From: Pandoraea thiooxydans
Lineage (GTDB): Bacteria; Pseudomonadota; Gammaproteobacteria; Burkholderiales; Burkholderiaceae
Assembly: GCF_001931675.1 (NCBI RefSeq)
Contig: NZ_CP014839.1
Coordinates: 1,550,001 to 1,614,000 of the forward strand
DNA: 64,000 bases
Direction of reading: 5' to 3'
In this document: piece by piece, positions 1 to 64,000 of the stretch
Layout of the letters: each line of letters begins with the position of its first letter
Numbering within the stretch: the first letter of the stretch is position 1
The notes under the pieces: generated by a model
Told to the model about the DNA's origin: nothing
Databases searched by the model: none
The model's input: the letters and a program-made list of their open reading frames with translations, nothing else
Translations under genes and position numbers: made by a program

Positions 1-408
1 CAGCGGTCCGTTGTCGGCGACGTCGTTGTTGACGTACAGCCCCGTCAACGTCTCGCCCAGCAGCAACGCGAGTAACAGCAATACCATCCAGCCGCCGGCC
101 GGATTGTGGCCGACCTGCACGTCGGGCTCGCGCCGCGTCAAATGCCGCAGGTGTTGCCATGCGGCCGCGGGCGAGGTGACAAAGGTCCTGAATCGCGCCG
201 TATCGCTGCCGAAGCAGCCCCACAGCAGGCGAAACAGCAGCAGCGCCAGCAACGCCTGGCCAATCCACACATGCCAGTCCATCCAGTTGAGCCGCGCCGT
301 GATATAGGCCGCGGCCACCAGCACCACCGCCAGCCAATGAAATAGCCGGGTCGGTGCGTCCCACACGCTGACCGAACGCATGATCGGCGCCGGTTGTTCA
401 GCGGCCAT
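1..408 (-). CDS. cytochrome b561 family protein (3' end outside window)
   Basis: The N-terminal 136 residues of a membrane b-type cytochrome are visible and the rest runs off the left edge. The start region carries the WDAPTRLFHW motif typical of the CybB / hydrogenase cytochrome-b family. It is followed by a first membrane segment (about residues 24-38), a second (about 50-62) and a third beginning near 112 with the sequence NPAGGWM. The histidine in FHW is a likely haem ligand. Such proteins pass electrons between quinone and a soluble partner such as a c-type cytochrome. The ATG at 408 overlaps the end of the upstream AraC-type gene by 11 bases, so the two are probably one transcript. The specific partner is not visible. 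Confidence 0.85.
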   Translation of the reverse strand, partial: MAAEQPAPIMRSVSVWDAPTRLFHWLAVVLVAAAYITARLNWMDWHVWIGQALLALLLFRLLWGCFGSDTARFRTFVTSPAAAWQHLRHLTRREPDVQVGHNPAGGWMVLLLLALLLGETLTGLYVNNDVADNGPL

Positions 409-1294
409 CGCGCATGCCCCGTGCGGGCGTATTGGCGGCGACAATGTCTCGCGGCGACACCCCCAGCAAGCGATTGATCCAGTGCGCCATGTGGCTTTGA
501 TGCGCGAACCCCGTGTCCAGCGCGATCTGGCTGGCACCGAGCTTGCCTTGCCGCAATAGGGCACTGGCCCGTTCAACGCGGCGCTGTATCACGTAGCGAT
601 GCACCGGCATGCCCAGGGTCTCCCGAAACAGCACCTTGAAGTGCGGCACGCTCAAGTCGACTATGGCGGCAAGTTCGGCAAGGGTGAGACGATCGGCGAG
701 ATGGCTGTCGATGTATTCGATCAGACGGGCAGCCGCGACCGGCGACAGCTTCCTGCGTCGTCGATCCTCGAGCGACGGCACCGCGCCGATCAGGCGCACG
801 ATCATCGCCGTGCACAGGCTCTGCGCATATAACGGATCGGACGCTTCGTCGGCCTCCAGTTCGGCGCGCAAGGCCCAGGCCAGATGCTGAAAGCGGGCAT
901 CGCGCATTTGCAGTCGTGGCCGAATGCTCGCCTGGGCAGGTTTCACGTTCAATTGATCGAAGGTCTGGCGCGCCAGCGGCTCGTCGATCCAGATGCTGAA
1001 GATCGTGCAACTCGCGTCGTCGGTCCATTGTCCGTCGAGCCCGGCGGGAATCACGTCGGCGTCGCCGTGTGCCTGAATGCGTGAGCCGCGCTGATTTTCA
1101 CAGTGGCAATGCGCCTTGACCGGCGCCCCGACATGCACGCCGATACGATGCACCGGCATGGCCGGGATGCGGTGCAAACCCGCCGATACGCTCATCAGAT
1201 CCGCTCCGAACCCGTTCCAACCCAGGCCTTTGCTGGAGCGCAGGCGCACGCGGGTACCGCTGTGGGGCAGGGCAATAGGCGAAGCGAGCTTCAT
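398..1294 (-). CDS. AraC family transcriptional regulator
   Basis: This is a 298-residue protein with the usual AraC/XylS layout. A variable N-terminal sensor part covers residues 1 to about 190. A C-terminal double helix-turn-helix begins near LTLAELAAIVDLSVPHF, and its second helix-turn-helix is around SQIALDTGFAHQSHMAHW, ending in the family-typical GVSPRDI. The effector cannot be told. It overlaps the start of the cytochrome b561 gene downstream and lies back-to-back with an NmrA-like gene, so it may control either. The ATG at 1294 has only a modest AGG-containing ribosome site. Confidence 0.9.
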   Translation of the reverse strand: MKLASPIALPHSGTRVRLRSSKGLGWNGFGADLMSVSAGLHRIPAMPVHRIGVHVGAPVKAHCHCENQRGSRIQAHGDADVIPAGLDGQWTDDASCTIFSIWIDEPLARQTFDQLNVKPAQASIRPRLQMRDARFQHLAWALRAELEADEASDPLYAQSLCTAMIVRLIGAVPSLEDRRRRKLSPVAAARLIEYIDSHLADRLTLAELAAIVDLSVPHFKVLFRETLGMPVHRYVIQRRVERASALLRQGKLGASQIALDTGFAHQSHMAHWINRLLGVSPRDIVAANTPARGMRDGR

Positions 1295-1485
1295 TGGGGG
1301 CCTCGTGGAGTGCCAAGGGTGCTGGCATTGTACTGCGACCGTGGCGCTTGCATCGGCAGCGGGTCGCCGCGGTGGTCGTAAAAAGTCATCCGAATCCGCG
1401 CAACACGATCCTTCCGTGCGCGCCAGACCGGGGCGGCACTTCTAAGATCTCGACGGATGAGACAGAAATCGACAAGGAGTCTGGC

Positions 1486-2394
1486 ATGTTCGTGATATTC
1501 GGGGCCGCGGGCAACGTCGGGCGCGCCAGTGCCGCGGCGTTGCGCGAGGCGGGGCGGCCGGTGCGAGCGGTGGTGCGCGATAGCGCTCAGGCCGGGCCGT
1601 TGGCCCGGCTCGGTTGCGAAATCGCCGTGGCTGATCTGTGCGAACCGGTGAGCGTCGCGCGCGCGCTCGACGGTGCGCAGGCGGTACAGATGCTATGTCC
1701 GGTGCCGCGATCGGGCAGCCTGCCGGCGCAGGCGATGCGCCATATGATCGACGTGGCCGCCAGCGCATTGCAGATGAATCCGCCACCGCGCATCGTGGCG
1801 CTGTCCGACTACGGTGCCGAGCTGCGTGGCGGAACCGGCATCACCGAGTTGTTCCATGAACTGGAATCAAGCCTTGCGCCGCTCGGCACGCGCCTGACGC
1901 TGCTGCGCTCGGCCGAGCACATGCACAACTGGGCCCGCGTCATGCCTGTGGCGCTTGCCACCGGCATCCTGCCCAGCCTGCACGAGCCGCTCGACAAACG
2001 CTTTCCCTGCGTGGCCGCGCAAGACGTCGGACGCCTGGCCGCCGAATTGCTGAGCGATACATTCAATGCGACGGCCTCCGCCGATCCGCGCGTGGTCAGC
2101 ATGGAAGGGCCGGAGCGCGTAAGCGCACTCGACGTGGCTCGTGTGCTGAGCGATGTCAGCGGCCATGAGGTGGTTGCCCGCACGGTGCCCCGTGAGCATC
2201 GTGCAGCCATGCTGGGCCGGGCCGGATTGAGCGAGCAGCACGTGCGGCTGATTTGTGATCTATACGACGCCCACAATGCGGGCCGCATTGACGTCGAGGC
2301 CGGTGTTGGCCAATGGCGTCGGGGTACGACGACCCTCGCGCAAGCGTTCGCCGCGCTGGTGCCGCGTGTGGCCGCGGCCATGTCGCGCCAGTAA
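1486..2394 (+). CDS. NmrA-like NAD(P)-binding protein
   Basis: This is a 302-residue Rossmann-fold protein of the atypical short-chain dehydrogenase (NmrA/azoreductase-like) group. The nucleotide loop FGAAGNVG (GxxGxxG) is at residues 5-12, and VVRD near 31-34 fits the end of the second beta strand. Members act as NAD(P)H-dependent reductases or redox-sensing regulators, and the substrate is unknown here. The frame is open further upstream, but the ATG at 1486 follows an AAGGAGT ribosome site at 1474-1480 and starts exactly at the beginning of the fold, so it was chosen. It is divergent from the AraC gene, which may regulate it. Confidence 0.85.
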   Translation: MFVIFGAAGNVGRASAAALREAGRPVRAVVRDSAQAGPLARLGCEIAVADLCEPVSVARALDGAQAVQMLCPVPRSGSLPAQAMRHMIDVAASALQMNPPPRIVALSDYGAELRGGTGITELFHELESSLAPLGTRLTLLRSAEHMHNWARVMPVALATGILPSLHEPLDKRFPCVAAQDVGRLAAELLSDTFNATASADPRVVSMEGPERVSALDVARVLSDVSGHEVVARTVPREHRAAMLGRAGLSEQHVRLICDLYDAHNAGRIDVEAGVGQWRRGTTTLAQAFAALVPRVAAAMSRQ

Positions 2395-2413
2395 TGCCCT
2401 GTGGGAGACGAAT

Positions 2414-2599
2414 ATGGCTATTTGCCCTTTGACGGGTATATCGCGAGAACTTCCGAGTTTGCACGTTGAAATATGCACGCTCGCAGCGCGCCGCATGCGG
2501 CACTGTGCGCGGCGCTTACTGACAGTCGCCGGCGGCCGGTGGCTTCAGGCCCTGCTCGACGGACTGCCTCGCAGCAACGACGATTTCGACGTGTACTGA
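2414..2599 (+). CDS. small hypothetical protein
   Basis: This is a possible 61-residue protein starting MAICPLTGISRELPSLHVEI. A GGGAGA ribosome site lies 6-10 bases before the ATG, and the gene sits in the 220-base space after the NmrA-like gene. The C-terminus is acidic (DDFDVY) and the middle is arginine-rich (ARRMRHCARR). No family is recognised. It could equally be a chance frame, so confidence is low. Confidence 0.3.
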   Translation: MAICPLTGISRELPSLHVEICTLAARRMRHCARRLLTVAGGRWLQALLDGLPRSNDDFDVY

Positions 2600-2615
2600 G
2601 GCAAGCCGCCCGCCC

Positions 2616-3566
2616 TCATTGCCGCTGAGCCATCGCCAGCCAGGGCGCGAGGTCGCGCGCGAACGACGAGACGCCGGGCTCGGCCGAGGTGCGGGTTTCG
2701 ATAGCGGTGAGCACAGCCACCATATCCTCGCTGTCGTGGCCCAGCGCCAGGGTTTCCTCATAGAGCGCGTGGCAAACATCGAGCAGCGGCGAGGCAATAC
2801 CCGCCTCGCGCGCGGCCTCGGCGATCAGGCGATTGTTTTTCAGTACGTCGGGGATCGATGCCTGCACGGCGAAGTCACGCTCAACGAGCTTCGGGGCCTT
2901 GACGCGCGAGACGTCGCTGGCCATCTGGCCGGCGTCGAGGATGCGCACCAATTGCTGGAGGTCGAGCCCCTGGCGCGCGGCGAAATGAACCGATTCGGCC
3001 AGGCCCGTGACGGTCGATATCAGGAAGATATTGACCGCGAGTTTCATCAGGAGTGCGTTGGGCACGGCCCCGCATACCGTCACCTCCCGGCACATCGGCC
3101 GCAGCAGCGCACTCACCTCGGCCACTGTCTGCGCTTCGCCCGCCAGCATGGCTACCAGCGTCCCGGCCTCCGCCGGTTTGCGCGAACCCGAGACCGGCGC
3201 CTCGACGTAACGCGCGCCGACGCTGCGCAGGTCAGCCTCGAGCCGGCGCGAGTAGGCGGGGGAAGTCGTGCCCATGTGCACGATAGTCTTGCCCCGCACG
3301 CGCACCGCGAAGCCGGCGCTGTCCCGACCGAGCACGGCGTCGATCGCCAGGTCGTCGGCCAGCATCAAAATTATCGTGTCCGCGCCCGCGAATACGTCTG
3401 CCGCATTTGCTGCAACGCGAGCGCCCGCGCTTGCCAGGCGGGCCGTCTTGGCCTCGGAACGATTCCACACCAGCAGCGGCATGCCGGCCTGGACCAGATT
3501 CAGCGCCATGGGCTCGCCCATCGAGCCCAGCCCGATGAAACCGAGCGGGGAAGCAGTATTGCCCAT
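2616..3566 (-). CDS. NAD(P)-dependent beta-hydroxyacid dehydrogenase (HIBADH/GarR family)
   Basis: This 316-residue protein matches the length and layout of 3-hydroxyisobutyrate / tartronate-semialdehyde reductases. The N-terminal Rossmann motif is [13 protein letters not shown] (residues 9-21). The family substrate signature appears as [15 protein letters not shown] near 125-139, and the catalytic lysine lies in LLMKLAVN near 178. The C-terminal all-helical domain follows. The enzyme would oxidise a 3-hydroxy acid or reduce the semialdehyde in the cytoplasm. A longer frame exists, but the ATG at 3566 has an AAAGAGA ribosome site and begins at the fold. It lies downstream of a same-strand LysR gene (191-base gap), its probable regulator. 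Confidence 0.85.
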
Positions 3567-3757
3567 CGAGATTCTCTTTGGTCTGGGTTGCAGCGCAGGC
3601 CGGCGCCCCGCGCCCGGTGTGCGCTCGGGAGCACGCCGGCCCTCCTGAATCTCAGTGTGGCAGCGCCTGGCCGGCGCGACAAAGGAAAAGATTTTGACCC
3701 AAGGTGAGGCAAATTCATCTCGCCAGCCACGCGCATCGGCGCGCATTCGTCGCCGGG

Positions 3758-4678
3758 CTAGCGCACGGTGGCGCCTTCACTCGCACCCGTGAATTGCTCG
3801 GCTTCGCTCACCAGCCATTGCTTGAATCCCGCCAGATCGGCGCGCTCATCGGCGCCGTCGGCGCAAACCAGCCAATAAGCGGTCTGAGTGGCCACCATGG
3901 CCGGACTGATCTCGACCAACAAGCCCGCGGCGAGCTCACGCTCCACCATCGGATGGCGGCCCAGCGCAACGCCCAGCCCGGCGGCGGCGGCTTCGAACGC
4001 CAATTGGATCGAATCGACGTGCAGCCCACCTGCGAGCGCGATGCTTTCCATGCCTGTGGCATCGCACCAGGCTTGCCAATCTTCACTGGCCGAGTCGACG
4101 TGGATCAGCGTGGCCCGGTGTAAATCGGCGCGGCCGGCAGCGTCGCCCAACGCGTCCCGATAGGCGGGGCTGCAAACCGGCACCAGCTGCTCGCCGAACA
4201 GCCGCGTCCAATCCGCGCCGGCGTCCGGCGCGCGGCTCAGCCGGATAGCGAAGTCGAAGCCGTCGGCCGGGAATCCGACTTGCCGCCGCGACGTGTCGAC
4301 TCTCACATTGACTTGCGGCCAAAGGCGGCGAAAGCGCTGCAGGCGCGGCAGCAGCCAGCGCGAGGCGAGGGTGGGGGCGCAACTCACGGCGATGGTGCGC
4401 TCGGCCCGGTGCGCGGCCAAGCGTTGCGTGCCGGTGGCCAGGAGCGCAAACGCCTCGGCCACGTAAGTCAGATAGTCCGCGCCGGCGGGTGTAAGCGATA
4501 GCGCGCGCGTCTCTCGCGCAAAAAGCTCGACCCCGAGCGCCTGTTCCAGCGAGACGATGCCATGACTCACGGCGCTTGGCGTCACGTTCAACTCGGCGGC
4601 GGCGAGCTTGAAGCTCTGGAGCCGGCCGGCCGCTTCGAAAAAACGCAGCGAAGTCAATGGGGGAAGACGAAACGGCAT
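3758..4678 (-). CDS. LysR family transcriptional regulator (GcvA-like)
   Basis: This 306-residue protein has the LysR winged helix-turn-helix near its N-terminus ([20 protein letters not shown], then [13 protein letters not shown]). The PPLTSLR start and the cofactor-domain length are typical of the GcvA subgroup. A GTG lies one codon upstream, but the ATG at 4678 has better spacing from GAGG. The probable target is the hydroxyacid dehydrogenase downstream on the same strand. The inducer is unknown. Confidence 0.88.
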
Positions 4679-5004
4679 CACGCATCCTCGACAGCAGTCC
4701 GGTGGATCGCTCGCACCGCCCGCAAAAAGAGCCGGGCGAATCCCGCGAAAACGGGCGCTGGCGCGCAGCCGGCCCGCAAGTCAAACGAGCATACCGGGCG
4801 GCGCCGAGACCGGCAAGCCAGCAGGCGCTCCTCTGCACGATTTGCCGCATGTGTAACGTAACGCGGCCGCCGGCGTAACGTGACAGGCGGGTGGGCGCGG
4901 CACGGGGCAGCGGTGCGCGGGCAGACCAGCCTCGGCGCGATGGTCCTTGCCCGGCAAGGTCGGACGCGCGCGCGGCACGGGCCTCGACCGGGCGTGCCGC
5001 CGCT
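4679..5004. other. intergenic stretch without a recognised gene
   Basis: No reading frame here looks like a real protein: the frames present are arginine/alanine-rich shadows with no ribosome site. The one notable pattern is a pair of related elements, TGTAACGTAACG (4852-4863) and GGCGTAACGTGAC (4872-4884), between the divergent LysR and PilZ genes. They could be regulator sites, but this is only a pattern observation. Confidence 0.4.
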
Positions 5005-5020
5005 TGGCACGACAGTTGCT
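5005..5020 (+). promoter_or_regulatory. sigma-54 (RpoN) promoter for the PilZ gene
   Basis: TGGCACG at 5005-5011 and TTGCT at 5016-5020 match the sigma-54 consensus TGGCACG-N4-TTGCW exactly. The GG and GC dinucleotides are separated by the required 10 bases. Transcription would start near 5032, leaving about a 40-base leader before the ATG at 5072. The gene would then need a bacterial enhancer-binding protein, whose site is not identified. Confidence 0.75.
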
Positions 5021-5071
5021 ATTTACCAGGTAATGTCGGGACCGTCCGGCGGCGAATTCAATTGATCGATC

Positions 5072-5959
5072 ATGGAACTGCTCGAAATCCCCGTATCTGC
5101 CATCAAGATTGGCGAACCGCTGCCCTATTCGATCTATGACCCTGCCGGCCAACTGATGTTGGCCAAGGGGTTGGCAGTGATGTCCGAAGCCCAGCGCGAA
5201 AAGATTGCGCAATGGGGCCGGCAATTGGCCAGCCCGATCGAACTCACGCCACCGCTCGAGGCTCATGCGGCCACATCGGCGCACGGCGCGAACGCGGCGC
5301 GAGTTGGCGAAGTTCGTATCCGATCCGGACAACTGCTGAAAAAATGGGCCAAAACCGTTTTGCTGCAGCCGGCCGGCAGTGCGCGCAGATTCGAAGCCGA
5401 GTTGCTTGGTGCGATTGACGGACATAGCCTGATCGTATCGTGCCCGTGCGGGCTCGACGAGTACGGCGGCCATGCGCCCGGCAGCCGGTTCGACGTCAAT
5501 GTATTCAACGGCGTGGCGATTCATCAGTTTCCCGCCAGCGTGCTGTGCGCGTATGAAGCGCCAGTGCCGCATCTGCATCTGTCGTTGCCCCCGGTGGCGC
5601 GGGAAATTCGCTTGCGCCGCCATTTGCGGGTCGAGACCGCGATTGCGGCGACGCTCTACGGGCGTCTGCGCGATCAGGCGCAGCTCTCGCAGGGGCGCAT
5701 CGTCGACCTCAGCGTGGCGGGAGCGGGCATTGAAACCGACTATCCGGCGCTCGAGTCGTTCGAGGAGTTGCGAATCGGCTTCAAGTTTGCCCTCGACGAC
5801 GGCCAGACGCTGACGTGCAACGTCCGAGCGGCGGTGCGCCAGAAGAGCCAGCTGGCGGGGACGATGGTCCGCTATGGCGTCGCTTTCACCGAACTCACAC
5901 CCTCGCTCGCCAACATGCTGCGCATCGGGGTGCTGGAGATACTGCTGCGCGGCCTGTAG
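5072..5959 (+). CDS. PilZ-domain c-di-GMP-binding protein (YcgR-like)
   Basis: This 295-residue cytoplasmic protein has a C-terminal PilZ domain. The c-di-GMP motif RxxxR is R182-R186 (RRHLR), and the D/NxSxxG motif is DLSVAG at 212-217, so both halves of the ligand site are intact. Residues from about 105 to 170 resemble the YcgR N-terminal domain that docks on a flagellar or motility target. Residues 1-60 are an additional leader. The likely role is a c-di-GMP-dependent brake or switch in motility or surface behaviour. It follows a perfect sigma-54 promoter, as many flagellar or type IV pilus genes do. The ribosome site is weak. Confidence 0.85.
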   Translation: MELLEIPVSAIKIGEPLPYSIYDPAGQLMLAKGLAVMSEAQREKIAQWGRQLASPIELTPPLEAHAATSAHGANAARVGEVRIRSGQLLKKWAKTVLLQPAGSARRFEAELLGAIDGHSLIVSCPCGLDEYGGHAPGSRFDVNVFNGVAIHQFPASVLCAYEAPVPHLHLSLPPVAREIRLRRHLRVETAIAATLYGRLRDQAQLSQGRIVDLSVAGAGIETDYPALESFEELRIGFKFALDDGQTLTCNVRAAVRQKSQLAGTMVRYGVAFTELTPSLANMLRIGVLEILLRGL

Positions 5960-5998
5960 GCAAGCGCCTGCCGAGCGGGCCGCCGGTGCTCCGCTCTC

Positions 5999-6012
5999 TT
6001 GATTTTTGTCAA
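5999..6012 (+). promoter_or_regulatory. FNR/ANR box upstream of cbpA
   Basis: TTGATTTTTGTCAA matches TTGAT-N4-RTCAA, with one base off the ideal ATCAA half. A TAAACT -10-like element at 6034-6039 is centred 31 bases from the box centre, the class II geometry (box at about -41.5). The box centre is about 118 bases before the cbpA start. The window also encodes an FNR-type regulator, which strengthens the reading. Confidence 0.65.
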
Positions 6013-6123
6013 AGCCCTCGATCCGGCCAATCCTAAACTTCAAGGATCGCGTCGCGTGCGAGCGTCGCCGGCGCCGCGCGCGGGGCGGCTTCGCCATGCG
6101 CTCATGGCCTTCCCGAGGCTCCC

Positions 6124-7068
6124 ATGAAATACAAGGACTACTATCAAACGCTGGGCGTCGAGCGCTCGGCCACGGCCGACGAGATCAAGCGAGCCTATCG
6201 CAAGCTGGCCCACAAATACCATCCCGACATTTCGAAGGACCCGCACGGCGAGGCCAAATTCAAGGAAATCGCCGAAGCCTACGCGGTGCTCAAAGACGCG
6301 GAAAAGCGCCAGGCTTACGATGATCTTGGCCGGCGGCCGGCCGGCGAGTCGTTCACGCCACCGCCGGATTGGCAGCAGCATTTCAATACTTCGGGGGACG
6401 GCTTCGACAATGTCGACCTGGCCGACCTTTTCGAGGCGTTCCGGCGTACCAGGCATGGCGCGCAAGCCCAGCGCGAGATACCCATCCCGGGTCAGGACTA
6501 CGAGATTGCGGTGCCGGTATCGCTGGAGCAGATTTTTCGCGGCGACCGGATCGAGGTGCGCGCAGAGGTGCCGGAGTTCGACGCCAACGGCCTGGCCCAT
6601 CGCGCCGAGCGGGCGTTTCACGTGAAGTTGCCCAAGGGCGCGGCGGACGGGCATCGCCTGCGTCTGGCCGGCAAAGGCGGGCCCGGATATCAGGGAGGGC
6701 GGCCGGGCGATCTATACGTCGTGCTGGCGCTGCAACCGCATCCGCTTTACCGGGTCGATGGGCGGGACGTCTATATCGACCTGCCGCTGGCTCCCTGGGA
6801 GGCAGTGCTGGGAACCGTGGTCCGGATCCCGACGCTGGCCGGTCCGGTCGAGCTCGATATCAAGCCGGGCACGACCGCCGGCACCAAGCTGCGGCTGGCC
6901 AGTCGCGGCCTGCCCGCGTCGGACGGAAGCACTGGTGCGCTCTATGCGGTCGTGCGCATCGAGGTCCCGAAAGTTGTCAGCGCGAACGAGCGAGCCCTGT
7001 ATGAGCAATTGGCTGCCGCCTCCAGAGTCAACCTGCGGCAGCATCTCGAAAAGGAGGCGACACCATGA
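6124..7068 (+). CDS. cbpA: curved DNA-binding protein / DnaJ-class co-chaperone CbpA
   Basis: This 314-residue protein has an N-terminal J-domain (residues 1-70, KDYYQTLGV start). The Hsp70-activating HPD is in KYHPDISKD near 37. A Gly/Phe-poor linker and two DnaJ C-terminal substrate-binding domains (about 118-300) follow, and the zinc-finger region of true DnaJ is absent. That is the CbpA architecture: a DnaK co-chaperone that also binds curved DNA in the nucleoid. A GAGG ribosome site precedes the ATG. The stop overlaps the cbpM start (ATGA), so the two are translationally coupled, and an FNR-like box suggests induction under low oxygen. Confidence 0.93.
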   Translation: MKYKDYYQTLGVERSATADEIKRAYRKLAHKYHPDISKDPHGEAKFKEIAEAYAVLKDAEKRQAYDDLGRRPAGESFTPPPDWQQHFNTSGDGFDNVDLADLFEAFRRTRHGAQAQREIPIPGQDYEIAVPVSLEQIFRGDRIEVRAEVPEFDANGLAHRAERAFHVKLPKGAADGHRLRLAGKGGPGYQGGRPGDLYVVLALQPHPLYRVDGRDVYIDLPLAPWEAVLGTVVRIPTLAGPVELDIKPGTTAGTKLRLASRGLPASDGSTGALYAVVRIEVPKVVSANERALYEQLAAASRVNLRQHLEKEATP

Positions 7069-7385
7069 ACCTGCAAAGTACCACTGCGGTGTGGCTCAAT
7101 GGCGATGGCGTGTGTCAGATCGAATATTTGGCGGAGATCTCTGGACTGTCGCTCGACGAGATCGAGGATCTGATCGACAACGAGGTGATCAATCCGGTCG
7201 ATCCGGCGCAATCGCCGCGCATGTTTGCGCTGGAGGGCGTGGCGACCGCGCAAATGGCGCGCCGCTTGCGCGATGACTTCCTGCTCGACCGCCACGGTCT
7301 CGCACTGGCGCTGACGCTGATGCGCCGGGTGACACAGCTCGAAAGCGAGTTGCAGGCCCTGCGCGCTCGTGCCGGCAGGGTTTGA
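7065..7385 (+). CDS. cbpM: chaperone modulator CbpM
   Basis: This 106-residue protein has a MerR-like helix-turn-helix fold region (residues about 15-60, LAEISGLSLDEIEDLIDNEV) and a C-terminal amphipathic helix (RRVTQLESELQALRAR). Those are the features of CbpM, which binds the J-domain of CbpA and blocks its co-chaperone and DNA-binding activities. It overlaps the cbpA stop by four bases. Length and context fit the family. Confidence 0.9.
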   Translation: MNLQSTTAVWLNGDGVCQIEYLAEISGLSLDEIEDLIDNEVINPVDPAQSPRMFALEGVATAQMARRLRDDFLLDRHGLALALTLMRRVTQLESELQALRARAGRV

Positions 7386-7413
7386 GGGCGGACGATGCGG
7401 AGCCGCGGCCCCG

Positions 7414-8274
7414 TCAATGCGACAGCAGGGTCGGCACAGTCATGGTGCGCAGCAGCGTGCGGGTCACGCCTCCCATCACCAGTTCACGCAGGCGGGCATG
7501 ACCATAGCAGCCCATCACGATCAGGTCGGCGGCCACGTCGGCGGCGCGCGTGAGCAGCAGCTCGCCGGCATCGGCTTTGTCCACACCCACTTCATGGCTC
7601 ACCGGTATCACCTCGCATGTCGAGGAGATACCGTGACGGGATAATTGATCGACGAGCGCCTGGGCGTTTGGCGCATCGAGTCGCGGCTCCCCGGTCGTCG
7701 GGGCGATGATGGCCACGCTGACGTGATCGGCCCGTTCGAGCAGCGGCATGGCGTCGCCCACGGCACGAGCCGACTCGCGGCTGCCGTTCCAGGCGATCAG
7801 GACGCGGCCGAATCGGAGCGGTAGCGGGCCGGTATATGGCACGACCAGCACTGGACGTCCGCTGGCGAGGATCAGATTCTCGTTGAAACGCTCGAGCACC
7901 GGTGCGGCCGGGGCTTGCTGGTCATGCTGGCCGAGTACGATGAGATCGGCATGCCGCGCGTGCAGGACGGCCAGATCGTCCGGCACGCCCTGGGGAGCGC
8001 GCCATTCGGCGGGTACCCCGGCGCGCGCCGCGGCGGTTTCGAACTTTTGCCGTGCCTCTTGCTCGTGAGGCCGATCCGGGGCGGTTCGGCGATCAAGCGC
8101 CGCCTGAAGACTTTGGCGGTTGATTGCCGGGTAGGCGAAGTCGGCCGGCAACACCGGCAAATAGAGTCCGACCAGATGAGCATTGCCCGCGGAGGCCAGA
8201 TTTGCCGCCAGGTCGATGCGTGCGGCGCAGCGCGGCGTGTCGTCGATGTGAACCAGAATCGTTTGATAAGCCAT
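7414..8274 (-). CDS. tandem-domain universal stress protein
   Basis: This 286-residue protein has two UspA domains in tandem. The first begins YQTILVHIDDTP and is degenerate at its nucleotide loop. The second begins FGRVLIAWNGSRESARAV and ends with the GCYGHARLRELVMGGVTRTLL stretch, a variant of the ATP-binding G-x2-G-x9-G(S/T) motif. Two adjacent ATGs occur, and the second (8274) is better spaced from GGAG. It follows a single-domain USP gene and probably shares its FNR-boxed promoter. In related bacteria such proteins support survival under oxygen or energy limitation. Confidence 0.9.
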   Translation of the reverse strand: MAYQTILVHIDDTPRCAARIDLAANLASAGNAHLVGLYLPVLPADFAYPAINRQSLQAALDRRTAPDRPHEQEARQKFETAAARAGVPAEWRAPQGVPDDLAVLHARHADLIVLGQHDQQAPAAPVLERFNENLILASGRPVLVVPYTGPLPLRFGRVLIAWNGSRESARAVGDAMPLLERADHVSVAIIAPTTGEPRLDAPNAQALVDQLSRHGISSTCEVIPVSHEVGVDKADAGELLLTRAADVAADLIVMGCYGHARLRELVMGGVTRTLLRTMTVPTLLSH

Positions 8275-8310
8275 CATGTCGCTCCATGCGCTCGCAAACC
8301 AGGTCAAGGA

Positions 8311-8823
8311 TCAATGCTGCGGTTCGGCCTGGCCGGTGGCCTGGCTGGCCTCGCCGGCCGGCTGCGCGGGCGCGTCGGACCTGACCAGCAGCACGGGCTG
8401 GGTGGCGGTGCGCATCAGCTGCTCGGCCACACTGCCCATCAGCACGCGTCTGGCACCGCGCCGGCCGTGCGTGCCGAGCACCATCAGATCGGCCGGCCAG
8501 CGAACGCTCTCGTCGTGAATGGCGGTGGCAATGTCCACGGCCAGTTCGCGCAAATCGAGCAGACGGGTTTGCACGTCGACGCCGTAGCCGCGCAACTGCC
8601 GTTCGGCGTTGCCCAACAGTTCGCGGCCGGCCTGAAGCATGGCGTCGCGCACCGACTCGATGTCGTAGTAGCCGCTGTACACCGACGGAAAGGTCAGGAC
8701 CGGATCCTCGACGACGTTGACCACGCGCACCGTGGCGCCGGGTTCCGCGATGTGGCTGATTTCGGTGAGCGCCTTGGCCGAGGTCGGGCTGTCGTCGATG
8801 GCCAGAAGTATATGTTGATACAT
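8311..8823 (-). CDS. universal stress protein (single UspA domain)
   Basis: This 170-residue UspA-family protein begins MYQHILLAIDDSPTSAKAL. It has the ATP-binding loop GTHGRRGARRVLMGSVAEQL (G-x2-G-x9-G-S) near residues 118-137, so nucleotide binding is likely. The last 20 residues are an alanine/glutamine-rich tail beyond the fold. It is the first gene of a two-gene USP unit. An FNR box centred about 113 bases upstream of its start and a TATAGT -10-like element suggest anaerobic induction. Confidence 0.92.
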   Translation of the reverse strand: MYQHILLAIDDSPTSAKALTEISHIAEPGATVRVVNVVEDPVLTFPSVYSGYYDIESVRDAMLQAGRELLGNAERQLRGYGVDVQTRLLDLRELAVDIATAIHDESVRWPADLMVLGTHGRRGARRVLMGSVAEQLMRTATQPVLLVRSDAPAQPAGEASQATGQAEPQH

Positions 8824-8929
8824 GATCGATCCCTGAACGCTGAGATGTTGGGCCGCAGCGCAATCCGCGGCGCGCCACCCCCACTATAGGCCGGAATGCG
8901 CGATTGTCGCTCGCTCGCCCACGCGCGGC

Positions 8930-8943
8930 TTGATCTGCGTCAA
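8930..8943 (-). promoter_or_regulatory. FNR/ANR box upstream of the universal stress genes
   Basis: TTGATCTGCGTCAA fits TTGAT-N4-RTCAA. On the minus strand a TATAGT element lies at 8883-8888, about 51 bases from the box centre. This is the class I FNR spacing (box centred near -61.5). The box lies between the fnr-type gene and its neighbour, and only the USP genes read away from it in the right orientation. Confidence 0.7.
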
Positions 8944-8961
8944 GGCGCCCGGACCGCTGGC

Positions 8962-9768
8962 TCAGGCGCTCAGCCGCGCCGGCTCGAGCACGGCGCGCAG
9001 GCCGTCCAGATCGACGATGCGGATCAGTCTTTGCCGCATCGCGATATAGCCGGCGTCCTGGAAGCGAGAAAAAATGCGGCTCACGGTTTCCATTTTCATG
9101 CCGAGGTAATTGCCGATTTCTTCGCGCGTCACACGCAGGTTGAACTCGCTCGACGAGTACCCACGGGCTGTCAGGCGCGCCGAGAAATCCAGGATAAAGG
9201 ACGCGACACGCTCTTCGGCGCACATATTGCCGAGCACCATCAGCAGCTTGCGTTCGCGGGAAATCTCCGCACCGAGCAGGCGATGGACCATGTGCTGAAT
9301 GGTCGGCATATCGAAGCTCAACTGCTCCAGGTGCTTGAACGGAATCACGCAGACCTGGCTGTCTTCGAGCGCCACGGCGTCGCAGTCGTGCTGGCCGCCG
9401 GTGATGCCGTCCAGACCCAGCAGCTCCCCAGAAATCTGGAATCCGGTGATCTGCTCGCGCCCTTCGGGATTGAACAACTGGGTCTTGAACGATCCGGCCC
9501 GCACTGTGTAGATATTCTCGAAAGGATCGCCCCCGTGGTATAGCGCGTGGCCGCGTCGAACTGTGCGCCGCGCCGCGATCAGCGTGCTGAGCAATTCTGT
9601 ATCCTGCGCGCTCAAACCGCTGGGCAGGCAGAAGTCGCGCAGCAGGCACGAGGTGCAACGCAGTGCCGCCGTGTTGTCGGAAACTTCGCGCAGATGATGG
9701 ATCTGCCGCTTGGGAAAAGCCGCTGCGACAGAAATTGCGGGGGATGACGCTAATGTTTCGAGTGACAT
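8962..9768 (-). CDS. fnr: FNR-type oxygen-responsive transcriptional regulator (Crp/Fnr family)
   Basis: This 268-residue Crp/Fnr protein carries the full cysteine set for an oxygen-labile [4Fe-4S] cluster: C38, C41 and C47 (C-x2-C-x5-C) plus C129. The cyclic-nucleotide-like beta barrel covers roughly 60-170. The winged helix-turn-helix has VTREEIGNYLGMKMETVSRI near 216-235, with the E-x2-SR recognition residues that read TTGAT half-sites. It should be active without oxygen. It sits between its probable targets (USP genes) and a two-component pair, and matching boxes occur at 8930, 5999 and possibly 50529. Confidence 0.93.
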   Translation of the reverse strand: MSLETLASSPAISVAAAFPKRQIHHLREVSDNTAALRCTSCLLRDFCLPSGLSAQDTELLSTLIAARRTVRRGHALYHGGDPFENIYTVRAGSFKTQLFNPEGREQITGFQISGELLGLDGITGGQHDCDAVALEDSQVCVIPFKHLEQLSFDMPTIQHMVHRLLGAEISRERKLLMVLGNMCAEERVASFILDFSARLTARGYSSSEFNLRVTREEIGNYLGMKMETVSRIFSRFQDAGYIAMRQRLIRIVDLDGLRAVLEPARLSA

Positions 9769-9801
9769 GGTGGGCTCCGTAATGCGCGATGAGTCACAAA
9801 T

Positions 9802-10197
9802 CTATTGTTTTTGCTGCGTCGACAACGTTTGAACAATCTCGAGCAAACGTCCAAGTTCGGCCGTCTTGTCGAGGAAAAAAGCCGCACCGCCTTTCATGCA
9901 GATGTCCTGAATGTAAGGCACCGCATAATTGGTCAGAACGATCACCAGCACGCCCGGCAAGTGCTCTTTCAAGTGCTTGAGCACTGTCAGGCCAGTGCCG
10001 TCAGTGAGCTTCAAGTCCAGGATGACGGCGTCCGGCTTGTGTCCGTCGATCCCCTCGATCGCCTCGCGCACGCTGGTCGCAAAGCCGATGACATGCACCA
10101 GCGGCAAGGCGGCTAACCGGGTCAGCAAACGCTCGCGGATCAGGGCGGAGTCTTCGACCAGATAGACCTGGTATTTGGGTGAGAGGCACGATTTCAT
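9802..10197 (-). CDS. receiver-only response regulator
   Basis: This is a receiver domain of about 131 residues with no output domain. The acidic pair is in VYLVEDSALI, the phospho-acceptor aspartate is in AVILDLKLTDG, the threonine is in VLTNYA and the lysine is in FFLDKTAE, so all switch residues are present. An ATG nine codons further upstream is possible, but neither start has a strong ribosome site. It lies between the fnr-type gene and a PAS histidine kinase on the same strand, so it is probably the kinase's partner. It must act through protein contact or phosphotransfer. Confidence 0.85.
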   Translation of the reverse strand: MKSCLSPKYQVYLVEDSALIRERLLTRLAALPLVHVIGFATSVREAIEGIDGHKPDAVILDLKLTDGTGLTVLKHLKEHLPGVLVIVLTNYAVPYIQDICMKGGAAFFLDKTAELGRLLEIVQTLSTQQKQ

Positions 10198-10263
10198 GGC
10201 TCCAGTATGCAAAGCCGCGGCCATGAAAACCAGACGCCAATGGCTGGATTGAATATCGGTGCG

Positions 10264-10291
10264 GGACTACATCTGTAGGCAAAGGACTACA
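10264..10291. promoter_or_regulatory. repeated GGACTACA element before the response regulator gene
   Basis: GGACTACA occurs at 10264-10271 and again at 10284-10291, exactly 20 bases (two helical turns) apart. The first copy also forms the palindrome CTACA-TC-TGTAG (10267-10278). It lies in the 143-base gap between the kinase and the response regulator genes. It may be a regulator site, but no binding protein can be named. Confidence 0.35.
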
Positions 10292-10340
10292 CGGCGATGC
10301 GCGGGGCCGGACGGTGCTCGCCCGGGGCGCGGTGCAAGCG

Positions 10341-11462
10341 TCATCGACCGTCGCCGCCGGGCGCGAGGACACTCATCAGGGGAATGGCGATGGCGATGTG
10401 CACACCGCGCCCCGGCATGTCGTCGATGACGAGCCTGCCGTCCAGGCGATCGACCCGTTCGCGCATGCCCATCAGGCCGAACGACCGGGTGTTGGCGCGA
10501 GCGTCGGAGCGCATGCCCTGGCCGTCGTCCTCGATGCGCAGCAGGCAGGCGCCGTCGCGCGCGCTCAGGTCGATGCTGACCCGGCTGGCGCGGGCGTGGC
10601 GAGCCACGTTGGTCAACGCTTCCTGAACGATATGAAACAGCGTCGCAGCGGCCGCGTCGCTTAGCGTCAGGTCGCCCAGCGCGGCCTGAAATTCGACCGA
10701 GATGCCATAGCGCCGGCTGAAATCCTCGGTGAGCCAGTCGAGCGCCGGCACCAGACCGAGCGTCTCGATCGCGATCGGATGCAGCCCGGCGACGATACGT
10801 CTGAGCGAGGCGACGCTGACGTCGATCAGCCGGTGCATATCCTGCATGCCGGCCGCTGCCTGTGGAAGATCGGCCAGGCGCGCCTCGAGCGCGCCATGCA
10901 GTTCGGCCAGCGCCATCTTGAGCGCGGTGAGCTGCTGGCCGAGCTCATCGTGCAGCTCGCGCGCAATGCGCGCCTGCTCCTCCTCGCGCGCGGCCTGGAT
11001 ATGGCTTGAAAATCGGCGAATCTGCTCGAGCTCCGCGAGCCGGCGGCGCTCGGTCAGGTCTTGTGTGACCTTGGCGAACCCCCGCAATGTGCCCTGGTCG
11101 TCGCGAATCGCGGTGACGATCACGTTGGCCCAGAATTTCGAGCCGTCCTTGCGCACGCGCCAGCCCTCGCTCTCGTAGCGGCCGTGCGCGGCGGCGCCGG
11201 CAAGCTCCCGGCCGGGCTGGCCGGCGTTCACATCGTCCGGCGTATGAAATACCGAGAAATGCCGGCCGAGGATTTCCGCGGCCTCGTAACCCTTCATCTT
11301 GCGAGCCCCAGGGTTCCAACTGGCGACGTTGCCGGCCGGGTCGAGCATGAAAATCGCGTAGTCGTCGACGGCCTCGATCAGCAAACGGAAGTTTTCGTCG
11401 GCTGGCACATGAGGCGGAGGTGGTGGCGTGGTGTCCAGGGGCCCGGTCGCCTGATCGCTCAT
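10341..11462 (-). CDS. PAS-domain sensor histidine kinase (HisKA_3 / NarX-type)
   Basis: This 373-residue soluble protein has no membrane segment. A PAS domain spans about 28-140 and ends in RGFAKVTQDLTERR. The HisKA_3 dimerisation helix follows, with the phospho-accepting histidine in RIARELHDELGQQL near 170. A HATPase_c domain comes next, with the N-box FHIVQEALTNVARHA, the G1 box DDGQGM and the G2 region SFGLMGMRERV. This is the HPK7/NarX class that normally pairs with NarL-type regulators, yet the adjacent regulator has no DNA-binding domain. The start at 11462 has a GAGAGGA site. PAS may bind haem or flavin, but this cannot be told. Confidence 0.9.
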   Translation of the reverse strand: MSDQATGPLDTTPPPPPHVPADENFRLLIEAVDDYAIFMLDPAGNVASWNPGARKMKGYEAAEILGRHFSVFHTPDDVNAGQPGRELAGAAAHGRYESEGWRVRKDGSKFWANVIVTAIRDDQGTLRGFAKVTQDLTERRRLAELEQIRRFSSHIQAAREEEQARIARELHDELGQQLTALKMALAELHGALEARLADLPQAAAGMQDMHRLIDVSVASLRRIVAGLHPIAIETLGLVPALDWLTEDFSRRYGISVEFQAALGDLTLSDAAAATLFHIVQEALTNVARHARASRVSIDLSARDGACLLRIEDDGQGMRSDARANTRSFGLMGMRERVDRLDGRLVIDDMPGRGVHIAIAIPLMSVLAPGGDGR

Positions 11463-11711
11463 CGTCCTCTCCGGAGCGGCGAGCCCGGCTCCGGCTGGGC
11501 ATGGGGATCCTAGCCTGGCCTGGGGGGATGTCGCCAATACAGCACATTCTAGTTTTATTTGGCAGTAATTGGAATCGGCTTGAACCCGGGGAGGGGAGAC
11601 CCATCCGGCGTGCGTTTGTGGCAGTATGTAATGATGCCGAAGCGTGAGCTTGGCTTGCGCGGCGCGTAACGGTGCGCCTGGCTCTGATCGACTTGGAAAA
11701 AGGCAACGAGA

Positions 11712-12689
11712 ATGAAAGCAGCCTGGTACACCGAAGCCGGCGATGCGCGCCGCGTGCTGGTGGTGGGGGAGCTCGAGACGCCGTCGCCGGGCCCCGGCGA
11801 AGTGCGCGTGAAAGTTGCCGTGTCCGGGGTGAATCCCTCGGACGTCAAGACGCGGCGCCGGCCGCTGGCGTTTCCCCGCGTGATACCGCACAGTGACGGG
11901 GCGGGCGTGATCGACGCCGTCGGTGCGGGAGTTGCGCCGTCGCGCCTGGGACAGCGTGTCTGGCTCTGGAACGGCCAGTGGCAGCGCCCGATGGGTACCG
12001 CTGCGCAGTATATCGTGGTGCCCGAGGCGCAGGCCGTATGGCTGCCCGAGCACATCGATTTGGCTGCCGGGGCCTGCCTCGGCATTCCGGTGCTGACCGC
12101 CTACCAGGCGGTACGCCTGCTTGGCGACGTTGCCGGCAAGACGATCCTCGTGACTGGCGCCGGTTCGTCGGTGGGCCACTATGTGACGCAGATCGCCACC
12201 CAGCAGGGAGCCCGCGTGATCGGCACCGCCGGCTCGGCAGCCCGGCTGGCCAATGCCACGGCGGCGGGCGCGAGCGCGGTGATCGACTATAAGCTGGAGC
12301 CGGTGGCCGCGCGCATCAAGGCGCTGACCGACGAACGCGGCGTCGATGCCGTGATCGACATGGATCTGTCGAGCACCGCCGCCTACGTGCGCGACGGTGC
12401 ACTGGCGCCGCACGGCACGCTGGTTTGTTACGGCTCGAATCAGGCCGACGATGTCCCGTTGCCGTTTCGCATGTTGCTGTACCGCTCGATCGCGGTGCGC
12501 TTCTTCCTGATCTATGATCTGCTGCCGGCCGACCGCGAGGCAGTGCTGGCCGGCGTCAATGCACTGCTGGCGCACGACAGGCTCGTGCATCATATCGCCG
12601 CGCGCTTTGCACTCGACGATATTGCCGCGGCGCACGAGGCAGTCGAGGGCGGCAAGCTGGTCGGCAATATCGTCGTCGACCTTCCCTGA
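11712..12689 (+). CDS. NADPH:quinone oxidoreductase (zeta-crystallin-like MDR)
   Basis: This 325-residue medium-chain reductase lacks the zinc-ligand cysteines of alcohol dehydrogenases, which fits the quinone oxidoreductase branch. The N-terminal GroES-like domain includes VSGVNPSDVKTR and HSDGAGVIDAVGAGV. The Rossmann loop is VTGAGSSVGHYVTQIA near 147-162. It probably reduces quinones or alkenals with NADPH in the cytoplasm. AAGG lies about nine bases before the ATG. It is followed by a NIPSNAP and a DUF488 gene on the same strand. Confidence 0.88.
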   Translation: MKAAWYTEAGDARRVLVVGELETPSPGPGEVRVKVAVSGVNPSDVKTRRRPLAFPRVIPHSDGAGVIDAVGAGVAPSRLGQRVWLWNGQWQRPMGTAAQYIVVPEAQAVWLPEHIDLAAGACLGIPVLTAYQAVRLLGDVAGKTILVTGAGSSVGHYVTQIATQQGARVIGTAGSAARLANATAAGASAVIDYKLEPVAARIKALTDERGVDAVIDMDLSSTAAYVRDGALAPHGTLVCYGSNQADDVPLPFRMLLYRSIAVRFFLIYDLLPADREAVLAGVNALLAHDRLVHHIAARFALDDIAAAHEAVEGGKLVGNIVVDLP

Positions 12690-12749
12690 GCGGCGCCGCC
12701 GTCACACCGCACAGGTCTTGTTTTTCACAGTCATGAAAAAGGCCATTCC

Positions 12750-13076
12750 ATGATCCACGAGCTGCGCATCTATCACTGCGCCCCGGGCCGTCTGCCCGCG
12801 CTGCATGACCGTTTCCAGAACGTTACCCTCAGGTTTTGGGAAAAGTACGGCATCAGGCCGGTTGCGTTCTGGACAACCGCCATCGGGCCGACCAATCAGG
12901 CGCTGACCTACCTGCTCGAGTGGGAGAGCCTGGCCGAGCGAGAGGCCAAATGGGACGCCTTTATCGCGGACCCGCAATGGCAGGCCAAGCGGGCCGAAAG
13001 CGAGGCACAGGCGATCATTGTCGAGCGTATCGAGAATCAGATTCTGGTGCCGACGGCATATTCCCCGTTGCGTTGA
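12750..13076 (+). CDS. NIPSNAP family protein
   Basis: This 108-residue protein has the NIPSNAP alpha/beta-barrel features: the start HELRIYHCAPGRLPALHDRF, then FWTTAIGPTNQALTYLLEWESLAERE. The family is a dimeric ferredoxin-like fold of uncertain role, often found beside oxidoreductase genes. It lies 60 bases after the quinone oxidoreductase gene and is probably co-transcribed with it. Confidence 0.85.
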   Translation: MIHELRIYHCAPGRLPALHDRFQNVTLRFWEKYGIRPVAFWTTAIGPTNQALTYLLEWESLAEREAKWDAFIADPQWQAKRAESEAQAIIVERIENQILVPTAYSPLR

Positions 13077-13138
13077 AGCGTTATCCCGCTCCTGGCCTGC
13101 GTTGAGCGGCGCAGGCTGTTCGTTTTGAAGGATGAGCC

Positions 13139-13525
13139 ATGAGCGTCCGTATTATCCGACTCGGCACCCCGCGCGCGCCCGACGAGGGCCTGCGCATCGG
13201 CACCGTGCGGCGACCGCCGCGCGGCGTGCCGAAGGCCGAATTCAGCAAGCGCGATTATTACGACGTCTGGCTGCCGAACCTCTCACCCAGTCCCGAGCTG
13301 GTTGCCGAGGCCCAGGCCGCCGAAAGCGAGGCCGACTGGAATCGCTTCAAGCGAAAATTCCGTGCCGAGATGAATACCAGCGAGCACGGCAAGGTGCTCG
13401 ACCTGCTGGCGGCCCTGTCGCATACCACGCATTTTTCGGTGGGCTGCTACTGCGTCGACGAAAGTCGCTGCCATCGCAGCGTTCTGCGCGAATTGCTGCA
13501 GGAGCGCGGTGCCGAGATCAAGTGA
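13139..13525 (+). CDS. DUF488 family protein
   Basis: This 128-residue DUF488 protein begins VRIIRLGTPRAPDEGLRIGTVRR. It has the family's C-terminal HTTHFSVGCYCVDESRCHRSVLRELL segment, where the cysteine cluster (GCYC, then RCHR) is conserved. No biochemical function is established for the family. An AAGGAT site precedes the ATG. The last eight bases overlap the convergent AraC-like gene on the other strand. Confidence 0.85.
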   Translation: MSVRIIRLGTPRAPDEGLRIGTVRRPPRGVPKAEFSKRDYYDVWLPNLSPSPELVAEAQAAESEADWNRFKRKFRAEMNTSEHGKVLDLLAALSHTTHFSVGCYCVDESRCHRSVLRELLQERGAEIK

Positions 13526-14264
13526 GCCCGGGCTGCGCGCCGGAGAAGAATCCGCGTGGCAGTCTGGCCGGAAAGTGAGCGGTTGTGGTGTCGTCGTGCC
13601 GGTGCGCAAGCCGCCGCGAACGGATATGCGCTCGCTCCAACGCATCGCAGTCGATGCACACGACCCTGCGGAATGCCTCGCTCATGGCCGTGGGGGTGCC
13701 CAGCCCGACGGCGCTGGCGATTTGCTCGAGGGCGAGCCCGGTGGTCATCATCTGCACCAGCGCAGCGAATACGCGCTGCCGCTCAACCACGGCTGCCAGA
13801 TTGGTGCCGTCCTGCGCCAGCAGGCCATGGAGGGTGCCCTGCGGCAACTGGCAACGCCTGGCCAGCGTGTCGGCCCGCCACTGCGCATTGGGTGCGCGAA
13901 AAACCTGACGGCCCAGCGCTGCGGCCAATGACGTGCCTTCGGGGGCGGCCATGCATCCGGCGTGGTGATCGGTCTCGAAGGTGAGGATGGCTCTGGCGGC
14001 GATGCCCGCGCATGGTTTTGCCGCGAGCAGATAGTCCACAGGGGTGCCAGGCGGCAATTCGGCGTCCTGACCGGCATGAATGATCCGGCGGTTTGGCTGG
14101 CCAGTCAGCGTCAATGTGCCGGACAGCATCTGGATGCGCAGCGCATAGGGGATGTCGACGCCGCGCAGCTCCAGTTGATTCGTGGCGGTCAGCGGCACGC
14201 GCAGCGGGAAGGGCAGTGCCGCGCGCGTCCACAGCACGCCGATCGCCCGGCGAGCGCCGTTCAT
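13518..14264 (-). CDS. AraC-like transcriptional regulator (last gene of CoA-ester operon)
   Basis: This 248-residue protein has an N-terminal cupin-like half (about 20-110, with LRVPLTATNQLELRG and AELPPGTPVDYLL) and a C-terminal AraC-like helix-turn-helix half. The second helix-turn-helix is LALEQIASAVGLGTPTAMSEA, and the first (ADTLARRCQLPQGTLHGLL) is less typical. The start at 14264 overlaps the stop of the CitE-like gene (ATGA), so it is the terminal gene of the operon. The divergence of the AraC domain makes the call somewhat tentative. Confidence 0.7.
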   Translation of the reverse strand: MNGARRAIGVLWTRAALPFPLRVPLTATNQLELRGVDIPYALRIQMLSGTLTLTGQPNRRIIHAGQDAELPPGTPVDYLLAAKPCAGIAARAILTFETDHHAGCMAAPEGTSLAAALGRQVFRAPNAQWRADTLARRCQLPQGTLHGLLAQDGTNLAAVVERQRVFAALVQMMTTGLALEQIASAVGLGTPTAMSEAFRRVVCIDCDALERAHIRSRRLAHRHDDTTTAHFPARLPRGFFSGAQPGLT

Positions 14265-15076
14265 GGGCGTACGGCTGCCGCCGAGATGGCCCGGGCGCGA
14301 TCGACGACCGGCTTGTCGACCAGCTTCCCATCGATGGCGATGGCGCCATGCGGGTCGGCAGCCACCGCCGCGAGCACGCGCTCGGCCCAGGCGCGCTCCT
14401 GATCGGAAGGCAGGAAGCCGCGTTGCACCAGCGCGACCTGCTTGGGGTGGATGCACAGCTTGGCGCCAAACCCGAAACGTCGTGCCCGCAGCACCTCCGC
14501 TTCGAGCGCAGCGGCGTCGTCGATGGCCAGCGCGACGCCGTCGACCGGCGCCGGCAGCCGTGCGTAGCGGGATTCGATCACCAACTGCGTGCGTATCGCG
14601 TCGAGCTCCCGATCGTCGCCGCCGATGCCGGCGTCGCCGCAAAAATCCACCGAGCCGAAGGCGACGCGCGTGAGGCCGGGCGTACCCGCGATCTCGCGCA
14701 GATGCACCAGGCCGGCCACGCTCTCGACCAGCGCGTGGAGTTCCTGCCCGGGGCGCAATCGGGCCCGCACGGCGCTCAACGCGGCGCGTTCCTCGCTCTT
14801 GGGCAGCATGATGCCGGCGACGGCTGGCAGGGCGGCGAGCGCCATATCGTCGGCGTGCCACGGCGTATTGACGCCGTTCACGCGCACCAGGATGCGCATA
14901 TCGGGCCCGCCGCGAGCCTGCAGCCATTCGGCCAGGGCCGCGCGCGCCGTTCCCTTGGCGGCGGGCGCCACGGCGTCCTCGAGATCGAGAATGATTCGCT
15001 CGGCGCCGCTGTCCAGCGCCTTGGAGAAACGTTCCGGGCGTTCACCCGGCACAAACAGATAGCTATGGACGGACAT
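14261..15076 (-). CDS. HpcH/HpaI aldolase / CitE-like (citramalyl-CoA lyase-like) protein
   Basis: This 271-residue TIM-barrel lyase of the CitE/CLYBL type opens with SYLFVPGERPERFSKAL. The metal-ligand and CoA-binding residues lie in IILDLEDAV (ED), IMLPKSE and ALVESVAGLVHLREIA, and GAKLCIHPKQV follows near the C-terminus. Such enzymes cleave citramalyl-CoA, malyl-CoA or related 3-hydroxyacyl-CoAs to acetyl-CoA plus an oxoacid. With a CoA-transferase and a MaoC hydratase in the same operon, citramalyl-CoA lyase is a reasonable inference. No strong ribosome site is seen. Confidence 0.85.
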   Translation of the reverse strand: MSVHSYLFVPGERPERFSKALDSGAERIILDLEDAVAPAAKGTARAALAEWLQARGGPDMRILVRVNGVNTPWHADDMALAALPAVAGIMLPKSEERAALSAVRARLRPGQELHALVESVAGLVHLREIAGTPGLTRVAFGSVDFCGDAGIGGDDRELDAIRTQLVIESRYARLPAPVDGVALAIDDAAALEAEVLRARRFGFGAKLCIHPKQVALVQRGFLPSDQERAWAERVLAAVAADPHGAIAIDGKLVDKPVVDRARAISAAAVRP

Positions 15077-15091
15077 GATCGGGCAAGTTGT

Positions 15092-15838
15092 TCAGACGGG
15101 GCGCCAGTCGCGCTGGAACTTCTCCGAGTAGCTGAAGCGCTCGGCGGGGTGTGTGCTGATCGCCACCTCCACGACTTCGCCGCGTCGATTGATATAGTGC
15201 CGGCAAATCCACAACGCCGCGGAGCGGGCCTTGACGTTGAGCTGCCGGGCTTGTGCGCCGGTGACGTTTACCGCGCGGATTTCCTGCTGCACTTCGGTGA
15301 TCTGTTCGCCGAACTGGCGTTCGATCAGCGTGTAGATCGGCTCGTGCGTCGCGGAGCCGACGTTCTCGACGGTGCGAAATGCCGGGTGGATGTAAATCTC
15401 GCTCACGCAGATCGGGTAGCGGGACTCGCCCGAGCGCCGCAAGGCCTCGATGCGCAGCCACGTCTCGCCGGGAGTCGCGCGCAGCAGGCCGCACAGGCTT
15501 TCGTCGATCTCGATGGTTTGCCGGGAGACGATGTCGAGTTCGGTGTCGGCCGTGTATTGCTGCAGATCGCCGAGCTGCTGCATGACCTGCTGGTAGCCGC
15601 TGACCGCCTGCTGCGCCCGCACACGGGTGCCGACGCCGGCCTGGCGGTCGACCAGGCCCATCTGGACCAGCCGCTTGACGGCTTCGCGCACGGTAAAGCG
15701 ACTGGCCCCGAACTGCTCGCACAGATCGTATTCGGTCGGCAGCAGATCGCCGATGCCGTATTTGCCCGCCTGAATCTCGTTGATCAGCGTCTGGGCCAGT
15801 TGCAAATAGCGAGGCTGTTGGTTGAGCAGTGTCGTCAT
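15092..15838 (-). CDS. GntR/HutC family regulator with UTRA domain
   Basis: This 248-residue protein has an N-terminal GntR winged helix (GKYGIGDLLPTEYDLCEQF, then ASRFTVREAVKRLVQMGL) and a C-terminal UTRA ligand domain from about residue 95. HutC-type regulators bind TTGT...ACAA-like palindromes and release DNA with a pathway metabolite. It lies inside the CoA-ester operon, 42 bases after the CoA-transferase gene. The perfect palindrome at 21718-21735 before the operon is its likely site. Confidence 0.9.
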   Translation of the reverse strand: MTTLLNQQPRYLQLAQTLINEIQAGKYGIGDLLPTEYDLCEQFGASRFTVREAVKRLVQMGLVDRQAGVGTRVRAQQAVSGYQQVMQQLGDLQQYTADTELDIVSRQTIEIDESLCGLLRATPGETWLRIEALRRSGESRYPICVSEIYIHPAFRTVENVGSATHEPIYTLIERQFGEQITEVQQEIRAVNVTGAQARQLNVKARSAALWICRHYINRRGEVVEVAISTHPAERFSYSEKFQRDWRPV

Positions 15839-15880
15839 GCGGATTTCAAAGGCGGCGATAGGAAGCGATTAAGGGCCTTA

Positions 15881-17071
15881 TTATTGCACCACAGCTTTCT
15901 CGCGCAGCCAAGCAATGCGGGTATCGTCGTACCCGAGGTCGCGCAAAATCGCCTCGGTATGCTCGCCCATGCGCGGCGCGGCGCGCGTGGGCAACGCCTC
16001 GTCGATGCGCACCGGCGAGGCGACGCCGCGAATCGGGCCGTGTTCGGGATGCACAAAATCGAGCACCCGGTCCTGTTCGGCAACGAACGGGTTCCCCAGC
16101 GCCTGGGCCACGTCGTAGACCGGCGAGGCCGGCACCTTGCCGGCGAAGCGCGTCATCCAGGTGGCGGTGTCCTGCGTCATCAGCACGTCGTCGAGCTCGC
16201 GCCGCACCCGATTGCGATTGGCCAGCCGCGCCTTGTAATTGCATAGCTCGGGATCGTCGATCCATTCCGGTTTGCCCAGCACTTCGGCCAGCACGCCCCA
16301 GAACTTTTCCTTGTTGCACATCAGGAAGATCCAGCCGTCGCGCGTGCGATACAGCTCGCTGGGCGTGAGCGACGGGTGACTCGAGCGCGGCTCGCGCCGG
16401 GTGGTGTGTCCGCCATTGAGGTACCAGGTGGCGACGTAGGCGAGGTTATGCAGCGCGACATCGAACAGGCTCACATCGAGGTCACGCCCGCGTCCGGCGC
16501 TGCGTGCCTCGAGCACGCCGGCGAGCAGCGCCATCGCGGCGGTCGTGCCGGTCATCAGGTCGATAATCGACAGGCCGAAGCGCGCGGGCGGACCGTCCGG
16601 TTCGCCGGTCAGCGACAGATATCCCGCCTCGGCCTGCATCAGATAGTCATAGCCGGGCCACGCCTGGCGCGAACCAGTGCGGCCATAAGCGGACAGATGC
16701 ACGCAAACCAGCGCCGGATTGGCGGCGGCCAGCGACGCGTAGTCGAGCCCGAGCTTGGCCGGCAGGTCGCCGCGCAGGTTGTCGAACAGCGCGTCGCTCT
16801 TGGCGACCAGTTGCTGCAGGATCTCACGCCCCTCGGCCGATTTCAGATCGAGCGTGAGGCTGCGCTTGTTGCGGTTGAACGCCTCGTAGAAGTGGCTGTC
16901 GCCCGGGCCGAAGTAGTGCGGGCCCACCGCGCGGCCGACGTCGCCGCCGTCCTTGGCATTTTCGATCTTGATGACGTCGGCGCCCAGGTCGGCCAGATGC
17001 TGCGTGGCGAATGGGCCGGCGCCGTATTGCTCGACCGCGACCACGCGCAGTCCGGAAAGTGGCAAACTCAT
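15881..17071 (-). CDS. CaiB/BaiF family (class III) CoA-transferase
   Basis: This 396-residue protein has the family-III start LSGLRVVAVEQYGAGPFATQ and the ADLGADVIKIE strand. It also has the RNKRSLTLDLKS motif, and the catalytic aspartate is expected in PGYDYLMQAEAGYLSLTGE. It would move CoA onto a carboxylic acid, the activation step for the operon's substrate, and could be an itaconate or C5-dicarboxylate CoA-transferase given its neighbours. An AAGGAA site precedes the ATG at 17071, which overlaps the acyl-CoA dehydrogenase stop (ATGA). Confidence 0.9.
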   Translation of the reverse strand: MSLPLSGLRVVAVEQYGAGPFATQHLADLGADVIKIENAKDGGDVGRAVGPHYFGPGDSHFYEAFNRNKRSLTLDLKSAEGREILQQLVAKSDALFDNLRGDLPAKLGLDYASLAAANPALVCVHLSAYGRTGSRQAWPGYDYLMQAEAGYLSLTGEPDGPPARFGLSIIDLMTGTTAAMALLAGVLEARSAGRGRDLDVSLFDVALHNLAYVATWYLNGGHTTRREPRSSHPSLTPSELYRTRDGWIFLMCNKEKFWGVLAEVLGKPEWIDDPELCNYKARLANRNRVRRELDDVLMTQDTATWMTRFAGKVPASPVYDVAQALGNPFVAEQDRVLDFVHPEHGPIRGVASPVRIDEALPTRAAPRMGEHTEAILRDLGYDDTRIAWLREKAVVQ

Positions 17072-18246
17072 ACAGGATTCCTTGCGATCAGTTGCTTGGC
17101 GATGATGATGCGCTGCAGCTCGTTGGTCCCCTCGCCGATCACCAACAGAGGCGCATCGCGATACAGGCGCTCGATATCGAACTCCTTCGAATAGCCATAG
17201 GCGCCGTGAATGCGCATCGCTTCGATGCTGTTCTCCACGCCGGCCTCGGTCGCGAAATATTTCGCCATGCCGGCTTCCATGTCGCACCGCTCGCCGCGGT
17301 CGTAGGCCTGCGCGGCGGCATCCACCAGCAGGCGCGCCGCCTGCACGCGGGTGGCCATTTCGCCGAGCTTGAGCTGGATCGCCTGATGCTCGCAGATCGG
17401 CTTGCCGAACGTCTTGCGCATTTGCGAATACGCCACCGATGCGTCGAGGGCGGCTGCCGCGATGCCCAGACCGCGCGCCGCGACGTTGATGCGGCCGAGC
17501 TCCAGCCCGCCGAGGATTTGCTGAAGTCCGCGGCCTTCCTCGCCGCCGAGCAGGCGATCGGCCGGCACGCGGTAGTCGTCGAAGTTGAGCTCGCACGTAT
17601 CGATGCCTTTGTAGCCGAGCTTCTCGAGCTTGCGGCTGACTTGAAAGCCGGGTCCTTTCTCGGCGATCAGCAGGCTCATGCCGCGATGGCGCGGCTCGGC
17701 CGCCGGGTCGGTCTTGACCAGCAGAATCAGGCAATTGCCGTGCAGGCTGTTGGTAATCCAGGTTTTCGCGCCGTTGACCACGTAATGATCGCCATCGCGC
17801 CGGGCCGCGGTGCGGATGGCCTGCAGGTCGGTGCCGCAGTCCGGCTCGGTCAGCCCGATGCCGCCGCGCAGCTCGCCGGTGGCAAAGCGCGGCAAATACG
17901 CCTGTTTTTGCGCCTCGGTGCCGAAGCGCTGCACCGCCATGGCCATGATCAGATGCGAGTTGATGATGCCGCTGACCGACATCCATACGGCAGACATGCG
18001 TTCGATGATGCGCGCATAGGTGCGCGTGTTCAGACCCAGGCCGCCATATTCCGGGGCGATCAGACAGCCGAACAGGCCCATCGTCTTCATGTGTTCGACG
18101 ATTTCCTCCGGGTAGGTATCGCTGCTTTCCAGCGCGCGCACGTGAGGCGCAACCTCGGCCTTGAGGAAGCGGTCGAGCATGTCCAGAATGAGTTGCTCGT
18201 TATCGTCGGCGGCAGCGTCCGACGAAGGCGCATTGGGGGCAATCAT
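17068..18246 (-). CDS. acyl-CoA dehydrogenase
   Basis: This 392-residue FAD flavoenzyme has the family signatures GGIGLTEPDCGTD (flavin/substrate contact, about 125-137), NGAKTWITNSLHGN and RIHGAYGYSKEF. The catalytic glutamate is in the GEGTNELQR stretch near the C-terminus. It introduces a 2,3 double bond in an acyl-CoA and passes electrons to ETF. The operon context suggests a short branched or dicarboxylic acyl-CoA, which is inference. GAGGAGA lies eight bases before the ATG at 18246, preferred over a longer alternative. Confidence 0.92.
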   Translation of the reverse strand: MIAPNAPSSDAAADDNEQLILDMLDRFLKAEVAPHVRALESSDTYPEEIVEHMKTMGLFGCLIAPEYGGLGLNTRTYARIIERMSAVWMSVSGIINSHLIMAMAVQRFGTEAQKQAYLPRFATGELRGGIGLTEPDCGTDLQAIRTAARRDGDHYVVNGAKTWITNSLHGNCLILLVKTDPAAEPRHRGMSLLIAEKGPGFQVSRKLEKLGYKGIDTCELNFDDYRVPADRLLGGEEGRGLQQILGGLELGRINVAARGLGIAAAALDASVAYSQMRKTFGKPICEHQAIQLKLGEMATRVQAARLLVDAAAQAYDRGERCDMEAGMAKYFATEAGVENSIEAMRIHGAYGYSKEFDIERLYRDAPLLVIGEGTNELQRIIIAKQLIARNPV

Positions 18247-18270
18247 GAAAAAGTCTCCTCGATCCAAAGG

Positions 18271-19695
18271 TCAAATGGGTTCGGCCAGCAGCGCGTGCAG
18301 CACGCCGGCGTCGAGCCGCTCGAGCGACAGCACCGTTTCGCGGATTTGCGCCGCGCGCGACTCGGGCAGGGCGCGCCTGGCATTGATAAAGTATTTCTCG
18401 CTGATATCGTGGTTGGTGAGCGGCCGGTCGGCGCTGCCGCGATTGATTGCCTCGCGGTGCGCAAGCTGGCGGCCGTCGGCCATTTCCAGGATGACCTCGC
18501 CGGTATAGTGACGCGGGAAAGTCGATTCCGGATCGACTTCATAATCGACCTTGCCGGCCAGCGCCAGCACGTCCGGGGCGCCCAACGCCGCCGGCTCGAG
18601 CTCGTCGAGCGTAAAGCGGCCCTTGAGCAAGCCGCAGGCGACGATGTAGGGAATGCTGAACTGAGCCTCGTAGCTGTTGGCGGGGCGACGCTTGTTGGCG
18701 ACCGGCTCGCAGACGGTCTTGACCACCTGCTGCGGCATTTTCACGCGCACGCGTGCGATGCCGCCACCTCCGTTACCGCCGAGCTGGCGATGCAGCGCCA
18801 CGGCGGCGTCGGCCGCGGCATGCGTGAAATGGCAGGCCGGAATCGGCTTGAGGGCGACTTCCTCGATTTGCCACTGCTGGCCGAGCCCCGCGGTCGCGAG
18901 CGACAAGTCGGCCTGCGCGCGCATCTCGCCGAGATAACTGGCATACAGACCGAAGCGTCCCTCGTATGGCGCCTGCGGCCCGATGAACCCCTGCTTGGCG
19001 AGCGCCGCGGCGGTCATGCCGGCGCCGGCGGCCCAGCCCGGATGGATACGCTTGGTCCATGCGCCGTCCTGCAAAAACTCGAGACTGCCGCTGGCCATCG
19101 ACAGCGCAATGCCCTGGGCCATTGCGGTTTGCTGGGCGCTCAGTCCGTCCAGGCGAGCCGCGGCCACGGCGCAGCCAAACACACCGGCGACACCGGTCGG
19201 ATGAAACCCGATCTGATGAAAACCGCCTTGCGCCACCGCGCCCACGCGAGTCGCCACTTCCATGCCCGCGATATACGCGGCCAGCATTTGCGCGCCGCTG
19301 GCGGCCACGCGCTCCGCGCCGCCGAAGGCACACGGAAAAATGCTGGCCGTGGCATGAATCACCCCGCGCGAATGCGTGTCGTCGAAATCCAGGCCATGCA
19401 CCAGCACGCCGTTCATCAACATCGCGTCGCGCGGCTGCAGCAGCCGGCCGTGACCAATCACCGTCGCGGTCCCGCTGCCGAGCGACAGCATGGCCCGCAG
19501 CGAAACCTTTGCGAAATCGTAGTCATGCGAAGCATAGGCCAGGCCGATCGCATCGAGCAGCAGGTGCTTGGCGCGCTCGCGCACGGCCGCCGGTACCCGA
19601 TCGAGTCGCAGACCCAGCGCGAAGTCGGCCAGTTGCGGCGCGATCGGCAACTGCGGCGTCGCTTCGGCGTTGGAGGGAGTTGCTGCTGCGTTCAT
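18271..19695 (-). CDS. MmgE/PrpD family protein
   Basis: This 474-residue protein of the PrpD fold has an N-terminal helical domain with HGLDFDDTHSRGVIHATASI near 100-120 and a C-terminal lid domain starting near 270. The family includes 2-methylcitrate dehydratase, cis-aconitate decarboxylase and an uncharacterised member found in bacterial itaconate-degradation clusters. An AAGGAGATA site precedes the ATG at 19695. It is 20 bases from the MFS gene upstream and 24 bases from the acyl-CoA dehydrogenase gene downstream. Confidence 0.9.
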   Translation of the reverse strand: MNAAATPSNAEATPQLPIAPQLADFALGLRLDRVPAAVRERAKHLLLDAIGLAYASHDYDFAKVSLRAMLSLGSGTATVIGHGRLLQPRDAMLMNGVLVHGLDFDDTHSRGVIHATASIFPCAFGGAERVAASGAQMLAAYIAGMEVATRVGAVAQGGFHQIGFHPTGVAGVFGCAVAAARLDGLSAQQTAMAQGIALSMASGSLEFLQDGAWTKRIHPGWAAGAGMTAAALAKQGFIGPQAPYEGRFGLYASYLGEMRAQADLSLATAGLGQQWQIEEVALKPIPACHFTHAAADAAVALHRQLGGNGGGGIARVRVKMPQQVVKTVCEPVANKRRPANSYEAQFSIPYIVACGLLKGRFTLDELEPAALGAPDVLALAGKVDYEVDPESTFPRHYTGEVILEMADGRQLAHREAINRGSADRPLTNHDISEKYFINARRALPESRAAQIRETVLSLERLDAGVLHALLAEPI

Positions 19696-19714
19696 GAAAT
19701 ATCTCCTTGGGTAT

Positions 19715-21097
19715 TCAGGATGCCTGGCCGATCCCGGCCGGCGCGCCATCGAGTTCCGGGACGCTGATTTCCTCCAGCGATTGCTGGTTGGTCTCGACGC
19801 GCAGCGCCAGCAGGCCGACGATCAGCAAACCCAGCACACCGATCACCATCGACAGGACCCCCGTGAGGCCAAAGCGCTGGAACAGATAGACGGCCAAGTA
19901 CGGGGTGCTCATCGACGCGGCGCGACCGCACACCCCGGCAAAACCGGTGCCGCGCAGGCGGTAGGCGGTAGGGAACAGTTCCGGGATATAGCCGAACAGA
20001 CCAAGCGTGACGATCGTGAAGATCGATGTCACCAGGCAGAAGCCGATGATCGAGATGGCCGCCGGATCACGCATTTGCGGGTAGATATAACCGAGCACGA
20101 TGCTGGCCAGCGAAAACACGATCAACCCTTTCTTGCGCCCGATCTTGTCGCCCAGCAGATAGCCGACCAACGCGCCGCCAGGCGCGCCAAACGCCATCAG
20201 CGTGGTAAAGCCCAACGATTGCACCACTGTCAACCCCTGTTTGACGAAGAACGTCGGCAGCCATGCGACGAAGCCGTAGACCGCCATGTTGACCGCCACG
20301 CAGGTCAGCGCAGCCACCAGCGTGCGGCCGATGACCGGGCGCGTGAAAAGCACGGATACGGGCACCTTGAGCGCCATGACCGGCTGTGTGGCAGCTGCGG
20401 CGGGCAGCGGGCCGTGGCGCTTTTCCACTTCAGTCTCGATGGCCGCGAGCGTGGCCTCGGCCTCGTCGAGACGGCCAACGGATTCAAGCCAGCGCGGCGA
20501 CTCAGGCATGCGTTTGCGCATGATCCAGATGACGAGAGCGCCGCCGCCCGCAAGCGCGAACATCCATCGCCAACCCAGGTTGGGAATCACCAGGTAGCCG
20601 ACGCTGGTGGCCAGCAGCAAGCCGGAATTGATGATCAGTCCCATGAGCGAAATCCAGCGGCCGCGGTAGGCGGGCGGCACGAACTCGCACAGAGTGCCGG
20701 CGGCGACGACCAATTCGGCTCCCAGGCCTAACCCCATCACGAAACGCAGTGCGATCACCGTCTGAATGTTCGGGGCGAAACAGGCCAGCAGCGATGCTAT
20801 GCCGAATATGGCCAGGTTGGCCTGATACGAATAACGCCGGCCAAAGCGATCGCCAATGTAGCCGGCCAGCGCGGAGCCTACCAGCATGCCGAAAAATGTT
20901 GCCGAAATAAACGCCGCACCGCTTTGCAGCGTGGCGAACCCATGCTTGACCATGGCCGCGATCACGCCGCCGGCCAGATAGATGTCGAACGCGTCAAGCA
21001 AAGCGCCGCCGCTGATCAGGCCGAGAATTTTCCAGTGAAACCTGGAAATGGGAAGCCGGTCCAGGCGTGGTCCGGCGTTGACGCTATGAGCATGCAT
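19715..21097 (-). CDS. MFS transporter (organic/aromatic acid:H+ symporter-like)
   Basis: This 460-residue inner-membrane protein has about 12 membrane segments and a central cytoplasmic loop (about 210-240, ESVGRLDEAEATLAAIETEV). The MFS loop motif GYIGDRFGRR is between segments 2 and 3, and the second-half counterpart is LLGDKIGRKK. MPESPRWL after segment 6 is typical of the sugar/organic-acid porter superfamily. It is probably the importer for the operon's carboxylate, in the place of the TRAP transporter known in some related clusters. AGGAGA precedes the ATG at 21097. Confidence 0.9.
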   Translation of the reverse strand: MHAHSVNAGPRLDRLPISRFHWKILGLISGGALLDAFDIYLAGGVIAAMVKHGFATLQSGAAFISATFFGMLVGSALAGYIGDRFGRRYSYQANLAIFGIASLLACFAPNIQTVIALRFVMGLGLGAELVVAAGTLCEFVPPAYRGRWISLMGLIINSGLLLATSVGYLVIPNLGWRWMFALAGGGALVIWIMRKRMPESPRWLESVGRLDEAEATLAAIETEVEKRHGPLPAAAATQPVMALKVPVSVLFTRPVIGRTLVAALTCVAVNMAVYGFVAWLPTFFVKQGLTVVQSLGFTTLMAFGAPGGALVGYLLGDKIGRKKGLIVFSLASIVLGYIYPQMRDPAAISIIGFCLVTSIFTIVTLGLFGYIPELFPTAYRLRGTGFAGVCGRAASMSTPYLAVYLFQRFGLTGVLSMVIGVLGLLIVGLLALRVETNQQSLEEISVPELDGAPAGIGQAS

Positions 21098-21175
21098 GTA
21101 ATGTCTCCTGATTGAATTGAACGCCGCCTTTCTCACCGTAGCGGTCGATCGACTGCAGGTCGTGAATGACGGCCG

Positions 21176-21694
21176 CTATTGGTCGTCGTCCACGCCATGC
21201 CCGCGCTTGGGAATCAGTGCACTGCGGATGAATTCCATGATCTGCACGCCGTCTTGATTAAATGCGCGCGTATGCACCGTGACGATCCCCTGGGTTGGCC
21301 GCGAGCGGGATTCGCGCTTTTCCAGTACCTCGGATTCCGCATAGAGCGTGTCGCCGCAAAATACCGGTGCGCTCAGCTTGATCTCTTTCCAGCCCAGATT
21401 GGCGATCGCCTTGCCGCTCACGTCGTTGACCGTCATGCCCAGCACGATGGCCACGGTCAGGCCGCTGTTGACCAGCAGGCGCCCGAACTCGCTCTTGGCT
21501 GCGTAGGCCGCGTCGCAGTGCATCGGGTGGAAATTCATCGTCAGCAACGAGAAATGGATATTGTCGGCCTCGGTGATGGTGCGCCCCGGGCGGTGTTCGT
21601 AAATATCGCCGACGATGAAATCTTCTAGATAGCGCCCATAGCTGGCGCGAATGCGGCGCGTCTCGCCCGCGGCGGCAATTGCTTTTGCGTCCAT
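21176..21694 (-). CDS. MaoC-type enoyl-CoA hydratase
   Basis: This 172-residue hot-dog-fold hydratase begins YGRYLEDFIVGDIYEHRPGRTI. The catalytic Asp/His pair is expected in ITEADNIHFSLLTMNFHPMHCD, the hydratase-2 motif. Members hydrate mesaconyl-CoA, itaconyl-CoA or other enoyl-CoAs. It is the first gene of the eight-gene operon, behind a palindromic operator. GGAGGA sits just before the ATG. The exact substrate is inferred from neighbours only. Confidence 0.88.
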   Translation of the reverse strand: MDAKAIAAAGETRRIRASYGRYLEDFIVGDIYEHRPGRTITEADNIHFSLLTMNFHPMHCDAAYAAKSEFGRLLVNSGLTVAIVLGMTVNDVSGKAIANLGWKEIKLSAPVFCGDTLYAESEVLEKRESRSRPTQGIVTVHTRAFNQDGVQIMEFIRSALIPKRGHGVDDDQ

Positions 21695-21717
21695 GACTCC
21701 TCCAATAAATGTTTATT

Positions 21718-21735
21718 ACTTTGTACGGACAAAGT
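21718..21735 (-). promoter_or_regulatory. perfect inverted repeat, likely GntR operator of the CoA-ester operon
   Basis: ACTTTGT (21718-21724) and ACAAAGT (21729-21735) are perfect arms around a four-base centre, 24 bases before the maoC-type start. The TTGT...ACAA core has the outer bases of HutC-type GntR sites. A second short palindrome (AATAAA-TG-TTTATT) lies between it and the gene. The GntR/UTRA protein of this operon is the obvious candidate ligand. Confidence 0.6.
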
Positions 21736-21811
21736 ATCGGCGATAAAAAAACGGAAGTCAAGTTGCCGCAATGAAAATTCGAAAGCCCGGGAATGGCTGG
21801 GTGGAAGCGGT

Positions 21812-22453
21812 TCACCGGGCCAGGCGAGCCTGCCGCAGGATTTCGCCCGCCTCCTTGAAGACATACAGTGCGATAGCGAAACCGACCAGCAGATCGACCC
21901 AATGCGCACCGGTCACGACGATGACGCCGCCGCAGACGAACACCGCGATATTGGCGAGCACGTCCGCGCGCGTGCAGAGATAGCTCGCGCTCAGGTGAAC
22001 CCCGTCATGCCGGAATCGGGTCAGCTTCGTCAACACGTAGAGGTTGACGGCAAAGGAGACGACCGCGTAGGCCATCATCGCCGGCCCGACCGGTTGGCTG
22101 CCGGCATACCATCGCCAGAGAGCCTGCGCGGCGATGCCCGCGCCGAGCAGCAACAATACCAGGCCACTATATTGCGCGCTGTGGCGCTTGAACGCGGCGC
22201 CACGCGAGGCAGCCTGCAGCGCCAGTCCGTAGGCAATGGCATCGGTGAGCATGTCGAGCGCGTCGGCGAGAACGCCGGTCGACTGGGCCCAATAACCGAG
22301 CAGCGTGCCGATGACGAACATGGCGGCGTTCAGCGTCAGCGCCATGCGCAGCATTTTGCGTTGTGCGGCGCTTTCGATATGGGTGGGCGCGCAGTCACAG
22401 GTCATGCTGCAGCCTTGCGGATGGATGTGGCCGGGGCAAGCGTGGCATGGCAT
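21812..22453 (-). CDS. CDF-like cation transporter with Cys/His-rich N-terminus
   Basis: This 213-residue membrane protein has about six hydrophobic segments, and its core matches small cation-diffusion-facilitator-like transporters. ADALDMLTDAIAYGL resembles the metal-site segment (S-x-A-x2-D-x3-D) of the family. TRADVLANIAVFVCGG is the second such segment, with the aspartate retained. Residues 1-19 hold four Cys and three His (CHACPGHIHPQGC, then TCDC), likely a metal-binding tail. The start is uncertain: an ATG at 22405 has the better AAGG site and would remove part of the tail. The metal is unknown. Confidence 0.75.
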   Translation of the reverse strand: MPCHACPGHIHPQGCSMTCDCAPTHIESAAQRKMLRMALTLNAAMFVIGTLLGYWAQSTGVLADALDMLTDAIAYGLALQAASRGAAFKRHSAQYSGLVLLLLGAGIAAQALWRWYAGSQPVGPAMMAYAVVSFAVNLYVLTKLTRFRHDGVHLSASYLCTRADVLANIAVFVCGGVIVVTGAHWVDLLVGFAIALYVFKEAGEILRQARLAR

Positions 22454-22784
22454 TGCACGTGGGGCATGGTGTGGGGCTCCGTCGAATCGCTGTCTCCATC
22501 CTAACGCTGTTCGCACGATCCTGTAAAAAGCTGCTTCGAGCGCGGGCTGGGTCGAGCGCCATGCTAAGCCATGCCTAAGTTTCGGCACTTAGACTGAAAT
22601 CATCGTCGGTTGCGGGTGCGCCGCCACCGCCAATAATATTTGATTCGAAGTTCATCATGTCCCTGGTGGGAACGAGTGCGGCGACGTGCGCGGCAGGAAA
22701 CTGTCCGACCATCGGAGCGCCGCTGCACCGCAGCGCCGGTGACCCCGCCACTTCGACCGGACCAACGCACCTGCAGGATGCACC
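22454..22784. other. intergenic region between cation transporter and PAP2 genes
   Basis: The region holds CTAAG direct repeats at 22564-22579 and the short palindrome CTAAGT-N6-ACTTAG at 22575-22592. It also holds a 53-codon frame (22657-22818) without a convincing ribosome site, whose end overlaps the PAP2 start. Nothing else was identified. Confidence 0.4.
22564..22579 (+). promoter_or_regulatory. CTAAG direct repeat with 11-base period (OmpR-family site?)
   Basis: CTAAG occurs at 22564-22568 and 22575-22579, 11 bases start to start. That is the half-site spacing used by OmpR/PmrA/QseB-type response regulators, whose consensus (CTTAAG-like) is related. It is about 205 bases before the PAP2 phosphatase gene, which is followed by a histidine kinase gene. 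The regulator itself is not in the window. Confidence 0.35.
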
Positions 22785-23384
22785 ATGGAACATCTCAACA
22801 CGACACTCTTCCTATTGATCAATGCGGCATCGAATCGGCCGCCGGCATGGCTCGGGCAATTTTCGTATTTCTTCGCGCAGGACTTCATTTGGGTCGTCCC
22901 GCTCGGCCTGGTCATCGGCTGGCTGCGCGGGTCCACGCACACCAAGCAGGCGCTGGTCCTGGCGGCCTTGAGCGGTCTGGCCGGCCTGCTGGTCAATCAG
23001 TTGATCGGTATGGTGTGGGATCACCCGCGCCCGTTCGTGCTGGGGCTTGGGCACACCCTGATCGCTCATGCGCCTGATTCGTCCTTCCCGAGCGATCATC
23101 TGACGCTGATCTGGAGCGTGGCTTTCGCCTTTGTGCTGCAGCCGCGGTGGCGTCGGATCGGCACGCTCGCGCTGCTGGCCGGGTTGCCGATTGCGTGGGC
23201 GAGAATTTACGTCGGGGTGCATTTTCCCCTGGATATGGCTGGCTCGCTGGCGGTGGGGGTGCTCGCCGGGTCGTTGGCGCACGCGCTGCGCAACTCGCTG
23301 GGACTGAGCACTTACCAATGGATGGCGATGCTGTACCGCCAAGTTTGTGCTCCGTTCATTCGGCGCGGCTGGTTCGTCGCGTGA
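22785..23384 (+). CDS. PAP2-type phosphatase (BcrC-like undecaprenyl-diphosphatase)
   Basis: This 199-residue membrane protein has about five or six hydrophobic segments and the three PAP2 catalytic motifs. WDHPRPF near 78-84 is a short form of motif 1. SFPSDH near 99-104 is motif 2. RIYVGVHFPLDMAGS near 140-154 is motif 3, with the nucleophile-side histidine. BcrC-type enzymes recycle undecaprenyl pyrophosphate for cell-wall synthesis, and related ones act in lipid A modification. Pairing with a sensor kinase gene 18 bases downstream suggests an envelope-stress unit. Confidence 0.88.
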   Translation: MEHLNTTLFLLINAASNRPPAWLGQFSYFFAQDFIWVVPLGLVIGWLRGSTHTKQALVLAALSGLAGLLVNQLIGMVWDHPRPFVLGLGHTLIAHAPDSSFPSDHLTLIWSVAFAFVLQPRWRRIGTLALLAGLPIAWARIYVGVHFPLDMAGSLAVGVLAGSLAHALRNSLGLSTYQWMAMLYRQVCAPFIRRGWFVA

Positions 23385-23402
23385 CCGTTGCGAGCCCGTG
23401 TT

Positions 23403-24716
23403 ATGACAAACTCTTTGCAATATCGTCTGATTTCGTGGCAAGCCGCATGTATCTTGCTGGTCGGCGCGATTGCGGGCTTTATTTCGTTTTTTTCGGCATT
23501 CCAGGAGGCCTACGAGTTTCAGGACGATCAACTGATTCAGGTTGCCGCGCTGATCGATTCGAAAATTCTGTCGATAGCCGAGCGCGGCGATTTGCCGGTC
23601 GTCGTCAAGGACAACGACTCGCGCTTTACGGTGCAGGTGCTGGGCCAGCCCGGCGAGCATGCCTTGCCGCTGCCGGCGAACATGGCCAATGGCTTTCAGA
23701 CCGTCGATCTCGCGCGTCGCTCCTGGCGGTTCTATGTCAGATCACTTGAGGATGGCCGGCGCGTGGCGGTCGGGCAAAGCACCGAGGGGCGCGACGAAGT
23801 GGCGCGAGACAGCGGCATGCGCACAGCCATGCCGTTTCTGATCCTGCTGCCGTTACTCGTTACGCTGATCGTCGTCTCGGTGCGCAAGACCCTGGCGCCA
23901 GTCGAGCGCCTGTCGTCCGATATCGATGCGCGAGGCCAGGGCGATCTGAGTCCGCTCGATCTCGAAGACGCTCCGCAGGAGATCAAACCCTTTCTGCATT
24001 CGATCAACGGGCTGCTGACGCGCCTGACGCGGGCGCTGGCCGAGCAGCGGCGCTTCATTGCCGATGCGGCGCATGAGCTGCGCTCGCCGATCACCGCGTT
24101 GTTGCTGCAAACCGCCAATGTCGAACGTGCCGCGCTCGACCCCGAGGCGCGCCTGCGCGTGGCCAGCCTGAAAGCCGGGTTGCAGCGCACGCGCAACCTG
24201 CTCGAACAATTGCTTGCGATGGCCAGATCCCAGTCCAATCCGCAGGATCCGATCGAAAGCCTGTCGATCGCTAATGTGATGCGGCAGGCATTGCAAGAGT
24301 GTGAGGCATTGGCACAAGGCAAGGATGTCACGCTGGTGTTGCGCGACCAGGGCGGCCAGACGCAGCTGCGCGCGGCCCGCACGGATCTGCTCGCCATGCT
24401 GCGCAATCTGCTGGACAACGCGATTCGCTACTCGCCGCCGCACGGCAAGGTTGAAATCGGTTTGCAAGCCAGCGTCGGCGAGATCGAGGTAAGCATTACC
24501 GACAGCGGCCCCGGCATCGCCGAAGCAGACAAGGCACGGGTGTTCGATCCGTTCTTTCGTGTCGGCGGCAGCGATGATTTTGGCTCAGGCCTTGGGTTGG
24601 CGATCGTGCGCACGATTGTCGAGCGCCTGCACGGCCGGGTGGTGCTTGAAGACGTATTTGCCACGGCCCCGCGCGGCTTGCGGGTCCGACTCATTTTGCC
24701 GCGCGACCATGGCTAA
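23403..24716 (+). CDS. membrane sensor histidine kinase (QseC/PmrB-like)
   Basis: This 437-residue inner-membrane kinase has a first membrane helix at about 12-34, a periplasmic sensor at about 35-145 and a second helix near 147-165 (FLILLPLLVTLIVVSV). A HAMP-like linker follows. The HisKA histidine is in FIADAAHELRSPITALLLQ near 229, the N-box is LLRNLLDNAIRYSPP-like, the G1 box is DSGPGI and the G2 box is GSGLGLAI. It follows the PAP2 gene in one probable operon. Its cognate OmpR-type regulator is not adjacent, which is unusual for this class. The ATG at 23403 was preferred to a TTG five codons earlier. Confidence 0.9.
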   Translation: MTNSLQYRLISWQAACILLVGAIAGFISFFSAFQEAYEFQDDQLIQVAALIDSKILSIAERGDLPVVVKDNDSRFTVQVLGQPGEHALPLPANMANGFQTVDLARRSWRFYVRSLEDGRRVAVGQSTEGRDEVARDSGMRTAMPFLILLPLLVTLIVVSVRKTLAPVERLSSDIDARGQGDLSPLDLEDAPQEIKPFLHSINGLLTRLTRALAEQRRFIADAAHELRSPITALLLQTANVERAALDPEARLRVASLKAGLQRTRNLLEQLLAMARSQSNPQDPIESLSIANVMRQALQECEALAQGKDVTLVLRDQGGQTQLRAARTDLLAMLRNLLDNAIRYSPPHGKVEIGLQASVGEIEVSITDSGPGIAEADKARVFDPFFRVGGSDDFGSGLGLAIVRTIVERLHGRVVLEDVFATAPRGLRVRLILPRDHG

Positions 24717-24805
24717 CGACAGTCTGTCTTGCCAGGGGTTATTGGCATGCGCGGCGTGGCCCGTGTCGCCGACATGAAGCGAAACTAATCGTATGGTGAA
24801 ATCTC

Positions 24806-25171
24806 ATGAGAAAAAGCCTTGCCTTGATGATGTTGATGCTCTCCAGCTTTGCGTTGGGCGAGAGCCGCTCCGCAAGCGCCACACAGACAGTCGTGTCGCA
24901 CAACGAAACGATGGCGCCGCGCGCGGTTGCCGTGACGGCCATGGAGCGGCGCGCCGAACTGCGAGCGCAACGCCAGGCAGGACGGTATTACGCGCAGGCA
25001 CATGGCGCGTTGCTGAAAACACTTGCCTTATACGTGCAGGGGTTGACCACCGAGGAGCAGTTGATGCAGGCCGAGGGGGCGCTTGCCGATGCCGAACGGA
25101 CATGTGCGGCACAAGGCGATGGCCGCCGGAGTCTAGATCGCCGATTCGACGCTGCGCGCTATCTCTTATAG
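24806..25171 (+). CDS. hypothetical secreted protein
   Basis: This 121-residue protein begins MRKSLALMMLMLSSFALGES, a clear Sec signal peptide with likely cleavage after about residue 18-26. The mature part is rich in Ala, Arg and Gln and probably helical (AMERRAELRAQRQAGRYYAQ, then a LLKTLALYVQGLTTEEQLM helix). It has a single cysteine. No family is recognised. It lies 89 bases after the sensor kinase gene on the same strand and may be periplasmic. Confidence 0.6.
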   Translation: MRKSLALMMLMLSSFALGESRSASATQTVVSHNETMAPRAVAVTAMERRAELRAQRQAGRYYAQAHGALLKTLALYVQGLTTEEQLMQAEGALADAERTCAAQGDGRRSLDRRFDAARYLL

Positions 25172-25320
25172 AATCAAGCCATCGAACGATCACCGATACC
25201 GGCCAGGACATACACGGCAAGGCGAGCGGCTCCGGCCCACACAGCGCATCGCAGCCTCATGCGAGTGTAAAGCCGCGGTCATGCCGATAACCATTTGATA
25301 GGGAGCCCCAGCGCGAGAAT

Positions 25321-25938
25321 ATGGCCTATTTTTCGATGATGCTGCAACTGATGGCGCAGCGTATGCGGCGCTCGGCAACGTGGATGTTTGCGCAGGAACT
25401 GCTCGATAAACCGCGTGCGGTCGGCGCGGTGTGGCCCAGCTCGCAGGCGCTGGCACGCCGCATGGCTGCCCAGGTGCCGGTCGACGGAACCGGTTGGGTA
25501 GTCGAGTTGGGCGGCGGCACCGGCGCGATTACCGAGGCGATTCTCGCGCGCGGCGTCTTGCCCGAACGGTTGCTGGTCGTCGAGCGCTCGGGCGTATTCG
25601 TGCGTCATCTGCGCCAGCGCTTTCCTGCCGTGCGCGTGCTGCAGGGCGACGCTGCGAAACTGGCGCAGCTGTTGCCGGCGGGGGCGAGAGTCGATGCCAT
25701 CGTATCGAGTTTGCCGCTACGCTCGCTGCCTGCGCCGGAGGCCGGAGAAATTCTGGCGCAATGGGTTCGCGTCTGCGCCACGGGCGGTATCGTGATTCAG
25801 TTCACCTACGATCTGCCCGGTTTGCGCCGGCATCAGCCGCCCGGATTCAGACCATGCGCGAGCAGCATCGTCTGGCACAATCTGCCGCCGGCGCGCGTGC
25901 TTACCTTCGCGCGCAGCGAAGCCCGATCGAACCGATGA
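25321..25938 (+). CDS. SAM-dependent methyltransferase (phospholipid N-methyltransferase-like)
   Basis: This 205-residue class I methyltransferase has the SAM loop VVELGGGTGAITEAIL near residues 61-76, an acidic residue in VVERSG near 89-94 and VRVLQGDAAKLA near 108. The DAIVSSLPLRSLP segment (motif IV) resembles bacterial PmtA-type phospholipid methyltransferases and the KsgA-like group. The N-terminal half-amphipathic region (FAQELLDKPRAVGAVWPSS) is typical of PmtA-like proteins. The true substrate is not certain. Confidence 0.8.
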   Translation: MAYFSMMLQLMAQRMRRSATWMFAQELLDKPRAVGAVWPSSQALARRMAAQVPVDGTGWVVELGGGTGAITEAILARGVLPERLLVVERSGVFVRHLRQRFPAVRVLQGDAAKLAQLLPAGARVDAIVSSLPLRSLPAPEAGEILAQWVRVCATGGIVIQFTYDLPGLRRHQPPGFRPCASSIVWHNLPPARVLTFARSEARSNR

Positions 25939-26082
25939 CGCTGCGGGGCGCCTGCGCCAGCGTTCTCAGGCGTGCGCAACGCGCTGCGTGACCGGCGCCG
26001 CCGAGCAGTCGATGATGCGCCGTCAGGCGGCCGGTCAAACGGGCAACTCCGTAGCGCCGCGTGCCAACACTACCCAATCTCG

Positions 26083-26586
26083 TCAAACCTTGCCGGGCCG
26101 CCCCGTTTTCACTTTGGCAAGCGCCTGCACTTCGATCAGCAGGCGCTTGAGCGGCATGACCTCCAGCGCCGCGAGGCCGGCGCGCAGCAGTTCGCTTTTC
26201 TTGACATGAACGCCTTCGGCCAGACATTTCTTTTTCAACCGGGCCAGTTTGGCGTGGTCGTACTCAGGCATCGTGAAGCTGTCGCGAATGACCTTTACCT
26301 TGACCTTCTTCGGTGCCTTCTCGTCTTTTGCCGGTGCGGCGGTGAGCGCCGCGCTGGCAGTGCTCTTTAGCGTGCTCCCGGTAGGCTTGCTCGCCTGCGC
26401 CGTTTTTTTATCGGCCACGACGCCGCTCGGAACAGGACGGCCCGTAGACTTGGCGGCAGGTTTAGCGGCAGGTTTAGCAGCAGGTTTAGCGGCGGGTTTA
26501 GCAGCAGGTTTAGCGGCAGGTTTAGCGGCAGGTTTAGCGGCAGGTTTGCTGCGAGCGCTGACGGGCGTTTTGCGTGTGATTGCCAT
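26083..26586 (-). CDS. histone-H1-like (KPAA)8 repeat protein with RHH-like domain
   Basis: This 167-residue, very basic protein has two parts. Residues 14-45 are eight perfect KPAA repeats, like the C-terminal tails of histone H1 / AlgP-type DNA-compacting proteins. Residues about 98-150 (VIRDSFTMPEYDHAKLARLK, then KKSELLRAGLAALEVM) resemble a ribbon-helix-helix DNA-binding domain: one strand RDSFTMP, then two helices with SELLRAGL. It may bind and bend DNA. The linker between is Ser/Thr/Lys-rich. Tandem CAGTATATA repeats lie in its promoter. The RHH assignment is by eye. Confidence 0.65.
   Translation of the reverse strand: MAITRKTPVSARSKPAAKPAAKPAAKPAAKPAAKPAAKPAAKPAAKSTGRPVPSGVVADKKTAQASKPTGSTLKSTASAALTAAPAKDEKAPKKVKVKVIRDSFTMPEYDHAKLARLKKKCLAEGVHVKKSELLRAGLAALEVMPLKRLLIEVQALAKVKTGRPGKV
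26452..26547 (-). repeat. 12-bp tandem repeat, eight copies, encoding KPAA
   Basis: Eight consecutive 12-base units, consensus AGGTTTAGCGGC on the plus strand, encode the KPAA tract of the histone-like protein. Units differ only at wobble positions. The copy number could vary between strains by slippage without changing the frame. Confidence 0.95.
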
Positions 26587-26610
26587 CGATCTCTCTCAAT
26601 TTTTATTAAA

Positions 26611-26628
26611 CAGTATATACAGTATATA
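26611..26628. promoter_or_regulatory. abutting CAGTATATA repeats in promoter of the histone-like gene
   Basis: Two perfect, directly abutting copies of CAGTATATA (26611-26619 and 26620-26628) lie 25 to 42 bases before the start. On the minus strand they read TATATACTG twice and contain TATACT, a good -10 element. RHH regulators often bind short tandem repeats, so autoregulation is possible. Confidence 0.45.
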
Positions 26629-26695
26629 TAGTTTTAGGTGGATCGACAGAAAATCTCGGCGGCCAGGCGGCAGCGTCATTCGACGTGCGGCTTGC

Positions 26696-27352
26696 TCAGG
26701 CCGCGCGGCGCAATGTGAAGTTGATGCGGCGAGCGCCGAGCAATGGATGCAAGCCATCCTCGATCGGCAGCACGCCGTGATAACGCAAACGGTCCGGGCC
26801 GCCCCATACGACGACGTCGCCATGCACGAGCGGCACGCGCGCCGGGCGCCCGCTTCGCGTGAGCCCGCCGAACTGGAAAATGGCTGGCAATCCGAGCGAC
26901 ACGGAAACGACCGGGGCGAACAGATCCTGCTCGTTCCGGTCCTGATGCAGCGACATGCGCGAGCCGGGCTCATAACAATTGATCAGGCAGGCGTCCTGGG
27001 TGAAGTCGTCGAAGCCGGCACGCGCGGCGGCTTCCCGCGCCAGGTGAAGGAATGACGGCGGCATTGGCGGCCAGGGCTGGCCGGTGGCGGGATCATGCGC
27101 GGTATAGCGGTAACCGTGCCGGTCCGTGACCCAACCCAACGCCCCGCAGTTGGTCAGTTGCACCGACATCTCGAAGCCCCCGGGCGTCACCATATGCCGG
27201 AAGGGCGCCACACGCTGGATCGCGTCCAGCGCGGGCAGCAGCTCGGGCACATAGGGCAACGCCAGACCCGGCAGCACGAACGCGTGCGAGCCGAGCGCGA
27301 GCGGAGTGTCCGAATCGAAAAGGGTGCCTTGCGGGAGGGACATACGTTGCAT
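26696..27352 (-). CDS. alkB: AlkB-type DNA oxidative demethylase
   Basis: This 218-residue Fe(II)/2-oxoglutarate dioxygenase has the iron ligands SLHQDRNE (H-x-D) near 134-141 and the distal His in RLRYHGVLP near 190. The AlkB Arg motif is RRINFTLR at the C-terminus, which binds 2-oxoglutarate. CLINCYEPGSRMSLHQD is characteristic of the bacterial AlkB branch. It repairs 1-methyladenine and 3-methylcytosine by oxidative removal of the methyl group as formaldehyde. An ATG at 27343 is an equally good start. It stands alone without ada. Confidence 0.93.
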   Translation of the reverse strand: MQRMSLPQGTLFDSDTPLALGSHAFVLPGLALPYVPELLPALDAIQRVAPFRHMVTPGGFEMSVQLTNCGALGWVTDRHGYRYTAHDPATGQPWPPMPPSFLHLAREAAARAGFDDFTQDACLINCYEPGSRMSLHQDRNEQDLFAPVVSVSLGLPAIFQFGGLTRSGRPARVPLVHGDVVVWGGPDRLRYHGVLPIEDGLHPLLGARRINFTLRRAA

Positions 27353-27545
27353 GCGCGTGAATTTACATCGATGTCCACTACTTTAGCCGACAATGGCGCT
27401 GCCCGCACTCGGCGGCTTGCACTCGAATCGCGAGGTTGGGCGCGCTGTCGGGTGCGCAGTACCCCGGGGCTAAACGACGCTGCGATGCGCAGTGCTAACA
27501 TGGGCGGCGCTTCATGGCGACGATCGGTTGCATCGCGAGGACAGC

Positions 27546-28430
27546 ATGACGCTACAACAATTGGAGACATTCTTCTGGACCGTCAATCTCGGCAGTTTCT
27601 CGGCCGCGGCCGAGCGCCTGTATGCGACGCAGTCCACGGTTTCGATGCGTATTCGGGAACTGGAAAACAGCCTGGGCGTCGAGCTGTTCGATCGCACGCA
27701 GCGCAAGGCTCGACTCACCCCAAAAGGCCGCGAGCTGATGGAATACGCGACCCGCATGCTGGATCTATCCACCGAGCTCGAGCACCGTATCGCCGCGCGC
27801 GCATCGGTTGTCGGGTCGGTGCGTTTTGGCGTGGCCGAGGTGATCTCCACCACCTGGCTGCCGCAATTGATCAAACTCATCGCGCAGCGTTATCCGCACG
27901 TGCGCCTGGAGATCGAAGAGGCCCTGACCGGCGACTTGATGGACGATCTGGCCAAAGGCGAATTGGAACTGGTACTTGCGCCGGGTTATACGCGACAACA
28001 GAATGCCTCGACACTGTCGCTGGGCAAGGTGCCATTCGTCTGGATGGCAAGTCCCGATCTGGGGCTCGAGCGGCGCGTCTATCGGCCTTCGCAACTGGCC
28101 GCATGGCCTGTCATCGGCCTGAAGCCGGAGTCTTTTCATTACTCGGCGATCGAGGAGTGGTTTCGGCGCGATCACGCGCGCTGCCAGTATCTGGCGCGTT
28201 GCAAAAGCGTCGCGGTCGCAGCCTCGATGACGATCGCGGGCATGGGGGTGTCCTACCTGCCGATCCGCGGCTACGAGGCGGACATTGCCCAGGGCCGGCT
28301 GGCTGTGATCGACGTCGAAGACCCCTTTGATCCGGTGGAGTTCATCGCTGCTTTCCCGCAGGGGCACGCGTATTCGCTGGCGCGCAGCGTCGCCGAACTG
28401 GCCAGGGAGGTCAGCGACTTCGAAAAGTGA
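27546..28430 (+). CDS. LysR family transcriptional regulator
   Basis: This 294-residue LysR protein begins MTLQQLETFFWTVNLGSFSA, and its recognition helix is in TQSTVSMRIRELENSLGVEL. The effector domain runs from about residue 90 (VGSVRFGVAEVISTTWLPQL). GAGGA lies five bases before the ATG at 27546, so an 18-codon extension was rejected. It precedes, on the same strand, the reductase/Rieske oxygenase genes and probably controls them with an aromatic acid as inducer. Confidence 0.9.
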   Translation: MTLQQLETFFWTVNLGSFSAAAERLYATQSTVSMRIRELENSLGVELFDRTQRKARLTPKGRELMEYATRMLDLSTELEHRIAARASVVGSVRFGVAEVISTTWLPQLIKLIAQRYPHVRLEIEEALTGDLMDDLAKGELELVLAPGYTRQQNASTLSLGKVPFVWMASPDLGLERRVYRPSQLAAWPVIGLKPESFHYSAIEEWFRRDHARCQYLARCKSVAVAASMTIAGMGVSYLPIRGYEADIAQGRLAVIDVEDPFDPVEFIAAFPQGHAYSLARSVAELAREVSDFEK

Positions 28431-28651
28431 CAGGGCGGTCGGCATCGCACGTCTGAGGTCAGGCACGGCCGCATTGGCGGGCCCGACCGGACTGTTCAAA
28501 AAAATTGATGGGAAAAGCCCGGAAAATATCGTTTGAATTTGTGTCTGCGTTAACCGAGTATCTCTTCAAAGGAAAACAAAAGCGGGCGCATCGCCAAGCG
28601 GGTAATGTCACGCGGCGATGACGGCACCGCTCCCCTTTCTGGAGGACGGAG

Positions 28652-29668
28652 ATGTCGACAACGGAGACGGCGAGCCCGATGCGCGAGCAATCGGCGCAGC
28701 ACGGCAATGCAAAGTTGAGCGTCATGCTCAGGGCAGTGGCCTACTTGGCCGAAGACATTTGCAGTTTCGAGTTTGTCTGCCCGCAGGGCCGACCTTTGCC
28801 CGCGTTCTCGGCGGGCGCCCATATCGATGTTCATTTGCCCGGCGGCATCATCCGCCAGTACTCGTTGTGCAACGATCCCGCCGAGCGCCACCGCTATGTC
28901 GTGGCCGTGCTGCGCGACCCGCGTGGGCGCGGCGGCTCGCTGGCGATGCACGAGCAACTGCATCCGGGCGCGATGGTCACGATTTCAGTGCCGCGCAATC
29001 ACTTTCCGCTGGCAGCGAACGCCTTGAGTTATGTATTCCTCGCTGGCGGCATCGGCATTACACCCATCATGTCGATGGTTGCCCAGGCGCGCGCGGCTGG
29101 CAAGCCATTCCATTTGTATTACTGCACGCGCACGCCGCAACGCACGGCTTTCCTGCGCAAACTGCGGCCCTTGATCGAGGCCGGCGTCGCGCTCGTGCAT
29201 CACGACTACGGCGACGTCGCCAATAGCCTCGACCTGAGGCACGTGCTGCGCGATTACCCTGCCGGCGCGCACCTCTATTACTGCGGACCCGTCGGCTTTC
29301 TCGATGCCGTCGAGCATGCGGCGTCGGGATGGCCGGCGCAGGCCGTCCATTGCGAGCGGTTCAGCGCGCCGGCTTCCTCGGGCGCGTCGGACGATCCCGA
29401 GGCCGACGCACCGTTCGAAATCGAACTGGCGAAGAGCGGCAAGCGGCTGACCGTCGCGGCGGGACAGACGATTGTCGATGCGCTGGTCGCCAACGGCGTG
29501 GAGGTCGACGTGTCCTGCCGCCAGGGGTATTGCGGCACCTGCATGACGCGCTATCTGGCTGGTCAGCCCCTGCACCGGGACTCCGTGCTCGACGACGAAG
29601 ACCGCGAGGACTTCGTCATGATTTGCTGCAGCCGGGCGCGCGGCCGATCTCTCGTTCTGGATCTCTGA
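28652..29668 (+). CDS. PDR/VanB family oxidoreductase (reductase of a two-component oxygenase)
   Basis: This 338-residue iron-sulfur flavoprotein has domains in the phthalate-dioxygenase-reductase order. The FMN domain has RQYSLCN at 68-74. The NAD(H) domain has LAGGIGITPI at 130-139 and YYCGPVGFLDAV at 209-220. The C-terminal plant-type ferredoxin has C289, C294, C297 and C325 or C326. It passes electrons from NADH to a terminal Rieske oxygenase, encoded 128 bases downstream. VanB (vanillate demethylase reductase) is the best-known relative. Confidence 0.92.
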   Translation: MSTTETASPMREQSAQHGNAKLSVMLRAVAYLAEDICSFEFVCPQGRPLPAFSAGAHIDVHLPGGIIRQYSLCNDPAERHRYVVAVLRDPRGRGGSLAMHEQLHPGAMVTISVPRNHFPLAANALSYVFLAGGIGITPIMSMVAQARAAGKPFHLYYCTRTPQRTAFLRKLRPLIEAGVALVHHDYGDVANSLDLRHVLRDYPAGAHLYYCGPVGFLDAVEHAASGWPAQAVHCERFSAPASSGASDDPEADAPFEIELAKSGKRLTVAAGQTIVDALVANGVEVDVSCRQGYCGTCMTRYLAGQPLHRDSVLDDEDREDFVMICCSRARGRSLVLDL

Positions 29669-29739
29669 AACTCGCATAACGATCGTGCGGCCGGGCATCG
29701 TGGTTCGCGCCGATCGATCATCGACGCTCTGTAATTTTC

Positions 29740-29772
29740 ATTTCGTATTAGTACAGCTAACTAAATTTCGTA
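29740..29772 (+). promoter_or_regulatory. ATTTCGTA direct repeats flanking a TTAGT...CTAA element
   Basis: ATTTCGTA occurs at 29740-29747 and 29765-29772, 25 bases apart, around the imperfect palindrome TTAGT-AC-AGCTAA. It lies immediately before the ribosome site of the Rieske oxygenase gene, in an AT-rich patch unlike its surroundings. It is a candidate LysR or repressor site, or an internal promoter. Confidence 0.35.
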
Positions 29773-29796
29773 AGAGATTTACTGGAGGTGAGACTC

Positions 29797-30933
29797 ATGA
29801 GTGCATTTGAATACGTGTCGAATTGCTGGTACCCGCTGGGATTTTCGGCAGAATTTCCGGTGGACGAACTGCAGGGCCACAAAATTGCCAACCGGCCGAT
29901 CGTCGTGTGGCGCTCGGAGCAGGGCGAGGTGGTGGCATTCGATGATCGCTGCTGCCACAAGCGATTCCCGTTGTCGGAGAGCAAACTTCTCGACAGCGGC
30001 CATCTGGAGTGTGCTTACCATGGACTGTGCTACGACACCAGCGGGCAGTGCGTGGCGATCCCGTCGCAGCCGGACAAGGCGATCCCACCGCAGGCCCGGC
30101 TCCGGACCGTGCCGGTCGTCGAGCAGGACGGCGTGGTTTGGGTGTGGCCCGGCGACGCCGCGCAGGCCGCGGGCAAGCGGCCGCCGCGCACTCCGGAAGT
30201 GGTCGATCCCGGCAAGGTCGCGGTGGGATCGCCCGGACCCTTGCGGGTGCCGGCCAATTACTTGCTGCTGATCGAAAACCTGCTGGATATCAGTCACTTC
30301 TATCCGTTGCACGACGGCAATATCGGCGACAAGGAAAACAGCCTGATTCCGGTCGAACTCGAAGAAGGGGAGTCGGAGGGGTATCAATACGTGAAGACCA
30401 TTCGGCGCGTCGAGCATTATCGGCAGCCCCCATATCTGCGCGAATGGTTTCTGTACGACGAAGTCGAGCGGCTGCATACGCACTGCATGGTCAGCCCGGG
30501 CCTGACGCGGGTCGAGATGCATGTGGCGCCACCGGGACAGCTCGACACCGATGCCGTGCGGGGGTACACGTTGCTGCACCTGCATTTCCCGGTAGACGAG
30601 CGCAATCTTGTGTGGCGCTGGTCGGTGTCGTGCAAAAAGGGGCACACGCCATTGAGCGATCCGACGATTCCCACCGCCCATAAAGTGGCCGAAATGTTTC
30701 CGTCGGTCGTCGCGCAGGACCAATGGGCGCTCGAGCGGCAGCAGAAGATGTTCGAATATCCCGATGACGGCTACGCCGAGCTGTTCCTCAAGTCAGACAA
30801 GGCGCTGCGCCGTGCCCGCCAGATTTTGATGACCATGCAGCGCCAGGAGCGGCTGCCAAAGGCGGGCGACGACAAGCCTTCCGAACACACCATCGCGCTG
30901 GTGGCGCAAGGAGGTGGCGTGGCGACGGCCTGA
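29797..30933 (+). CDS. Rieske non-haem iron oxygenase (VanA-like O-demethylase family)
   Basis: This 378-residue oxygenase alpha subunit has a [2Fe-2S] Rieske centre at C52-x-H54 and C72-x2-H75. The mononuclear iron site ENLLDISHFYPLH provides D164, H167 and H172. Length and motif spacing fit the single-subunit VanA / dicamba demethylase group rather than the larger ring-dihydroxylating alpha subunits. Substrates are typically methoxylated or carboxylated aromatics. With downstream glutathione-dependent formaldehyde genes, O- or N-demethylation is likely. GGAGGTG precedes the ATG at 29797. Confidence 0.9.
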   Translation: MSAFEYVSNCWYPLGFSAEFPVDELQGHKIANRPIVVWRSEQGEVVAFDDRCCHKRFPLSESKLLDSGHLECAYHGLCYDTSGQCVAIPSQPDKAIPPQARLRTVPVVEQDGVVWVWPGDAAQAAGKRPPRTPEVVDPGKVAVGSPGPLRVPANYLLLIENLLDISHFYPLHDGNIGDKENSLIPVELEEGESEGYQYVKTIRRVEHYRQPPYLREWFLYDEVERLHTHCMVSPGLTRVEMHVAPPGQLDTDAVRGYTLLHLHFPVDERNLVWRWSVSCKKGHTPLSDPTIPTAHKVAEMFPSVVAQDQWALERQQKMFEYPDDGYAELFLKSDKALRRARQILMTMQRQERLPKAGDDKPSEHTIALVAQGGGVATA

Positions 30934-30959
30934 CGCATCGTTTCCGAGCGACGCCCCCA

Positions 30960-30979
30960 AGCCGCGGTCTGCCGCGGCT
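30960..30979 (+). terminator. GC-rich hairpin between oxygenase and transporter genes
   Basis: AGCCGCGG-TCTG-CCGCGGCT forms an eight-pair stem with a four-base loop, 27 bases after the oxygenase stop. There is no following U-tract, so it may be an mRNA-stability or attenuation element rather than a full terminator. Confidence 0.35.
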
Positions 30980-31066
30980 CACGTTGCACGCATCAGACCG
31001 GCCGTCGCCCTCAAGCCAGCTTTACCGATAAATATAAGACATGCGGTTCATCCCAGGAGATACATT

Positions 31067-32482
31067 GTGGAAACTCGAGCTATCGAAACCCCGAGCGTCG
31101 AACCCGTGAGCGAAAGCTCACGTAAAACGCTGATGCAGCGCTGCGTGTATACGTGTGTTTATCTCTTCGAACGGATCATGCCGGATCCTTTCGTGATCGT
31201 GATTCTGCTGACGGCGGTGACCGCGCTGTGCGCGTTCTTTCTGGCGCCTCACGGAACGCCCTCGGTGATTCTCACCGGTTGGTACAAGGGGATTGTCGGC
31301 ATCTTCACGTTCGCATTCCAGATGGTGCTGATTCTGGTGACCGGGTACGCCCTGGCCAACGCGAATGTGGTGCAGACCGGTCTGCGCCGCGTGGCGCTGC
31401 TGGCGAGCGGACCCGGCTCGGCGGTGGCCATCGTGTTCGCCGTTGGCGCCGGAGCGACGTTTCTGAACTGGGGGTTCGGGCTGGTGGTCGGCGCGATGAT
31501 GGCCAAGGAGGTTGCCAAGCGTGTGCGCGTCGACTTCGCCTGGTTGGTGGCGGCCAGTTATACGTCCTGGGTATTGTGGGCGTTCACCGGTATGTCGAGT
31601 TCGATCGCTCTGTCGATCGCTTCGCCGGGCAGTCCGCTCAACCTGATCGAAAAACAGATTCACTCGGTCGTGCCGCTGTCGCAAACCGTGTTTGCCTCCT
31701 GGATCCTGTTGCCCGGGTTACTGGCCACCGTGCTTCTGCCGGCGCTGTTCATGTTGATCCGAGCCGCGCCCGGCGACGTCATTGCAGCCGATCCGCAGGC
31801 GCTGGCTGAACAGGATGCGCACAGCGACGGTGGCGTCAAGCGCAAGTCCATCGCCGGGCGACTCGAGGGATCGCGTATTTGCGCGATGGTGTTCGTGGTG
31901 GCCGGCGTTGCCTATCTCGCCCAGGAGTGGAGCCAGCACGGCGTCAGCCTCGACATCAACACGGTGATCTTTATCTTCCTGCTGACCGGACTTGCCCTGC
32001 ACGGCAGCGCGCGAGCGTATGTCGACGCGATTTCCAAGGCAGCGCGGGTCACCGGTCCGATGCTGCTGCAGTATCCGTTCTATGGCGGGATCATGGGCAT
32101 CATGTCGGCCACCGGACTGGCGCAAGTGGCTTCCTCCGCCTTCATCCATTTTGCCTCGGGCCACACGTTGCCGTTCTGGAGCTATATCGGCTCGCTGTTC
32201 ATCACGCTGCTGATTCCCAGCGGCGGCGGGCATTGGGCCGTGCAGGGGCCGTTCACGATTCCGGCGGCCGTGCAATTGGGCGCGTCCCTGCCGGGCACCG
32301 CCATGGGTATTGCCACGGGCGAACTGGCCGCCAGCCTGCTGCAACCGTTCTGGGCGATTCCGGTCGTGGCGATCGCGGGCGTCGGCGTGCAGCGCGTGAT
32401 TGGCTTCACCTTCGTGAGTTTTCTTGCCTGCGGAAGCTTCTTTGGGCTGGTTTATCTGGTGCTGGTGCCGCTGCTCCACTGA
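31067..32482 (+). CDS. AtoE-type short-chain fatty acid / monocarboxylate transporter
   Basis: This 471-residue inner-membrane protein has 10 or more hydrophobic segments. MPDPFVIVILLTAVTALCAF opens the first, and the family's FLNWGFGLVVGAMMAKEVAK and LIPSGGGHWAVQGPF stretches are clear. Members are thought to take up short-chain fatty acids. The GTG at 31067 was chosen because AGGAGA sits six bases before it. Its position between an aromatic oxygenase and formaldehyde genes suggests it imports that pathway's substrate, which is inference. Confidence 0.88.
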   Translation: METRAIETPSVEPVSESSRKTLMQRCVYTCVYLFERIMPDPFVIVILLTAVTALCAFFLAPHGTPSVILTGWYKGIVGIFTFAFQMVLILVTGYALANANVVQTGLRRVALLASGPGSAVAIVFAVGAGATFLNWGFGLVVGAMMAKEVAKRVRVDFAWLVAASYTSWVLWAFTGMSSSIALSIASPGSPLNLIEKQIHSVVPLSQTVFASWILLPGLLATVLLPALFMLIRAAPGDVIAADPQALAEQDAHSDGGVKRKSIAGRLEGSRICAMVFVVAGVAYLAQEWSQHGVSLDINTVIFIFLLTGLALHGSARAYVDAISKAARVTGPMLLQYPFYGGIMGIMSATGLAQVASSAFIHFASGHTLPFWSYIGSLFITLLIPSGGGHWAVQGPFTIPAAVQLGASLPGTAMGIATGELAASLLQPFWAIPVVAIAGVGVQRVIGFTFVSFLACGSFFGLVYLVLVPLLH

Positions 32483-32529
32483 GAGCCGGGAGGACATGCG
32501 AGATGACATCGGATCGACGCAAACATTGA

Positions 32530-33654
<1,125 letters not shown>

Positions 33655-33668
33655 GCGGGGCCGGCGCG

Positions 33669-34522
33669 ATGCTCGAACTGCTCAGCGAACACGCCTGCTT
33701 CGGCGGCGTGCAGCGCTTCTACCTGCACGCCTCGGCAACCATCGGGCTGCCGATGCGCTTCGCGGTCTACCTGCCGCCGGCGCAGGGGCGTGGCGCGGGA
33801 CCCATCCCGGCGCTGGTGTATCTGGCGGGGCTGACCTGCACCGAAGAGACCTTCATGATCAAGGCCGGCGCGCAGCGGCTGGCGGCCGAACACGGCATCG
33901 CGCTGCTCGCGCCGGACACCAGCCCGCGCGGGGCGAACCTGCCGGGCGAGGCCGACAGCTGGGACTTCGGTGTCGGGGCGGGCTTCTATCTGGATGCCAC
34001 CGAGGCGCCGTGGTCCCGGCACTACCGGATGGAGAGCTACGTGACGGGCGAGCTGTTGCCGCTGGCGCAGGCCGAGTTCGGGCTCGATGCGGCGCGCACC
34101 GGCATCTTCGGCCACTCGATGGGCGGGCACGGCGCGCTGGTGCTGGCGCTGCGCCACCCGGGGCTGTTTGCCTCGGTATCGGCGTTCGCGCCGATCGCCG
34201 CGCCCACGCAGTGCCCGTGGGGCATCAAGGCATTCACCGGGGGTACCTCGGGGCGAATCGGCAGCGCTGGCAAAGCCACGACGCCAGCGCGCTGATGGCG
34301 GGCATGAAGAAGCCGTATGCCGACGGCATTCTGATCGATCAGGGGCTGGCCGATCGATTCCTGGCCGAGCAACTGCACCCCGAGCAGTTCGAGGCGGCCT
34401 GCGCCCGGGCCGGCCAGCCGCTCACGCTGCGGCGCCACCCCGGCTACGACCACGGCTATTACTTCATCTCGACCTTTATGGCCGATCACATCATGCATCA
34501 CGCGCGGGTTCTGTATGCGTGA
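33669..34522 (+). pseudogene. fghA: S-formylglutathione hydrolase, frameshifted
   Basis: The first 190 or so codons encode a normal FghA N-terminal part (LYLAGLTCTEETF-like oxyanion region, nucleophile in GHSMGGHGALV). The frame then breaks in a run of five G at 34239-34243, just after KAFTG. The expected continuation YLGANRQRW, including the catalytic Asp (ILIDQGLAD) and His (GYDHGYYF), is intact in another frame to 34522. Deleting two G, or adding one, restores the whole protein. As read, the product would be about 208 residues and lack two triad residues. It may be a real mutation, a strain variant or a sequencing error. Confidence 0.9.
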
Positions 34523-34550
34523 TGGGTCTTTTACTTAGGAGCGCATTGCA

Positions 34551-35153
34551 ATGAAATTGTATGACTTCGAATTATCCGGCAGCTGCTACAAAATTCGGCT
34601 GCTGCTCAATATGCTCGACCTGAAATGCGAGTTGAAAAGCGTCGATTTCGTCAACAAGGAGCACAAGAGCGATGCATACCTGGCGTTGAATCCGTTTGGC
34701 GAAATCCCGATCCTCGAGGACGGCGATCTTCGTCTGCGCGACGCCCAGGCGATCCTGATCTACCTGGCGAAAAAGTATGATGCCAGCGGACAATGGTTTC
34801 CGGACGATGCCGCCTCGATGGGGCGGATTGCCCAATGGCTGTCGACCGGCGGCGGGGAAATCATGAACGCGGCGGGCGCGCGCCTGGTGAAAATCCTCGA
34901 CTATCCGCTGGATCTCGACAAACTGCAGGCCGGCGCACACCGCGTGTTCAAAATCATGAATGCGCATCTGGCCGATCGCCCGTGGCTGGAACTGGGTCAC
35001 CCGACGATCGCCGACATCGCATGCTTTCCCTACACCGCGATGGCGGGCGAGGGCGGCATCGATCTGACGCCTTACCCGCACGTCCTGGCGTGGATCGAAC
35101 GGGTCAAGCGTTTGCCGGGATTCATTCCGATGCCGGGCGTGCCCGCCCCGTGA
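34551..35153 (+). CDS. glutathione S-transferase
   Basis: This 200-residue GST has an N-terminal thioredoxin-like domain (MKLYDFELSGSCYKIRLLLN, with the catalytic Ser/Cys near 10-12). The cis-proline motif is NPFGEIPILEDGDLRLRDAQAIL. The all-helical C-terminal domain has the capping motif HPTIADIACFPY near 148-160. AGGAGC precedes the ATG. As the last gene after the formaldehyde genes, it may serve glutathione-dependent handling of a pathway intermediate. Confidence 0.9.
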   Translation: MKLYDFELSGSCYKIRLLLNMLDLKCELKSVDFVNKEHKSDAYLALNPFGEIPILEDGDLRLRDAQAILIYLAKKYDASGQWFPDDAASMGRIAQWLSTGGGEIMNAAGARLVKILDYPLDLDKLQAGAHRVFKIMNAHLADRPWLELGHPTIADIACFPYTAMAGEGGIDLTPYPHVLAWIERVKRLPGFIPMPGVPAP

Positions 35154-35201
35154 CGCATCGCGGGGGCGCCGCGCCCGCCCGCGTGCGTCAAGGCGCCGGC
35201 G

Positions 35202-36038
35202 CTACTGCGCGGCGGTGCCGGCCATCGCCCCCGCACCCGCCTGAATCGGCTCATATTCCCCATGGCCGTCCGGCCACTGCGTCAGGAGTTCGAAGCCGTC
35301 CTGCGTGACGACCACCATGTGTTCCCACTGGGCCGACAGCGACCGGTCTTTGGTCACCACGGTCCAACCATCGGCGAGCTCCCTGGTATCGGGGCGGCCG
35401 GCGTTGAGCATCGGCTCGATCGTGAAAATCATGCCCGGCGCGAGCGTCAGGCCGGTGCCGGGGCGCCCGTAGTGGAGCACCTGGGGTTCGTCGTGGTAGA
35501 TCCGGCCGATGCCGTGGCCGCAGTATTCGCGCACGACGCTGAAGCCGTCGCGCTCGGCGACGCTCTGGATCGCGTGGCCGACGTCGCCCAGGGTCGCGCC
35601 CGGACGCACCGCCAGGATGCCGGCGCGCATGGCTTCGTAGGTGGTCTGTACCAATTTCCTGGCCGGCGCGCTGGGCTGCCCAGCGAAATACATGCGGCTG
35701 CTGTCGCCGTACCAGCCATCCTTGATGACGGCCACGTCGATATTGATGATGTCGCCATCGGCCAGGCGTCGCCCGGACGGAATGCCATGGCATATCACGT
35801 CGTTGACCGACGCGCAGATGGTTTTCGGATAGCCGTGGTAGCCGACGTTGGCCGGCGTGGCGCGTTGCACGTTGACGATGAAATCATGGCAAAGCCGGTC
35901 CAGTTCGTCGGTCGTGACGCCTGGCGCGACGTGTGCCGCGATCATCTCCAGCACTTCGGCGGCCAGTGCGCCGGCCCGGCGGGCCATGGCGATTTCCTCG
36001 GCCGAACGGAGCTTGATACGTCGCTTGCCGCGCATCAT
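35202..36038 (-). CDS. map: type I methionine aminopeptidase
   Basis: This 278-residue peptidase of the pita-bread fold has metal ligands in INIDVAVIKDGWYGDSSRMY (two Asp), CGHGIGRIYHDEP (His), FTIEPML (Glu) and QWEHMVVVT (Glu). VNDVICHGIPSG carries the substrate-contact histidine. It removes the initiator methionine co-translationally. Most bacteria carry a housekeeping map next to rpsB, so this is probably a second copy. It overlaps the stop of a ParD-like gene (ATGA) and must be translationally coupled to it. Confidence 0.93.
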   Translation of the reverse strand: MMRGKRRIKLRSAEEIAMARRAGALAAEVLEMIAAHVAPGVTTDELDRLCHDFIVNVQRATPANVGYHGYPKTICASVNDVICHGIPSGRRLADGDIINIDVAVIKDGWYGDSSRMYFAGQPSAPARKLVQTTYEAMRAGILAVRPGATLGDVGHAIQSVAERDGFSVVREYCGHGIGRIYHDEPQVLHYGRPGTGLTLAPGMIFTIEPMLNAGRPDTRELADGWTVVTKDRSLSAQWEHMVVVTQDGFELLTQWPDGHGEYEPIQAGAGAMAGTAAQ

Positions 36039-36268
36039 ACGGCCTCCGCCAGACGTCGTCGCGTGGTGGCCGGCGCCGGATCCGCCCCAGGCGCGTCGGC
36101 CCGCATCAGCAGTTGACAGATTTCACTGTAGCTCAAGGTCGGGTGCAGTTCGGCCAGCATGCCGACCCGTAGCCAGTGTTCGGCCTGCGCGTTGACCGAG
36201 CGGCTCAACGCGGCGCTGGCATGGCGCAGCGCGTCGTGCATCTGGTCGGAGATTTTAACGATGCCCAT
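36035..36268 (-). CDS. ParD-like antitoxin-family protein
   Basis: This 77-residue protein begins MGIVKISDQMHDALRHASAALSRSVNAQAEHWLR. The short strand VKIS followed by two helices is the ribbon-helix-helix pattern of ParD-like proteins. No ParE toxin gene is beside it; the partner position is taken by a methionine aminopeptidase gene. A nine-base-arm inverted repeat sits 10 bases before the start, a probable autoregulatory operator. There is almost no room for a ribosome site, so the message may be nearly leaderless. Confidence 0.8.
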   Translation of the reverse strand: MGIVKISDQMHDALRHASAALSRSVNAQAEHWLRVGMLAELHPTLSYSEICQLLMRADAPGADPAPATTRRRLAEAV

Positions 36269-36277
36269 TGGATTCGG

Positions 36278-36306
36278 AATATACGATTGGTAACGTTTCG
36301 TATATT
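36278..36306 (-). promoter_or_regulatory. inverted repeat (AATATACGA...TCGTATATT), operator of the ParD-like/map pair
   Basis: Perfect nine-base arms at 36278-36286 and 36298-36306 flank an 11-base spacer. The arm nearest the gene reads TATATT on the minus strand, a good -10 element. Binding there would shut off transcription, as expected for an RHH-type autorepressor. Confidence 0.6.
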
Positions 36307-36353
36307 AGCAGAATTGCGCGGCGACCCGGGCTTGGGCTGGCCGGCGTGCGCGC

Positions 36354-36977
36354 TCAAGGGGTTTTGCGCAGATCGGCGAATCCGATCAGCGTCGCCCCGC
36401 AGGCGCGCGCCAGCGCCGTGTCGTAGCAGGAGAAAAATACCGCGCGGTCCCGGCCCAGCATTTTGAACAGGTCGACCAGCACCGCGCGTGCCGCGGCATC
36501 GAGGCCGCCGGTCGGTTCGTCGGCGATGACCACGGCCGGCGAGCCCAGCGCGGCCGCGCTCAAATAAAGCTTCTTGCGGGTGCCGAGCGACATCTGCTCG
36601 AAGCGTTTGTCGAGGTGAGGCGTGAGCCCGAAGCGATCAGTGAGTTCGAGCGTTCGCTGGTCGAGCGTGGTGTGTCTGTCGGCTGCCACCTGTTCGAGAA
36701 ACGCGCGACCGGTCAGCTGCGGGTATTCGAGGCAATCGTCCGGCATATAGGCGAGTGTCGCCTTGGCCCGCTGCGGCGCGCTGCGCAGCGAATGGCCACC
36801 CAGCCAGACCTCGCCCGCATCGGCCTCGACGGTGCCGGCGAGAATGCCGAGCAAGGTGGATTTTCCGCTGCCCATCTCGTCGTCGAGCGCCACGCAACCG
36901 GCGCCCATCTCGTAGTGGAGTCCCTCGAAGATCGTGTGCGTGTCGTAGCGTTTGCAAAGGTTGTCGAATCGAAGCAT
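36354..36977 (-). CDS. ABC transporter ATP-binding protein, orphan, degenerate Walker A
   Basis: This 207-residue ABC ATPase has the Walker A sequence DDEMGSGKST near 32-41, with the first conserved Gly replaced. The signature is MSLGTRKKL rather than LSGGQ, Walker B is VVIADEPTGGLD, and the H-loop histidine appears to be replaced (FFSCYDTAL). The short form and signature resemble ATPases of ABC-2 exporters or haem exporter-like proteins. No permease gene is adjacent. The missing residues suggest a weak or regulatory ATPase. Confidence 0.8.
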   Translation of the reverse strand: MLRFDNLCKRYDTHTIFEGLHYEMGAGCVALDDEMGSGKSTLLGILAGTVEADAGEVWLGGHSLRSAPQRAKATLAYMPDDCLEYPQLTGRAFLEQVAADRHTTLDQRTLELTDRFGLTPHLDKRFEQMSLGTRKKLYLSAAALGSPAVVIADEPTGGLDAAARAVLVDLFKMLGRDRAVFFSCYDTALARACGATLIGFADLRKTP

Positions 36978-37198
36978 GGGAGAACGGGAATGAATGGCGC
37001 GCCGCGCCGATGAGCAAAGTCTGCGGCAAGTTTAGCAGCATGCGGCGCAGCCCACGGCAGGCCCGTGCGGCCCTTGCTGTACGGCGCGCGCAGGTGTCGT
37101 CACTGCGGTGCCGCCTGCGACAGGCAGTCGGGGAAGACGCCGTGCCGGCAGGTACGGTAAGCTTCAGCCTCCTTCTCATCACACCAAGCCTTTGAGCG

Positions 37199-37897
37199 AT
37201 GCCCGAATTTCCCTTCGATGCCATACTTTTCGACTGCGACGGCGTGCTCGTCGACTCCGAACCGATCACCAACCGCGTGCTCGCCGAAATGCTCGGCGAG
37301 CTGGGCTGGTGCGTCAGCGTCGAGGAAACCATGCGGATTTTCACCGGCAAGGCGGTCAAGGACGAGCGAGCGCTGATCGAGGCACGCACCGGCGCCGCAC
37401 TCACGCCCGAATGGCTGGCGGCCTTTCGCGAGCGGCGCAATGAGGCGATCGAGCGCGAGCTGATCGAAATACCCGGCGCGCCGCTGGCCGTCAGAGCGTT
37501 GCACGACGCGCTCGCTGGCCGCATCGCCGTGGCCTCGGGGGCCGACCGGCGCAAGGTGGAGCTGCAACTGGCAAAGGTGGGGATACTCGATTGCTTCGAA
37601 GGCCGGATCTTCAGCGGGCATGAAATGCCGCGCAGCAAACCGCATCCGGATGTCTATCTGGCGGCGGCCCAAGCCCTGGCGGTCGAGCCCGGGCGCTGTG
37701 CGGTAATCGAGGACACCGTCACCGGCGCGCGCGCTGGCGTGGCGGCCGGCGCGACGGTGTTCGGCTACAGTCCGAGCGACACTGGGCACAGCAGCCCGGC
37801 CGCCTTGCGCGCGGCCGGCGTCACCCACGTGTTTCGCGAGATGGCGCAACTGCCGGCGCTGCTGACGGCGTGGTCCGGCTCGCAAGGCGGCGGGTGA
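37199..37897 (+). CDS. HAD-superfamily phosphatase (beta-phosphoglucomutase/phosphoglycolate-like)
   Basis: This 232-residue HAD hydrolase of subfamily IA has motif 1 FDCDGVLVDSE (nucleophile and acid Asp), motif 2 VASGADRRKVE, motif 3 Lys in RSKPHPDVYL and motif 4 VIEDTVTGARAGVAAG. A helical cap (about 18-80) selects the substrate. It dephosphorylates small sugar or organic phosphates, with the substrate not determinable by sequence alone. It faces the beta-lactamase-like gene convergently with a nine-base gap. Confidence 0.9.
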   Translation: MPEFPFDAILFDCDGVLVDSEPITNRVLAEMLGELGWCVSVEETMRIFTGKAVKDERALIEARTGAALTPEWLAAFRERRNEAIERELIEIPGAPLAVRALHDALAGRIAVASGADRRKVELQLAKVGILDCFEGRIFSGHEMPRSKPHPDVYLAAAQALAVEPGRCAVIEDTVTGARAGVAAGATVFGYSPSDTGHSSPAALRAAGVTHVFREMAQLPALLTAWSGSQGGG

Positions 37898-37906
37898 CGC
37901 CTTGCG

Positions 37907-39070
37907 TCACAGCGCTTCGTAAATTGCTGCCTGCAAGTCCTCGGTAAAGCGGCTCGACATGCCGGCCATTGCCGTGTTGGTCAGAACCGTCACGACCAGC
38001 GAGCGCCCCGGGTCGACGAACCAGTGATGCCCGTAGACGCCACCCCACCGCCAGGTGCCGTTCGAGCGACGCTCGCCTGCCAGATCGCGATCGAGCAAGA
38101 CTGCGCCGCCAAAGCCGAATCCCCACGACCGCGTCGGTTCCACGTCGATGCGCAGCGGACCGATCTGGTTTTGCATCATGGCTTGGGCCGACTCCGGCCG
38201 CAATATCGGGCCGCCGCCATTGGCGATCGCCAGCAGAAAGCGCATGAAATCCGGCGCGCTGCCGGCCATGCCGGCTCCGCCGGAGGCAAACGAGCGAGCG
38301 TCGAAAACACGCGATGGCGCGAAGCGGATACCCGCCAGGCCTTCCATGAAGGCGACTTCGTGCGGGTCGGCCATACGCGGCGGTGGTGAGCCGTCGGCGT
38401 AGGGTGTGGCCAGGCGCTCGGCGTCGCGCACCGTGAATGCGGTGTCGTGCATGTGCAGCGGGTCACACACATAACGCCGCACCAGTGCCGGCAACGTTTG
38501 GCCGGCAGCGCGTGCCAGCACTTCGCCGAGCACGTCCAGGCCGACCGAATAACGCCAGACAGTACCGGGCGGAAAGCTCAGCGGCACGGTGCCCAGCCGC
38601 CGCAATTGCTCGTCGATGCCCAGTCCCGCGTCGGCAAGGCCGTCGGAGACCCTGGCAACGTTATATGGGCCTTGCGCCGTCTGAAAGAACCCATAGTCGA
38701 GCCCGGCCGTATGCGTGAGCAATTGCCGCAGCGTGATGGTCGCGGCTTTGCCGTCAGCCGTGCGCAACGCCAGGGCCGGCAGCCAGCGCTGCAATGGGTC
38801 GTCCAGGCGGATCAAACCACGCTCGGCCAGCGCCAGCGCGGTGGCCGACACGATCGGTTTGGTCAGCGACGACAACCGAAAGATCGCATCCTCGCGCATT
38901 GGCCGCCGAGCTTCCCGGTCGAGCCAGCCGGCTGCGCGACGATGCACGATATGCCCGTCGCGGGCGACCAGTACCACGGCGCCGACGATCCGTTGGCGGG
39001 CAAGCGCGTTGTCGAGTACGTTGTCGGCCTGGAGAAAGAGCGTTTCGTTCGCAATGGCGCGTTGATTCAT
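37907..39070 (-). CDS. serine hydrolase (beta-lactamase / class C esterase family)
   Basis: This 387-residue protein has the penicillin-binding-fold motifs SSLTKPI (S-x2-K, nucleophile near 67) and RYSVGLDVLGEV (Y-x-N-like tyrosine near 172). A WRWGGVYGHHWFVDP segment replaces the KTG triad near the C-terminus. No signal peptide is apparent, so it is likely a cytoplasmic esterase (EstB/LovD-like) rather than a secreted beta-lactamase. The start at 39070 has GGGAG upstream. It follows an NQO-type reductase gene by 13 bases. Confidence 0.88.
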   Translation of the reverse strand: MNQRAIANETLFLQADNVLDNALARQRIVGAVVLVARDGHIVHRRAAGWLDREARRPMREDAIFRLSSLTKPIVSATALALAERGLIRLDDPLQRWLPALALRTADGKAATITLRQLLTHTAGLDYGFFQTAQGPYNVARVSDGLADAGLGIDEQLRRLGTVPLSFPPGTVWRYSVGLDVLGEVLARAAGQTLPALVRRYVCDPLHMHDTAFTVRDAERLATPYADGSPPPRMADPHEVAFMEGLAGIRFAPSRVFDARSFASGGAGMAGSAPDFMRFLLAIANGGGPILRPESAQAMMQNQIGPLRIDVEPTRSWGFGFGGAVLLDRDLAGERRSNGTWRWGGVYGHHWFVDPGRSLVVTVLTNTAMAGMSSRFTEDLQAAIYEAL

Positions 39071-39083
39071 GCTCGAACTCCCA

Positions 39084-39938
39084 TTACGAATGGACTGGGG
39101 ACGACAGGGCCGGCGCATTGTGCACATCGCTATTGCGGGCAGTTGCACCGGCATCCTCCGGACGCTCGCAATGAAGCGCGAAGCCGCTGCGCCCGGGGCT
39201 CAGTTCGGCCTTTAGCGTCAAAGCCGGAATCAGGTAATCGCCGTGATTCTGGCGACGGTACGGAATCGGTGCGGTGTGCGCCACGGCGTCCAGTCGCGCG
39301 CCGAGGTCCTGCAGCGTGGCATCGAAGCGCTGCGCATCCATCGAGCCGGTCTTGTGGATGACGAACGGCGGCAGCACGGCGAAACCCGGATAGAACAGCA
39401 TGCCGTGCTGGATCGGAAACAGCAGATCGTCGATCGGCCCGTTGATGCCGCGCTCGCCGTAATGTTCGGCCCAGCCGCCGGTGCTCACCACCAGCATTGC
39501 GCGCTTGCCTTGCAAGGTACCCTCGCCGTAGCGATCGCCCCAGTGCGTGGCCGAATGCTCGCCCACGCCGTAACCGAAGCCGTAGGCATAGACGCGGTCG
39601 AACCAGCCCTTGAGAATCGCCGGCATCGAAAACCACCACATCGGAAACTGAAAGATCACCAGATCCGCCCAGCGCAGTTTTTCCTGTTCTGCGGCGACAT
39701 CGTCGGTCTGCGTGCCGGCGGCATACGCCAGCCTCGATGCCCGGCTCGGATTCAACGGATCGTCGCGCTGATGTTCGGGAAAGTCTTCGGCGTCGAGCAC
39801 GGCCTTCCAACGCATGGCGTGGAGGTCGCTCACCTGCACCGCGTGGCCTGCGGCCCGCAATCGTGCGACCGTGAAATCACGCAATGCCCCGTTCAATGAG
39901 CGCGGTTCGGGATGGGCGTAGACAAGCAGTACGTTCAT
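39084..39938 (-). CDS. NAD(P)H-dependent FMN/FAD oxidoreductase (NQO1/MdaB-like)
   Basis: This 284-residue flavodoxin-fold reductase begins MNVLLVYAHPEPRSLNGALR. It has the family's FQFPMWWFSMPAILKGWFDRV segment near 95-115 and VVSTGGWAEHYG near 150. It reduces quinones by two electrons. The C-terminal 40 residues extend past the fold. It diverges from a LysR gene across an 89-base space with a LysR-box-like palindrome, so it is probably the regulated target together with the serine hydrolase. Confidence 0.9.
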   Translation of the reverse strand: MNVLLVYAHPEPRSLNGALRDFTVARLRAAGHAVQVSDLHAMRWKAVLDAEDFPEHQRDDPLNPSRASRLAYAAGTQTDDVAAEQEKLRWADLVIFQFPMWWFSMPAILKGWFDRVYAYGFGYGVGEHSATHWGDRYGEGTLQGKRAMLVVSTGGWAEHYGERGINGPIDDLLFPIQHGMLFYPGFAVLPPFVIHKTGSMDAQRFDATLQDLGARLDAVAHTAPIPYRRQNHGDYLIPALTLKAELSPGRSGFALHCERPEDAGATARNSDVHNAPALSSPVHS

Positions 39939-39973
39939 GACATCGGTTCCTGGCGGAGAAGGATGTCACCAAG

Positions 39974-39995
39974 ATAATGCTCACTGGCGCATAAT
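39974..39995. promoter_or_regulatory. LysR-box-like palindrome between NQO and LysR genes
   Basis: ATAATGC (39974-39980) and GCATAAT (39989-39995) are inverted with one mismatch around eight bases, and contain a T-N11-A pattern. The position 33 bases before the LysR start and 36 before the NQO start suits control of both divergent genes. Confidence 0.5.
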
Positions 39996-40027
39996 TGAAA
40001 TGAATAGGCTCAATGATAGGTATAGCA

Positions 40028-40927
40028 ATGCGTAATATTCGCAATATCGATCTGGACTTGCTGGTGACGCTGGAGGCCTTGCTCACCGAGGGGAATGTCA
40101 CGCGCGTGGCGCGCCGGCTTCACTTGAGCCAGCCGACGGTGAGCGTGCGCCTGAGCAAGCTGCGGCACCTGTTCGACGACCCGTTGCTGGTGCCGGGCCC
40201 GCGTGGCATGCAGGCCACCGCGCGCGGCCTCGAGCTGCTCGCGCCGCTGCGAGAAGCGCTGGGTGGTGTCGAGCGCATGCTCAGTGCGCAGACGCCCTTC
40301 GATCCGGCACGCACCGAGATGACCTGGCGCGTGGCGGCGTCGGATTACGGCCAGAGTGCGATCGTGATTCCGCTGCTCGCACGCCTGCGCCGCCTGGCGC
40401 CGGGTATCCGCGTTGCCGTGCACACGTTGGTACCGGGGGAAATTGCCCATCTCGCCGAGCGCGGCGAAATCGATGCGGCGTTCATGACGAGCTACACCGT
40501 GCCGCAGAGCCTGCGCGGCCGGGTGCTGTTTGCCGAACGCTATCAATTCATCGCGCGCAAGCGCCATCCGCAATTGCGGGGGCCGCTGACGCTGGCGCAA
40601 TTCTGCGGGCTCGATCACGTGCTGGTGTCGCCCGACGGTGGAGGCTTCAACGGGCCGACCGATGTCCTGCTCGAGGCCCGCGGGCGCCGGCGCCGCGTGG
40701 TGCTGTCGGTGCCGCATTTTCTGATTCAGCTGGAGTCGGTGCGCCATTCCGACATGGTGGCGATGCTGCCCGCGCGTCTGCTCGATGGACGCTTGCAAGG
40801 TCTGCAGACCTGCGATCCGCCGGTGCAGCCGCCGGGCTTCGAAATCGCGATGGCCTGGCACGAGCGGGTGCACGCCGACCCGGCACATGCCTGGCTGCGC
40901 GAGCAGGTGGTTCAGGCGGTATCGTAG
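40028..40927 (+). CDS. LysR family transcriptional regulator (NodD/LeuO-like branch)
   Basis: This 299-residue LysR protein begins MRNIRNIDLDLLVTLEALL, and its recognition helix is in LSQPTVSVRLSKLRHLFDDPL. The DDPLLVPGPRGMQATARG segment is typical of the NodD/LinR/PnbR branch that senses aromatic compounds. It is divergent from the NQO-type gene. The ATG at 40028 was preferred to one five codons upstream because it starts at the fold and has an AGG-containing site. Confidence 0.9.
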   Translation: MRNIRNIDLDLLVTLEALLTEGNVTRVARRLHLSQPTVSVRLSKLRHLFDDPLLVPGPRGMQATARGLELLAPLREALGGVERMLSAQTPFDPARTEMTWRVAASDYGQSAIVIPLLARLRRLAPGIRVAVHTLVPGEIAHLAERGEIDAAFMTSYTVPQSLRGRVLFAERYQFIARKRHPQLRGPLTLAQFCGLDHVLVSPDGGGFNGPTDVLLEARGRRRRVVLSVPHFLIQLESVRHSDMVAMLPARLLDGRLQGLQTCDPPVQPPGFEIAMAWHERVHADPAHAWLREQVVQAVS

Positions 40928-40962
40928 GCCGGACGGCGCGGGGTATGTGCTGTTGCGTGGCG

Positions 40963-41835
40963 TCAGCCGGCCTTGCGACCCTGCCGATCGAGTTCGGCGA
41001 ATTCGGCGTCGTCGAGCGCGAGGCCGGCGCCGGCAACGTTCTCGATCAGGTGTTGCACGCTGCCGGTGCCGGGAATCGGCAGCATCACCTTGGCGCGCTT
41101 GAGCAGCCACGCCAGGGCAACCGCGCCGTTCTTCACGCCGTGCCGCTCGGCAATCTGGCTCAGCACGCTGCCTGGCTTGGCAAGGTCGCCGGCCGCCAGC
41201 GGATACCACGGAATAAAGCCGATGCCGTTCTGTTCGCAATAATCGAGCACCGCCTCGCTCGTGCGATCGACCAGGTTGTAGCGGTTCTGCACCGTCACGA
41301 CAGGGAAGAATTTTTGTGCCGCTTCGATGTCGGCCACGGCAACTTCGCTCAGGCCGACGTGGCGAATCAGGCCTTCGCGCTGCATTTGCGCGATCACCTC
41401 GAATTGTTCGTCGCGCGGCACCTTCGGGTCGATGCGATGCAACTGCCACAGGTCGATGCGTTCCAGGCGCAGCCGGCGCAGGCTCATCAGCACGCACTGG
41501 CGCAGATATTCCGGGCGGCCCAGCGGCGCCCAGATATCGGGGCCATGGCGCGTGAGGCCGCCCTTGGTGGCAATCACCAACCCGCTGTAGGGATGCAGAA
41601 CTTCGCGGATCAGGTCTTCGCTGACAAAGGGGCCGTAGCTGTCGGCCGTATCGATGAAATTGATGCCGAGCTCCGGCAGGCGCGCCAGCGTGGCGCGCGC
41701 GGCCGCCGGGTCGGCCGGCTCGCCCCAGATACCTTTGCCGGTGATGCGCATCGCGCCGTAGCCCAGGCGGTTGACGGGCAGGTCGCCGCCGATCTTGAAT
41801 TGGCCGGAGGCGGCCGCCGAAACAGATTGCGACAT
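40963..41835 (-). CDS. aldo/keto reductase
   Basis: This 290-residue TIM-barrel reductase has the catalytic tetrad Asp and Tyr in [15 protein letters not shown] near 58-72, the Lys in VIATKGGL near 88-95 and the His in LWQLHRIDP near 125-133. The NADPH-binding segment [14 protein letters not shown] is near the C-terminus. It resembles YajO/pyridoxal-reductase-like AKRs that reduce aldehydes. It is a single gene between the LysR regulator and the efflux operon. Confidence 0.9.
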
Positions 41836-41922
41836 AGTGTTTTCCTCATTGTGACGGGAAGATTATCGATGGAGGCGGTTGGCGGTCGACGCATCGGACC
41901 AACCGATATTGACCAAAGGATT

Positions 41923-43419
41923 TTACGCGCCCGCTCCGATTCCTGCAGATCGGACTGCCTTTGATTCTTCGCGCTGCGGCGTCCAGCCGCCGCCCAGCGC
42001 GCGGAAGGCGGCAACGGCCGCACGGGCCTGGTCGGCATGGGCTCGCGCCAGTGCATCGCGGGCGACGAGAACCCGGCGAGTTTCATTGAGCACTGCGATC
42101 AAACTGACATTGCCGGCACGATATTGCTCTTGCGCCGCGGCCTTGGCCTGTGTCCGCGCCGCGACCTGCTGGCGCAGGGCGGTCGTTTGCGCCTGCAATT
42201 GAACGCATGCGGCAATCGCATCTTCGACGTCTTCCGTCGCGCGCAGCATGGCTTGCCGATAGCGTGCCAGCGCCTCGGCGTTGGCTCCGCGAGCCCGGGC
42301 GACTTCGGCATCGATGCGACCGAAGTCGAACAGTCGCCAGTGCAGACCCACGAGCGCACTCGGCTGGAAGGCCGCGGCGGTGAGCAGAGTGCCGCCGCCC
42401 AGGCTCTCGAAGCCGAGCAGGCCTGCCAGCGAGACCTTCGGATAGTACTCGCTGAGCGCCGCGCCGATCCGGGCATTCGAGGCCGCCAGGCGGCGCTCGG
42501 CGGCGATGACATCAGGCCGGCGGCGCAACAATTGGCGCGGCCCATCGCCGGTGTCGATTGCCGGAATCGCGTAGTGTGCCGGAGCTTTCACCAGCTTGGG
42601 CGCGATGGTGCCGGGCGGCTCGCCCATCAGCACATCCAGGCGGTTGAATTGACGCTGCAGCGCACTTTGCAATGGCGGCAGGCTGGCCCGTGTCCGAGCC
42701 AACTGAGCCTGGGCATGGGCCAGCACGCGTCGGGTTGCCACGCCGTCGTCCACGCGCTGGCGCGCCAGCGCGAGCAGGCGGGCATCGGTTGTGACCTCGG
42801 CCTGGGCTAGGGCGATGCGGCTTTGCAAGCCGCGTGCCTGGAAGTACGCATCGGCGGCCTCCGCGGACACGCTGACGCGTACGCCGTCATGCATTGCCGA
42901 GGCGGCCTGGGCCTCTGCGCGCTGCGCCTGTGCGGTGCGTCGCAAACCTCCGGCAAGGTCGAGTTCCCAGCTGGCGCCGACGTCGAGGTTGGTCAGTGTT
43001 TGGTCACGCTCATAGCCAGGTAGCGCGCTGGCGATCTTGCCCAACGGACTGTCGAGCGACTGATGCTGACGCGCCGCACTGCCGTCGAGATCCAGCCGTG
43101 GCAGGTCTTGCGCGCCAGCTTCGCGAGCAACGGCGCGCGCCTGCGCCACCCGGGCCTCGGCTGCGGCCAGATCGAGATTCTGCCGCAGCACGCGCCGGAC
43201 AATGGCCACCAGGGTCGGATCATGGAAGCCGTTCCACCAGGTGTCCAGCGGTGGGGCCTGGCGCTGGCCGTCGATGACCGTCAGTGCGGCCTGGCCGTGG
43301 TAAATGGTTGCCGAGGCAAGATGCGGCTCGGTGTAATGCGGGCCGACCGCGCATCCGGCCAGCAAAGTCACAAGACCGACGGCGAGCCGCCGGCGATGGT
43401 TGGAAAGGTGGAGTCTCAT
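41923..43419 (-). CDS. outer-membrane efflux lipoprotein (NodT/OprM family)
   Basis: This 498-residue protein has a lipoprotein signal peptide with lipobox LLAGC near residue 22, then two repeats of the TolC-type outer-membrane factor (long coiled-coil helices rich in Ala/Arg/Gln). The EPHLASATIYHGQ and RRRPDVIAAERRLAASNARIG stretches are typical of NodT proteins. It forms the outer-membrane channel for the EmrAB pump encoded 11 bases upstream. GAGGCGA precedes the ATG. Confidence 0.92.
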   Translation of the reverse strand: MRLHLSNHRRRLAVGLVTLLAGCAVGPHYTEPHLASATIYHGQAALTVIDGQRQAPPLDTWWNGFHDPTLVAIVRRVLRQNLDLAAAEARVAQARAVAREAGAQDLPRLDLDGSAARQHQSLDSPLGKIASALPGYERDQTLTNLDVGASWELDLAGGLRRTAQAQRAEAQAASAMHDGVRVSVSAEAADAYFQARGLQSRIALAQAEVTTDARLLALARQRVDDGVATRRVLAHAQAQLARTRASLPPLQSALQRQFNRLDVLMGEPPGTIAPKLVKAPAHYAIPAIDTGDGPRQLLRRRPDVIAAERRLAASNARIGAALSEYYPKVSLAGLLGFESLGGGTLLTAAAFQPSALVGLHWRLFDFGRIDAEVARARGANAEALARYRQAMLRATEDVEDAIAACVQLQAQTTALRQQVAARTQAKAAAQEQYRAGNVSLIAVLNETRRVLVARDALARAHADQARAAVAAFRALGGGWTPQREESKAVRSAGIGAGA

Positions 43420-43430
43420 CGTGATTCGCC

Positions 43431-45002
43431 TCAATGACTGTCGACTGCCGGCGTCTTGGGCGGAGTCACTTTGCGCAGGAATGGCACCAGCACGGTGGCG
43501 ATCGCAAAAGCCGCCATGATCGCGCTGAAGGCATCGGCATAGGCCATCGTCTCGGCTTCGCGATAGGCGATGTCGTGCAGCACCTTCAAGGCTGCCGCAT
43601 GGCCGGCCTGGCCTGAACCGAGGACGGCCCCTAGATGCTGGTCCAGGTTGGCCAGCAGTGTGTTCATGGCCTGATTGGCAGGGGTCAGGGTCGAGGCGAT
43701 GTCGAGAAAATGCAAATTGGTGCGATTGTTCAGGATCGCGCCGCAAATGGCGATGCCCACCGCGCCCCCAAGGTTGCGCATCATATTGAACAAGCCGCTG
43801 GCGTATTTGAGACGCGCAGGCGGCAAGCTGCCCAGTCCAAGCAACACGCTTGGAGCCACCGCGAATACTTGCGGGAAGCCGCGCAGGATTTGCGGAATCA
43901 ATAATTCTCTTGCTCCCCAACTGTGGCTGATCTGACTGAAACTCCACATCGACAGGCCGAAGCACGCCATGCCGAAAAACATCAGCCAACGCAGGTCGAC
44001 GCGGCGGCTCAATGCAACATAGACCGGCACGCCCGCGAGCGACGCAACGCCGAGCGAGAACAACGCAATGCCGGTTTGCCAGGCGCTCAGTCCGCGTACA
44101 TAGCCGAGGAATAGCGGCGTCAGATAAATCGTTGCGAAAATGCCGATGCCGGTGATGAACGACAAGATGCAGCCAAGCAGAAAATTGCGGTTGCCCAGCG
44201 CGCGCAAGTCGACCACCGGATTTTCCACCGTCAGGCTGCGAATCACGAACAGCACGCCGCCGGCCAGCGAAATTGCCGCGCAGTGCCGGATCGACGCATC
44301 GTCGAACCAGTTCCAGCGCGCGCCTTCCTCGAGCACATATTCGAGCGTCCCCAGGAAAACTGCCAGCAGCGCGATGCCAGGGTAGTCGGCTCCCTTGAGC
44401 AGCGACGGATCCGGCGTGTCGATATCGACCAGCGTCGCTACGCCGGCGGCCACCAGCACACCGGGCACCAGATTGACGTAGAACAGCCAGTGCCAATCCA
44501 GGGTGTCGGTGATCCAGCCGCCGATAATCGGACCGAGCGTGGGCGCGACCGAGGCGATGGTGCCGATCACGGCTGCCGCGAACACGCGGCGTTGGCCCTG
44601 AAAGTAGTGGAACGACGAGGTAAATACGGTTGGAATCATCGAGGCGCCCAGCAGACCCTGCAGCGCGCGGAACACGATCATGCTCTGGATGTTCCAGGCC
44701 AGGCCGCACAGCATGCTGGCGGCGGTGAAACCGAGCGCCGAGGCGGTAAACAGCCAGCGCGTGGACAGCACGCGCGTGAGCCAGCCCGAGAGCGGGATGA
44801 CAATGATCTCGGCGATCAGGTAGGCGGTCTGCACCCAGCCGATCTGGTCTTGTGCCGCCGATAGCCCACCGCCGATGTCCTGCAGTGACGACGCGACGAT
44901 CTGGATGTCAAGCAGCGCGATGAACATGCCGACGCACATGATCGCGAAGGGCAGGATCGGTGTATGCACGTCGGCGCTGGCGTGGCCTGCCGGGGTAGTC
45001 AT
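43431..45002 (-). CDS. emrB: DHA2-family MFS multidrug exporter (EmrB-like)
   Basis: This 523-residue inner-membrane protein has 14 predicted segments. The EmrB features are FIALLDIQIVASSLQDIGGG in segment 1, the LSGWLTRVLSTRWLF loop and GPIIGGWITD at the motif C position. It exports drugs by proton exchange together with EmrA and an outer-membrane factor. The start overlaps the EmrA stop (ATGA). The gene belongs to the TetR-controlled emrA-emrB-nodT operon. Confidence 0.93.
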   Translation of the reverse strand: MTTPAGHASADVHTPILPFAIMCVGMFIALLDIQIVASSLQDIGGGLSAAQDQIGWVQTAYLIAEIIVIPLSGWLTRVLSTRWLFTASALGFTAASMLCGLAWNIQSMIVFRALQGLLGASMIPTVFTSSFHYFQGQRRVFAAAVIGTIASVAPTLGPIIGGWITDTLDWHWLFYVNLVPGVLVAAGVATLVDIDTPDPSLLKGADYPGIALLAVFLGTLEYVLEEGARWNWFDDASIRHCAAISLAGGVLFVIRSLTVENPVVDLRALGNRNFLLGCILSFITGIGIFATIYLTPLFLGYVRGLSAWQTGIALFSLGVASLAGVPVYVALSRRVDLRWLMFFGMACFGLSMWSFSQISHSWGARELLIPQILRGFPQVFAVAPSVLLGLGSLPPARLKYASGLFNMMRNLGGAVGIAICGAILNNRTNLHFLDIASTLTPANQAMNTLLANLDQHLGAVLGSGQAGHAAALKVLHDIAYREAETMAYADAFSAIMAAFAIATVLVPFLRKVTPPKTPAVDSH

Positions 45003-46114
45003 TGGCCGCTCCCGGCCATCCGTGCGCCGCGCGTATCGACAGACACCGAGGTGGACAGCCCTGGGCGCAACGCGCCGAGCACGGCGGCCTTGCCATCGAG
45101 TGCGATGCGCACGGGGACGCGCTGCACGATCTTGGTGAAGTTGCCGGTCGCGTTTTGCGGCGGGATCACGCTAAAGACGGCCCCGGTGGCTGGCGACAGG
45201 CTCTGCACGTGGCCACGGAACGTGGTGCCCGGCAGCGCGTCGGCCACCACGTCGACCGGGTCGCCAGGTTTGATGTCGTGCAACTGATCTTCCTTGAAGT
45301 TGGCGTCCACCCATAGCCCTCGCGCAGGCACGATCGATAACAGCGGCGTGCCCGCGCTCACATAGGTGCCCGGATGTGCGGAGCGGTCTGCCACGTAGCC
45401 GTCCACCGGCGCGCGCAACTCGGTATAGCCGAGGTCGAGCCGGGCAGTCGCCAGACTCGCGCCGGCTTGCGCCAGTGCGGCCTGAGCTTCGGCGATCCGC
45501 GTGCCGGTGACCGCGAGTCGCTCGCCGGCCGCGCGTACGCCGGCCTCGGCCGCGGCGACCTCCGCATGGGCAGTCCGCGCTGCCGCATGGGCTCGTTCGG
45601 CGTCTTGCCGGGTGCCTGCCTGGGTCTGCGCCAAGTGCCGGTAGCGCTGGGCGTCGAGGTTGGCGAAATGCGCTTTGGCCTGTTCGGCGGCCAACTCGGC
45701 TTGCGCCTGGCGAATCAACGCCTGTTCGAGAGATTGTTGAGCGTGCAGGCGGCCGAGGGCGGCCGTGCGCCGCAACACACCCGCTTGCGCGGCTGTCAGT
45801 GCGGCTTGGTAGTCATGTGCGTCGAGCCGCACCAACGGTGTTCCGGCACGCACGAATTGATTGTCGCGCACGAGAATCTGCGCGACATAGCCGGCCACGT
45901 GCGGGCTGATCTGCGTGACGTTGCCGCCGACGTAGGCATCGTCGGTTAGCTCGACAAAGCGGCCCACGGTCCACCAGCGAATGACGAACACCACAGCGAC
46001 GACGATCAGGGTCGCGGCGAGTGCCAGCGCAATGCGGCGCTTGCGACCATAAGTGCGCCATTGCCCGCCGGCCGCGGCCGCCGGTAGCGCGTTGCTGGTT
46101 ATTTGCTGAGTCAC
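44999..46114 (-). CDS. emrA: EmrA/HlyD-type membrane fusion protein
   Basis: This 371-residue periplasmic adaptor has one N-terminal membrane anchor (about 29-48, ALALAATLIVVAVVFVIRWW). A biotinyl-lipoyl half (DDAYVGGNVTQISPHVAGYV) follows, then a long alpha-hairpin coiled coil (about 95-210) and the beta-barrel return (LGYTELRAPVDGYV). It links EmrB to the outer-membrane factor. The start is a GTG at 46114 with GGAG nine bases upstream. Palindromic TetR operators lie 27-70 bases before it. Confidence 0.92.
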   Translation of the reverse strand: MTQQITSNALPAAAAGGQWRTYGRKRRIALALAATLIVVAVVFVIRWWTVGRFVELTDDAYVGGNVTQISPHVAGYVAQILVRDNQFVRAGTPLVRLDAHDYQAALTAAQAGVLRRTAALGRLHAQQSLEQALIRQAQAELAAEQAKAHFANLDAQRYRHLAQTQAGTRQDAERAHAAARTAHAEVAAAEAGVRAAGERLAVTGTRIAEAQAALAQAGASLATARLDLGYTELRAPVDGYVADRSAHPGTYVSAGTPLLSIVPARGLWVDANFKEDQLHDIKPGDPVDVVADALPGTTFRGHVQSLSPATGAVFSVIPPQNATGNFTKIVQRVPVRIALDGKAAVLGALRPGLSTSVSVDTRGARMAGSGQ

Positions 46115-46140
46115 GGCATGGGCTCCATCGAGATCGAATT

Positions 46141-46184
46141 ATATGTTGTTTATCATATAAAACATAATATGATCGTTAACATAT
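46141..46184. promoter_or_regulatory. two TetR-operator-like palindromes before emrA
   Basis: ATATGTTGTTTATCATAT (46141-46158) and ATATGATCGTTAACATAT (46167-46184) share ATATG...CATAT ends, and one matches the other's reverse complement over most positions. They are 26 bases apart, in an AT-rich patch between the divergent emrA and tetR-type genes. Binding would block the efflux promoter. Confidence 0.65.
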
Positions 46185-46233
46185 TAAAGTCAACAGATTT
46201 TGGAGAAAGAGCTGGCGCTTTATTGGAATTTTA

Positions 46234-46251
46234 GTATGATGGTTATCATGT
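46234..46251. promoter_or_regulatory. third TetR-operator-like palindrome, before the regulator gene
   Basis: GTATGATGGTTATCATGT carries perfect ATGAT/ATCAT arms and the TATGATNGTTA core of the two sites near emrA. It ends 17 bases before the regulator's ATG, the expected position for autorepression. Confidence 0.6.
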
Positions 46252-46267
46252 CAAGTAAGGCGCAATC

Positions 46268-46876
46268 ATGCGATACGATGCGGAGCATAAACAAAACACT
46301 CGCCGCAAACTGCTGAAAGCGGCGGCCGATGCCATTCGCGCCGAAGGGCCTCACCGCGTTGCGGTGGCTGGCGTGATGGCCAAGGCGGGTCTCACGCACG
46401 GCGGGTTTTATGCGCACTTCGGCTCGAAAGACGAGCTGGTGGTCGCTGCTATTGGCCAAATGTTCGAGGAGAGCCGAGATCGTGTACTGCGTGAGACGCA
46501 CGACCGCCGGCCGCGTGACGGGCTGAATGCTTATATCGATTTCTATCTGTCGCGTATGCACCGCGATGCCAAAGAGGGTGGCTGTCCGTTGGCGGCGCTG
46601 GCTTGCGACTTGCCGCGCATGGATGTGGCTGCGCGCGAGCAATTCGCCGTCGGCATGCGGGAGTTGAGCGCGACGCTGGCCGATCGACTCAGGCAAGCTG
46701 GCGTGACTGACAGCAAGCTGCAAGGCGACTCAATGTTGGCCGAACTCGTCGGAGCGCTTTCGTTGGCTCGTGCCGAGCCGGACCCGAAGCGCTCCGACGC
46801 CTTGCTCGCGCATAGCCGGCGCGCGCTCAAACGTCGTTTCAATCTAAGCGCCAACGCCGCGGAGCACGGCGAATAA
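46268..46876 (+). CDS. TetR family repressor of the efflux operon
   Basis: This 202-residue TetR protein has its helix-turn-helix at about 12-58 (TRRKLLKAAADAIRAEGPHR, then GVMAKAGLTHGGFYAHFGSKDEL, the classic recognition-helix end). The C-terminal ligand domain has MHRDAKEGGCPLAALACDLP, as in AcrR/NemR-like regulators with a reactive-looking cysteine pair. It is divergent from emrA with three matching palindromes between, so it almost certainly represses the pump and itself. Confidence 0.92.
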   Translation: MRYDAEHKQNTRRKLLKAAADAIRAEGPHRVAVAGVMAKAGLTHGGFYAHFGSKDELVVAAIGQMFEESRDRVLRETHDRRPRDGLNAYIDFYLSRMHRDAKEGGCPLAALACDLPRMDVAAREQFAVGMRELSATLADRLRQAGVTDSKLQGDSMLAELVGALSLARAEPDPKRSDALLAHSRRALKRRFNLSANAAEHGE

Positions 46877-46893
46877 GCCTGGCTGAGCCAGGC
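46877..46893 (+). terminator. hairpin after the TetR gene
   Basis: GCCTGGC-TGA-GCCAGGC, a perfect seven-base stem with a three-base loop, directly follows the TetR stop codon. No U-tract follows, so termination strength is uncertain. Confidence 0.4.
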
Positions 46894-46953
46894 GCGTTCG
46901 CATGCGGCGCGAAGCGCATTGTCGAGGTATGGGCCGATTCACCGAGGAGTACG

Positions 46954-47793
46954 ATGATGAATGACGCTGCAACCATCAATGCCCACTATGGGGCGCAGGC
47001 GCTGCCGGATCGGGTCGCGCAAGCGCTGCGGCAGGCCGGATTCGGCGACGGCCGTCTGACATGGCGCGAACTCGCGCCGCTCGATCAGTTTCACGTGCGC
47101 GGTCTGGCCGCCACGCAGGAGCTGGCCGCCGCGCTTGCGCTACCGGCTGGGGCCGCGGTGCTCGATGTGGGGTGCGGGCTGGGAGGCGCCGCGCGGTTTC
47201 TCGCCGCCAATTTTGATGTGCATGTGACTGGCATCGATTTGTGCGAACCGTTCATCGAGATTGCCGAACAACTCTCGGTGCGCGCCGGGCTCGACGAACG
47301 GGTTGCATTCGAGCGGGCCGACGCGCTGGACCTGCCGTTCGACGATGCGCAATTCGACGCGGCCTGGACCCAGCATGTGGCGATGAATATCAGCGACCGC
47401 GCCGGCCTGTATGGCGAAATTCGCCGGGTTCTCAAGCCTGGCGGCGCCCTGGCGATCTATGACGTGGTGCAGGGCGACGACCAGAGCACGCCGCTGAGCT
47501 TCCCGGTGCCCTGGGCGCGCGAGCCGCAGAACAGTTTTCTGCTTGCGCCCGCGGCCATGCGCGCGGTGCTCGAAGCCAGCGGATTCGATATCGTTTCGTG
47601 GCGCGACACGGCCGACGCGGCGCTTGCCTGGCTGGCCGCGCAGGCAGCGCCGGCCAGCCAGGCAAGCGGGCCGCCGCCGCTGGGCATCCACCTCGTGATG
47701 GGGCCGGAGTTCGGCGCCATGGCGGCCAATCTGGCGAACAATCTCAAGACAGGACGGGTCGGGCTGGTGCAGGTGATCGCCCGGGCGCGATAA
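46954..47793 (+). CDS. SAM-dependent methyltransferase (class I, gamma-tocopherol/UbiE-like)
   Basis: This 279-residue methyltransferase has the SAM loop VLDVGCGLGGAARFLA near 69-84, the acidic end of strand 2 in VTGIDLCEPF and motif IV in FDAAWTQHVAMNISDR. A post-motif VLKPGGALAIYDVV follows. The layout resembles small-molecule methyltransferases (UbiE/sarcosine-dimethylglycine type). The ATG three bases downstream (46957) has slightly better spacing from GGAG. The substrate is unknown. Confidence 0.87.
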   Translation: MMNDAATINAHYGAQALPDRVAQALRQAGFGDGRLTWRELAPLDQFHVRGLAATQELAAALALPAGAAVLDVGCGLGGAARFLAANFDVHVTGIDLCEPFIEIAEQLSVRAGLDERVAFERADALDLPFDDAQFDAAWTQHVAMNISDRAGLYGEIRRVLKPGGALAIYDVVQGDDQSTPLSFPVPWAREPQNSFLLAPAAMRAVLEASGFDIVSWRDTADAALAWLAAQAAPASQASGPPPLGIHLVMGPEFGAMAANLANNLKTGRVGLVQVIARAR

Positions 47794-47810
47794 GCCCGGA
47801 AGCAACGCGC

Positions 47811-47984
47811 CTACATCACCGCAAACAGGGTCAGGTTCATCAGCAGCTTGAAGATCAGGCCAAGCGTGACGGCCGCGCCCACGCCAGTGCACCACAGCGC
47901 GACGAACCACAGCCAGCCTCGCGCGGTTTGCCGTGCGGGGGCGGCCGGCGGTGCTTTTTCAGTGGTAGTGGTGTTGGTCGTCAT
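47811..47984 (-). CDS. DUF2474-like small subunit of the bd-type oxidase
   Basis: This 57-residue protein begins MTTNTTTTEKAPPAAPARQT, then has a single membrane helix (GWLWFVALWCTGVGAAVTLG, about 23-42) and an amphipathic end. Such one-helix proteins (DUF2474, CydX-like) are encoded at the 3' end of cyanide-insensitive oxidase operons and likely stabilise the complex. The gene overlaps the end of cydB by 26 bases. Confidence 0.75.
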   Translation of the reverse strand: MTTNTTTTEKAPPAAPARQTARGWLWFVALWCTGVGAAVTLGLIFKLLMNLTLFAVM

Positions 47985-48963
47985 GACGCACCTTGCCGCG
48001 AAATACCCAGTAGCCCATGGTTGTGTACCCGATGATGATCGGCAAAATGACCGCCGCGCCGACCAGCGTAAACATCTGGCTCGAACGCGGCGCGGCGGCC
48101 TCCCAGAGCGTCAGGCTCGATGGGATCGCGAACGGCCACAGGCTCGCCAGCAACCCCGCATACCCGAGCAGCACGATACCCAGCGCGAGCGCGAACGGCG
48201 TGACGTGGTGCCGGCCGCGCAGCGCGCGATACATCGCGGCGGCGCACACGGCCACCAGCAGCGGCGCCGGCAACAGGCGGTAGAGCCAGGCGCTGTCGAA
48301 CCAGCGCTGGGCGATATGCGGGTCCTGCAGCGGCGTCCACACGCTGACGACCGCGATGAACCCGAGCAGCACGATCGTCAATGGCCAGGCGAGCCGATGC
48401 AGGCGCCGCTGCAGATCGCCCTCGGTCTTGGCCACCAGCCAGCAGCAACCCAGCAGCGCGTAGGTGGCGGCCAGCCCCAGGCCGGTGAATACCGCGAATG
48501 GCGTGAGCCATTCAAAGGCGCCACCGGCGAATCGGCCATCGGCCATCGGGATGCCTTGCAGGAAGGCGCCCAGTGCGACGCCCTGGAAAAAGGCCGCGCC
48601 CGCCGAGCCGCCGATGAACGCCAAGTCCCACATCGGCTTGGTGCGATTCGCCTTGGCGCGGATCTCGAACGACACGCCACGGAAGATCAGGCAGACGAGC
48701 ATAAAGACGAGCGGCAGATACAACGCCGAGAGCACGGTCGAATAGACCACTGGAAATACCGCGAACAATCCCGCGCCGCCAAGCACCAGCCAGGTTTCGT
48801 TGCCATCCCACACCGGTGCCACGGTATTCATCATCAGATCGCGTTCGCGCGCATCGGGAAACAGCGGAAACAGGATGCCGATGCCCAGATCGAACCCGTC
48901 GAGCACCACATACATGAACAAGCCGAGCGCGATAATGCCGGCCCATATGACAGTGACATTCAT
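47959..48963 (-). CDS. cydB: cytochrome bd-type ubiquinol oxidase subunit II
   Basis: This 334-residue subunit has about eight membrane segments. It starts VIWAGIIALGLFMYVVLDGFDLGIGI and carries the conserved WDGNETWLVLGGAGLFA segment near 51-67 and FRGVSFEIR near 95. The C-terminal tail DDQHHYH is histidine-rich. It forms the quinol oxidase with CydA. The stop lies inside the small-subunit gene that follows. Confidence 0.95.
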   Translation of the reverse strand: MNVTVIWAGIIALGLFMYVVLDGFDLGIGILFPLFPDARERDLMMNTVAPVWDGNETWLVLGGAGLFAVFPVVYSTVLSALYLPLVFMLVCLIFRGVSFEIRAKANRTKPMWDLAFIGGSAGAAFFQGVALGAFLQGIPMADGRFAGGAFEWLTPFAVFTGLGLAATYALLGCCWLVAKTEGDLQRRLHRLAWPLTIVLLGFIAVVSVWTPLQDPHIAQRWFDSAWLYRLLPAPLLVAVCAAAMYRALRGRHHVTPFALALGIVLLGYAGLLASLWPFAIPSSLTLWEAAAPRSSQMFTLVGAAVILPIIIGYTTMGYWVFRGKVRHDDQHHYH

Positions 48964-48987
48964 TTTTGCCTCGTTATTCGAAAAGTC

Positions 48988-50382
48988 TCAAGCGTCGGCC
49001 AGCTGGCCGGCCTGTGGTCGCGGGCTGGGCGAATTGCCCGAGGTATGCGGCTGTGCCTGGCCCGGCAACATTGGTCCGGAGCGAATCAGCTTGAGCAGGT
49101 AATAGACGCCGGTGCCAAACACCAGAAAGTAGACGATCACAAAGATCATGAGAGAGAGCCCGACTTGCTGCGTGCTCAGCGGCGAGACGGCCTGCGAGGT
49201 CCGCATCACGCCGTACACGACCCATGGCTGGCGGCCGGCTTCCGTGGTGACCCAGCCGGCCAGCAGCGAGATGAAACCGGTCGGCCCCATGGCGAGCACG
49301 AACTTGTGGAACAAGCGCGCTTCGTACAGCTTGTGCCGACGGCGCAGCACCCAGGCCAGCACCGACATCGCGATCATCAGCATGCCGAACCCGACCATGA
49401 TGCGAAAGCTCCAGAAAACGATCGTCGAGTCGGGGCGATCGGCGGCCGGGAAATCCTTCAGGCCCCGAATGGCACCGTCCCAACTATGCGTGAGCAACAG
49501 GCTGCCGAGATGCGGAATCGAGATGGCATAGCGAGTGGTTTCAGCCTTCATGTCGGGAATGCCGAACAGGTTGAGTGCGGTGCCATCGTGCTCGGTATTC
49601 CACAGGCCTTCGATCGCCGCGATCTTGGCGGGCTGATACTTGAGCGTGTTCAGGCCATGCTGGTCGCCCACCAGTGCCTGAATCGGCGTGAGAATCAGCA
49701 GCAGCCAGAGCGCCATCGAGAACATCTTGGTGACGGCCGGATCGCGGCGCCCCTTGAGCAGGTGCCAGGCGCCGGTGGCGGCGACCACCAGCCCCGCGAC
49801 GATGAAGGCAGCCAGCGCCATGTGTGCGAGCCGGTATGGAAACGACGGATTGAAAATGATCTTGAACCAGTCGAGCGGCACAACGTGGCCGTCGACCACT
49901 TTGAAGCCTTGCGGTGTTTGCATCCAGCTGTTCGAGGCCAGAATCCAGAAGGTGGAAATCAATGTGCCGAGCGCCACCGTCAGCGTCGCGCCAAAGTGGG
50001 CGCGGGCGCTGACACGGTGCCAGCCGAACAGCATGATGCCCAGAAAGCCGGCCTCGAGGAAAAACGCCGTCATGACCTCGTACATCAGCAGCGGGCCGGT
50101 AATCGGTCCGGCGAAGCTGGAAAATCCCGACCAGTTGGTGCCGAACTGATAGCTCATCACCACGCCGGAGACCACGCCCATCGCGAAAGCCACGGCAAAG
50201 ATCTTCGACCAGAACAGGCAAAGCGTCTTGTAATAGGCCTTGCCGGTCTTCAGCCAGCGCCATTCGAGCACAGCAATGAAACTGGCCAGGCCGATACTCA
50301 GGGCCGGAAATACGATATGAAACGAAACGGTAAAGGCGAACTGGATGCGCGCCAGGTCAAACGCGGATAGGGCGGGGGCCAT
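48988..50382 (-). CDS. cydA: cytochrome bd-type (CIO-like) ubiquinol oxidase subunit I
   Basis: This 464-residue subunit has the distal haem histidine H22 in FTVSFHIVFPALS, a second His in PYRLAHMALAAF and the GRQPWVVYGV motif in the C-terminal half. At 464 residues it is shorter than the long-Q-loop CydA of enterobacteria and fits the short-loop, cyanide-insensitive (CioA) type, as does the DUF2474-like gene after cydB. It reduces oxygen to water with quinol at low oxygen. The ATG at 50382 lacks a clear ribosome site. An FNR-like box lies 153 bases upstream. Confidence 0.94.
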   Translation of the reverse strand: MAPALSAFDLARIQFAFTVSFHIVFPALSIGLASFIAVLEWRWLKTGKAYYKTLCLFWSKIFAVAFAMGVVSGVVMSYQFGTNWSGFSSFAGPITGPLLMYEVMTAFFLEAGFLGIMLFGWHRVSARAHFGATLTVALGTLISTFWILASNSWMQTPQGFKVVDGHVVPLDWFKIIFNPSFPYRLAHMALAAFIVAGLVVAATGAWHLLKGRRDPAVTKMFSMALWLLLILTPIQALVGDQHGLNTLKYQPAKIAAIEGLWNTEHDGTALNLFGIPDMKAETTRYAISIPHLGSLLLTHSWDGAIRGLKDFPAADRPDSTIVFWSFRIMVGFGMLMIAMSVLAWVLRRRHKLYEARLFHKFVLAMGPTGFISLLAGWVTTEAGRQPWVVYGVMRTSQAVSPLSTQQVGLSLMIFVIVYFLVFGTGVYYLLKLIRSGPMLPGQAQPHTSGNSPSPRPQAGQLADA

Positions 50383-50528
50383 GGTTGTTCGACTGCGAAA
50401 AAACGTCGCGCGGCGACCGGTGTCGACGCGCTCTGCGCGAGGCAGACGAAACAAGCGTAGGACAATGCCGATCGTTTTGCTACGGCGCAGCGTGCGTCAA
50501 AAGGACGCGGCGATTATCGGGATAATCT

Positions 50529-50542
50529 TTGCTCAAGATCAA
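50529..50542 (-). promoter_or_regulatory. FNR-like box upstream of cydA
   Basis: TTGCTCAAGATCAA has one mismatch to TTGAT-N4-ATCAA. It is centred about 153 bases before the cydA start. No good -10 element sits at class I or class II distance on the minus strand, so it is weaker evidence than the boxes before cbpA and the USP genes. Confidence 0.45.
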
Positions 50543-50706
50543 TAAATTGTTGATATTTATTGAATTTATATGACGATTCCGATTGCCTTTGATGCCATCG
50601 AACGACAGGGAGTGCGGCAATACGCCGCGCTGCAACATCACTCCATGCCGAACCTGTGTCAGCCTTGCGAAGCGAAAACGGGCGACATATAACTGTCGTT
50701 AAAAAA

Positions 50707-50750
50707 TATTCTATAAAATCAATTTACATAAAAAAAGATTTTATAGAATA
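50707..50750 (+). promoter_or_regulatory. long inverted repeat, likely HipB operator
   Basis: TATTCTATAAAATC (50707-50720) and GATTTTATAGAATA (50737-50750) are perfect 14-base arms separated by 16 bases. A partial third copy, GATTTTATG, lies at 50810-50818 and contains the hipB start codon. The region is far more AT-rich than the rest of the window. HipB-type antitoxins repress their own operon through such paired sites. Confidence 0.7.
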
Positions 50751-50815
50751 ACTTCGATCTTGCTTAATGTGAAGCGTTGTTATATTATCGAATCAATTTT
50801 TCAAAAAATGATTTT

Positions 50816-51109
50816 ATGTCATTAATATCTCAGTGCCGTACGTTGCGGGAGTATCGCCGGATGAGTCTGGCCGAGGTCGGGCGCTTGCTTGGTATGGCAG
50901 TGCCGAATGTGTCGGCCATTTTGCTGGGCAAGAAGGATAGCCGTGCCTCGACGCTCGAGGCGCTGGCCTCATCCCTCAATGCCGAGTGGGTGCTGGTTCC
51001 CAACGAACACTTGGCCGAAGTCCGGCAGGTGCTGGCCGGCAAGGGCGGCGGGGCGGACCGCACGGCCCGTGGCGCGGTCGACATTTTCCTGGCGGGCGAG
51101 CATGAGTGA
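50816..51109 (+). CDS. hipB: HipB-like antitoxin (XRE-type helix-turn-helix)
   Basis: This 97-residue protein has an XRE helix-turn-helix at about 6-55 (RTLREYRRMSLAEVGRLLGM, then AVPNVSAILLGKKDSRASTL). It ends in a short tail. HipB proteins bind the HipA kinase and repress the operon. Its last eight bases overlap the hipA start, so the two are coupled. The ATG at 50816 lacks a ribosome site and lies within an operator half-site. A TTG-started extension is possible but less fold-like. Confidence 0.85.
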   Translation: MSLISQCRTLREYRRMSLAEVGRLLGMAVPNVSAILLGKKDSRASTLEALASSLNAEWVLVPNEHLAEVRQVLAGKGGGADRTARGAVDIFLAGEHE

Positions 51110-52421
51110 GGCGCTTCACCCGCGCTATCTTGCGGTCTGGCTGTATGGCCGCCTGTGCGGTCATTTGTGCGAGGCTGGCGGCAACGTGCGTTTCGTGCCG
51201 TCCGAAGCGTTTCGCGCCGACCCTCAGCGGCCAACCCTGAGTCTGTCGATCTCGGTGCCGACCGAGGCGGGCCGCCGCGCCACCGCGGAGGTGTTCGACA
51301 ATCCGTTCCACCCGGCGCTCTATAACACCGGCCATGCGCTGCCGCCATATTTCGCTGGATTGCTGCCGGAGGGCGAGTTGCGCAAGCGGCTCGAACTCAC
51401 GCGCCACAATCCTGGCGATCGGGACGATTTCGGCGTCCTCGCTTCGGCCGGCGAAGATTTGCCGGGGGCGGTGGTGGTGCTGCCGGCCGACCTCGACACC
51501 TTGCCGGCTGCGGTGCGCGCCTATGGCGTGACCGGCGGCGCCGACAATCTCGAAATTTGTGTCGTCGAGGGAGCGACTCAGGGCGCGGCATCGGTCTCCG
51601 GGGTGCAAAACAAGCTGGCCCTGTCGACCGCCGAGCAGGGGCGTCGCTACACCCTGCCGTCGCGCGGCCGGCTCTCCGACGTGATCGCCAAGCTGCCGGC
51701 CAGGGGCGACGACTCGCAAATCATCAACGAATCGATCTGCATGCGGCTGGCGGCCGCCGCTGGCGTCGATGTCGCGGCAAGCACCGTGCTGCCGCTCTCG
51801 ACGATCGAAGTCGACGGGCTTGCCGCGTCGCTGGGCGAGCACTTGCGCTACCTCGCGGTCGACCGGTTCGATCGCACGCCGGGCGCCCGTATCCACGCGG
51901 AAGATGCCTGCCAGGTGCTGGGCCGCATGCCGGCGGCCAAGTACGCCGGGCCCGACGCTTACGTGCAATTCGTTGCCGTGCTTTACCGGCTCAGCCAGAG
52001 CGGCGTCGAGCATGTCCGTCAGTTTTTTCTGCGCCAGGCGGTCAATGCGCTGATCGGCAACAGCGACGCTCACCTGAAGAATTTCTCGGTGATCTACCCC
52101 AACGGGCGCTTGCCGGCATTGTCGCCGGCCTACGATATCGTCTGCGTCGCGGCGCTGCCCGGGTTCGCAGCCTACGGCCAGAACGTCGCCATCGATCGCC
52201 TGCAGCGCGAGGAGACGCTGGCGACTTACGAGTGCATCGCCGAGCAGGCCGGCGTGCCGCGGCGCATCGCCACGGCGGCGGTCAAGGACGCCGTGGCGCA
52301 GGCGCGCGCGCATTGGCCGCGCTTGCTCGACGAGCTCGATGCCCCGCCCGTGCTGCGCTCGGTGATCGGCGAGCGTCTGGAGGGTCTGTCGCTGGCCAGA
52401 GAGGTCAGGCCGCGCGCCTAG
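51102..52421 (+). CDS. hipA: HipA-type serine/threonine kinase toxin
   Basis: This 439-residue HipA-fold kinase has the family parts in order. The N-terminal HipA_N domain (about 1-140) has FAGLLPEGELRKRL. The ATP loop is SVSGVQNKLAL near 165-175, the hinge is YLAVDRFDR at 250-258, the catalytic segment is GNSDAHLKN at 319-327 with D322, and the metal-binding DIV follows at 345. All key residues are present, so it is likely active. Known HipA enzymes phosphorylate glutamyl-tRNA synthetase and induce persistence; the target here is not known. Confidence 0.9.
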   Translation: MSEALHPRYLAVWLYGRLCGHLCEAGGNVRFVPSEAFRADPQRPTLSLSISVPTEAGRRATAEVFDNPFHPALYNTGHALPPYFAGLLPEGELRKRLELTRHNPGDRDDFGVLASAGEDLPGAVVVLPADLDTLPAAVRAYGVTGGADNLEICVVEGATQGAASVSGVQNKLALSTAEQGRRYTLPSRGRLSDVIAKLPARGDDSQIINESICMRLAAAAGVDVAASTVLPLSTIEVDGLAASLGEHLRYLAVDRFDRTPGARIHAEDACQVLGRMPAAKYAGPDAYVQFVAVLYRLSQSGVEHVRQFFLRQAVNALIGNSDAHLKNFSVIYPNGRLPALSPAYDIVCVAALPGFAAYGQNVAIDRLQREETLATYECIAEQAGVPRRIATAAVKDAVAQARAHWPRLLDELDAPPVLRSVIGERLEGLSLAREVRPRA

Positions 52422-52697
52422 CGTTCGGCGTGACAGAGCGCGCGGCACGCACACGGCGAGCACCTCAGCCCGACACCAGCTTAGGAGATTTCGCACTGGT
52501 ATCCAAACGAGGTACACTGCCGTATCTCGGGCTTGTGCACACACTCAAACCCATCCGCGGAGACACGCCATCCACGAAGATCACCAAGCTGCACGCGGCA
52601 TATGATGCAAATTGATCGAATCAAAAATTGACGACTCCCTGTCCGACGATAGTCTCAACGTCGAACTCAATATGAAGGGAGCAACGGGGCCAACCCA

Positions 52698-55600
52698 GTG
52701 CGAAAGTTCTCAACACGCTGGTTCAAGGGATTGCGGGTAAGGCTGCTGCTGCTGGTGGTGTTGGCGGCGGTGCCCGCCATTGCGCTGCTCACCTATAACG
52801 CCTCGCGCGAACGCGACGACCTGGGCCGCACCGAGCAGGCCGAGGCGATCCGGATGGTCCAACTGGCGGCCGACTATCACGGTTGGCTGGTCAACAGCAC
52901 CAAGGAGGTGCTCTCCTCGATGGCCACGGCGCCGGTGGTCGCCAGCCATGACTGGCCGCGCTGCTCGGCATTCATGAACCAGTTCATTGCCAAAAACCCG
53001 CGCTACAGCAATATGGGGGTCGCCTCGATCTCGGGCGAGATATTGTGTAGCGCCTTGCCTGTCAAACCAGATATCAACCTCAAGGATCGCGCCTACTTTA
53101 AGCGGGCACTTTACGCCAAGGATTTCGCCATCGGCGAATACCAGATAGGGCGAATCACCGGATTGCCCAGCGTTGGCATCGGTTATCCGTTGCTCGACTC
53201 GCGAGGCCGGGTGACAGCGATTGTGTATGCGGCGCTGCGGCTCTCGTCGCTGCAGTCGACCGTCGACGCGCTGCCGCCCGGGCGCGAGGCGTTATTGCTG
53301 ATGTACGACCGCAATGGCCAATTGCTCGCCAAATATGCGACGGCGACGCAGCCTGCCGTGCCCGCTACGGTCAGCGCGCAGGTTTTCCGCCAAAGTCTGG
53401 GCGATCTGAGCGGCACCGTCGATGAGAAGCTCGCCGGCGAGCAATGGATTTTCAGTTACGCCGCCGCCGGATTGCCGGATGACCCGCATGGTCTGACGAT
53501 CGCGCTCGGCTATCCGGTGAGCCGCCTGGTGGGCGCGGCTCAGGCGCGCTATCGCGCCAACGTTGCCGGACTGATCGGTGTGGTGCTGGCCGCGCTGCTG
53601 GCCGGCTGGCTGGGGGCCGAAGCCTTCGTGCTCAAGCAGATCAAGGAGTTGGCCGGCGCGATCGGCAAGTTCTCCTCCGGGGACTTCAGGTCGCGTGCGC
53701 GCAACGCGGAATCCCACGACGAGCTTGGCAGGCTGGCCCAGGACTTCAACCAGATGGCCAACCAGATCGAGTCGCAGATGGAGCGGCTGCAGTCGATTTC
53801 TTCGCGTCTGAGCGCGCAGAACCGCATTTTGCAGCTGGTCAGCGCCGGCAAGCCGAATTCGACGATCTTCCTGGAGATCGTCGAATTCGCGCAGACCTAC
53901 ATTCCCGGCGCAGTTTGCTCAATCATGCTGCTCGACGCGCAGGGCAAGCATCTGACGCAAGGCGCGGGTCCGGCGTTGCCAGCCGATTACATCGCCGCCA
54001 TCGATGGCGTGACAATCGGACCCAACGTCGGCTCGTGCGGCACGAGCGCCTACACGGGCCAACTCGTGGTCGCCGCCGATATCGACGCCGACCCGCGCTG
54101 GGCCGACTATAAAGAACTGGCGTTGCGCCACGGTCTGCGCGCCTGCTGGTCCACACCCATCTTCGCTTCCACCAATCGTGTGCTCGGCACGCTTGCGGTC
54201 TATTACCGGGAGGTGCGCCGCCCCACGCTGCACGAACTCGAGCTGGTCGAACTGGCCGGCGGGCTGGCGGCGATCGCCATCGAGCAGACCCAAGCCAAGC
54301 GCGCGCTGGTCGAGTCGGAACATGAATACCGATATCTGTTCGAGCGCAATCCGAATCCGATGTGGATTCACGACGCCGAAACGCGCAAGATTCTCGCCGT
54401 CAACGATGCGGCGATTCAAGCCTACGGCTTCACGCGCGAGGAGTTCCGGGCCCTGTCGCTGGGCGACATTCAGCAACTGCCCGTCGGTGACGAGGCCTGT
54501 GTCGAAGTCCAGTCCCAGAACAACGCGTCGTACATCGACCGCGGCATCTGGCGGCACCGGAAGAAATCCGGCGAGTGCATCGACGTGCGGGTCAAGACGT
54601 TCCGCATCCGCTTCCAGCAACGCGACGCGCAACTGTTGCTGCTGCAGGATGTGACGTCGACCCAGCGGGCGATCGCCGCGCTGGCCGAACGGGATCGGCA
54701 ACTCGAACTGCTGCTGGAATCGACCGCCGAGGCCATTTACGGGATCGACACGGCTGGACGATGCACCTTTGTCAATCGCGCCTGCATCACACTGCTCGGC
54801 TTCGAGCGCGAGGACGAGCTGCTGGGCCAATCGATGCACGAGCTGGTGCATCACACACGCGTCGACGGCAGCGGCTATTCGCGCGAGGATTGCCCGATCT
54901 GCCGGACTTCGCTGCAACCGGCGCCGGCGCACAAGGATGACGAAGTATTCTGGCGCCGCGACGGCACCGCCATACCCGTCGAATACTGGTCGTATCCGAT
55001 GCGCCAGGACGGCGCGTTGGTCGGCGCGGTGGTCACTTTTTTCGATATCACCGAGCGCAAGGCCCAGCGGGCCGCGTTGCAGCATCAGGCCACCCACGAC
55101 GCGCTCACCGGCCTGCCCAACCGCGCATTGCTGGCCGAGGCGGCCAGGCGCGCGATCGAGGCGGACGGCCAATATGGCCGCGTGAGCGCGTTGATGCTGA
55201 TGGATCTCGACCGCTTCAAGGAGGTCAACGACACCCTCGGCCATCAGGCGGGCGACCAATTGCTGGCCAAGCTGGCCGAGCGGCTCGCGAGCCTGCAACG
55301 TCCTGGCGACATCGTGGTGCGCCTGGGCGGCGACGAGTTCGCCTTTATCGTCACTGGCGCCGAGAGCGTGCAGGCGCTCCAGCAAATCGCCCACGACTTG
55401 CTCGGCTATGTGAGACAGCCGTTCGACATCCAGGGCGCGCGCCTGCAGATCGATGCGAGCATCGGCATTGCGATCGCCGGCCTGCATGGCAGCGACGCCG
55501 GCAGCCTGCTGCGCTGCGCCGACGTGGCGATGTACGCGGCCAAGCAGCAGGGACGCGGTGTGGCAGTCTACGAGCGCAGCAAGGATCCTAACTCGCAGGA

Positions 55601-56381
55601 GCGTTTGGCGCTGACCTCCGACGTCAGGCTGGCCTTGGCGCAGAACCAGTTCGAGCTGTTTTTCCAGCCCAAGATCGATCTCGGCACCGAACGCATCGTT
55701 GGCGCCGAGGCATTGCTGCGCTGGCGGCATCCGACGCGCGGCCTGATCTTGCCAAGCGAATTCATTCAGTTCATCGAGCTTGGCGACATGATTCATCCAC
55801 TCACGCGGTGGGTGGCCCGCCAGGCGGCTTTGGCTTGCCGCCGCATGCATCAGCGCGGCTGCGAAATTTCGGTGTGCATCAATGTGTCGACTCGCAATCT
55901 GCTCGACGAAGATTTCCCGCAGGCACTGCATGCCATCCTCGGCGAGGTGGGACTGGCGCCGTGCCACCTCGAACTGGAGGTCACCGAGAGCGCGATCATG
56001 CTCGATCCGCTGCGCTCGCGCGATGTGCTGGAGAGGATCCGCGCCGGTGGCATCAAGGTCTCGATCGACGATTTTGGTACCGGCTATTCATCGTTGGGCT
56101 ATTTGCAGGCGCTGGGTGTCGACGGCATCAAGATCGACCAGAGCTTCGTGCGCCGCATGTTCGATTCGGCAGGCGACATGACGATCGTCAAGTCGATCGT
56201 CAGTCTGGCGCAGAACCTGGGCTGCGAGGTGATTGCAGAGGGTATCGAAGACCACCGCACGCTCGAGATGCTGCGTCTGATCGGTTGCGACGTCGGGCAG
56301 GGCTACTATTTCGGCCGGCCGATGCCGCTGGCCGAGTTGCTCGAGCTCATGAGCGCGACCGAACGCTGGGAGCCCGCCTAG
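52698..56381 (+). CDS. membrane GGDEF-EAL protein with Cache, HAMP, GAF and PAS domains
   Basis: This 1227-residue inner-membrane c-di-GMP enzyme has the following order. A membrane helix lies at 13-33, a periplasmic double-Cache-like sensor at 35-280 and a second helix at 288-308. HAMP runs 310-360, GAF about 370-530, and PAS domains about 537-655 and 665-790. GGDEF is at 795-960 (RLGGDEF at 875-881, I-site RPGD at 868-871) and EAL at about 985-1220 (E1004 in AEALLRW, INVS, ELEVTES, DDFGTGYSS). All catalytic residues are intact in both halves, so it may both make and break c-di-GMP. The start is a GTG at 52698. Confidence 0.92.
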   Translation: MRKFSTRWFKGLRVRLLLLVVLAAVPAIALLTYNASRERDDLGRTEQAEAIRMVQLAADYHGWLVNSTKEVLSSMATAPVVASHDWPRCSAFMNQFIAKNPRYSNMGVASISGEILCSALPVKPDINLKDRAYFKRALYAKDFAIGEYQIGRITGLPSVGIGYPLLDSRGRVTAIVYAALRLSSLQSTVDALPPGREALLLMYDRNGQLLAKYATATQPAVPATVSAQVFRQSLGDLSGTVDEKLAGEQWIFSYAAAGLPDDPHGLTIALGYPVSRLVGAAQARYRANVAGLIGVVLAALLAGWLGAEAFVLKQIKELAGAIGKFSSGDFRSRARNAESHDELGRLAQDFNQMANQIESQMERLQSISSRLSAQNRILQLVSAGKPNSTIFLEIVEFAQTYIPGAVCSIMLLDAQGKHLTQGAGPALPADYIAAIDGVTIGPNVGSCGTSAYTGQLVVAADIDADPRWADYKELALRHGLRACWSTPIFASTNRVLGTLAVYYREVRRPTLHELELVELAGGLAAIAIEQTQAKRALVESEHEYRYLFERNPNPMWIHDAETRKILAVNDAAIQAYGFTREEFRALSLGDIQQLPVGDEACVEVQSQNNASYIDRGIWRHRKKSGECIDVRVKTFRIRFQQRDAQLLLLQDVTSTQRAIAALAERDRQLELLLESTAEAIYGIDTAGRCTFVNRACITLLGFEREDELLGQSMHELVHHTRVDGSGYSREDCPICRTSLQPAPAHKDDEVFWRRDGTAIPVEYWSYPMRQDGALVGAVVTFFDITERKAQRAALQHQATHDALTGLPNRALLAEAARRAIEADGQYGRVSALMLMDLDRFKEVNDTLGHQAGDQLLAKLAERLASLQRPGDIVVRLGGDEFAFIVTGAESVQALQQIAHDLLGYVRQPFDIQGARLQIDASIGIAIAGLHGSDAGSLLRCADVAMYAAKQQGRGVAVYERSKDPNSQERLALTSDVRLALAQNQFELFFQPKIDLGTERIVGAEALLRWRHPTRGLILPSEFIQFIELGDMIHPLTRWVARQAALACRRMHQRGCEISVCINVSTRNLLDEDFPQALHAILGEVGLAPCHLELEVTESAIMLDPLRSRDVLERIRAGGIKVSIDDFGTGYSSLGYLQALGVDGIKIDQSFVRRMFDSAGDMTIVKSIVSLAQNLGCEVIAEGIEDHRTLEMLRLIGCDVGQGYYFGRPMPLAELLELMSATERWEPA

Positions 56382-56447
56382 CCGCGCTGCCACGCGGTAA
56401 CGCTGATTCACATACCGAACACAAATAACAATTCAATAGTCACGACC

Positions 56448-58790
56448 ATGATCATTCCGGCCCCCCCAGACGGCGAGGCGCAGCGCATCCAGACGCTGCG
56501 TGCGCTCGACGTACTGGACAGCGAGCCCGTCGAGGAACTCGATCGCATCACATGCCTTGCCGCACGGCATTTTCAGGTGCCGATCGCCCTGGTAACGCTC
56601 GTCGACGCCGAGCGCCTGTGGTTCATCTCGCGGGTCGGCACGCAGGCGCGGCAGACTGCCCGAGACGTGTCGTTTTGCGCACACGCGATCCGGAACCGTC
56701 CGGGCGCGCCGATGGTGATCGCCGATACGCGGTTGGATGCGCGCTTTGCCGACAATCCGCTGGTGTGCGAGCCGCCCCACCTGCGTTTCTATGCCGGCGT
56801 GCCGGTATACTCCTGCAGCGGCCATGCGCTGGGCACGCTGTGCCTGATAGACCGCCGGCCGCGTCAGTTTGGTCCGGACGACATGGATAGCCTGCGCGAC
56901 CTGGGCGCGATGGTCGAGCAGTATTTTCATTTGATCGAGGAACGGCGCGACGCGCAGCGCACGCGGCGCTCGCTGGCGACCACCGAGACGCTGTTCGAGC
57001 GCACCGTGAATCAAGCCGCCGTGGGGCTCGCGCTGCTGTCGGTCGAGGGGCGCTGGTGGCACGTCAACGACCGCCTGTGTGCGATGCTCGGACATGATCG
57101 GCAGACACTGCTGGCCGCCACCTTCGAACAGCTCACCCATCCCGACGACGTGGCGCACAACGTTGCGCTTTTCAGGCAGTTGCTGGCAGGTGAAATCGAA
57201 ACCTACTCATTGGAAAAGCGCTTTATCGACGCCGCCGGGCAACCGATCTGGGTGCAGGTCGTCACCTCGGTGATGCGCGACGACGACGGCAAGCCGCTGT
57301 ACTGCATCTCGGCCGTCAGCGATATCGACCAGCGCAAGCGTACCGAGCAGGAGCTGGCAACGCTGCGCACCGATCTCGAGCGGCGGGTGATGCAGCGCAC
57401 CAGCGAGTTGAGCGCCGCGGTGCGCGAATTGAATGCGGAAATCGAGCGCCGCAAGATTTTTCAGCGCGAACTGACGCAGGAGCAGGAGCGCTTTCGCGGC
57501 ACGCTGGAGAACGCCATCGATGCCTTTGTCGAGACCGACGAGCACGGCACGGTCACTACCTGGAATGCGGCCGCCGAGCAGATTTTCGGGTGGCCGAAAG
57601 CCGCCGCCATCGGCACGCCGCTGATTGAAAAAATCGTTCCGCCGGCATTGCGCCAGGGATACTGGAGCGCGCTCGAACGCTTTGCTCGCAGCGGCGAACA
57701 GACTCTTCTTGGCCAGCGCATCGAAGCGACCGGCCTGCGGCGCGACGGTGCGGCGTTTCCGGTGGAGGTCACGCTGGGCGCCACCCGCGTCGGCGGACGC
57801 CTGCGTATCAATGCGTTCCTGCGCGATATCAGCGAGCGCAAGGCAAGCGAGGCGAGCATCCGCGAGAGCCGTGCGCAACTGAAGACGGTGCTCGACAACG
57901 TGCCGGCGATGATTGCCTACGTCGGGCCCGACCTGCGCTACCGGTTCCACAATCGCGTCTACGAGCAATGGTTCGACGTGCCGCCCGGCGGGCTCGACGG
58001 CCTTCATGTGCGGGATCTGTGGGGCGCCGGATTGTTCGGCCAATTGCTGCCCGACGTCCAGCGGGTATTGCGCGGCGAGCATGTCACGGTCGAATACGAA
58101 ATGTCGGCGCGCTGGGGCACGATCTGGATACACTCGTCGTTCGTACCGGACGTCGATGCCGCCGGCGGGGTGGCCGGCTTTTACGTGCTCGGGCAAAACA
58201 TCTCCGAGCGCAAGCAATTGCAACGGCAACTCGAATTCGAGGCGCATCACGACGCGCTCACCGGATTGCCGAACCGCCGCGCCTTCATGGCGATGCTCAA
58301 GGAAGCCATGGCCCGCACGCGCCGGCAGCAGCATCACATGGCACTGCTGTTCATGGATCTGGACGGCTTCAAGCAGCTCAACGATGCACGCGGGCATGAA
58401 TTTGGCGATCAGGTGCTGCAGTGGTTCGCCGCCACCCTGCATGCGTCGATTCGCGAGACCGACCGCGCCGCGCGACTGGCCGGCGACGAATTCATCGTGA
58501 TTCTCGAACACCTGAAAAACGGTCTGTGCGACGCCAAGAGCGTGGCCTACAAGCTGCGCGAAAAAATCACCGCCGCGCATGTGATCGGCGGCGTGCCGAT
58601 CCGGCTCTCGACCAGCATCGGCGTGGCGCTCTATTACGCCGATGGCGGCGAGAGCGCGAGCAGTCTATTGGCGCGCGCCGACGCGGCGATGTATCAGGCC
58701 AAGGCCGCGGGCAGGAGCCAAATCGTCCTGTCCGCGTCCGGCAATCCGTCGGCCGAGCCGGGCGGGCTGGCCTCGCAAGCCTGCGGCTAG
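56448..58790 (+). CDS. soluble GAF-PAS-GGDEF diguanylate cyclase
   Basis: This 780-residue cytoplasmic protein has a GAF domain (about 25-160), PAS domains (about 175-300, 340-470 and 480-595, the last ending in the GGDEF linker) and a GGDEF domain with RLAGDEFIV. The AGDEF variant is commonly active. RETD, five residues before it, is a product-inhibition I-site. No EAL domain is present. It follows the GGDEF-EAL gene by 66 bases and converges on wspR, with which its stop codon overlaps (CTAG). Confidence 0.9.
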   Translation: MIIPAPPDGEAQRIQTLRALDVLDSEPVEELDRITCLAARHFQVPIALVTLVDAERLWFISRVGTQARQTARDVSFCAHAIRNRPGAPMVIADTRLDARFADNPLVCEPPHLRFYAGVPVYSCSGHALGTLCLIDRRPRQFGPDDMDSLRDLGAMVEQYFHLIEERRDAQRTRRSLATTETLFERTVNQAAVGLALLSVEGRWWHVNDRLCAMLGHDRQTLLAATFEQLTHPDDVAHNVALFRQLLAGEIETYSLEKRFIDAAGQPIWVQVVTSVMRDDDGKPLYCISAVSDIDQRKRTEQELATLRTDLERRVMQRTSELSAAVRELNAEIERRKIFQRELTQEQERFRGTLENAIDAFVETDEHGTVTTWNAAAEQIFGWPKAAAIGTPLIEKIVPPALRQGYWSALERFARSGEQTLLGQRIEATGLRRDGAAFPVEVTLGATRVGGRLRINAFLRDISERKASEASIRESRAQLKTVLDNVPAMIAYVGPDLRYRFHNRVYEQWFDVPPGGLDGLHVRDLWGAGLFGQLLPDVQRVLRGEHVTVEYEMSARWGTIWIHSSFVPDVDAAGGVAGFYVLGQNISERKQLQRQLEFEAHHDALTGLPNRRAFMAMLKEAMARTRRQQHHMALLFMDLDGFKQLNDARGHEFGDQVLQWFAATLHASIRETDRAARLAGDEFIVILEHLKNGLCDAKSVAYKLREKITAAHVIGGVPIRLSTSIGVALYYADGGESASSLLARADAAMYQAKAAGRSQIVLSASGNPSAEPGGLASQACG

Positions 58791-59821
58791 TCTTGCCCGG
58801 GTGGCGTCGCGACGCGATTTTTGCCGTCGCGCTTGGCCTGATACAGTGCCAGGTCGGCGGCTTCGATAAGCGAAGTCATCGAGGATGACGGCGGCGGCAC
58901 GACGCTCGCCACGCCGACGCTGATCGTTACAAACGGACTGGCCGGCGAGTTTCGATGCGGCAGGTGCAGCGCTTCCACCTCGCCGCGGATTTTCTCGGCC
59001 AGCAGCCAGCCGCCTTCGGGCGAGGTGGCCGGCAGGATCGCGGCGAACTCCTCGCCACCGAAGCGCGCGGCCAGATCGCCCGGGCGCAGCAGGCTCGCCT
59101 CCACCGTGGCGGCGATGCGCTTGAGCACCTCGTCGCCGGCCACGTGACCATAAGTGTCGTTGTACAGCTTGAAGTTGTCGACATCGATCATCAGCAGCGA
59201 CAGTTCCGACCGCTCACGCGCGCTGCGGCGCCACTCCGCGCTCAGATACTCGTCCAGGTAACGGCGGTTCGCCAGGCCCGTCAAACCGTCGGACTGCGTC
59301 AGGCGGCGCAGCTCCAGATTGGCTTCCAGTAACTGCTGCTGAGATTCGCGCAGCGCGCGATACGCTTCGTCGCGCTGCTGCAGGTTGATGTACGAGCGGG
59401 AGTGGTAACGAATGCGCGCGATCAGCTCGATGCGATCGGGCAGTTTGACCAGGTAGTCGTTCGCGCCGCTGGCGAAAGCGGCGCTCTTGACGATCGGCTC
59501 CTCCTTGGTCGACAGCACGATGATCGGCACATCGCGTGTGGCCGCATGGCTCCGGTAGGTCTTGACCAATGACAGTCCGTCCAGGCCGGGCATCACCAGA
59601 TCCTGAAGAATCACCGTGGGCCGCGTCGTGACGGCCGTCTGCAGCGCTTCCTCGGCGTGCGCGCAATAGTGGAAATCGATGCCGTCCTCGCCGGCCAGCG
59701 CTTGCCGCACGGCTTCGGCCACGATCGCCTGATCGTCGACCAGCAGCACCATGGCCGGCACGTCCGCGGCGGCCGGCAATTGGAGCCCGGTGGCGGCGAT
59801 GTTGAGGGGCGTATTCGTCAT
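58787..59821 (-). CDS. wspR: WspR-type response regulator diguanylate cyclase
   Basis: This 344-residue protein has a receiver (about 23-145, phospho-acceptor D74 in VILQDLVMPG), a helical linker and a GGDEF domain (ARFGGEEFAAIL, I-site RPGD five residues earlier). That is the WspR layout: phosphorylation by WspE promotes clustering and c-di-GMP synthesis on surface contact. It lies 60 bases after wspF in the wsp operon. The start at 59821 was chosen because it begins at the family N-terminus with a short AGAGA site. Confidence 0.93.
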   Translation of the reverse strand: MTNTPLNIAATGLQLPAAADVPAMVLLVDDQAIVAEAVRQALAGEDGIDFHYCAHAEEALQTAVTTRPTVILQDLVMPGLDGLSLVKTYRSHAATRDVPIIVLSTKEEPIVKSAAFASGANDYLVKLPDRIELIARIRYHSRSYINLQQRDEAYRALRESQQQLLEANLELRRLTQSDGLTGLANRRYLDEYLSAEWRRSARERSELSLLMIDVDNFKLYNDTYGHVAGDEVLKRIAATVEASLLRPGDLAARFGGEEFAAILPATSPEGGWLLAEKIRGEVEALHLPHRNSPASPFVTISVGVASVVPPPSSSMTSLIEAADLALYQAKRDGKNRVATPPGQD

Positions 59822-59881
59822 AAAAATCTCTGTATTTTGAAAAAAGGGAGCGTCCGACACCCGTGATCTTCCTGGCAAACC

Positions 59882-60886
59882 TTACCGCTTGATGACCGCC
59901 ATCAGTTCATCCGCGATGCTCTCCAGCGGCAAGATCAGACGCGCCGCCTGAAGTGCGGCGGCCGCCTTGGGCATGCCGTAGACGGCGCTGCTGGCCTCGT
60001 CCTGAGCGATCGTCGGATAGCCCTTGACGCGCATTGCCTTCAGCCCGATGGCGCCGTCGCGCCCCATGCCGGTAAGCAGCACGCCAACCGCGCTGCCGCC
60101 CCAGTACTCGACCACGCTGTGGAAGAACACGTCGACCGACGGCCGGTAGGGCGTCTCGACGGGCTCCCTGACGTAGTCAAGCGTGCCGGAGCGCGTCATC
60201 ACCAGGTGATCGTTGGTTGCGGCCAATAGCGCCTCGCCCGGCCGGGGCCGGTCGCCCTCGGCCGCGGTGCGCACGCTCAGGCGCGTCTGGCCGGCCAGCC
60301 ACTGGGCCATGCCGTGCGCGAACGCCTGGTCGACATGCTGCACGATCACGATAGCGGCGCCGAAGTCCGCCGGCAGCTTGCCGAGCACCGCAGCCAGCGC
60401 GGCTGGCCCCCCGGCCGAGGCGCCAATGGCCACCAGCGGTGGCAGCCCGCGTTGCGGCGCGGCGCTCGCGCGCTGACCATGGGCGGGCGGATTCGTCAGC
60501 AGGCGGCCGATCTGGTCGATTTTGGTCAGCAGCGGCTGCGCCGTGCGCTCCGAACCGCCGTCGACCAGCGTGGGCGTATCGACGGCATCGAGCGCGCCGG
60601 CGCCCATTGCCTCATACACGCGCCAGGCGTTGGCGCCGACGCTGCTGGTTACGACCAGAATCGCGCACGGCGCGCGTGCCATGATGCGCCGCGTCGCTTC
60701 AACGCCGTCGAAATGCGGCATGACCAAATCCATCAGGACCAGGTCGGGCGGCTGCGTGACGCACAGCTCGACCGCCTGGGCGCCGCCGGTGGCAACCCAC
60801 AGCACGCGATGCTCTGGCCGCAGCGCAAGCACACGGCGCATGGCCTCGACCGCCAGCGGCAAGTCGTTGACGATTCCGATTTTCAT
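59882..60886 (-). CDS. wspF: WspF-type protein-glutamate methylesterase (CheB family)
   Basis: This 334-residue protein has an N-terminal receiver (MKIGIVNDLPLAVEAMRRVL, phospho-site D53 in VLMDLVMP). The C-terminal methylesterase has a catalytic triad: Ser in IGASAGG, His in VQHVD and Asp in GMGRDGAIG. It removes methyl groups from the WspA receptor, the negative arm of the pathway; loss-of-function mutants give high c-di-GMP and wrinkled colonies in Pseudomonas. One base separates it from wspE. Confidence 0.94.
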   Translation of the reverse strand: MKIGIVNDLPLAVEAMRRVLALRPEHRVLWVATGGAQAVELCVTQPPDLVLMDLVMPHFDGVEATRRIMARAPCAILVVTSSVGANAWRVYEAMGAGALDAVDTPTLVDGGSERTAQPLLTKIDQIGRLLTNPPAHGQRASAAPQRGLPPLVAIGASAGGPAALAAVLGKLPADFGAAIVIVQHVDQAFAHGMAQWLAGQTRLSVRTAAEGDRPRPGEALLAATNDHLVMTRSGTLDYVREPVETPYRPSVDVFFHSVVEYWGGSAVGVLLTGMGRDGAIGLKAMRVKGYPTIAQDEASSAVYGMPKAAAALQAARLILPLESIADELMAVIKR

Positions 60887-60887
60887 G

Positions 60888-63209
60888 CTACGCCTCCCCG
60901 ATCAGTTCGGTCACCGCATCGAGCAGCGCCTCGTCATGGAAGCTGCCTTTGGCAAGATAATAATCCGCGCCGGCGTCGAGGCCCTGACGCCGATCCTCGT
61001 CGCGATCCTTATACGAGACGATCATCACCGGCACGTTTCTGAGCGCGGTGTCGCGCTTGATGAGGCTCACCAGCTCGATGCCATCCATGCGCGGCATGTC
61101 GATGTCGGTCACCACCAGGTCGAAATGGGCACCGCGCAGCGCATTCCATCCATCCATCCCATCGACTGCGACCGTGACCGCATAGCCGCGTTTTTCCAGC
61201 AGCTTGCGTTCGAGCTCGCGCACCGTCAGCGAATCCTCGACGATCAACACGTGCTTGCGCTGTTGCGCGGCGGCGTCCTGGGTGCGCCGTACTTTGTCGA
61301 GCTGACCGCCGCGCACCAGCTTTTCGACCGAACGCAGCAAGTCCTCGACGTCGATGATCAGCACCGCATCGCCATTTTCCATCAGTGCACCGGCGGCGAT
61401 GTCCTTGATTTTTCCCAGGCGCCGATCCAGCGGTTGGAGCACCAGCGTGCGTTCGCCCAGGAAGCGGTCGACCGCCACGCCATAGGTGCCATGCTCGTCG
61501 CCGACGACGACTACCGCGACGCCGGCCCGCGCCTGGCCCGGTGCCTGCGCGCCGAGCAACTGGTGCGCGGTGACCAGGCCCACCGGGCGGCCCTCGAACA
61601 TAAAGTGCTGCTGACCCTCGAGCATATCGATGGCGTCGCGGTCGAGCTCGAGCGTGCGGCGCACGCGCGCCAACGGAAATGCATAGGCCTCGCCGCCTAT
61701 CTGCACCAGCAGGGCGCGCATCACCGACAGCGTGAGCGGCAACTGCAGTACCACCCGCATGCCTTGCCCTGGCTCGTTGAACAGGCGCACCGCGCCGCGC
61801 AATGCCTTGGCCATTTCATGGACCGCGTCCAGACCGACGCCGCGGCCCGACAAGTCGGTGACCTGCTCGCGCAGGGTGAAGCCGGGCAGCAGCAGGAATT
61901 CCAGCAGTTCCTGGTGCGACAGGCGCGCCGCGGTGGTTTCGTCGGCCAGGCGCCGCGCGATGACGGCTGCGCGCAGACGCTCTGGATCGATCCCCGCGCC
62001 GTCGTCGCTCACGCTGATCAGCAACTTGCCGGCGCTATGGCGCGCCTCGAGCGTCAAGACGGCCTCGGCGGGCTTGCCCAGCGAGCGTCGCTCGTCGGGT
62101 GTCTCGATGCCGTGGTCGAGCGCGTTGCGCAGCAAGTGGCCCAACGGCGCGTCGAGTTGGTCCAGCACGTCGCGGTCGACCTGCGTGGACTCGCCGACGA
62201 CGACAAAGCGTACCGACTTGCCCAGCGAGCGGGCCAGGTCGCGCACGATACGCGGGTAGGCGCGCGTTGCGTCGCCAAACGGCCGCATCCGGCATTGCAG
62301 CGCTTCGTCGTACAACTGCTGCGCCAGATGCGTGCTGCGGCGATCGAACCCGTCCAACTCGTCGATACGCGCGCCGAGCAGTTGCTGCATGTGGCCCAAC
62401 GTCTGGCGCACCTCATCGAGCACCGCCAGCGCGGGCGTCTCCAGAGATTTCACCAGCGAGTCGTAGCAGTTGTCCACGGTGCGGGCGGCTTCGCGCTGTA
62501 GCCGCTTGATGCGTTGCATCGATTCTGCGAACGGCTTGAGCCAGCGCGCCTCGACCAGCGATTCGCCGGCCAGGCTCAGCAGCTTGTCGAGGTGGTCGGC
62601 CCGCACACGCAGCATTGGGTTCGAAACGCCTGGCGCGCGCGGCTCGGCAGGCTCGTGAGCGAGTTTTGCCGGCGCCGGCGCTTCTGCCTGCAACAGCGCG
62701 TGGGCGGTGCGCAGCAACGCGGCCTCGGCAGTCTCGTCGTGGGCCGGCGTTGCGGACGGCGCGACGGGTCTTGCCGGCGTCACCGACGTGCTGGGGTCGG
62801 CGCCGGCGGGTGACGGCGAGCCCGCGCCGGCCAGGCGCGTCGCGAACGCATCGATCTCGGCGCGCGTGATGGCCCGCGACGGCTCCATCTGGCCCACGCG
62901 CAGCAGCAGGTCGACGCCGGCCAGCAGTTCGTCGATATGCGCGGGCTCAAGCGTCAGCATGCCGCGCTGCGCGGCGGTGAAGCATTCCTCCATCAGGTGG
63001 GCGATTGCCACGCCATCCGACAGGCCGACGATGCGTGCGGCGCCCTTCAGGGAATGCGCGGCACGCATGCAAGCCTCGAGCGCGGCGGGATCGGATGGCG
63101 CGTGTTCGAGTGCCAGCAGGCCATCGGCCAGCGCTCGCGCCTGGGTCTGCGCTTCCTCGTGAAACAGCGCCAGCAATGAACCGCGGCTGAGATCGTCGTC
63201 GGTGCTCAT
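60888..63209 (-). CDS. wspE: WspE-type hybrid CheA kinase / response regulator
   Basis: This 773-residue protein has an HPt domain (phospho-His H52 in RAAHSLKGAARI) and a Pro/Ala-rich linker with dimerisation domain. An HATPase follows (HLLRNALDHGIE, then SDDGAGID), then a CheW-like domain and a C-terminal receiver with D702 in VVTDIDMPRMDG. It autophosphorylates on signal from WspA and passes phosphate to WspR and WspF. It overlaps the wspD stop by four bases. Confidence 0.94.
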   Translation of the reverse strand: MSTDDDLSRGSLLALFHEEAQTQARALADGLLALEHAPSDPAALEACMRAAHSLKGAARIVGLSDGVAIAHLMEECFTAAQRGMLTLEPAHIDELLAGVDLLLRVGQMEPSRAITRAEIDAFATRLAGAGSPSPAGADPSTSVTPARPVAPSATPAHDETAEAALLRTAHALLQAEAPAPAKLAHEPAEPRAPGVSNPMLRVRADHLDKLLSLAGESLVEARWLKPFAESMQRIKRLQREAARTVDNCYDSLVKSLETPALAVLDEVRQTLGHMQQLLGARIDELDGFDRRSTHLAQQLYDEALQCRMRPFGDATRAYPRIVRDLARSLGKSVRFVVVGESTQVDRDVLDQLDAPLGHLLRNALDHGIETPDERRSLGKPAEAVLTLEARHSAGKLLISVSDDGAGIDPERLRAAVIARRLADETTAARLSHQELLEFLLLPGFTLREQVTDLSGRGVGLDAVHEMAKALRGAVRLFNEPGQGMRVVLQLPLTLSVMRALLVQIGGEAYAFPLARVRRTLELDRDAIDMLEGQQHFMFEGRPVGLVTAHQLLGAQAPGQARAGVAVVVVGDEHGTYGVAVDRFLGERTLVLQPLDRRLGKIKDIAAGALMENGDAVLIIDVEDLLRSVEKLVRGGQLDKVRRTQDAAAQQRKHVLIVEDSLTVRELERKLLEKRGYAVTVAVDGMDGWNALRGAHFDLVVTDIDMPRMDGIELVSLIKRDTALRNVPVMIVSYKDRDEDRRQGLDAGADYYLAKGSFHDEALLDAVTELIGEA

Positions 63210-63910
63210 CGCAGGCTCCTGGCGAGCGTATCGAAAACGCGTCCGGGCGCGAGCAGGCCGACGGTCGTGGCGCGCCAGGCGAGCACGCCGCTGGCGTGAC
63301 TCGCCGTCGCTTGGGCCAGAGTGGCCGGCACGGGCATTGGCGCGGTGGCCGGGAAACGCATTACGCCGTCGACTTCGTCGACCGGAAACACCGCCGACTC
63401 GCCTTGGTGCGCGGCCACCAGCATGCGCGTGTAACCGGTGCGCGGCGCGCTCGCTTCGGTCCGCCCGTTGGCCGTGCGCTCAATCTGCAACAGATTGGCC
63501 AGCGAGGCGGCCACCGTCAACGTGCCGCGAATATTGACCACGCCCAGCACCGCGCCGTTGCGGCGGTGCGGCAGCGAATGAATCGGGCGCACGTCGTCGA
63601 TATGGCGCAGCGCCTCGGTGGGCAGTGCGAGCCATTCGTCGGCCACGCGAAACACCAGCGCCGAGTGCGTACCACTGGCCATCTCTGGCGCACCGGAGCG
63701 CGCTGTCGTGATGTCGGCAAGCGCGCTGTCGGCCATGTCGAGCGGACGGTCGAGCAGGGCGGCGGCATTTTGTTCGAACACCGGGCAATTCAGGCAGCGC
63801 ATGTGCTCGGCCAGCTTCGGGCAGGAGCCGTCGCCGCGCGTGCCGATGCGGTTCCAGCAATCATCGATGCGCAGCGGTACTGCGACGGATTCAGTGACGG
63901 GTCGAACCAT
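63206..63910 (-). CDS. wspD: WspD-type CheW coupling protein
   Basis: This 234-residue CheW-like protein has the coupling fold at about 75-230 (ALVFRVADEWLALPTEALRH, later LGVVNIRGTLTVAASLANLL). Its N-terminal extension holds four cysteines (DDCWNRIG, GSCPKL, MRCLNCPV). The two-CheW arrangement (WspB, WspD) of Wsp systems links WspA to WspE. The ATG overlaps the upstream wspC tail. Confidence 0.92.
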   Translation of the reverse strand: MVRPVTESVAVPLRIDDCWNRIGTRGDGSCPKLAEHMRCLNCPVFEQNAAALLDRPLDMADSALADITTARSGAPEMASGTHSALVFRVADEWLALPTEALRHIDDVRPIHSLPHRRNGAVLGVVNIRGTLTVAASLANLLQIERTANGRTEASAPRTGYTRMLVAAHQGESAVFPVDEVDGVMRFPATAPMPVPATLAQATASHASGVLAWRATTVGLLAPGRVFDTLARSLR

Positions 63911-64000
63911 GAGGCCCTCGCAGATCGGTCAAACGGGACGCCTGGGCCGGCGCTGCGGCCCGTTGGGCGCGGCGCATCAACTGGCGCGCGTTGGCGTTGT
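63891..64000 (-). CDS. wspC: WspC-type methyltransferase, C-terminal tail (partial)
   Basis: The last 35 or so residues of a frame run in from the right edge and stop at 63891-63893, 20 bases inside wspD. The sequence (NARQLMRRAQRAAAPAQASR, then a short tail) cannot by itself identify a family. The wspC call rests on gene order: wspC precedes wspD in Wsp operons. Confidence 0.5.
   Translation of the reverse strand, partial: NANARQLMRRAQRAAAPAQASRLTDLRGPHGSTRH

Follow-up and report, generated by a model that had tools for sequence, protein, structure and literature searches.

The question raised by this locus is whether a predicted c-di-GMP receptor gene, pilZ, is wired to RpoN separately, as an earlier note on this DNA had proposed, or together with other genes. 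The window is a 64,000 nt stretch (G000:C1:1550001–1614000) of a single-contig, Pandoraea-like genome of 4.46 Mb. The pilZ gene (positions 5072–5959, + strand) encodes a protein of 295 aa, with an N-terminal region of approximately 95 aa followed by a PilZNR and a PilZ domain. The Pfam match to PilZ has an E value of 5e-9; that to PilZNR, at 3.6e-5, is just over the cut-off. The PilZ protein contains RRHLR (residues 182–186) and DLSVAG (residues 212–217), which we take to be the RxxxR and D/NxSxxG c-di-GMP motifs. The combination by which a YcgR-like receptor is recognized, PilZNR and a PilZ domain with both motifs, is present, and the intact c-di-GMP site attributed to the gene is borne out. 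A 17-sequence PilZ profile matches the structure chains of VCA0042 with an E value of 2.3e-13 (profile residues 101–287) and YpfA with 3.4e-10. The product is thus similar to YcgR and VCA0042 (PlzD) in its domains, ligand motifs and profile match, and is predicted to be a c-di-GMP receptor of this type, but it differs in the ~95 extra N-terminal residues, which are outside the match, and in the sigma-54 promoter of its gene. PilZ matches in the genome number five. Besides pilZ, one lies within a frame of 657 aa, and the frames of the other three are 133–151 aa long. Because of these frame lengths, the pilZ product appears to be the only PilZNR-PilZ protein of the genome.

As read by eye, pilZ is preceded by a LysR-like gene and followed by CbpA/CbpM-like genes. 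The terminator search gave no match that would separate pilZ from the downstream cbpA-like gene, and for this reason the two may form an operon. A flagellum is encoded elsewhere in the genome (FliG_C at G000:C1:4205624), but no flagellar gene was recognized by eye in window positions 1–14000, in agreement with the earlier note. Flagellar (FleQ-like) control of pilZ was rejected on this ground, and because the enhancer described below resembles that of tad loci.

The sequence at positions 5005–5020 (+ strand), TGGCACGACAGTTGCT, is an exact match to the sigma-54 (-24/-12) consensus. Its GG-N10-GC core, with GG at 5006–5007 and GC at 5018–5019, 10 bases apart, lies inside TGGCAC-N5-TTGC(A/T), and the pilZ ORF begins 51 bases past the site. 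The exact RpoN consensus and spacing first read here are confirmed. This is the one zero-mismatch match to TGGCACGNNNNTTGCW in the whole window; at up to two mismatches there are 6, below the chance expectation of 15.6. The complete genome has three exact matches, the pilZ site included. With up to one mismatch there are 53, compared with 41 for the reversed control pattern, so a near-match by itself has little meaning. The weight is carried by the exactness, position and conservation of the 5005–5020 site. Transcription of pilZ would be expected to start near position 5031. The genome has one rpoN gene and eight strong sigma-54 activator matches. Exact sites are also found before an ABC-transporter ATPase-like ORF (G000:C1:2088814, L087) and a periplasmic binding-protein-like ORF (G000:C1:3794512, L088), both named by eye, and a sigma-54-like sequence with one mismatch, AGGCACGCGGCTTGCA, is at window positions 42824–42839 (- strand).

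Upstream of the promoter are two putative enhancer dyads that are absent from the earlier note. The first, GTAACGTAAC (positions 4853–4862), is a strong form of the palindrome GTNACGTNAC, and the second, GTAACGTGAC (positions 4875–4884), starts 22 bp from it. They are about 149 bp and 127 bp, respectively, upstream of the promoter GG. These tandem dyads, which are conserved, would represent the upstream activator sites that accompany sigma-54 promoters.

Orthologous loci are found in two metagenome-assembled genomes. Locus L006, the same contig place as in G048, comes from a genome labelled Pandoraea sp., and locus L007, the same as in G164, from one with the label Burkholderiales bacterium. 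Both dyads are kept in both. Alignment of the three upstream regions reveals two conserved islands, the dyad block and the sigma-54 block. L007 is the orthologue that has diverged most. Against it, the window is identical at 34 of 39 positions of the dyad block (87%) and at 20 of 24 of the sigma-54 block (83%), compared with 60/112 (54%) in the DNA separating the two blocks, 63/146 (43%) further upstream of the dyads and 33/47 (70%) in the leader. The 5005–5020 element is identical in L006 and has one mismatch in L007. Upstream of pilZ, the window and L006 have LysR-like and dehydrogenase-like genes; neither was detected across the 8.9 kb of L007, which argues that the dyads go with pilZ and not with the LysR-like neighbour. 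L007 keeps pilZ and the CbpA/CbpM-like and Usp-like genes.

The strict GTNACGTNAC palindrome occurs 21 times in the genome. Four of these have A or T at both variable positions (GTWACGTWAC), at 1554853 (the first pilZ dyad), 1212424, 1262296 and 1263350. All four have a sigma-54-like site with two mismatches or fewer at 130–192 bp, i.e., at 147, 192, 132 and 130 bp, with 0, 2, 1 and 2 mismatches, respectively. None of the 16 remaining strict dyads, the second pilZ dyad being set apart, has a site of this quality at 60–260 bp. Random positions (n = 6100, from 12 stretches of the genome) have such a site in 2.5% of cases, and in 14% when three mismatches are allowed. The pair pattern ACGTNACN{8,20}GTNACGTNAC, which includes the second pilZ dyad, gives four rows at three places in the genome, and the reversed control gives none. 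The three GTWACGTWAC dyads other than that of pilZ precede secreted collagen-like or SPLAPVTG-repeat proteins. The site near 1212424 is before two Collagen_mid (PF15984) proteins, beside flp and tad genes (tad genes named by eye). The sites at 1262–1263 kb precede secreted-looking proteins that share SPLAPVTG-like repeats and have no Pfam match at E 0.01. Two of the repeat proteins are consecutive (G000:C1:1262417–1264510, L086), and each has a dyad and a sigma-54-like site to itself. In G048 two dyads with sites are likewise found in one stretch, presumably the counterpart of this one.

The sigma-54 activator gene P0001 (G000:C1:1224784–1226184) terminates the Flp/Tad pilus locus, and its product has a Sigma54_activat domain and a Fis-type HTH. 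Its N-terminal 130 residues have no Pfam match at E 0.01. The VpsR domain (PF20161) that marks activators of the BerB/VpsR type was not found in P0001, and among NCBIfam sigma-54 activator equivalogs (25 of 27 families listed) none reaches its cut-off. P0001 is present in 31 of 32 Pandoraea genomes (E ≤ 1e-60) and in 60 of 120 genomes of the family, from 11 of 25 genera (E ≤ 1e-100). The tad stretches compared were taken from 19 other Pandoraea genomes, where 18 extend to flp (all but L151), and from 20 genomes of nine other genera, where 17 extend to the flp side (all but L200, L202 and L210).

All of these loci were picked for carrying P0001, and it is of such loci that the following counts speak. 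A strict dyad is present in every locus that reaches the flp side (18/18 in Pandoraea, 17/17 in the other genera), and it has A or T at both variable positions in 18/18 and 14/17, respectively. A sigma-54 site with up to two mismatches is found at 60–300 bp in 16/18 and 15/17 loci; at up to three mismatches all 18 and 17 have one, those of L152, L166, L199 and L211 being three-mismatch sites. The site with up to two mismatches that was counted for L209 is 252 bp away and on the opposite strand. This locus excepted, the dyad is about 130–225 bp from the site in all loci with a site of two mismatches or fewer. Three or more PL[AS]P[VI] motifs are present in the ORF that follows the site in 15 of 16 Pandoraea loci, the exception, L167, being cut by a contig end, and in 10 of 15 loci of other genera. 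Two of the other five, L198 and L204, seem to be misread, in that the longest ORF was chosen and is probably in the wrong frame; in L206, L209 and L212 the ORF is Gly-rich and lacks the motif.

The receptor gene itself has a narrow distribution. Of 32 Pandoraea genomes, 3 have a pilZ orthologue (89–92% identity), in 26 the only relatives are at 22–28% identity, and the remaining 3 have no relative at E 1e-5. Among 28 distant relatives, which were taken from many more matches listed, none has a strict dyad within 500 bp upstream, or a sigma-54-like site there that retains GG and GC and has three mismatches at most. Control by sigma-54 and dyads as a family-wide rule for PilZ receptors is therefore rejected for the part tested. 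The dyad-pair pattern matches in 15 of 32 Pandoraea genomes. In the three that carry pilZ it gives 10 hits, compared with 2 for the reversed control. In the 29 without the orthologue its 18 hits equal the background (20 for the reversed control), so the pair pattern alone is uninformative outside the three pilZ genomes. Pair hits with a sigma-54-like site of two mismatches or fewer nearby are seen in L098, L103 and L110, and G166 has four overlapping hits at one place with such a site nearby. L110 (G109) and L098 (G156), from other Pandoraea, have near-identical dyad pairs, with the sigma-54-like site 77 bp from the locus centre and with 1 and 2 mismatches, respectively.

The explanation that we favour, with fair confidence in it as a whole, is that P0001 and sigma-54 drive pilZ through the dyads, together with adhesion genes. 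The DNA itself shows the promoter and the dyads, both conserved, the cis pattern shared between loci and the location of the activator gene in the tad locus. Sigma-54 RNA polymerase would transcribe pilZ from 5005–5020, and P0001 would bind the GTNACGTNAC palindromes of the dyads at 4853–4884 and make contact with the promoter through a DNA loop. P0001 would also switch on the secreted collagen-like and SPLAPVTG-repeat proteins. As P0001 would be common to the adhesins and pilZ, the start of the adhesion programme would then also yield a c-di-GMP receptor. The choice of P0001 as the dyad binder is based on co-location, in a genome with seven further strong activators. The use of sigma-54 in the cell, the activator that binds, its trigger and the output of the receptor are what we infer. 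At high c-di-GMP that output would most plausibly be a slowing of flagellar rotation, as with YcgR; the pilZ product perhaps acts in this way, a tentative assignment drawn solely from family resemblance.

If the promoter is a sigma-54 promoter, another activator could still bind the dyads, e.g., the VpsR-domain (PF20161), BerB-like protein encoded at G000:C1:2568604 (- strand, L070), and pilZ transcription would then itself depend on c-di-GMP. Such an activator does exist in the genome, and according to PMC5552954, BerB and RpoN drive berA, another c-di-GMP effector gene, in the related Burkholderia cenocepacia. RpoN control of a c-di-GMP effector gene thus has a precedent. The product of berA differs, however, in being a CRP/FNR-type transcription factor of an exopolysaccharide cluster, in place of a PilZ protein behind a tad-type enhancer. 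No strict dyad is present in the 19 kb surrounding the VpsR-domain gene, whereas every P0001 tad locus that reaches the flp side has one, and the VpsR-domain protein is accordingly an unlikely first choice. Near its gene is TGGCACGGATGTCGCT, at 2567696 (- strand), which resembles the berA promoter as given in PMC5552954.

A somewhat less probable alternative is that the regulator bound at the dyads is of another kind, e.g., a repressor of adhesion genes, with the sigma-54 activator binding elsewhere; short palindromes can serve many types of regulator, but the distance from dyad to sigma-54 site, which stays within about 130–225 bp in the loci with a site of two mismatches or fewer, L209 excepted, is as enhancers would show. 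It is very improbable that the sigma-54 match arose by chance and that pilZ has another promoter: the genome-wide excess of one-mismatch matches over the reversed control is small, but this site is exact, intergenic and conserved together with the enhancer, and no sigma-70-type promoter match was found in window positions 4700–6130.

P0001 acting through the dyads remains the preferred explanation, and some of its parts have possible counterparts in Burkholderia. BCAL1523 and BCAL1524 of B. cenocepacia are Collagen-middle-region proteins whose genes adjoin flp (PMC10224339), like the Collagen_mid (PF15984) genes beside flp here. On contact with host-membrane vesicles, the two were reported to rise together with the flp genes (PMC7970998), which is consistent with a shared switch. 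The difference is that neither a sigma-54 promoter nor an enhancer is named for them in the portions available of these two papers. In B. dolosa, the pilus cluster that is altered in a fixLJ mutant contains a gene annotated as a response regulator (PMC5234846); this gene may be the counterpart of P0001. A literature search, which covered mostly non-subscription sources in part and is weak evidence of absence, found no account of the dyad enhancer, nor any statement that sigma-54 drives a PilZ gene or controls the collagen-like genes on the flp side.

The wiring of the c-di-GMP receptor to RpoN is therefore upheld by the exact site, its footprint-like conservation, an enhancer at a typical distance and the presence of rpoN and activators. 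That the receptor is wired separately is probably wrong, since its enhancer is of the type found at the locus for the Flp/Tad pilus and collagen-like adhesins, in this genome and in other genera. Surface adhesion and c-di-GMP reception are probably switched on together. The simplest reading is that the receptor joined an older tad/adhesin sigma-54 regulon, probably in the 3 of 32 Pandoraea genomes that have it. There is about an even chance that this represents an undescribed adhesion regulon of the Burkholderiaceae, in which collagen-like adhesins are preceded by GTTACGTAAC-type enhancers that the tad activator recognizes, and to which one Pandoraea lineage added what seems to be its sole PilZNR-PilZ receptor.

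If this is true, the adhesion switch would itself produce the response to c-di-GMP, and this feed-forward link between the surface programme and motility arrest would tie the Flp/Tad adhesion system to c-di-GMP reception. It would be an example of a lineage rewiring a receptor gene, which is put under the control of an enhancer and promoter arrangement that already existed. The dyad would also provide a concrete candidate operator for the sigma-54 activator that accompanies Flp/Tad genes in many genomes, in a family that includes opportunistic lung pathogens.
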